From an uncultured Pedobacter sp. (GTDB lineage: Bacteria > Bacteroidota > Bacteroidia > Sphingobacteriales > Sphingobacteriaceae): DNA of 29,205 nucleotides. The translations under genes and the position numbers were made by a program. Below the pieces are notes generated by a model. The model did no database searches, was not told the DNA's origin, and saw only the letters and a program-made list of their open reading frames with translations. The DNA lies in the NCBI RefSeq assembly GCF_946479715.1, contig NZ_CAMLHF010000050.1, positions 1 through 29,205 on the forward strand, written 5' to 3'. Positions 1 to 29,205 of the stretch are shown here, piece after piece. Position 1 is the first letter of the stretch. Each line of letters starts with the position of its first letter.

Positions 1-300
1 CAAGGTGGTGCAAGTGGTCACTACAAACAATGGGTTGAAGCCGCTATTGCCGGTAATGGCAAGCAGGAAGTAAGTTCTCCTTTTGAAATTGCAGGCCCGC
101 TTACAGAAGCCTTATTAATGGCAAATCTTGCCATACGTGGTGTTGATGTTCAACGTAAAAACAGTGAAGGAAAAATCTCTTATCCTGGCCGTAATATCAA
201 ATTACTTTGGGATAATGACCTAATGAAGGTTACTAACCTTGATGATGTGAACCAATATGTAAAACGTGAGTATCGCAAAGGCTGGACTTTGGGCGCATAA
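1..300 (+). CDS. Gfo/Idh/MocA family oxidoreductase, C-terminal part
   Basis: The frame is open from base 1 to the TAA at 298-300, giving about 99 residues, so the gene starts outside the window; the internal ATG at 118 is not a start. The visible tail contains HYKQWVEAAIAG, then PFEIAGPLTEALLMANLAIR and PGRNIKLLWDNDLMKVTN, the pattern at the C-terminus of Bacteroidota NAD(P)-dependent Gfo/Idh/MocA dehydrogenases. These oxidise or reduce a sugar hydroxyl. The nucleotide-binding half and any signal peptide cannot be seen. It lies 28 bases upstream of a DUF1080 gene on the same strand, which suggests it forms or reduces the 3-keto sugar handled next door. The family call is from motif memory; the substrate is inferred. 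Confidence 0.75.
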   Translation, partial: QGGASGHYKQWVEAAIAGNGKQEVSSPFEIAGPLTEALLMANLAIRGVDVQRKNSEGKISYPGRNIKLLWDNDLMKVTNLDDVNQYVKREYRKGWTLGA

Positions 301-328
301 AACATAAAGAACAATTTTAAACCACATA

Positions 329-1021
329 ATGAAAAAATACATTTTCTCTGCGCTGATCTTAACAACAATAATGAGCTGCAGTAGTACAAAAAGTCAAAAA
401 GGCACAAAAGGATTCACCAAACTATTTAATGGTGAATCCACTGCCGGATGGCATACATATGGAAAAACAACCGCCGGTAGTAAATGGAAAGTAGAAGATG
501 GAACACTCCACTTTGATCCAAATGGCCAAAATGACGGTGGAGGTGATTTAGTGACAGATAAGGAATACAGCAATTTCCATTTAAAACTGGAATGGAAAGT
601 AGCTCCTAAAGCTAACAGCGGTATTATTTTCTACGTACACGAAGACCCGAAATATGGTGCTACATACAGTACAGGTTTAGAAATGCAGGTGCTGGATAAC
701 GATGGTCATCCGGACGGAAAGATAACTAAGCACAGAGCGGGAGATTTGTATGATCTTGTTAAAAGTAACTCTGAACCGGTGAAACCTGTTGGAGAATGGA
801 ATACAGCTGAAGTAATTAGCAACAATGGAGCCCTCGAATTAAGATTAAATGGTGTTAAAGTAGTAACTACTACACTTTGGGATGAAAACTGGAAAAATCT
901 TGTTTCAAAAAGCAAATTTGCTGGCTGGGAAGGATTTGGAACTTTCAAGTCAGGTAAAATAGCTCTTCAGGATCATGGAGATGCTGTTTGGTACCGTAAC
1001 ATTATGATTAAAGAACTATAA
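329..1021 (+). CDS. DUF1080 (3-keto-disaccharide hydrolase type) lipoprotein
   Basis: This 230-residue protein has a lipoprotein-type signal (hydrophobic residues 6-15, lipobox IMSC with Cys17). No acidic export signal follows the cysteine, so surface display is not indicated. The body is a single DUF1080 jelly-roll domain. It starts with KLFNGESTAGWHTYGK and contains the LEWKVAPKANSGIIFYVHED segment and the end motif IALQDHGDAVWYRNIMIKEL. Members of this family act on 3-keto-glycosides, cleaving the glycosidic bond after C3 oxidation. The neighbours (oxidoreductase before, transporter and two TIM-barrel proteins after) fit that role. The family is clear; the exact substrate and whether the reaction is hydrolysis or elimination are not visible. 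Confidence 0.85.
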   Translation: MKKYIFSALILTTIMSCSSTKSQKGTKGFTKLFNGESTAGWHTYGKTTAGSKWKVEDGTLHFDPNGQNDGGGDLVTDKEYSNFHLKLEWKVAPKANSGIIFYVHEDPKYGATYSTGLEMQVLDNDGHPDGKITKHRAGDLYDLVKSNSEPVKPVGEWNTAEVISNNGALELRLNGVKVVTTTLWDENWKNLVSKSKFAGWEGFGTFKSGKIALQDHGDAVWYRNIMIKEL

Positions 1022-1053
1022 TTTAACTTTTAAAGAATAACGAAAACCCGAAT

Positions 1054-2295
1054 ATGAATACGACTAACCGTGTTAAATTATCAATCATGATGTTCCTGGA
1101 ATTTTTTATCTGGGGATCATGGTTTGTTACCTTAGGTACTTTTCTGGACAAAAACCTTTCTGCCTCAGGTTCAGAAACTGCTGCTGTTTTTTCAACCCAA
1201 TCATGGGGAGCCATAGTTGCCCCTTTTATTATCGGCTTAATTGCAGATAGATTTTTCAATGCAGAAAAAATCCTTGGTGTTTTACACCTTCTTGGCGCTG
1301 CTTTGATGTATCAAATGTATACTGCGGCAGATATATCTGTTTTTTATCCATACGTATTAGGCTATATGATTCTTTATATGCCAACACTTGCTTTAGTAAA
1401 TTCAGTATCCTTTAACCAAATGAAAGATCCGGAGAAAGAATTCTCTCCTATCAGGATTTGGGGAACTATCGGTTGGATTACAGCTGGACTAATCATCAGT
1501 TATGTATTCATTTGGGATTCACCAGAGGCCCTGTCTGCAGGTTTATTAAAAAATACTTTCCTTATGGCTGGTATTGCTTCATTAGGTTTAGGTTTATTTA
1601 GTTTCACACTACCTAAAACGCCACCAAAAGTAGCTGCCGGTGAAAAAGTAAAGATCGGTGATATTTTAGGCCTTGATGCTTTGAAGCTATTAAAGGATAA
1701 AAACTTTGCTATATTCTTTGTTTCTGCTATTCTAATTTGTATCCCTCTGGCATTCTATTATCAAAATGCTCACCCTTTCTTATCTAATATTGGTGTTGAA
1801 GGGCCTACAGGTAAAATGGCAATAGGACAAATTTCAGAAGCGTTATTTTTACTATTGATTCCTTTTTTCTTCAAAAAATATGGATTCAAGAAAACCATCC
1901 TTGTCGGTATGCTTGCGTGGTCTGTTAGGTACTTATTGTTTGCCTACGGAAATGCAGGAGAACTTAGCTTTATGATTCTGATTGGTATTGCATTACATGG
2001 TATTTGTTATGATTTCTTCTTTGTATCAGGACAGATCTACACCAATTCAAAAGCTGGTGAAAGATATAAAAGTGCTGCTCAGGGATTAATTACGCTAGCT
2101 ACATATGGTGTGGGTATGCTTATTGGATTTGAAGTTGCGGGATGGATTACAGACACTTACAAAGGTGCCAATGGTGCTGCCGACTGGAAAATGGTATGGC
2201 TGATCCCATCTGGTATTGCATTTGTAGTTTTCCTATTATTTGCATTAACTTTCAATGATAAAAAGAAAATTGAAGACGAAGCAATTGCCCATTAA
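1054..2295 (+). CDS. NupG-type MFS permease (nucleoside/sugar:H+ symporter)
   Basis: The 413-residue protein has about twelve hydrophobic segments and the N-terminus typical of the nucleoside:H+ symporter branch of the major facilitator superfamily (MMFLEFFIWGSWFVTLGTFL, residues 12-31). The motif PIRIWGTIGWITAGL follows at about residue 130. Length matches the family (about 410-420). Bacteroidota often carry such NupG-like permeases in sugar-catabolic clusters, so the true cargo here may be a keto-sugar or monosaccharide rather than a nucleoside. It starts 32 bases after the DUF1080 gene and is followed after 38 bases by a TIM-barrel gene, consistent with one transcript. Location is the inner membrane. 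Confidence 0.8.
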   Translation: MNTTNRVKLSIMMFLEFFIWGSWFVTLGTFLDKNLSASGSETAAVFSTQSWGAIVAPFIIGLIADRFFNAEKILGVLHLLGAALMYQMYTAADISVFYPYVLGYMILYMPTLALVNSVSFNQMKDPEKEFSPIRIWGTIGWITAGLIISYVFIWDSPEALSAGLLKNTFLMAGIASLGLGLFSFTLPKTPPKVAAGEKVKIGDILGLDALKLLKDKNFAIFFVSAILICIPLAFYYQNAHPFLSNIGVEGPTGKMAIGQISEALFLLLIPFFFKKYGFKKTILVGMLAWSVRYLLFAYGNAGELSFMILIGIALHGICYDFFFVSGQIYTNSKAGERYKSAAQGLITLATYGVGMLIGFEVAGWITDTYKGANGAADWKMVWLIPSGIAFVVFLLFALTFNDKKKIEDEAIAH

Positions 2296-2333
2296 TCTAT
2301 TTAAACCAAATCAAAATTTAGATATTTAAAAAA

Positions 2334-3215
2334 ATGGAATCAGAATTAAGCAGAAGATCTGCACTGAAAAATATCGTTGCCGGAACCGCCGCTTTAGGTG
2401 TTTCTGCAGCTTTGCCCGCTTTTGCTCTTGAGCCATATAAGTCAACTATGTTAAAAGGAAATGTAAATCATTCTGTTTGCCGTTGGTGCTTTGGAAGCAT
2501 AGATCTTGATACTTTATGTATTGAGGCAAAAAAAATTGGTATTAAAGCAATAGACCTTGTTGGTCCTAATGATTGGGCTACTTTAAAAAAACATGGCTTA
2601 TACTCTTCAATGTGCAATGGTGCAGAAATCAACATACCTGATGGCTGGAATGACCCTAAATTTCATGCAACACTGATTAAAAATTATTCGGAAATGATTC
2701 CGAAAGTTGCTGAAGCTGGCTACAAGCAATTGATCTGCTTTAGTGGAAACCGTAGAGGTAAAGACGACGAGACAGGGTTGAAAAACTGTGTTGAGGGCTT
2801 AAAACAAATACTTCCAATTGCTGAAAAGCATAATGTAGTTGTGGTTATGGAGCTGCTTAACAGCAAAGTTGACCACGGAGATTACCAGTGCGACAATACT
2901 CCATGGGGTGTTGAACTATGCAAAAGGCTAGGCTCAGAAAACTTTAAATTGCTTTATGACATCTACCACATGCAGATTGATGAAGGAAATGTAATCAGTA
3001 CGATAAGGAAGAACCATCAATACATTTCCCATTATCATACTGCTGGCGTACCGGGAAGAAATGAGCTTGATGATACGCAGGAACTATTTTATCCTGCAGT
3101 TATTAAAGCTATTGTAGCAACTGGTTTCAAAGGATACCTTGCTCAGGAGTTTATTCCTAAGAATAAAGATGGCATAAAATCATTACAAGAAGCAGTAAAT
3201 ATTTGTGACGTATAA
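2334..3215 (+). CDS. Exported hydroxypyruvate isomerase-like TIM-barrel protein
   Basis: The 293-residue protein begins with a twin-arginine-type signal (SRRSALKNIVAGTAALG, residues 6-22, ending at about A29-F30-A31). The rest matches the Hyi-like sugar isomerase fold. Probable metal ligands are Glu173 (VVMELLN), Asp209 (LLYDIYHMQ), His235 (HYHTAGVPGR) and Glu272 (YLAQEF). The conserved NSKVDH and PGRNE strings are also present. E. coli Hyi interconverts hydroxypyruvate and tartronate semialdehyde, but exported Bacteroidota homologues near DUF1080 and Gfo/Idh genes more probably act on keto-sugars as isomerases, epimerases or hydratases. It probably shares a transcript with the permease upstream and the second TIM-barrel protein downstream. 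Confidence 0.8.
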   Translation: MESELSRRSALKNIVAGTAALGVSAALPAFALEPYKSTMLKGNVNHSVCRWCFGSIDLDTLCIEAKKIGIKAIDLVGPNDWATLKKHGLYSSMCNGAEINIPDGWNDPKFHATLIKNYSEMIPKVAEAGYKQLICFSGNRRGKDDETGLKNCVEGLKQILPIAEKHNVVVVMELLNSKVDHGDYQCDNTPWGVELCKRLGSENFKLLYDIYHMQIDEGNVISTIRKNHQYISHYHTAGVPGRNELDDTQELFYPAVIKAIVATGFKGYLAQEFIPKNKDGIKSLQEAVNICDV

Positions 3216-3225
3216 TTCAAAAACT

Positions 3226-4110
3226 ATGAATTCTAGAAGAAATTTTATTAAGCAGGCAGGTATTGCCGTTGCAGGTGCAGCGTTATTACCATCTTTTGCT
3301 TGCAGCAGCACCCCTGCGGCAGCCGGAGCTCACCCTATTGGGCTACAACTTTATACCTTAAGAGAATTACTACCTAAAGATGTTAAAGGGGTAATAGAAA
3401 AGGTAGCAAAAGCCGGTTACAAAGAAGTTGAAACCTATGGTTATACTGCTGATGCTGGATTTTGGGGCTTAGATGCCAAAACATTTAAAGGTTTGCTTGA
3501 TGCTAATGGATTAAAAGCTCCTAGCGGCCACTTTGGTTTAGATGGCTTTATTAAAAGCGGCAATCTGGATGAAGTTAAACCTTTAATTGAAGGTGCTTTA
3601 ACCTTAAATATGGAATATCTTACCTGTCCATATCTTGATGAATCATTAAGACCTGATCTTGATGCTTTTAAAAAGGTAGCAGCAAGATTAAATGAAGCAG
3701 CAGAACTGTGTGCTAAATCTGGATTACAGTTAGCATACCATAATCACGATTTTGAATTTAAAAAATACGGAGATACTACGGGATACGACATCTTGCTTCA
3801 GGAAACAGACAAGAAAAATGTTCAGTTTGAAATGGATTTATACTGGGTTGTAAGATCTGGGAACGATCCACTTGCATTATTTTCGAAGCATCCTGGCCGT
3901 TTTGTGATGTGGCATGTAAAGGATATGGATAAAGCTAACAATACCATTAATACTGAAGTAGGCACTGGAAAAATAGACTTTAAGAGCATTTATAAGCACG
4001 CTAAAGAATCAGGCCTTAAACACTTAATTGTTGAACAGGAGAATTTTTCAAAGGATCCTTTTGTAAGCATTAAGCAAAGCTTTGATTACGTAAATCGCGA
4101 ACTGGTTTAA
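3226..4110 (+). CDS. Sugar phosphate isomerase/epimerase-like TIM-barrel protein, Tat-exported
   Basis: I chose the ATG at 3226, 10 bases after the upstream stop, rather than the in-frame GTG at 3205. The ATG puts the twin-arginine signal (NSRRNFIKQAG) at the very N-terminus and avoids overlap. The product has 294 residues. The signal ends in LLPSFACSS, where Cys26 could be lipidated, although the lipobox is poor. The body is an AP-endonuclease-2-like xylose isomerase TIM barrel with HPIGLQLYTLRE at 36-47, YHNHDFEF at 171-178, FEMDLYWVV with Asp204, WHVKD with His230 and VEQE at 269-272 as likely metal ligands. A strong terminator follows directly, so this is the last gene of the run. The substrate is unknown; context suggests a keto-sugar. 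Confidence 0.8.
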   Translation: MNSRRNFIKQAGIAVAGAALLPSFACSSTPAAAGAHPIGLQLYTLRELLPKDVKGVIEKVAKAGYKEVETYGYTADAGFWGLDAKTFKGLLDANGLKAPSGHFGLDGFIKSGNLDEVKPLIEGALTLNMEYLTCPYLDESLRPDLDAFKKVAARLNEAAELCAKSGLQLAYHNHDFEFKKYGDTTGYDILLQETDKKNVQFEMDLYWVVRSGNDPLALFSKHPGRFVMWHVKDMDKANNTINTEVGTGKIDFKSIYKHAKESGLKHLIVEQENFSKDPFVSIKQSFDYVNRELV

Positions 4111-4130
4111 GAAGATATATCTTAACAACA

Positions 4131-4167
4131 AAAGGGAAGTGGTTTACAAAAATCACTTCCCTTTTTT
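4131..4167 (+). terminator. Rho-independent terminator after the sugar gene run
   Basis: AAAGGGAAGTG (4131-4141) pairs perfectly with CACTTCCCTTT (4154-4164). Three further pairs lead into a short loop at 4145-4150, and a run of six T covers 4162-4167. It lies 20 bases after the stop of the TIM-barrel gene and closes the 1-4110 cluster. Confidence 0.9.
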
Positions 4168-4196
4168 GTTTATAAGTACCCTGGTTTGCAGAAACA

Positions 4197-4228
4197 TTTA
4201 CTTAATGCTGAAATATTTCACATCTTTG
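4197..4228 (+). promoter_or_regulatory. Possible asd promoter (Bacteroidota type)
   Basis: CATCTTTG at 4221-4228 differs at one position from the TAnnTTTG -7 box, and TTTA at 4197-4200 stands 20 bases upstream in place of TTTG. The predicted start near 4235 would give a leader of about 58 bases before asd. The match is imperfect, but a promoter is needed somewhere after the terminator at 4131-4167. Confidence 0.3.
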
Positions 4229-4292
4229 GGGACTTATTAAACATAAAACCTTTATAATTAATTAAAAACAAGTAAAAAACAATTAGAAAAAA

Positions 4293-5285
4293 ATGAAAAT
4301 TGCAGTAGTTGGCGCCACCGGTCTGGTAGGCACCGTAATGTTAAAAGTATTAGAAGAGCGTAACTTCCCGTTAACTGAATTGATCCCTGTAGCATCTGAG
4401 AAGAGTGTTGGTAAGGAAATCTCATTCAAGGGTAAGAAGTATGCTGTTGTAAATATGGAAACTGCAATTGCAATGAGACCCGACATCGCATTGTTTTCTG
4501 CAGGTGGTGGTACTTCATTAACATATGCTCCTCTTTTTGCTGAGGCTGGTACAACAGTAATCGATAATTCGTCGGCATGGCGTATGGATCCTTCAAAAAA
4601 ACTGATCGTTCCTGAAGTTAACGCAAATGAATTATCTATCGATGATAAGATCATTGCAAATCCTAACTGTTCAACCATACAAATGGTAGTGGCGTTAAAA
4701 CCACTTCACGATAAATATAGAATCAAACGCGTTGTGGTTTCTACCTACCAGTCTGTTACCGGTACTGGTGTAAAAGCTGTAGAACAACTAATGAATGAGC
4801 GTAAAGGTATTACTGATGGCCCTATGGCTTACGCATACCCTATTGATTTAAATGTTATTCCTCAAATTGATGTATTCACTGAAAACGGATATACAAAAGA
4901 GGAAATGAAAATGATACTTGAAACACGCAAGATCATGGGCGACGACAGCATCAGGGTTACTGCTACTACAGTACGTATCCCGGTTATGGGTGGTCACTCT
5001 GAATCAGTTAACATAGAGTTTGAGAATGATTTTGACCTTGCTGATGTAAGAGATTTGCTAACTAAAACTGAAGGAATCATTGTTGTTGATGATACAGCTA
5101 ACCTTAAATACCCTATGCCTAAAGACGCTCATGAAAAAGATGAAGTATTTGTAGGAAGGATCAGACGTGATGAGTCGTTGCCAAACACATTAAACATGTG
5201 GATTGTTGCCGATAACTTGCGTAAAGGTGCTGCTACCAATGCAGTTCAGATTGCAGAGTTTCTGGTAAGAAATGAACTGATATAA
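4293..5285 (+). CDS. asd: Aspartate-semialdehyde dehydrogenase
   Basis: This cytosolic enzyme reduces aspartyl-4-phosphate to aspartate semialdehyde with NADPH, the branch point to lysine/diaminopimelate, threonine and methionine. The 330-residue length is normal. The Rossmann motif GATGLVG is at 7-13, SAGGGTS at 69-75, the catalytic cysteine in NPNCST at Cys126, and RIPVMGGHSE at 228-237 carries the substrate-binding Arg and catalytic His. The gene appears monocistronic: a terminator precedes it and a long palindrome separates it from the next gene. Its role in diaminopimelate supply fits loosely with the peptidoglycan enzymes downstream, but no shared transcript is indicated. Confidence 0.97.
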   Translation: MKIAVVGATGLVGTVMLKVLEERNFPLTELIPVASEKSVGKEISFKGKKYAVVNMETAIAMRPDIALFSAGGGTSLTYAPLFAEAGTTVIDNSSAWRMDPSKKLIVPEVNANELSIDDKIIANPNCSTIQMVVALKPLHDKYRIKRVVVSTYQSVTGTGVKAVEQLMNERKGITDGPMAYAYPIDLNVIPQIDVFTENGYTKEEMKMILETRKIMGDDSIRVTATTVRIPVMGGHSESVNIEFENDFDLADVRDLLTKTEGIIVVDDTANLKYPMPKDAHEKDEVFVGRIRRDESLPNTLNMWIVADNLRKGAATNAVQIAEFLVRNELI

Positions 5286-5318
5286 TACGATTTAAATAGG
5301 ATCACGAAGATACTATCA

Positions 5319-5409
5319 CGGTCGTCATCCTGACGCAGGTCAGGATCTCAGAATAGCAGGACTCATCTTTCTGTTCCGAGGTCCTGAAATAAATTCAGGA
5401 TGACGACCG
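5319..5409. repeat. 91-bp imperfect palindrome between asd and dacB
   Basis: The outer arms CGGTCGTCATCCTGA (5319-5333) and TCAGGATGACGACCG (5395-5409) are perfect 15-bp inverted repeats. Inside, a 6/7-base internal loop is followed by a second stem of roughly 20 pairs in which TCAGGATCTCAGAATAG pairs with CTGTTCCGAGGTCCTGA, allowing G-T pairs and one mismatch, around a short loop near 5360-5369. The GTCATCCTGA core resembles dispersed palindromic repeats common in intergenic spaces of this group, but only this copy is visible here. Transcribed, it would form a long hairpin that could end asd transcription or protect its 3' end; there is no good T-run. Confidence 0.75.
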
Positions 5410-5436
5410 TTTTATGTAAATACCGATTGCCAACTT

Positions 5437-6846
5437 ATGTTTAAAAAACCATTCTTATTTCTTTTGTTCTTTCTGAACACGGTTATCATTCTGGCCCAAA
5501 CGCCTGTACAAAAATTAGAACAAGCCTTTAATAACTTGCTTGCCGACCCACAGGCAAAATATGCATTAACCTCTTTATGCGTACTGGATGCAAAAACCGG
5601 ACAATCTATCTTCAGTAGAAATGAGAATATAGGCGTTGCTACTGCGTCGACATTGAAAACCATCACCTCGGCAACTGCATTTGGATTATTAGGTAAAGAT
5701 TTTCAATACCAGACTACATTAGCCTATAGTGGCACCATCAATTCGGAAGGGATATTAAAAGGAAACCTGATTATTGTTGGTGGCGGAGACCCTACATTGG
5801 GTTCATGGCGATATGAAAATACTAAAGAAGGTGTGATCTTAAATCAATGGGTAAATGCCATAAAAGCTGCCGGAATTAAAAAGATCGAAGGAAAAGTTAT
5901 AGGTGATGATGGTCTATGGGGAAGCCAAACAACCCCTGATGGCTGGATCTGGCAAGATATAGGCAATTACTATGGTGCAGGAGCTTCGGCACTGAGTTGG
6001 AGAGAGAATCAATTTGATCTTCATTTAAGGGCAAATAGAGCTGAGCGGACTGTAACAGTATTAAAAACCGTCCCTGAAATGCCCTACATTAAGTTTGTAA
6101 ATGAATTGAAGGCGGGCGCTGAGGGCACTGGAGACAGGGTTTATGCTTATTTACCTCCTCTAGGTACTACTGCATATTTAAGAGGAAGCTGGGCTATTGG
6201 GATTTCAAAATCCGGAGTTTCGGCAGCATTGCCTGATCCTGCTTTTGATGCCGCATTTAGATTACAAGACACTTTACATCGAATAGGCATAAGCGCTACA
6301 GAAACACCCACTACAGCCAGGCAGCTGACGGCCGAACAAAAACCAATGCCGGCAGTGACCCAAAAATTAACAACAATTAGCTCGCCTACCCTTAGCGAAA
6401 TTGTATACTGGTTCAATAAAAAAAGTGTGAACTTATATGGAGAACACTTGTTAAAAACCATTGCCTGGAAATCAGGAAAAGATGCTACAACACAAAACGG
6501 AGCGGCTACTGTAATTAATTACTGGTCTGCGAAAGGAATAGATAGTCGTGCTTTGAACATTTTGGATGGCAGTGGCTTATCCCCTGGCACCCGAGTAACA
6601 ACCGCAGCAATGGCAAGTGTTCTTTTTCAAACTCAAAAGGAAAGCTGGTTCCCAGCTTATTATGAATCATTGCCGGAAAACAATGGAATGAAACTTAAAA
6701 GTGGAAGCATTAATGATGTTTCGGCCTATGCCGGATATTACACAGACAAGAATGGCAATAAATATATCATTGTAATTAACATAAATAACTATTCTGGTTC
6801 CGGGATCAGCAAAAAACTGTTCCGGGTTTTGGATGCCCTTAAGTAA
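5437..6846 (+). CDS. dacB: D-alanyl-D-alanine carboxypeptidase/endopeptidase, PBP4 family (peptidase S13)
   Basis: The 469-residue protein has a signal peptide (residues 1-20, cleaved near ILA-Q) and acts in the periplasm. It removes the terminal D-Ala or cuts cross-links in peptidoglycan. The serine-acyl-enzyme motifs are in order: SxxK as STLK at 71-74, SxN as SVN in KKSVNLYGEHLL, and KTG as KSG in MKLKSGSINDVSAYAGY. The S13-type insertion between the first two motifs is present, and the length fits the family. It ends 21 bases before the GH20 gene on the same strand, so cell-wall or aminosugar turnover genes may be co-transcribed. The symbol rests on family membership; paralogues are common. 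Confidence 0.9.
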   Translation: MFKKPFLFLLFFLNTVIILAQTPVQKLEQAFNNLLADPQAKYALTSLCVLDAKTGQSIFSRNENIGVATASTLKTITSATAFGLLGKDFQYQTTLAYSGTINSEGILKGNLIIVGGGDPTLGSWRYENTKEGVILNQWVNAIKAAGIKKIEGKVIGDDGLWGSQTTPDGWIWQDIGNYYGAGASALSWRENQFDLHLRANRAERTVTVLKTVPEMPYIKFVNELKAGAEGTGDRVYAYLPPLGTTAYLRGSWAIGISKSGVSAALPDPAFDAAFRLQDTLHRIGISATETPTTARQLTAEQKPMPAVTQKLTTISSPTLSEIVYWFNKKSVNLYGEHLLKTIAWKSGKDATTQNGAATVINYWSAKGIDSRALNILDGSGLSPGTRVTTAAMASVLFQTQKESWFPAYYESLPENNGMKLKSGSINDVSAYAGYYTDKNGNKYIIVININNYSGSGISKKLFRVLDALK

Positions 6847-6867
6847 AATTGATAAATTGCGGCAATT

Positions 6868-8829
6868 ATGAAAAACACCTTTTACCTGCTTTGTCTAAGT
6901 CTTTTAAGTATTCCTGCCTTCGGTCAGTATGCTATTCCAAATACAGAAGCTACAACAGAAACTGTTGCGATAGTAAACAATGCACCGGATATTGCAATTA
7001 TACCAGAACCGGTATCAGTTATAAAAAGTGACGGATATTTTGTGCTTCCCTCAAATGTGGTTGTACAAGCTCCGGCAATGGCAGAAATAAAGCAGGTGGT
7101 GGCTTTTTTACAGGAAAGACTTTCTATTCCTACAGGAAGTTATGTTGCTGAGGTGAGCACCCCGTCTGCAAAATCAACCATTAACCTTATTTTAAATGAA
7201 AAAGCAAATTCAGCACTAGGTAAAGAAGGTTACCAATTGTCGGTAACACCTAATCATATTACCATTAAAGCAAACAAACCTGCAGGCTTATTTTATGGAG
7301 TTCAGAGCCTTATTCAATTATTTCCTAAAGAAATTGAGAGTAAAGAAGCTGTTGAAAATATAGAGTGGAAAGCACCTTGTGTAGAAATAATAGATTATCC
7401 CCGAGTTGGATGGAGAGGCCTAATGTTTGATGTCGCCCGTCATTTTTTCACCAAAGCAGAAGTGAAACAATACATAGATGCAATGGTAAGATATAAATAC
7501 AATATCCTGCATTTACACCTAACTGATGATGAGGGATGGAGGATAGAAATAAAAGGTTTACCAAAATTAACTGAAGTAGGTGCCTGGAATGTAAAAAAAG
7601 TAGGCGAATTCGGAAACTTCTTCCCTCCTGCAGCTGACGAACCCCGAAACTATGGAGGCTTTTACACCCAGGACGACATAAGAGAACTGGTACAATACGC
7701 TAAGGAGAGATTTGTAGATATAATGCCAGAAATAGATGTTCCCGGACATAGTTTAGCTGCAATTGCTTCTTATCCAGAATTATCATGCACCCCAGGTGCC
7801 GAGAACTACCGCGTGCGTTCTGGTGAGCGAATTATGGATTGGTCGAGAGGTGCACCTCCTATTGCTTTGGTAGATAATACACTTTGCCCCGCAAATGAAA
7901 AAGTGTACAGCTTTTTAGATACTGTAATTACACAGGTAGCCCAATTATTCCCTTTCGAATACATCCATATGGGTGGCGATGAAGCTCCGTTTAATTTTTG
8001 GGAAAAGAGTGATAGCATTAAAGCCTTGATGAAAAAAGAAGGTTTAAAAAATATGCATCAGGTTCAGGGCTATTTTGAAAAGCGAGTACAAAGGATTGTT
8101 GAATCAAAAGGAAAGAAATTTATGGGTTGGGATGAGATTCTGGATGGAGATATGCCGCAAAACACTACAGTGATGAGCTGGAGAGGAATGAAATATGGAA
8201 TTGAAGCAGCTAAAAGAAAACACGAAGTAGTGATGAGTCCAACTACTTATGCTTACTTAGATTATATGCAGGCTGATGTGATTACAGAACCCAAGGTATA
8301 CGCCTCGTTAAGATTGAGCAAATCGTATGAGTTTGATCCAATCCCAGCGGGAGTCGACAAAAAATACATTAAGGGCGGACAGGCAAACCTATGGACTGAA
8401 CAAGTTTATAATATCCGTCAGGCAGAATATATGACCTGGCCCAGAGGCTTGGCAATAGCGGAGTCTGTGTGGTCGCCCATTGAAAAGAAAAACTGGAACA
8501 ATTTCTTTAATCGCGTTGAGCAGCATTTTAAAAGGCTTGACATAGCTGAAACGAAATATGCCCCAAGTGTTTACGATCCTATATTTAGTGTAAGCAGATC
8601 GGCAGATAAGCAGCTTATGATTGAATTGAGTACCGAGGCACCGGGACTCGATATTTATTATAGTTTCGATAACTCATTTCCCGATCGTTTTTACCCTAAG
8701 TACACAGAAAAGCTATCCCCACCAAAAGATGCTACTACACTTAAAGTAATTACATACAAAGGAAAACAACCAGTAGGCAGAATGTTGTCTATGCCTGTTG
8801 ACGAATTAAGCAGGAGATCTAGAAAATAA
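6868..8829 (+). CDS. Secreted beta-N-acetylhexosaminidase, GH20
   Basis: The 653-residue protein carries a signal peptide (residues 1-20, FGQ end). A small GH20b-like N-terminal domain follows (about 40-170), then the GH20 barrel. The catalytic Asp-Glu pair is in HMGGDEAP (Asp371-Glu372), and HLHLTDDEGWRIEIKG at 215-230 is the usual upstream signature. A C-terminal region from about 590 looks like the fn3-type chitobiase C-domain. The enzyme releases terminal GlcNAc or GalNAc with substrate-assisted catalysis. Substrates could be chitin oligomers, glycoproteins or muropeptides; the neighbouring PBP4 gene favours no choice. truA starts 4 bases after its stop, implying translational or transcriptional coupling. 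Confidence 0.93.
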   Translation: MKNTFYLLCLSLLSIPAFGQYAIPNTEATTETVAIVNNAPDIAIIPEPVSVIKSDGYFVLPSNVVVQAPAMAEIKQVVAFLQERLSIPTGSYVAEVSTPSAKSTINLILNEKANSALGKEGYQLSVTPNHITIKANKPAGLFYGVQSLIQLFPKEIESKEAVENIEWKAPCVEIIDYPRVGWRGLMFDVARHFFTKAEVKQYIDAMVRYKYNILHLHLTDDEGWRIEIKGLPKLTEVGAWNVKKVGEFGNFFPPAADEPRNYGGFYTQDDIRELVQYAKERFVDIMPEIDVPGHSLAAIASYPELSCTPGAENYRVRSGERIMDWSRGAPPIALVDNTLCPANEKVYSFLDTVITQVAQLFPFEYIHMGGDEAPFNFWEKSDSIKALMKKEGLKNMHQVQGYFEKRVQRIVESKGKKFMGWDEILDGDMPQNTTVMSWRGMKYGIEAAKRKHEVVMSPTTYAYLDYMQADVITEPKVYASLRLSKSYEFDPIPAGVDKKYIKGGQANLWTEQVYNIRQAEYMTWPRGLAIAESVWSPIEKKNWNNFFNRVEQHFKRLDIAETKYAPSVYDPIFSVSRSADKQLMIELSTEAPGLDIYYSFDNSFPDRFYPKYTEKLSPPKDATTLKVITYKGKQPVGRMLSMPVDELSRRSRK

Positions 8830-8833
8830 GATA

Positions 8834-9643
8834 TTGAGATACTTTGTTCACATTGGCTATAATGGCTTACACTATAACGGCTGGCAAAAACAACCCGGAG
8901 TACTAAACGTACAAGGGGTACTTGAGAAAGCACTTACTCAGGTATTAAAAACCCCTGTATTTATTATCGGTTGCGGACGTACCGATGCACATGTACATGC
9001 AAGTCAGTTCTTTTTTCACATGGATATAGAACAAGCGTGGGACTTCGATCTCTTGTTCAGATTAAATAAGCTCTTGCCTGCAAATATTGCCATATTTGAT
9101 ATCATTGCAATGGATGGTTTGCAACATGCCCGATTTGACGCAGTACAAAGGTCATATGACTACTTTATCCACACTTATAAAGATCCTTTTCTGAGTGGTC
9201 TAAGTTCGTTCTATTTACTGGAAGGTCTCCATTTTGATAAAATGAAACAGGCGGTCGAAATACTTCCAAAGTATAAAGACTACAGATCTTTTTGTATAAG
9301 CCCTGACAAATATGAACACACCATCTGTAATGTCATGTCTGCAAATCTGGCAATAGACTCCACCGGTGATAAGTTACGCTTCCAAATCTCTTCAAATCGC
9401 TTCCTAAGCAAGATGATCAGGATTATCATGGGCCAGCTTTTAAAAATTGGGAAAGGAATTTTAAGTGTAGACGAGTTTGAAAGTTACCTGATCACAAAGC
9501 AAACTCCTGCATTAATTACACCAGCCCACCCTCAAGGATTATACCTGTCAAAAGTGACCTATCCATATTTAAATTTACCTCCCAGAACCGCTTTTTCATC
9601 TATACTTCAGAAGCAAACAGACCTTTCCTGGAAAACATTATAA
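8834..9643 (+). CDS. truA: tRNA pseudouridine synthase A (TruA family)
   Basis: Start is TTG at 8834, placing the conserved N-terminus MRYFVHIGYNG four bases after the GH20 stop; no ATG exists near it. The 269-residue product converts uridine 38-40 in tRNA anticodon stems to pseudouridine. The catalytic Asp51 is in GCGRTDAHVHAS. The residue usually glycine after the DA of GRTDAGVHA is His here, a variant to note, though the rest of the motif is intact. The second-half motifs YDYFIH and FCISPDKYEHT are family-typical. The rare TTG start and tight spacing suggest expression depends on readthrough from the hexosaminidase gene. Confidence 0.88.
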   Translation: MRYFVHIGYNGLHYNGWQKQPGVLNVQGVLEKALTQVLKTPVFIIGCGRTDAHVHASQFFFHMDIEQAWDFDLLFRLNKLLPANIAIFDIIAMDGLQHARFDAVQRSYDYFIHTYKDPFLSGLSSFYLLEGLHFDKMKQAVEILPKYKDYRSFCISPDKYEHTICNVMSANLAIDSTGDKLRFQISSNRFLSKMIRIIMGQLLKIGKGILSVDEFESYLITKQTPALITPAHPQGLYLSKVTYPYLNLPPRTAFSSILQKQTDLSWKTL

Positions 9644-9668
9644 TATATTGATTGTTAATATCTTGCTA

Positions 9669-9699
9669 TTGATTATTTAATCGGAATTAGTTAGCTTTA
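9669..9699 (+). promoter_or_regulatory. Probable promoter of the DoxX gene
   Basis: TTG at 9669-9671 is followed after 20 bases by TAGCTTTA (9692-9699), matching the Bacteroidota TAnnTTTG box in 7 of 8 positions. The predicted start near 9706 leaves a leader of about 24 bases containing a strong Shine-Dalgarno sequence. Confidence 0.45.
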
Positions 9700-9716
9700 A
9701 TAGACCATTATAAAAT

Positions 9717-9722
9717 AGGAGG
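9717..9722 (+). promoter_or_regulatory. Strong Shine-Dalgarno AGGAGG
   Basis: AGGAGG at 9717-9722 stands 7 bases before the ATG at 9730. Such a full anti-16S match is uncommon in Bacteroidota, where most starts (including the others here) have weak or no Shine-Dalgarno. It fixes the DoxX start. Confidence 0.8.
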
Positions 9723-9729
9723 CATTATC

Positions 9730-10185
9730 ATGACTGTTATTCAAAAAATCGAGCGTTGGGGCGATCTACATCATGCCAAATGGCTAGACATCATCCGTAT
9801 TGCTTTAGGTATTCTCATTTTTAGTAAAGGCATTGCAATAGTTAGCAACACTGCTGTGCTTCAAGATCTATTATTACAGAATAATGTATTTGGTTTTTCT
9901 GGAATGATGGCAAGCGTAGCCGTTCACATTGTGGGATTTGTGCATCTGGTTGGAGGTCTTCTAATTGCTATAGGCCTGCTTACACGGTTTGCTTCCGTGA
10001 TACAGATCCCAATACTATTGTGTGCTGTTTTTTTTGTCAACCTATCACATGGCTTTTCAGCTCTGAATTCTGAATTGTGGCTTTCAATTATTGTACTGCT
10101 GTTATTAGTTTTGTTTTGGGTTATTGGATCTGGACCGTACTCGGTAGATTACTCTATGAAAAAGAGACAAGATATTAATAGATAG
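9730..10185 (+). CDS. DoxX family inner-membrane protein
   Basis: The 151-residue protein has four hydrophobic segments (about 20-40, 58-80, 85-108 and 112-135). The DoxX signature is visible in WLDIIRIALGILIFSKGIA near the N-terminus and HIVGFVHLVGGLLIAIGLLTRFASVIQIPIL in the middle. DoxX proteins are small quinone- or redox-linked membrane proteins whose role is usually unknown. It has its own probable promoter and a strong ribosome binding site, so it may be a single-gene unit between truA and the peptidase gene. No redox cysteines are present. The family is clear; the function is not. Confidence 0.85.
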   Translation: MTVIQKIERWGDLHHAKWLDIIRIALGILIFSKGIAIVSNTAVLQDLLLQNNVFGFSGMMASVAVHIVGFVHLVGGLLIAIGLLTRFASVIQIPILLCAVFFVNLSHGFSALNSELWLSIIVLLLLVLFWVIGSGPYSVDYSMKKRQDINR

Positions 10186-10192
10186 ATAGCTC

Positions 10193-10223
10193 TATTACCA
10201 TTCTGCGATTCTTAGTATCTTTC
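10193..10223 (+). promoter_or_regulatory. Possible promoter of the M28 peptidase gene
   Basis: TATCTTTC (10216-10223) matches TAnnTTTG at 7 of 8 positions. Only TATT (10193-10196) is found at the -33 position, so support is weak. It would give a leader of about 10 bases. Confidence 0.3.
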
Positions 10224-10239
10224 GGCATATTTTATATGC

Positions 10240-11949
10240 ATGAAAAAACTGCTGCTTGCCGGATTGCTATTATATACTTCACATAGCTTCGCGCAAAATC
10301 CTACGTTATCCTATTTCGACCTTACACGCAACGGGTTCAATGAAAAGAACGCCTTTGAAACCACAGCTTTTGTGGAACAGCATTGGCGTTTGCCTGGTAA
10401 TAAGGGCTTTAATGAGAGCATTTATTATGTAGAAGGGCTATTAAAAAAAGCAGGCTTTGTAGCGGAACAAAAAGATGAATCGGAAGCCTTATTAACCTAC
10501 CGGATCGAAAAACGTCAAATGAAACAAAATACATGGGATCCGGTTAATGCTACAGTAGGCATTGAAGGTGAGCATGAACCGCTATTGGAATATAGAACAA
10601 ATCGCAATATGATTGCGATAAACTCTTCGTCAACCCCTATAGGAGGTATTACAGCTGAGGTGATCTATGTAAATCCAGCTGACATCAGCTCAATGGATGA
10701 TAAGGACATTAAAGGTAAAATTGTATTTTCAGAAATTGGAACAGGGAGGTTATTCAATGTTGCCATCAATGCGGGGGCACTGGGAGTTTTAGGGTATGCA
10801 ATGCCTGATTATACTCAACCAGAGAAACATCAAACCTCTATTCAGTTTTCTGGAATCAATAATCCAGATGGCAAGGGCTGGGCCATCAATCTTTCATATA
10901 AGGCCAAAGAGCGCTTAAAAAAAGCGATAACAAAAGGTCCCGTTAAACTAAACGTTACTGTTTCAACAAATGCTTATCCTTCAGAAGAATTAACCATAGT
11001 TGCCAACGTAAAAGGAAGCACTAAGCCCAATGAACGTTTTGTATACAGTGCTCATGTGCAGGAGCCAGGAGCAAATGACAATGCATCGGGAGTAGGTACA
11101 TTAGCTGAAATGGCAAGACTTACTGCATCACTCGTAAAATCCGGTAAACTTACACCTCAAAGAACCCTAACCTTTTTATGGGGTGATGAAATTGTTTCTA
11201 CCCAGCGATACATCAAAGAAAATAACGAAAGAGCAAAGGGAATTATGTGGGGAATGAGTCTGGATATGGTCGGAGAAAACACAGAGAAAACCGGAGGATC
11301 TTTCCTTATCGAAAAAATGCCAGATCCTTCAGCAATATGGACCAGGGGCACTGATAAACATTCTGAATGGGGATCTGGAGATGTTAAAGAAGGTGACCTT
11401 TTCCCTCATTACTACAATGATCTGGTCATGAAAATTTGTAATGACCAGGGCAAGCATGCAAATTGGAAAGTTAACTATAATCCGTTTGAAGGGGGTAGCG
11501 ACCATACGCCTTTCTTAAAAAGCAAAATCCCAGGTTTATTAATGTGGCATTTTACCGATGTATTTTACCATACCGATAATGATCGGTTAGACAAAGTATC
11601 TGCAACAACTATGAAAAATGTAGGCATCAGTGCCTTAACTACTGCCTACACACTGGTGACTGCCGATGAGAACACAGCACTATTTACCATTAATGAAGTA
11701 AAAGCGGCGGCTTTAATTCGATTAAAAACAGAATATAACTTAAGCAAACAAGCCATTATTAGCGGGAAGTCGGCTGCCGGGGAAGAGAAGCACATCATAT
11801 CAACCTGGGGAAAATACTATGCTGACGCCCTGTTAACCATTCCTTCAATCCCTGTAAAAACAGAAACGACAAGAGTAGGTTCAGCAATTAAATTTGCTGT
11901 TCTGGAAATAGAAAAACAGACCAGCCAATATTTAGATGATTTGAGATAA
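10240..11949 (+). CDS. Secreted M28 family metallopeptidase with PA-like insert
   Basis: The 569-residue protein has a signal peptide (residues 1-19, SFAQ end). A protease-associated-like segment spans about 125-230, including IKGKIVFSEIG and NAGALGVLGYAMPD. The M28 zinc aminopeptidase domain spans about 250-475. Likely metal ligands are His272 (SAHVQE), Asp280 (GANDNASG), Glu317 region (WGDE), Asp342 (LDMVGEN) and His444 (YHTDNDR), with GGSDHTPF at 418-425. The usual HxD of the family reads HVQ, and the usual Glu-Glu pair reads Asp-Glu, so activity should not be assumed identical to classic M28 enzymes. Its last 18 bases overlap the 3' end of aroK on the opposite strand. Confidence 0.87.
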   Translation: MKKLLLAGLLLYTSHSFAQNPTLSYFDLTRNGFNEKNAFETTAFVEQHWRLPGNKGFNESIYYVEGLLKKAGFVAEQKDESEALLTYRIEKRQMKQNTWDPVNATVGIEGEHEPLLEYRTNRNMIAINSSSTPIGGITAEVIYVNPADISSMDDKDIKGKIVFSEIGTGRLFNVAINAGALGVLGYAMPDYTQPEKHQTSIQFSGINNPDGKGWAINLSYKAKERLKKAITKGPVKLNVTVSTNAYPSEELTIVANVKGSTKPNERFVYSAHVQEPGANDNASGVGTLAEMARLTASLVKSGKLTPQRTLTFLWGDEIVSTQRYIKENNERAKGIMWGMSLDMVGENTEKTGGSFLIEKMPDPSAIWTRGTDKHSEWGSGDVKEGDLFPHYYNDLVMKICNDQGKHANWKVNYNPFEGGSDHTPFLKSKIPGLLMWHFTDVFYHTDNDRLDKVSATTMKNVGISALTTAYTLVTADENTALFTINEVKAAALIRLKTEYNLSKQAIISGKSAAGEEKHIISTWGKYYADALLTIPSIPVKTETTRVGSAIKFAVLEIEKQTSQYLDDLR

Positions 11950-12438
11950 CTCTGCCAAAGCTCTATCTGGTGTCAGGTTTATTCCATCAACACTTATGGT
12001 AGCACGCTTATAGAAGCGATTCCTTTCTACCAGTTTCGATTCGATAAAGCTAATCAGTTGCGGCTCATCCATATCCCTTATTAAAGGGCGTTTTTCTTTA
12101 CCCTTCTCCAGTCTCTTGGCTAAGGCAATTGGAGACATTTCAACATACATAGTAATTCCGTTGTTATTCATCCATTCCATATTATCAAAATAGCAAGGAG
12201 CCCCTCCGCCTGTTGCAACTATAGAGTTTGCAGGGTACTTATATTCTTTCAGTAATTTACTTTCCAGCGCTCTGAAGGCATCCTCTCCATTAGCCGCAAA
12301 GTAATCCCCAATATTGGAATCTACTTCATTTTCCAGCACCTGATCAAGATCTATAAAATCATAACCTAATTTAGCGGCTAGTTTTTTACCCAGAGTACTT
12401 TTACCGCAACCCATAAATCCAATCAGGAATATCTTCAT
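11932..12438 (-). CDS. aroK: Shikimate kinase
   Basis: The 168-residue cytosolic enzyme phosphorylates shikimate at the 3-hydroxyl with ATP in aromatic amino acid synthesis. The Walker A motif GFMGCGKST is at 7-15. Substrate-binding residues appear as the DLD of DFIDLD (Asp30-Asp32), Arg56 in AFRALES and GGG at 77-79, with the lid Arg117 in KRPLI and Arg139. Length and order are normal. It is the last gene of a tight minus-strand operon, starting 2 bases after the ABC permease stop. Its end overlaps the converging M28 gene, leaving no room for a terminator between them. Confidence 0.95.
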   Translation of the reverse strand: MKIFLIGFMGCGKSTLGKKLAAKLGYDFIDLDQVLENEVDSNIGDYFAANGEDAFRALESKLLKEYKYPANSIVATGGGAPCYFDNMEWMNNNGITMYVEMSPIALAKRLEKGKEKRPLIRDMDEPQLISFIESKLVERNRFYKRATISVDGINLTPDRALAELSQII

Positions 12439-12440
12439 TC

Positions 12441-13496
12441 TTAAGCCAATTTTACCCTTGGATCAACAAAGGCATATAAAATATCTACAAAAATATTAAT
12501 TACTACAAAAACAAAGGCAATAAAAAGTATAGACCCCATAACAACCGGAAAATCTGACATTTCAAGAGCAGTGACCGTAGTGCGCCCTAAACCATTATAA
12601 CCAAAAATATACTCTACAAAAAAAGAACCGGCAAGCAAAGAAGCAAACCATCCCGAAATAGCAGTTATAACAGGATTTAAGGCATTTCTAAGGGCATGTT
12701 TATAAATTATTGCATTTCTGCCCAGACCCTTTGCCCTGGCAGTTCTAATGTAATCTTGTGCAAGAACATCTAACATCGCACTGCGCGTTAACTGCACAAT
12801 AATAGCAAGCGGTCTTAAGCCAAGGGTTACCATTGGTAACCACAGGTTTTTCCAGGTGGTTACCTCTCCCTCAAAAGGATCGTAGCTATACAAGCTGCCA
12901 GACATATTTAATCCGGTGTAGTCGCTAAGTACAAAGCCAAAAAACCAGGCTATAATGATCCCGGCAAAAAAAGACGGTGCAGATATGCCCAAAATAGCAA
13001 AAGCATTGGCAGTCTTATCAATCCAGCTATCTTTATGAACTGCTGACAGCACCCCTAGAAAAACACCTATAATAGTAGCAAATATCATGGCTGTAAGCGC
13101 CAAAATAAAGGTATTGGGAACCGTTTCGGTAAGAATAGTAGTTACATCACGTTTAGTTTGATATGAACGGCGTAAATAAGGCCATTTAAGCGCAACAACA
13201 TCATTACCAACAGAAAACAGTTTCACATAGTGGTACTTGTCCTTGGTTTCCTTATCATTATCGTGCAGCCCTAGTGGCGATAGGTCATTTAAATAAAGGA
13301 AGAATTGTACCGGTCTTGACCTATCTAAACCAAATTCTTTGCGCACAGCCTCTAAAGATTGCACATCAGAACGTTGTCCTAAAGTCATCCTTGCAGGATC
13401 CCCCGGCAATACATTAAATAATACAAACACTACTACAATTACGCCTGCCATAACGGCAAATCCATATATGAATTTTTTAAAAGCGTATTGTAACAT
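12441..13496 (-). CDS. ABC transporter permease, DppB/OppB type
   Basis: The 351-residue inner-membrane protein has about six to seven hydrophobic segments. The N-terminal TM is followed by LFNVLPGDPARMTLGQRSD, typical of peptide/nickel permease DppB. A long periplasmic loop spans about residues 60-125, and the ATPase-contacting EAA loop is DYIRTARAKGLGRNAIIYKH, followed by LRNALNPVITAI. It would form a heterodimeric channel with a DppC-type permease and need DppD/F ATPases and a binding protein, none of which is in this window. It sits 2 bases from both neighbours in the DUF1599/BT_3928/aroK operon. Partners are presumably encoded elsewhere. Confidence 0.88.
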   Translation of the reverse strand: MLQYAFKKFIYGFAVMAGVIVVVFVLFNVLPGDPARMTLGQRSDVQSLEAVRKEFGLDRSRPVQFFLYLNDLSPLGLHDNDKETKDKYHYVKLFSVGNDVVALKWPYLRRSYQTKRDVTTILTETVPNTFILALTAMIFATIIGVFLGVLSAVHKDSWIDKTANAFAILGISAPSFFAGIIIAWFFGFVLSDYTGLNMSGSLYSYDPFEGEVTTWKNLWLPMVTLGLRPLAIIVQLTRSAMLDVLAQDYIRTARAKGLGRNAIIYKHALRNALNPVITAISGWFASLLAGSFFVEYIFGYNGLGRTTVTALEMSDFPVVMGSILFIAFVFVVINIFVDILYAFVDPRVKLA

Positions 13497-13498
13497 GA

Positions 13499-14650
13499 TT
13501 ATTTAGCAAAATACATTTTAGTAAGTTCGTCAAAAGAAGGGACATTATTATAATGCCATTTATTAATAACAACCCCATTTTTTAGTAAAAGCACACCTGG
13601 GTTTGCCCTTACCATACTTTTTAAAGGCACGGCATCAGCATAAAAAACTTCACTAAACAGTTTCATTCTTTTGCTATAGGCATCTGCATCTTGTGCTGAA
13701 CTGGAGGTTAACATTATAGACCTGATATTAAATTGTTCCGTTGCATTTAAAGCCAGCGCATTCAACTTGGCTATACCTTCCTCATTGGAGTCTTTTAAAT
13801 TATAAGCTACAATTACCAAATTGTAATACGGGTTTTCTATTAGCTCTTTTGTATAATCTGTACCAGAAGCATCAGTTATTTGCAAATCTTTAATTTTAGG
13901 TTCATAACCTTTTTTAATCAGCTTGCTTTCCGGCTCACCAATAATTTCCCAGTTATCATCCTTCCAGATCTCTGTTTTCAGATAATCTTTATCACTCATC
14001 ACCTTGGTTTCACCTGTCTCCTTATTCTTCATGTTGTACATGATTAAATACTCATCAGGCGTTGCACCTGCAGGTATTTTCATCAAATCAGGCAAGCTAG
14101 CCCCAACTTTATAAGGCAGAAAATCTAGTATTGGCAATCTGCTATAGGTAAACTGGCTAAACATTAATGAAAAAGTAAGTACAATAGCAAATAAAGCGCT
14201 TTGCCATCTGGCACTTTCAGTAACCGGGTTTATCCTATCTCTGTTTTTGAATAAGTAAATGATCATTACCAATAAAACCAGATCCTTAGAAAAGGACTGC
14301 CATGGTGTTAAAGGGATAGCATCTCCAAAGCATCCGCATGATGTTACTACTTTAAATGCTGCCGAAACAAAGGTTAGAAATGTAAAGAAAATAATAACTA
14401 CCAATAACCCGGTAGTAACCTGCTTTCGCCAAAAACCAAAAAGTAATAAGGCCCCCAGTACAATTTCAAATACACAAAGCAATATGGCAATTCCAGTAGC
14501 CATACCACTAAGAAATGGCATATGGAACACTTCAAAGTACTCTTGCAATTTATAACCAAATCCAAGCGGATCATTGGCTTTTATTAACCCTGAAAATATA
14601 AAGAGGATACCAACAAATATCCTTGAAAAGTTTAATGCAGCTTTCTTCAT
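13499..14650 (-). CDS. BT_3928-type protein: DoxX/MauE membrane domain plus thioredoxin-like domain
   Basis: The 383-residue protein has four N-terminal TM segments (within about 1-145) resembling DoxX/MauE. FSGLIKANDPLGFGYKLQEYFE lies near residue 20, and SCGCFGDAIPLTPWQ is a cysteine pair at about 109-115. A further TM lies near 150-170, and a periplasmic C-terminal half looks like a thioredoxin-type fold without an obvious CxxC, ending in GVLLLKNGVVINKWHYNNVPS. MauE-like domains take part in periplasmic disulfide or redox handling. In Bacteroidota this family is commonly next to a DUF1599 gene, as here. The specific function is unknown. Confidence 0.75.
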   Translation of the reverse strand: MKKAALNFSRIFVGILFIFSGLIKANDPLGFGYKLQEYFEVFHMPFLSGMATGIAILLCVFEIVLGALLLFGFWRKQVTTGLLVVIIFFTFLTFVSAAFKVVTSCGCFGDAIPLTPWQSFSKDLVLLVMIIYLFKNRDRINPVTESARWQSALFAIVLTFSLMFSQFTYSRLPILDFLPYKVGASLPDLMKIPAGATPDEYLIMYNMKNKETGETKVMSDKDYLKTEIWKDDNWEIIGEPESKLIKKGYEPKIKDLQITDASGTDYTKELIENPYYNLVIVAYNLKDSNEEGIAKLNALALNATEQFNIRSIMLTSSSAQDADAYSKRMKLFSEVFYADAVPLKSMVRANPGVLLLKNGVVINKWHYNNVPSFDELTKMYFAK

Positions 14651-14660
14651 TGTTTACCAG

Positions 14661-15203
14661 CTATTTTACGCCCAACTTAATTAAAGCAAAAACAGCATAA
14701 TTTAACATATCCTGATAATTTGCATTTACACCTTCGGAGGCCAGGGTATGCCCCGAATTGTCTTCTATTTGTTTTACCCTTAAAATTTTCATTAAAATCA
14801 GATCTGTTAAAGAGCTAATGCGCATGTCTCTCCAGGCTTCACCATAATCGTGATTTTTGGCAAACATAAGTTCTTTGGTTCCATTTACCTTCTCATCAAA
14901 AAGCTTCTCTACTCTTTCTACCCCAAGCTCATATGGATCATCTTCTCCAAGTTCAAGTTGCATCATGGCAATTGCACAATAATTAATAATCCCTATATAC
15001 TCAGAAATGACGTCTTCTCCGACTTTAGATACTTTCTTTTCTTCGAGCGTTCGGATTCGCTGTGCTTTAATGAAGATCTGGTCTGTTATAGAAGCCGGCC
15101 TTAAGATCCGCCATGCTGTTCCATAGTCGTTTGTTTTCTTTAAAAAAAGCGATTTGCAAACCGCTATTACTGAGTCAAATTCTTGTGAAGTGTTTGTTGC
15201 CAA
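14661..15203 (-). CDS. DUF1599 (nucleotide modification-associated domain 1) protein
   Basis: The 180-residue cytosolic protein is built of two tandem copies of one unit, at about 10-83 and 101-178. Each has a DYGxAWRxxR motif (DYGTAWRILR at 26-35, DYGEAWRDMR at 119-128), followed by S(I/L)TD and an IK/MK-xxR-x-x-x-(L/I)E segment, then an INYC/LNYA-containing helix. It is the first gene of the operon running to aroK, with a 10-base gap to the BT_3928-type gene. DUF1599 is of unknown biochemical function; the link to nucleotide modification comes from computational family naming. It diverges from folP across a 93-base spacer in which I could not find a clear minus-strand promoter. Confidence 0.85.
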   Translation of the reverse strand: MATNTSQEFDSVIAVCKSLFLKKTNDYGTAWRILRPASITDQIFIKAQRIRTLEEKKVSKVGEDVISEYIGIINYCAIAMMQLELGEDDPYELGVERVEKLFDEKVNGTKELMFAKNHDYGEAWRDMRISSLTDLILMKILRVKQIEDNSGHTLASEGVNANYQDMLNYAVFALIKLGVK

Positions 15204-15278
15204 AACGATTAAAATAATAAGTTTACATCCGTTTTAATACAGTATCCTAATTGAGTAAAATCATTTAAAGATTTTATC

Positions 15279-15286
15279 TAAGTTTG
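15279..15286 (+). promoter_or_regulatory. Perfect -7 box for folP, very short leader
   Basis: TAAGTTTG (15279-15286) is an exact match to the Bacteroidota TAnnTTTG -7 element. The nearest TTG (15251-15253) is 25 bases upstream, longer than the usual 19-21. Transcription would begin about 15291-15293, only a few bases before the ATG at 15297. Confidence 0.45.
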
Positions 15287-15296
15287 TATTCAAACA

Positions 15297-16154
15297 ATGG
15301 CTAAAGATACATTTTTAAACCGAAAGACTACACTAAACGTCAAAGGCAAACTGACGGATATCAGTGCCCCATGTGTAATGGGCATCCTAAATCTGACCCC
15401 AGACTCCTTTTATAATAACAGCAGAGCTGGCTCTTTAGACGATGCATTACAAAGAACAGAAGCCTTTCTGAAAGATGGAGCTAAGTTTATAGATATAGGG
15501 GCATACTCCTCTCGTCCGGGTGCAGCAGAAGTGAGTCCGGATGAAGAGTTAAAAAGGATAGTTCCGGTTGTAGAGGCTATCACAAAAAAGTTACCTGAGG
15601 CAATCATTTCTATAGACACTTTTAGAGCAAGGGTAGCAAAAGAAAGCATTGAGGCCGGCGCTCATATCATAAATGATATCGCTTCGGGCGACATGGACGA
15701 AACCATGTTTGAAACAGTTGCTGCGCTTCAGGTTCCATACATTATGATGCACATGAAGGGAACGCCACAAACCATGCAACACCAAACAGAATACAAGGAT
15801 CTTACGTTAGACATAACTGATTATTTCTCTCATAAAATTGCTACATTACAGAAACTAGGAGCAAAAGATATCATTTTAGATCCCGGGTTCGGTTTTGCAA
15901 AAACTTTAGACCAGAATTATCAGCTGCTAAATCAACTTCAGGACTTTAACATTTTTGAGCTTCCCTTACTTGTGGGCTTTTCCAGAAAATCTATGATCTA
16001 TAAATTTCTGGGTTTAACCCCGCAAGAGGCCCTTAACGGAACGTCAGTATTGAATACTATAGCGCTATTAAAAGGGGCAAGCATTTTACGTGTGCATGAT
16101 GTAAAAGCTGCAGTTGAGTGTATAGCTTTAGTTCAAAAGACGCAGCAAAAATAA
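15297..16154 (+). CDS. folP: Dihydropteroate synthase
   Basis: The 285-residue cytosolic enzyme joins p-aminobenzoate to dihydropterin pyrophosphate in folate synthesis and is the target of sulfonamides. Signature 1 VMGILNLTPDSF is at 27-38, signature 2 DIGAYSSRPGA at 66-76. SIDTF at 105-109, NDIAS at 126-130, DPGFGFAKT at 195-203 and GFSRKS at 227-232 complete the pterin and pyrophosphate sites. Length is normal. cdaA begins 20 bases after its stop, the order usual in Bacteroidota, so the two are probably co-transcribed. A near-leaderless message is possible. Confidence 0.96.
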   Translation: MAKDTFLNRKTTLNVKGKLTDISAPCVMGILNLTPDSFYNNSRAGSLDDALQRTEAFLKDGAKFIDIGAYSSRPGAAEVSPDEELKRIVPVVEAITKKLPEAIISIDTFRARVAKESIEAGAHIINDIASGDMDETMFETVAALQVPYIMMHMKGTPQTMQHQTEYKDLTLDITDYFSHKIATLQKLGAKDIILDPGFGFAKTLDQNYQLLNQLQDFNIFELPLLVGFSRKSMIYKFLGLTPQEALNGTSVLNTIALLKGASILRVHDVKAAVECIALVQKTQQK

Positions 16155-16174
16155 AAATCCATAACTTGGCAGTG

Positions 16175-16966
16175 ATGAAAGGCTTAGAATTTGATTTCTT
16201 AAAGGTAACAGTTACAGATGCGGTAGACATTATTCTTGTCGCTTTAATTATCTATTACATCTACAACCTGATTAAGAACACCCTCGCAGTAAACCTGTTG
16301 TTAGGTATGGTAATCATACTGGTAATACATTGGGTGGTAGATGCATTAAAGATGAACTTGCTATCTACCATTATTAACCAATTCATGAGCGTAGGGATAA
16401 TTGCCCTGATTGTTATCTTCCAGCCGGAGATCAGGCGTTTCTTATTACTCATCGGAAAAAACACTTTTCTACAGCAAAACAAAGCCTGGTGGGGTTACTT
16501 GTTTGGAAGTAAAAACATTGAACGCGACAACTTAGTAAGGATAAAACCCATCATTGATGCTTGCAAAAGCATGAAAAAATCCAGAACAGGAGCGTTAATT
16601 GTATTTGTAAAGTTTTACGATGATCAGCTTTTTGCTAACAGCTGTGAGTTAATAGATTCAAAAATATCAAAACGTTTGCTGGAAAGTATCTTTCAAAAAT
16701 ATAGCCCACTCCATGATGGAGCCGTTGTTATTGCTGAAAATAAGATCAAAAGCGCAAGCTGTATTCTGCCCTTAACGGATAACGATAAGTTACCACCTCA
16801 GTTTGGTCTTCGTCACCGAGCCGGAATTGGCGTATCGGAAACTACGGATGCTGTTGCAGTAATAGTATCTGAAGAAACCGGAGAAATTGCCTATGCTAAA
16901 CAAGGCCGTGTAAGAATGAACGTATCTTTTGGGGAGTTGGAGAAACTTCTAAATAAAGATTTTTAA
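16175..16966 (+). CDS. cdaA: Diadenylate cyclase (membrane-bound, CdaA/DacA type)
   Basis: I prefer the ATG at 16175 (263 residues) over an earlier in-frame TTG at 16118. It does not overlap folP, and MKGLEFDFLKVTVTDAVDI is the usual N-terminus. Three TM segments lie at about 17-33, 40-56 and 70-85. The cytosolic DAC/DisA_N domain follows from about residue 100 and carries the two catalytic motifs: DGA at 181-183 (HDGAVVIAENK) and RHR at 213-215 (GLRHRAGIGVSETTDA). It makes cyclic di-AMP from two ATP, a second messenger for osmolyte and cell-wall homeostasis. It is likely translated from the folP transcript. Confidence 0.95.
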   Translation: MKGLEFDFLKVTVTDAVDIILVALIIYYIYNLIKNTLAVNLLLGMVIILVIHWVVDALKMNLLSTIINQFMSVGIIALIVIFQPEIRRFLLLIGKNTFLQQNKAWWGYLFGSKNIERDNLVRIKPIIDACKSMKKSRTGALIVFVKFYDDQLFANSCELIDSKISKRLLESIFQKYSPLHDGAVVIAENKIKSASCILPLTDNDKLPPQFGLRHRAGIGVSETTDAVAVIVSEETGEIAYAKQGRVRMNVSFGELEKLLNKDF

Positions 16967-17106
16967 ATTAAGTGATCTGTTCATGGGCTGGAAGAAATTG
17001 CGCTAAAGGGCGCTAGTGGTTCTCAGGCCCCATCTCAGACACTGAATTTAAGGGAAATAGCATGATGGCAATACTGCGCTGTTGCTTTTCGCAACAGATG
17101 CCAGAC
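16967..17106. other. Convergent spacer between cdaA and the FecR gene
   Basis: This 140-base spacer holds a 10-bp tandem direct repeat, GCGCTAnnGG twice (17000-17019), and a 7-bp stem CTGTTGC/GCAACAG (17079-17097) around TTTTC. There is no T-run on either strand, so I do not call a terminator, although two converging genes end here. It looks more GC-rich than its flanks and may be remnant repeat DNA. Confidence 0.5.
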
Positions 17107-18111
17107 TTAGCGAAGAACGGTTATTTTTCTTCCTTTAATTTTAAACCTTACAAAACCTGTATTCTCTAAAGATTTTAAAGTTGAGGAGATGTTATCAAAC
17201 CTTGAAACAGATAAACTAAATAATTCTTTACGTGCATTTTCGTTGGCGTAAATTATTTCAACATTGTACCATCTGCAAATACTTTTCATTATAGTTTCCA
17301 GGCTTTCATCTTCAAATAAGAAGAGCCCGTTTTTCCATGCAACTGCTTCCTTGGTATTTGCAGGAATGATTTCCAAATTGCCTTTTTTATTTATAGACTG
17401 CTGGCCTGACTTTATGATATTGTCGGAATTAATTTTACCCATTCCCTCCAACAGGGTAGTTTTTATGGCCTCATCATTAGGATAACTACTGATGTTAAAT
17501 CGCGCAGTCTCAACCTCTATACGCTGTTTTCCAGAAAACACTACAAATGGCGTATTAACTTTGGCCTCACCCCCTGCCCCATTTGGCTTCGCGGCAATCT
17601 GAGCAACCTCAAAATAAGCCTCTCCCCTTAGTTCTACTTTACGCGCTGCGCCCGGATCAAATGATGCCGGATAAGTTAATTTAGAGGCTGCATTTAACCA
17701 TACCTTAGTGCCGTCTGGTAAACGAACCTGATATTGGCCGCCTAAGGGAGTCTCAAGATTATTAACACCTACATTTTTAACCGTATCAGAATTAAGCGCA
17801 CTTTCATGAACAGCATAAGTAATTTGCCCGCTGCCAGTTCTTACAATACTTGCCCCAGACTCCTCAGCCAGAATTCCATTTGGTGCTTCATCAAGACTGA
17901 TCTTTTTACCGCTTGCCAAAGTTAATATTGCCCTGCTACTGCCTGCATGGATGTCTCTCTTAGCAAACCTGTTTTCTTTTAAGGGTTTTGGGTGATGATT
18001 ATAAAAAATTGCTCCAATCGCACACGCTATTAACGCCAAACAGGCTATTGCTAAATATCTAAATGCCCATCTGTCGTAAAATATTGGTTTCTTTTCTGGT
18101 TCTTCACTCAT
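17107..18111 (-). CDS. FecR-like protein with DUF4974, lacking the N-terminal anti-sigma region
   Basis: The 334-residue protein has one TM helix at about 18-37, a FecR domain at about 50-235 and a C-terminal DUF4974 domain of about 70 residues. FecR-domain motifs include HAGSSRAILTLASGKKISL, YQVRLPDGTKVWLNAASKL and ELRGEAYFEVA; the last domain starts at LFLFEDESLETIMKSICRWYNVEI. FecR proteins relay an outer-membrane transporter signal to an ECF sigma factor through a cytoplasmic N-terminal segment of about 80-90 residues. Here only about 17 residues precede the TM, so the sigma-binding part is missing. No sigma factor or SusC gene is adjacent. AAGGAAG upstream of the ATG supports the start. 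It follows the DUF4185-like gene by 21 bases on the same strand. Confidence 0.82.
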   Translation of the reverse strand: MSEEPEKKPIFYDRWAFRYLAIACLALIACAIGAIFYNHHPKPLKENRFAKRDIHAGSSRAILTLASGKKISLDEAPNGILAEESGASIVRTGSGQITYAVHESALNSDTVKNVGVNNLETPLGGQYQVRLPDGTKVWLNAASKLTYPASFDPGAARKVELRGEAYFEVAQIAAKPNGAGGEAKVNTPFVVFSGKQRIEVETARFNISSYPNDEAIKTTLLEGMGKINSDNIIKSGQQSINKKGNLEIIPANTKEAVAWKNGLFLFEDESLETIMKSICRWYNVEIIYANENARKELFSLSVSRFDNISSTLKSLENTGFVRFKIKGRKITVLR

Positions 18112-18132
18112 TTTTACACTTCCTTTTCAGTT

Positions 18133-19329
18133 TTAATTAAATTTTATCTTAATGAACCGGGGCCTGTACAATTGAGGATCCGTTTCAAGATCTTTAAAGA
18201 AATCAAAAGAATTAACATTATAACTAACCAAAAGTTCTCCTTTTTCAGATAAACTTGGATGAGCTTTAGCATTATAAGAGAAATAGCTTTTCTTTATTAA
18301 CGCATCAGAGCTATCCCACAATTTTATTATCGGCCCAAAAGGCCCGATAGGGCTTTTCCCTAAACGCATCCCTACTGCTCTTCCCATGCCACCCTGCTGA
18401 AAAATCAAAGCATATCTCCCATCCGGCAATACCGATAAGCTAAGCTCATTTGAAACCTGATCTGTTATCGCTTCGGCCTTCTTAATATCAGCATTCCATG
18501 TAGCTCCATCCCAGAAATTCCACTTAGCGTAATCATCAAATTCTTTAGGCTTTACCCTTGCCACCAGCAATTTTTTGGCCATCCCTTTTACACCATAAAC
18601 GTAAATATATCCGTCAGGTTTAGGTGCACCGGCTTTGGCTGTATTTACAAATATACCCGCGCCAAACGAGCCCATTTCCTTTTCAGTTTCATTACTACTT
18701 AAATAAAATGGGGTATCTTTCTGTTCAAAGGTTTTATAGGGAGGTTCTTCTTTTTCTGCTATTTTGATTAATGTATTACCTACCTCTGAAAAGCCGAAGG
18801 CACCATCACTAACCTGTTTCACCCTGTAACCAAAAATATAGATGGCATTGTTTTGCTCCTGATTTACAAAACCATCTCCAAGCCAATAATAATCTGTAGG
18901 GCCTGTTAGTGGAGTTTTTGGTACAAATACAGTTTCTGGGTTATCGTTCTTATCGTTTTTCCAAAAAAAAGTTATGTTCTCTTTTACAGGTCTTATGCCT
19001 TTTAATATTGCCACACTATTATGAGTCATTTTAGCTCCGGGTTCCATTTTATCATCTTTAATGTTCCCGATCATACTATCGCTAAAAATAAAGAGTGTTT
19101 TCTTAGCTTCTGGTTTACCTGATTCTATCCCATTTAATGGAATGGTATAAATGCCATCACCGCCAAACCATCCATTATTTCTTGCAAATAAATTTGTCCA
19201 CTCTGGGGCCTCAGTTGCCGTAAATTTTATATCCGTCAAATTCTGGGCATCAGCACTTGTAAAAGAGCCAGCAAGGCAGCATAACAAAACTATTTTTTTT
19301 ATGCCTGATGTAAATTTAAGTCTATTCAT
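18133..19329 (-). CDS. Secreted DUF4185/DUF5005-like beta-propeller protein
   Basis: The 398-residue protein has a signal peptide (residues 1-28, SADA end). The body contains GWFGGDGIYTIPLNG (about 53-67) and LFIFSDSMIG (79-88), and later DYYWLGDGFV and YIYVYGVKGM repeats. This is the pattern of the beta-propeller families DUF4185/DUF5005, which are related in fold to glycoside hydrolases of the five-bladed type. No catalytic residues can be assigned with certainty. It diverges from the GH30 gene with a spacer under 90 bases, so the two may act on one glycan. The FecR-like gene follows it. The family name is from memory of the motifs. Confidence 0.65.
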   Translation of the reverse strand: MNRLKFTSGIKKIVLLCCLAGSFTSADAQNLTDIKFTATEAPEWTNLFARNNGWFGGDGIYTIPLNGIESGKPEAKKTLFIFSDSMIGNIKDDKMEPGAKMTHNSVAILKGIRPVKENITFFWKNDKNDNPETVFVPKTPLTGPTDYYWLGDGFVNQEQNNAIYIFGYRVKQVSDGAFGFSEVGNTLIKIAEKEEPPYKTFEQKDTPFYLSSNETEKEMGSFGAGIFVNTAKAGAPKPDGYIYVYGVKGMAKKLLVARVKPKEFDDYAKWNFWDGATWNADIKKAEAITDQVSNELSLSVLPDGRYALIFQQGGMGRAVGMRLGKSPIGPFGPIIKLWDSSDALIKKSYFSYNAKAHPSLSEKGELLVSYNVNSFDFFKDLETDPQLYRPRFIKIKFN

Positions 19330-19418
19330 CAGGCATAAATATATTAAAAGTATTATAGATGCTTCTCTAATTTATCTGCTATATGTATATTAAGCTGTCA
19401 ATTATTAATATTGTGTCG

Positions 19419-21017
19419 ATGAAAATTCAGTTACCCTTTTCGAGTGTATTTATTAGGAGAATCACCTTATGTGCGTTTCTTTTAGCAAGTGCCCTAAGTT
19501 CATTCTCCCAGGATCAGAAACCAATTAAATTTACGCTTCTGCTCAACAAAACAGTACAACAAATACATAACATTGGCGGGTCTGGCTGCTGGTATACAGA
19601 GGAAATTGGCAAGCAATGGCCATTGGCCGAAAAGCAACATATTGCCGAATTGTTATTTAGCAGGGAAATCGGAAAAGATGGTCGCCCAAAAGGTATCGGC
19701 CTATCTGCATGGCGGTTTAACATCGGCGGGGGAACTGCTGAACAAGGCGACAGCAGTGGAATTGCTGACCCCTCGCGCAGGATCGAGTGTTTTTTATCTC
19801 CGGATGGGACTTACGACTGGAGCAAACAACAAGGCTACACCTGGATGTTACAGCAGGCAAAAAATTATGGAGTAAAAGACCTGATCGCGTTTGTAAACAG
19901 CCCTCCAGTACAATTTAACAAGAATGGTCGTGGCTACAAGTCGCAAAAAGATGGCTCTACAAATTTAAAGCCCGATAAATATGATGCTTATGCAAACTTC
20001 CTGACCCAAGTAATAAGACATTATGATAAAAAGGGGCTTCATTTTAACTACATAAGCCCAATAAATGAGCCCCAATGGGATTGGCTAAAGGAATCTAATC
20101 AGGAAGGTAGCCCGTGGACAAATGAAGAAATGTTTCAAACCATTAAATCTTTAAATATCAGCTTAGCAAAGCAAAAGCTTAGTACAAAGATCCTAACAAC
20201 CGAAGCTGGCCAACTTGATTATTTATATGCAGAAAAGGGGCGTACATCACGCCAGATAGACAGCTTCTGGAACCCCAAAAGCCCTTTATACATAGGTAAT
20301 TTTAGCAATAGCACAAAGTTTGTTGAAGGCCACGGGTATTTTACAGAAAACAGTGACAGTACGCTAATAAACACAAGAAGATCTTTAAGAGATACTTTAA
20401 AGAAATATAACGGTCTGGAATATTGGCAATCAGAATACTCTATGCTTGGCAATGGTTATAAAGATAAAATCGCAGGCAAGCCAAGCGAGATGGATCATGC
20501 ATTGTTCCTTGCAAAGGTAATTAACCACGATTTTACTGTGGGTGATGCTTCTGCCTGGCACTTCTGGAATGCATACGAACCGGGAAGCCAATTAAACCCT
20601 CGTTACTTTCTTATTGCATTAAATCCTCAAAGAGCAAGCAAACCTGAAAGCAAGTACACCATCACTAAAAATCTGTGGGCGTTAGGTCATTACAGTCTTT
20701 TTATCCGCCCGGGCATGGTTCGTATAGAAACACAAAGAAATGATGGCTTAAATGACCTGGAGGTTGCCCAGCAGGTTATGGTTTCTGCATTTAAAGACCC
20801 GAAGGGGAAAAACCTGGTAATAAATGTAATTAACTACACAGGTGAAACTAAAAAAACTGATTTTGTATTGAAGGGGCTACTTAAAGATGAGGCTTTAAAG
20901 CTTAAAAAGCATTATGTAACTTCTGAAAAGAAGGACGACAATATTCGTCCTTATCCAACTGGGGATACATCTTTACCTCCCCGTTCAATAAGCACTTTTG
21001 TGTTCTCTGCTCTTTAA
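19419..21017 (+). CDS. Secreted GH30-type glycoside hydrolase (beta-1,6-galactanase-like)
   Basis: The start is set at the ATG 19419, giving 532 residues and a compact signal peptide (to about SSFSQ, residue 31). An in-frame ATG at 19383 would add 12 residues before it. The catalytic barrel begins with QQIHNIGGSGCWYTEEIGKQW. It holds the acid/base Glu217 in ISPINEPQWDW and the nucleophile candidate Glu339 in YWQSEYSMLGNG, with WHFWNAYEPGSQLNPRYFL afterwards. A beta-sandwich C-domain ends in PPRSISTFVFSAL. This arrangement fits GH30/COG5520 O-glycosyl hydrolases, several of which are endo-beta-1,6-galactanases. A bidirectional terminator follows. Confidence 0.82.
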   Translation: MKIQLPFSSVFIRRITLCAFLLASALSSFSQDQKPIKFTLLLNKTVQQIHNIGGSGCWYTEEIGKQWPLAEKQHIAELLFSREIGKDGRPKGIGLSAWRFNIGGGTAEQGDSSGIADPSRRIECFLSPDGTYDWSKQQGYTWMLQQAKNYGVKDLIAFVNSPPVQFNKNGRGYKSQKDGSTNLKPDKYDAYANFLTQVIRHYDKKGLHFNYISPINEPQWDWLKESNQEGSPWTNEEMFQTIKSLNISLAKQKLSTKILTTEAGQLDYLYAEKGRTSRQIDSFWNPKSPLYIGNFSNSTKFVEGHGYFTENSDSTLINTRRSLRDTLKKYNGLEYWQSEYSMLGNGYKDKIAGKPSEMDHALFLAKVINHDFTVGDASAWHFWNAYEPGSQLNPRYFLIALNPQRASKPESKYTITKNLWALGHYSLFIRPGMVRIETQRNDGLNDLEVAQQVMVSAFKDPKGKNLVINVINYTGETKKTDFVLKGLLKDEALKLKKHYVTSEKKDDNIRPYPTGDTSLPPRSISTFVFSAL

Positions 21018-21031
21018 ATAATATTAAACGC

Positions 21032-21070
21032 AAAAAGAGGGAGCCTGAAAATATCAGACTCCCTCTTTTT
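21032..21070. terminator. Bidirectional terminator between GH30 and bacilliredoxin genes
   Basis: AAAAAGAGGGAGCCTGA (21032-21048) pairs with TCAGACTCCCTCTTTTT (21054-21070) apart from one C-A mismatch, around a five-base loop. A-runs on the left and T-runs on the right let it work for both converging genes. Confidence 0.92.
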
Positions 21071-21083
21071 ATATTTTTTATTT

Positions 21084-21494
21084 CTAGCAGTACTGCTCAA
21101 AAGCACCAATAAGGCTATCGGCAATCATTTGCGCTGGGCGGCCCTCAATTTGATGACGCTCAATCATATGAACTAATTTGCCATCTTTAAATAAAGCCAT
21201 TGAAGGTGATGATGGAGGAAAAGGCAACATATAACCTCTAGCTCTGTCAACTGCTTCTTTTTCCATACCAGCAAAAACCGTTACCAATTTTGTAGGGTGT
21301 TTTTCATTTGCTGCGGCTAATTTTGCTGCCGGACGCGCGTTTGCAGCTGCACAACCACATACCGAGTTCACTACTACAAACACAGTTCCTTCGCTTGTAA
21401 TTGCGCTATCAACTGCTTCAGCAGTTTTTAATTCTTCAAAACCTACGGTTGTAAGTTCAGCACGCATTGGTTCAACTAAATATTCTGGATACAT
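21084..21494 (-). CDS. Bacilliredoxin, BrxA/BrxB (YphP/YqiW) family
   Basis: The 136-residue cytosolic protein starts at the ATG 21494 (MYPEYLVEPMRAELTTVGFEEL). A longer in-frame GTG start at 21533 is rejected because it overlaps the -7 promoter box. The redox motif is CGC at 46-48 (VVVNSVCGCAAANARPA), as in bacilliredoxins, which remove low-molecular-weight thiols from protein cysteines. The thioredoxin-like end is PSSPSMALFKDGKLVHMIERHQIEGRP, and a further cysteine is the last residue. Bacteroidota keep this family although bacillithiol use varies among them. It has its own promoter and terminator, so it is a single-gene unit. Confidence 0.92.
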   Translation of the reverse strand: MYPEYLVEPMRAELTTVGFEELKTAEAVDSAITSEGTVFVVVNSVCGCAAANARPAAKLAAANEKHPTKLVTVFAGMEKEAVDRARGYMLPFPPSSPSMALFKDGKLVHMIERHQIEGRPAQMIADSLIGAFEQYC

Positions 21495-21532
21495 ATGCTT
21501 AATATTTTTATAAATTTTCTTTCTTAAGTACA

Positions 21533-21563
21533 CAAAGGTACTGCACCTGCAACTAGCATCAAA
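21533..21563 (-). promoter_or_regulatory. Canonical Bacteroidota promoter of the bacilliredoxin gene
   Basis: Read on the minus strand, TTTG (21563-21560) is followed after exactly 19 bases by TACCTTTG (21540-21533), a perfect fit to TTTG-N19-TAnnTTTG. The predicted start near 21526 gives a leader of about 32 bases to the ATG at 21494. Confidence 0.7.
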
Positions 21564-21646
21564 GCATTGGCGATAAGACCAATATAGTTTTGACCTTTAA
21601 ATTACTTTGTATAATTCAAAAACAAGCGTTCTCTTCTGTTATATCA

Positions 21647-24490
21647 TCATTTCTTAGCCTTGGCCTTCTTTCCAAACTGTCTGGGATAGTAGGAAATTGT
21701 GGTCATAAAATATTGTGTCAATACGTTTTGCCTACCTATAGTAAAACTATTTGCATCACCATAGTTAATTACGCTGGTGTTCTGCCTTAGTAAATCGAGG
21801 GCAGCAAATTTGACCTCAGCATTATTACCCTTAAGGAAGCGACAAACCAGGTTCGCATTCCAGATGGTATAAACAATGTCTTTAGAATTCGATGAAGAAC
21901 TGTTGTTGTTACTGATATTGCTATTCAACGTCAACTTCTTGGTGATGTTGTAGCTAGCCGTCAATGTGGTGCCAACGTTCTTTCCGCTATATTGGGTATT
22001 AAAGGCCTCTTGTTTGGATTTGTAGGTAGTCCACGATTGGCTAAGCGCCACCGCCAAATAACTCTTATACGTATAATTAACACTACCGCTATAATACGTA
22101 TTTAAATTACTCGAATAAGTAAATACACTATTGGTATATCCAGGGTTTCTCGCTGTATTGAAGTTTCCATATAAACTGAACTGAAATTCCGATGTTTTAA
22201 GCTTTAAAGCCTTCCTGATGCCCGCTTCGCCATTTAAATATTTATTCCCGTCTGCATTGATCATATACACAGTACGCCTGTTCTGCTCGTCAATCAAAAG
22301 ACTGTCTACAATATTGTTAGCAACCAACCCTGCCCTTAGTGTGAAGTTGTAATTAAGCGTATTTTTACTATGTTGATCATCGCTGTAAAAGCTAAATGAC
22401 AATTCACGCTGTACCGATTCTTTCAGGTTAATATTGCCTCTTCTAAGATTGTATACGTCGGTGCTGTCGGTTAGTGGAGCAAGCTGATTGATATTAGGTA
22501 TCTTCAAAGTTGTTCTGTACTCAAGAGAGTAGTTCCTCGAGGTTTCCCCATATTGATTATTGTAAAAACTAATCTCTGCGTCAGGGGCAAACTGGCTGTA
22601 GTTGCGTTTTAAGTTTTGGAAAGACCTGTCCGATTTATTATCCTGGCTAATTAATAGCGCTTTAGGATGAAACGTGAGCGACAAGGACTTGTAATAACGG
22701 TTGGACATGCTTTTCGAGAAGGATCTTCTTATTCTCAATCCAGGCGTTTCCTCAATAACATTCGTAGTTATTTGATTATTTAAATAGGCGTTAGTCCGGT
22801 ATACGTTATTTATGGTATCCAAATCCTGCACCTTGTTATCATTTTTATCAGAGTTAAGCAGTAACCTGTTCGTTAAATCAAAGCTCATACGTGAGTATTT
22901 TTTGTTTCCAAAAATCAGCCCCTTTACATCCTGTATAGTTAAATTGAGTTCCTGCCTAAACCCTTCCGCAAGAGTGTTGTACTTTCTGTTAAATTTCTGA
23001 TTAGCTGCAGTACCAGTAAATGATTTAAACTCAGTCAGATTCAGGCGTTCACTTTGATTATTGTAGGTATTCAAATTATAGCTGGCATCGAAACCCCTAA
23101 ACCGCATTGTTTGTGTAATGATATATGGAGAATACCTGTACTGACCACCAAACCTAAAACTCTTATTGTTGTAATTTCCGGTATTCATTGAATTATTTGT
23201 ACTGGTTAGCACATCCTGCAAATTAGTAGCCGTACGAAAAGTCTGATCTACATTATCACCCCGATTAAAGTTTACTTCCTGGGAGAAATTCAAATTATGC
23301 CCCTTTTTAGTGTACTCGTAATTCGAATCAAATCGCTGCGTGGTATTAGAAGATTGATTGTTTGTAATGCTGCTCTCAATTACCTTATCTGTACTGTTAA
23401 CAGAGGTAGTTGTCTTAGCATCAGCTAGATAATTGGTGTTCTTGTCTTGTAAAAAGTAATTGGATTTTAGGGTATTTCTTAACTCCCAAGTGGGCTTTTC
23501 TATAAAATTGTAGGTAAAATTTGCCCCGAGTGCACTGGGTCTTGTTATCCCTTCAGCCCTAAAATCAGGCTGATATTCTACATTGGTGCCAACCCCCTTA
23601 AAAGTACTGTTAGATTGGAGATCGCGCGTATTATCGGCAATCTTGTTAATATTGTTTATGGCGCCAACAACGGCAAGTTGCATCTTGGGCGTAAACATAT
23701 TGATACTGGCATCCGTTTCAAAACGCTTATCTGTTCCATAACCTGCACCAATCTTACCAAAAAAGCCAACATCCTTGCCTTTTTTTAGTTTAATGTTCAT
23801 CTCCAGCGTAGAATCTGCAGGATTGGTACTTTGCTGACTCCTTGATTTGTTGTACACCTGTATTTTCTGGACCGCGTTTTTAGCCAGATTTTGCGTAGCC
23901 TGCTTCATATCACCACCAAAAAAGGACTTTCCATTTACCAATAAGCTTTTAACCTCCTTACCGTTTACAGTAATCTGTCCGTCTCCCCACAAGGTGATGT
24001 TGGGTATCTGCCTAAGCAAATCCTCAACCACAGCATTACTATCTAATTTAAAAGCCGCAGCATTAAACTCTAACGTATCACCATTCATACTAATCGGGGG
24101 CACAGTGATCACTACATCGTCAAGCGTGATGTCTCTTCGATTGGCAACAATGGTCTGGAGGTCGATGGTATTCTTATCGGCAGGTATCGTAAATGTCTTT
24201 CTGGAAGTATAGTAACCTACATTGTTAATATCCAGCCTTAGAAGAACATTTACAGGCAGGTTTTTAAAGCTAAATTCCCCATAATTATTGGTTACCTGAT
24301 AGCTTAACAAGGAGCTATCGGCCGATTTATAGATAGATACGGTAGCAGATTTTAGCACATAGTTCTGTGCTGTATCTCTCACAATACCCTTTGCAGTTCC
24401 TGGATTTACAGAAGTAGCTTGCTGTGCATTAAGCGTAAAGCAGGCAATACTGAGCAGAAATGCCAGCGTTATGGTATTTAATTTGAACAT
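21647..24490 (-). CDS. Outer-membrane beta-barrel family protein (TonB-receptor-like)
   Basis: The 947-residue protein has a signal peptide (1-22, NAQ end). A carboxypeptidase-regulatory-like beta-sandwich follows (about 32-120, GTAKGIVRDTAQNYVLKSA), then a plug-like region with DTLEFNAAAFKLDSNAVVEDLLRQIPNI at about 138-165 and VNGKEVKSLLVNGKSFFGGD. The remainder is a long, Asn/Ser/Tyr-rich series of beta-strands resembling the OMP_b-brl_3 barrel. No TonB box can be confirmed. It lacks a strong C-terminal aromatic residue and ends in a basic tail (FGKKAKAKK). Its start is 6 bases after the stop of the propeller gene, so the two form one unit. The ligand is unknown. Confidence 0.85.
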   Translation of the reverse strand: MFKLNTITLAFLLSIACFTLNAQQATSVNPGTAKGIVRDTAQNYVLKSATVSIYKSADSSLLSYQVTNNYGEFSFKNLPVNVLLRLDINNVGYYTSRKTFTIPADKNTIDLQTIVANRRDITLDDVVITVPPISMNGDTLEFNAAAFKLDSNAVVEDLLRQIPNITLWGDGQITVNGKEVKSLLVNGKSFFGGDMKQATQNLAKNAVQKIQVYNKSRSQQSTNPADSTLEMNIKLKKGKDVGFFGKIGAGYGTDKRFETDASINMFTPKMQLAVVGAINNINKIADNTRDLQSNSTFKGVGTNVEYQPDFRAEGITRPSALGANFTYNFIEKPTWELRNTLKSNYFLQDKNTNYLADAKTTTSVNSTDKVIESSITNNQSSNTTQRFDSNYEYTKKGHNLNFSQEVNFNRGDNVDQTFRTATNLQDVLTSTNNSMNTGNYNNKSFRFGGQYRYSPYIITQTMRFRGFDASYNLNTYNNQSERLNLTEFKSFTGTAANQKFNRKYNTLAEGFRQELNLTIQDVKGLIFGNKKYSRMSFDLTNRLLLNSDKNDNKVQDLDTINNVYRTNAYLNNQITTNVIEETPGLRIRRSFSKSMSNRYYKSLSLTFHPKALLISQDNKSDRSFQNLKRNYSQFAPDAEISFYNNQYGETSRNYSLEYRTTLKIPNINQLAPLTDSTDVYNLRRGNINLKESVQRELSFSFYSDDQHSKNTLNYNFTLRAGLVANNIVDSLLIDEQNRRTVYMINADGNKYLNGEAGIRKALKLKTSEFQFSLYGNFNTARNPGYTNSVFTYSSNLNTYYSGSVNYTYKSYLAVALSQSWTTYKSKQEAFNTQYSGKNVGTTLTASYNITKKLTLNSNISNNNSSSSNSKDIVYTIWNANLVCRFLKGNNAEVKFAALDLLRQNTSVINYGDANSFTIGRQNVLTQYFMTTISYYPRQFGKKAKAKK

Positions 24491-24496
24491 GGAGCG

Positions 24497-25750
24497 TTAG
24501 AATTTTTTTGGTTTAAGCTGGATAATTATCGGGTTACTTTTCTTGTTTTGTGTTTTAAAGTACTCGGTTAAAGCAGCATTATACTTTCTGTTTTTATCCT
24601 CATTCTGTTCCTTCGCAGTAAAGAGCGTTAGGGAAGAATAGCTGGTGTAAAAACATTCAGGAGTAACGATATGAAAGCCTTTGTTTGTAAAATCATATTG
24701 AGATGCCAAATCCGTAATCGGCAAAAACTGAGAGGTAGAATCAGGCTCTATATCTGCAATAGATGTCAGCTCAGCTGTTTTTAAGTTATAGATAAAAGCT
24801 CTTTTCTCATCCCGGCTCCAATTCCAGTTCCTGACCTGGAAATAAAGGTTATTAAAATGCAGGTAGCTGTTAGTTAAATCATAAAAAACATCCCTGTTTT
24901 TCTCATAATAATCATAACCCTTCCCTTTATAGATTGGGTTGGTATCATAATCCATGGGAAGAGAGTTTGAGGCTGGAAACAAGATCCTGTAAGCCAAAGA
25001 AAGCTTTTTAGCCGTTAATTTGTAAATGTTATAATAGAAATTCTTTATAAAAAGATACTCATCCGGATTACCATAATCATATACGCGGCCACCATGCCAA
25101 CGCTCATCGCCCTTGTGATCAGCCGTCCGGTAAGGGAAATAACTTTCTACCCTCTTGCCATCCTTCAAAATGCTTACGTTATAGTAGACGCTGTCTTTAC
25201 CACTTTCCTCCAGAAAAGCCTGGTCTATAACCGTACCATCACTAAATTTCTTATAATTGGTATAGTCTTTCTGTTTATCCTTAACAATAGGTACTTTCTT
25301 TACCAGCTTGGCAGTTAAATCAAAATAATAAATTTGTTTACCTGACGAAATCTCAATCAGCGATTGACCATCTTCCTTTTTAATATTAAAGCCATAGAAA
25401 CTCTGATCTTTAACTTTAGGATCTTTCTCTATTTTATTGGCATTGATCTTCGCAATATATTTTCCCGTTTTAGTAAAAATCAATACTGCTTTGGTTTCCC
25501 AATCGTAAATAACATAATTGTCGCCGGCGATTTTCAGCGAATTTATAGAACCAAACAGACTTTCCTTGGTGGTTTCTAATGGGGTGAAGATAACTTCGTC
25601 GAAGAACTGAGATACAGTCGCACCGCGTGCGCTGTTGGGGTCAATCCTGAGCGTCACCATTCCTGTACTATCAATTTTGCTTGCTTGGGCCATAGTATGG
25701 CCATAGGAGAAAATGCAGATTATTAAACTGCTGAGAGCGAATTTTAACAT
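24497..25750 (-). CDS. Exported 6-bladed beta-propeller protein
   Basis: The 417-residue protein has a signal peptide (1-22, TMAQA). The repeating pattern is that of the Bacteroidota 6-bladed beta-propeller family (NHL-like). One clear blade is INSLKIAGDNYVIYDWETKA followed by VLIFTKTGKYIAKINA (about 69-104), and VIFTPLETT at 53-61 is typical of the first strand. Such proteins are usually periplasmic or lipid-anchored and of unknown function. It is the first gene of a two-gene transcript with the outer-membrane barrel, which suggests the propeller binds or delivers something for the barrel protein. No lipobox is visible. I found no convincing promoter upstream. Confidence 0.8.
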   Translation of the reverse strand: MLKFALSSLIICIFSYGHTMAQASKIDSTGMVTLRIDPNSARGATVSQFFDEVIFTPLETTKESLFGSINSLKIAGDNYVIYDWETKAVLIFTKTGKYIAKINANKIEKDPKVKDQSFYGFNIKKEDGQSLIEISSGKQIYYFDLTAKLVKKVPIVKDKQKDYTNYKKFSDGTVIDQAFLEESGKDSVYYNVSILKDGKRVESYFPYRTADHKGDERWHGGRVYDYGNPDEYLFIKNFYYNIYKLTAKKLSLAYRILFPASNSLPMDYDTNPIYKGKGYDYYEKNRDVFYDLTNSYLHFNNLYFQVRNWNWSRDEKRAFIYNLKTAELTSIADIEPDSTSQFLPITDLASQYDFTNKGFHIVTPECFYTSYSSLTLFTAKEQNEDKNRKYNAALTEYFKTQNKKSNPIIIQLKPKKF

Positions 25751-25945
25751 AAAGGCGTCATTTGGTTCCTTAAATATATTAATTTTCAGAAGACAAATGA
25801 TTTTATGTGATGCCTAGCCTCCATTTTTAACAATAATTAACTTTAAAACCATGAAATAAAAATATCTACCCTGTTAACTTGTTTGTTTCACCCGAACCTA
25901 TATATATTAGTCAAAACAAAATATGTATGTAACAGACTAATATTA

Positions 25946-25953
25946 TATTTTTG
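25946..25953 (+). promoter_or_regulatory. Possible -7 box upstream of the structured element
   Basis: TATTTTTG (25946-25953) fits TAnnTTTG exactly. The -33 position holds only TATG (25922-25925), 20 bases upstream. Initiation near 25960 would place the whole hairpin cluster in the transcript. Confidence 0.35.
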
Positions 25954-25959
25954 CGAAAT

Positions 25960-26135
25960 CTTCAAAATATTTGAAGCATTTAGCACTAGGAATCTCGTCT
26001 TTGAAACGTAGGAATTTTAAACGACACGAGAGGTAAGTGTAAAAGTGCTCACGCTGAAAGCGTGGGCTCTGCTTATCTGTGTCAAGGCCTCCTACGGCCT
26101 CAAAGACAGTGAGTGGAGTTCCACGCTTTTTGCGT
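25960..26135 (+). ncRNA. Candidate structured RNA or hairpin-rich dispersed element
   Basis: A composite stem-loop is formed by AGGTAAG (26031-26037) with CTTATCT (26072-26078), enclosing GCTCACGC (26047-26054) with GCGTGGGC (26060-26067). Further hairpins are CTTCAAA/TTTGAAG (25960-25976), TCTCGT/ACGAGA (25993-26031), AGGCC/GGCCT (26085-26100) and GTGG/CCAC (26113-26124). T5 lies at 26127-26131 after the last one, like a weak terminator. G-T pairs at 26033/26076 and 26049/26065 would be A-C mismatches on the other strand, which favours a plus-strand RNA. GCGTGG (26060-26065) could also pair with CCACGC (26121-26126), giving an alternative fold. I recognise no known RNA class; a non-autonomous mobile element is an equal possibility. 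Confidence 0.45.
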
Positions 26136-26254
26136 TAGAGAGATTTAAAATCCCCCACTTTCTGATTCCATATAATATCAGCCATGATCATTAAATATGG
26201 AGGTACGCATAACAATTCTTTACGCACTAATCCTTTGCCCACCAGATTGAGCAT
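26135..26254 (-). pseudogene. Short orphan reading frame, possible gene remnant
   Basis: On the minus strand an ATG at 26254 opens 39 codons to the TAA at 26137-26135, beginning MLNLVGKGLVRKELLCVPPY and ending NQKVGDFKSL. The frame extends upstream to a TTG at 26293 (adding TLCKPSISHKDFYT-like residues) before an in-frame stop. Composition (Val, Leu, Ile, Lys, aromatic residues) looks protein-like rather than random, but I recognise no family. It abuts the hairpin element at its 3' end and the 11-bp repeats at its 5' end, so it could be the tail of a lost mobile-element gene or a genuine small protein. Confidence 0.25.
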
Positions 26255-26284
26255 GGTGTAGAAATCTTTGTGAGAAATTGAAGG

Positions 26285-26328
26285 TTTACACAATGTTTAT
26301 ACAATGCTTACACAATTATTACACATTG
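26285..26328. repeat. Four 11-bp tandem repeats, consensus nTTACACAATG
   Basis: The units are TTTACACAATG (26285-26295), TTTATACAATG (26296-26306), CTTACACAATT (26307-26317) and ATTACACATTG (26318-26328). They are exactly in register with no spacer. The period is close to one helical turn, as seen for arrays of protein-binding sites. Confidence 0.8.
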
Positions 26329-26338
26329 CATATGCAAT
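26325..26338. repeat. 14-bp perfect palindrome
   Basis: ATTGCATATGCAAT (26325-26338) is a perfect palindrome that overlaps the end of the last 11-bp repeat. It could be a dimeric operator, but no regulator gene is adjacent. Confidence 0.6.
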
Positions 26339-26469
26339 TGTGAATTGTTTAAATCATGTATAAGAACTGCATCATAAAACCTCAGGCTCGATATTAACTA
26401 TTCCATACTAAAAAAACGAATCAAATTATCGTAATGGCTGCGCTTTGCCTAAAAATTAAGCACTAAAAA

Positions 26470-26919
26470 ATGAAAATATCCAAACCAACCTTCGTAATGG
26501 CCACAATATGTTTAAACTTTAGTTATGGACCATCCAAAGCAGAATCACCAATACATAATCAGTTCCAACTCTATCGATATAGTTTTTTAGAATTTAAGTC
26601 TGGCCATACACCAAGCCACCGGGTCAAAAAACACAGCAGGGGTAAAACCATTACTGTTATTAACTACACGATTGAACAACTCTTCGCCATAGCCTATGGA
26701 GCAGGAACTTCCATTAACCAGGAACAGACTATTATTGATGTAATAGATCGTAAAAAGCTGCAGGAAATGAGATGCTACAAACTATTCGTACCACAACAGC
26801 AAATTGATAATTTCTACAGCATTATGCAGCAAAACCTGAATATGGAATTTTCTGAATATAAAATAAAAATAGAGCCTATTGGTAATGAAAAATACATGAT
26901 CATAACAGATCAACGATAG
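26470..26919 (+). CDS. Small exported protein resembling the TIGR03435/DUF3738-type domain
   Basis: The 149-residue protein has a plausible signal peptide (1-24, cleavage near SKA-E). The body, ITVINYTIEQLFAIAYG (about 61-77), IIDVIDRKKL (88-97) and CYKLFVPQQQIDNFYSIMQQ (102-121), then a YKIKIEPI ending, resembles from memory the domain of Bacteroidota TIGR03435-type proteins. There it is often fused to a TlpA-like thioredoxin domain. No thioredoxin part or CxxC is present here, so it is either a stand-alone form or a shortened relative. It lies between the hairpin-rich spacer and ahcY, with no co-directional neighbour closer than 79 bases. Function unknown. Confidence 0.55.
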   Translation: MKISKPTFVMATICLNFSYGPSKAESPIHNQFQLYRYSFLEFKSGHTPSHRVKKHSRGKTITVINYTIEQLFAIAYGAGTSINQEQTIIDVIDRKKLQEMRCYKLFVPQQQIDNFYSIMQQNLNMEFSEYKIKIEPIGNEKYMIITDQR

Positions 26920-26930
26920 TTCATTTTTTG

Positions 26931-26964
26931 TTGCAATAAATAAACATAAATAGTCGTAAATTTG
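26931..26964 (+). promoter_or_regulatory. Probable ahcY promoter
   Basis: TAAATTTG (26957-26964) is a perfect TAnnTTTG box. TTG (26931-26933) lies 23 bases upstream, slightly further than usual. The expected start near 26971 gives a leader of about 28 bases. I saw no SAH riboswitch-like fold in it. Confidence 0.45.
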
Positions 26965-26998
26965 CAGGCTGTATATTAGAAACTTAATAAATAAACAT

Positions 26999-28315
26999 AT
27001 GTCATCAGTAGAGACAACTTACGTTCCTTACAAAGTTAAGGACATTTCACTGGCAGAATGGGGCCGCAAAGAAATTGAACTGGCAGAAGCAGAAATGCCT
27101 GGTTTAATGTCATTACGCGAAGAATTTGGTCCTTCTCAACCATTAAAAGGCGCACGCATTGCAGGCTGCCTTCACATGACCATCCAAACTGCAGTTTTAA
27201 TTGAAACACTAGTTGCATTAGGTGCTGAAGTTACCTGGTCATCTTGTAATATATTTTCAACTCAGGATCATGCTGCTGCTGCTATTGCTGCTGCAGGTAT
27301 TCAGGTATATGCCTGGAAAGGTTTAGATGAAGCTAGCTTTGACTGGTGCATCGAGCAAACTTTACATTTCGGCCCTGAGCGTCAGCCATTAAACATGATC
27401 TTAGATGATGGTGGCGACTTAACCAATATGGTTTTCGATAAATTCCCTGAGCTTATCGCTAACATCAAAGGTTTATCTGAAGAAACTACTACCGGTGTTC
27501 ACCGCTTATATGAGCGCATGAAAAACGGAACATTGCATTTACCTGCAATCAACGTAAACGATTCAGTTACCAAATCTAAATTTGACAACAAATACGGTTG
27601 TCGTGAATCATTAGTAGATGCAATCCGTCGTGCTACTGATATCATGATGGCTGGTAAAGTAGCTGTTGTTGCAGGTTACGGTGATGTTGGTAAAGGTTCT
27701 GCTGAATCTTTAAGCTCACAAGGTGTACGTGTAATCGTTTCTGAAATTGACCCGATCTGTGCGTTACAAGCTGCAATGGAAGGTTATGAAGTTAAGAAAT
27801 TTGCTACCGCAGTTAAGGAAGCTGATATTATTGTAACTACAACCGGCAACTGCGATATCGTTCGTGCTGAGCATTTCAAAAGCATGAAAGATAAAGCGAT
27901 CGTTTGTAACATTGGTCACTTTGATAACGAAATTGATGTTGCCTGGTTAAACAAAAACTATGGCGCTACTAAAGTAGAGATCAAACCTCAGGTTGATAAA
28001 TATACTATTGATGGAAAAGACATCATTCTGTTGGCCGAAGGTCGTTTAGTAAACTTAGGCTGTGCAACTGGTCACCCAAGTTTTGTAATGTCTAATTCAT
28101 TCACTAACCAAACTTTGGCTCAATTAGAATTATGGATCAATACAGATCAGTATGAGAACAAAGTTTATGTGTTGCCTAAGCATTTGGACGAAAAAGTAGC
28201 TCGTTTACACCTGGCTAAAATCGGTGTTGAACTTGATGTTTTAGATGCACATCAGGCAGAATACATTGGTGTTCCGGTTGAAGGTCCATTTAAACCAGAT
28301 ACTTACAGATACTAA
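26999..28315 (+). CDS. ahcY: Adenosylhomocysteinase (S-adenosylhomocysteine hydrolase)
   Basis: The 438-residue cytosolic enzyme reversibly splits S-adenosylhomocysteine to adenosine and homocysteine, clearing the product of methyltransferases. Typical strings are present throughout: [16 protein letters not shown] near residue 56, [26 protein letters not shown], the NAD-binding [13 protein letters not shown] near 220, [33 protein letters not shown] and the C-terminal KPDTYRY needed for the neighbouring active site. Length and termini are complete. It is framed by its own promoter and a very strong terminator, so it is a single-gene unit, probably highly expressed. Confidence 0.98.
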
Positions 28316-28330
28316 TCACTCGATATATAT

Positions 28331-28368
28331 AAAAAGGGGGAAATTACATTAGTAATTTCCCCCTTTTT
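28331..28368. terminator. Strong bidirectional terminator after ahcY
   Basis: AAAAAGGGGGAAATTAC (28331-28347) and GTAATTTCCCCCTTTTT (28352-28368) form a perfect 17-bp stem with the four-base loop ATTA. The A- and T-runs at the two ends serve both ahcY and the converging deacetylase-like gene. Confidence 0.95.
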
Positions 28369-28385
28369 ATTATCAGGCATATCCA

Positions 28386-29158
28386 TTATTTCTGTTGAAA
28401 CTCATCTTCAACACTTTCTCTCAAATCATACATCATCCATTGTTTGCCTTGAATGTCTTTTTGCTTATTCTTAAGGAGTTTAATAAAATCCTGAACCCCC
28501 AATGGTTCATTTCCATTTCCATGAATTAAAACTATACTCCCTGAGTTGGCAGGCTGACCTTTTGCAAGCCATGCATCACTCCCAACAGGAATAATTCCAT
28601 AAGAAAGTACACGTTTTACCACTTCTGTATCTGATACAAGCCCCGGAAAACGAAAGAAAACAGAGGGTAACATTCCGTGTTGTAACATGGCCAATTCGGT
28701 GCCCAATACTTCAAAATTCAAATCTGTACCAGGCTCCAATAAAAAATTAGTTTTAAGAGGAGCCTTAGAACTTACATGATGATTGTAAGAATGGTTTATC
28801 CACGTAACCTTTATATCGTTTGATTTCTCAAGCTCTTTAAGCCAATTCAAATCGTTGGAATGCGTAAGCATCCATCGGCCGGTAATTGATATTGCAATTG
28901 GAACAGGCTTCTCCGTTTTCTGAAATTCTGAAATGAGTGAAGTAAAGATAATTCTATCGAGCGCTTTATGTGAGGGGCACAAATCAATTGTTAAAGTTAT
29001 TCCCTTTTCCTTTTGGAAACCATGTATAATTCCTGCATCCTGTAAGCTACTAGACAACTGCCTTGCCGATGAAACTGTCTTAGCATAGGGTGTATTTCCA
29101 AAATAAGTAAGTGCTTCCTCTAGTTCCATTTCTTTCACTGTAACTGTGGCGGCTGGAA
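28386..29158 (-). CDS. Polysaccharide deacetylase-like (NodB/CE4-type) protein, N-terminus missing
   Basis: About 256 residues of genuine sequence are visible, ending at TAA (28388-28386). The 5' end is lost because the contig runs into adapter at 29159. Motifs in order resemble a NodB barrel: LTIDLCPSHKALDR in the place of TFDDG (Asp kept, second Asp replaced), WINHSYNHH for the metal-binding HSxxH, FFRFPG for RxPG, and GSIVLIHGNGN for the final LxH. The pattern suggests a divergent carbohydrate esterase acting outside the cytoplasm, but the altered first motif leaves activity uncertain. Any start codon upstream of 29158 is adapter-derived and must not be used. Confidence 0.72.
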
Positions 29159-29205
29159 AGATCGGAAGAGCACACGTCTGAACTCCAGTCACTACCACAG
29201 ATCTC
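29159..29205 (+). other. Illumina TruSeq adapter and index (non-biological)
   Basis: Bases 29159-29192 are the 34-base TruSeq read-1 adapter (begins AGATCGGAAGAGC, ends CCAGTCAC). 29193-29200 (TACCACAG) fits the 8-base index, and 29201-29205 (ATCTC) the start of the next constant segment. Translated on the minus strand it yields the well-known artefact peptide VVTGVQTCALPI. Confidence 0.98.

Follow-up and report, generated by a model that had tools for sequence, protein, structure and literature searches.

An Illumina TruSeq adapter at the end of a Pedobacter-like contig, joined in frame to a truncated gene

The window, by which we mean the whole 29,205-nucleotide stretch analysed (contig NZ_CAMLHF010000050.1 of an uncultured Pedobacter sp.), ends on its forward strand with ...GGCTGGAA, followed directly by AGATCGGAAGAGCACACGTCTGAACTCCAGTCAC, TACCACAG and ATCTC. 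The last three elements fill positions 29159-29205. The first, at 29159..29192 (+), is the i7-side Illumina TruSeq adapter, 34 nt long including the A of AGATCGG and exact at 34/34 positions. It is followed at 29193..29200 (+) by the library index TACCACAG, exactly 8 nt separating the adapter from ATCTC. The contig's last bases, ATCTC at 29201..29205 (+), we take to be the first five of the P7 flow-cell tail, a tail also observed in full in two other records. All 47 bases fall in the order adapter, index, tail, exactly as the preliminary description had stated.

Next to it, on the minus strand, lies the genomic part of a gene named 'polysaccharide deacetylase' by the sources, recognized by homology at 28386..29158 and cut at its 5' end. 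Its frame stays open through the terminal stretch: the chimeric open frame at 28386..29204 (-) encodes 272 aa, with adapter, index and tail making up all or part of each of its first 16 codons. Its translation reads RSVVVTGVQTCALPI, then F, then PAATVTV...; the in-frame peptide VVTGVQTCALPI ahead of the genuine gene is translated adapter and index. In the list of open reading frames the same frame also appears as 28386..29198 (-), with a GTG at 29196..29198 (-), inside the index, giving MVVTGVQTCALPI... The false start pointed out in the preliminary description thus holds for gene callers that demand a start codon; for others the frame is merely open at the contig edge.

Given the base composition of the window, the 39 fixed bases of adapter and tail would arise by chance at a single position with a probability near 10^-24; over both strands of the window the expectation is about 6e-20 (10^-19.2). 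Four adapter strings were tested, for the TruSeq i7 side, the TruSeq i5 side and two Nextera forms; none of their 12-mers occurs in the window outside 29159-29205. The adapter sits on one of the two contig ends, points outward and reaches the last base, 29205, a placement that takes the window to be the whole contig, as given in the preliminary description. The opposite end agrees with two relatives, G003 and G001, from base 1. Allowing up to 2 mismatches, the 33-nt adapter core was found in none of 59 genomes (36 of the nearest genus and 23 of the class). TruSeq contamination shows itself as an exact adapter with an index of 6 or 8 nt and ATCTC behind it, placed outward at a contig end and absent from relatives, and the terminal stretch has each of these properties. 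The index itself, TACCACAG, could be matched to no kit or other record: it follows the adapter in none of the 240 adapter-bearing loci among the matches listed, is found in no viral contig and, searched as a whole word, has no mention in the literature searched.

The junction was located by comparison with the two relatives. Across 27000-29158 the window is 97.2% identical to G003 and 94.5% to G001, and both alignments end at 29158; the DNA of the truncated gene agrees with both up to that same base. In direct alignment, GGAA is followed by TTATTGATGTA in both relatives and by AGATCGG in the window, hence 29158 is the last genomic base. Since both relatives continue as GGAATTATT where the window has GGAAAGATC, the A at 29159 belongs to the adapter side. 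The trimming point proposed beforehand, 29158, coincides exactly with the end of homology to G003 and G001, both of which carry different, coding DNA beyond it.

These comparisons bear on the idea that the terminal 47 bases belong to the chromosome itself and resemble an adapter by chance or through acquisition. The one point in its favour is their presence in the contig. Against this, the chance expectation is the vanishing one given above, the adapter is missing from 59/59 genomes, and the stretch coincides with the very end of the contig, where the relatives, from which the window diverges after 29158, keep coding sequence. We have rejected this reading and hold it to be extremely improbable. 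A wider chimera is also argued against, because colinearity with G001 spans window 1-29158, interrupted where three pieces of the window (about 215, 102 and 1,075 bases) have no match.

G003, for its part, is not colinear throughout: its synteny breaks near window position 21050, the match on its contig C19 beginning at window 21052, and window 1-3000 maps to a different contig, C4. The window stretch 25850-26919 (about 1.07 kb) has no match at the corresponding place in G001 or G003, which hold just 170-180 bp or so there. Inside it lies a 149-aa ORF (26470-26919) without a Pfam match; its matches occur in 4 of 41 genomes, the best (64% identity) in G003.

How much of the gene is missing can be read from its relatives. 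The 256 genomic residues encoded by 28386-29158 are identical to residues 66-321 of the database protein P0002. In the 19 database homologues closest to it (P0002-P0020, 313-324 aa), 57, 64, 65 or 68 residues precede the cut; this part contains a leader resembling a signal peptide together with the greater part of a small beta domain, and 17 aligned homologues run across the cut point with sequence of their own. In G003 the gene lies within a 327-codon open frame (L263:13189-14172), directly behind another reading frame (L263:11528-13195). Overall, the genomic part of the gene is matched in 24 of the 59 genomes, every one of which belongs to the set of 36 from the nearest genus. The true gene start had been described as unknown. 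That stands for this contig, from which it is absent; for the family, the homologous sequences make the start known, except for the choice between neighbouring start codons.

Pfam returned no family for the truncated protein (P0001) up to E 1 and none for five homologues up to E 10, leaving all six family members scanned without a match; NCBIfam likewise gave none for the truncated protein. Sequence-profile comparison with solved structures yielded no match, and a Foldseek search with the structural model gave 482 matches at E <= 10 and none at E <= 0.001. In alignment A3, consisting of 32 sequences hand-picked from the 120 homologues listed, D123, H187, H191 and H277 are conserved, and 32/32 sequences have Leu at residue 124. 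The invariants of the family are DLCPS, HxxxH, RFPG and a late His, with a possible SH3-like N-terminal domain in the same alignment. We assume that the TFDD and H(S/T)xxH motifs of the Asp-His-His metal triad correspond to these residues, equating them by eye; Leu 124 would then follow the conserved Asp of an apparent TFDD motif, where the CE4 motif has its second Asp. In the lack of a Pfam match, of a Foldseek match at E <= 0.001 and in this Leu the family differs from CE4/NodB-fold polysaccharide deacetylases. It may represent a CE4 branch not yet described whose metal site is altered, or else a pseudoenzyme.

We are virtually certain that 29159-29205 is an untrimmed Illumina TruSeq adapter, presumably acquired by read-through of short inserts, and that the minus-strand gene is genuine but cut at its 5' end. 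With library fragments shorter than the read length, reads would leave the insert at 29158, cross the ligated adapter and then the 8-nt sample index, and run into the P7 tail. Left untrimmed, such reads could have led the assembler to extend the contig by the adapter and halt there. Judging by the closest homologues, the gene at 28386-29158 (-) has lost its first 57-68 codons. That the adapter arrived by read-through, and that it made the contig break, is what we infer; no evidence against an untrimmed adapter was found in the analysis.

The cause of the break admits a variant of this explanation, in which the contig ended through a repeat or a coverage gap and the adapter is just the tail of the last reads. 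Assemblies do break for other reasons, and no adapter is present at the opposite end of this contig. Speaking against a repeat, the 1 kb that follows the break in G003 had no match other than itself and the corresponding G001 sequence in the five stretches examined from the two genomes. We regard the variant as conceivable, though somewhat doubtful. Whichever way the contig came to end, the terminal 47 bases are an artefact of an already known kind and hold no biology. For 28386-29205 the consequence is a matter of clean-up: the contig should be trimmed at 29158 and the gene marked 5'-partial.

Contamination of this kind has been described on a large scale. Among 15,657 MGnify species assemblies, 1,110 showed adapter enrichment at p < 0.01; forward adapters were concentrated at contig ends, and in 327 of these 1,110 assemblies trimming and reassembly raised the N50 (Moeller et al. 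2024, BMC Genomics, PMC11536531). Our case shares with theirs the 12-base core AGATCGGAAGAG, its forward extension and the position of a forward adapter at a contig end; it differs in concerning one contig of a Pedobacter-like genome instead of MGnify species genomes. Chimeric proteins are not discussed in the portions of that study consulted. Spurious proteins arising from contaminated contigs, as well as NCBI's VecScreen filter, are mentioned by Steinegger and Salzberg (2020, PMC7218494). As in their report, automatic annotation turns contaminant DNA into database proteins; there the contaminant is DNA of another organism, whereas here a synthetic adapter is fused to a fragment of a real gene. 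Such an error can hide the leader and N-terminal domain that a protein really has, so that it looks leaderless and analyses of localisation and domains are misled.

The preliminary description had warned that any database protein with the adapter-derived N-terminus is an artefact. For the window's own chimeric protein the warning found no object, as QTCALPI occurs in none of the 120 listed homologues (the best 120 of 2,745). It proved apt for other proteins. Queried at the loose limit of E <= 10, the adapter peptide retrieved 7,931 of 8,000 scored candidates, and VTGVQTCALPI is present in 120/120 of the best of these 7,931 matches, within the first 26 residues in 93 and further in for 27. By eye, we counted about 40 of the 120 with precomputed Pfam domains, which belong to various families. 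A single source, labelled 'src', supplies all 120, and they therefore say little about other databases. Peptides like ...RHTRxxxVTGVQTCALPI are very probably a spurious common motif on thousands of unrelated database proteins. If so, the motif could mislead motif discovery and the prediction of start sites and signal peptides in the collections concerned. Since the peptide recurs on numerous entries in at least one protein collection, screening for translated adapter frames would offer an inexpensive quality control. The strings VQTCALPI, DRKSTRLNSSH, WSSDVCSSDL and RSEEHTSELQS have no mention in the literature searched. In addition, the residues RHTRCALVTGVQTCALPI, with the same index-derived letters, are common to 91 of the 120 listed proteins (P0122-P0241), suggesting that a few libraries may account for most of them.

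The same adapter recurs in other contigs. Its 33-nt core was found in at least 120 stretches of genome_contigs and at least 120 of viral_contigs, counts that are lower bounds from samples that are not random. Among the matches listed, 104/123 and 105/121, respectively, are at most 100 nt away from the end of the locus toward which they point, and the core is preceded by A in 122/123 and 116/121. Where at least 13 nt follow, 68/74 and 70/83 of the listed matches continue with an index of 6 or 8 nt that leads into ATCTC. As exceptions, 3/123 and 1/121 of those listed have a distance to the locus end that exceeds 300 nt.

The 34-nt adapter was matched in 2 of 5,426 E. coli genomes; for adapters inside complete hybrid assemblies, no account was found in the literature searched. 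In E. coli NZ_AP046542.1, labelled complete, the TruSeq adapter lies inside the chromosome (L261:1501-1566, match at 2224712-2224745), where adapter, 8-nt index, P7 tail and then a poly-A run stand between cheY and cheB. A second complete E. coli genome, NZ_AP040990.1, also has a chromosomal adapter (L262:1501-1565, match at 4842174-4842206). This stretch, made of an adapter one base short, an index, the P7 tail and poly-A, directly adjoins bglG, annotated there as a pseudogene without its N-terminus; this pseudogene call may itself be an adapter artefact.
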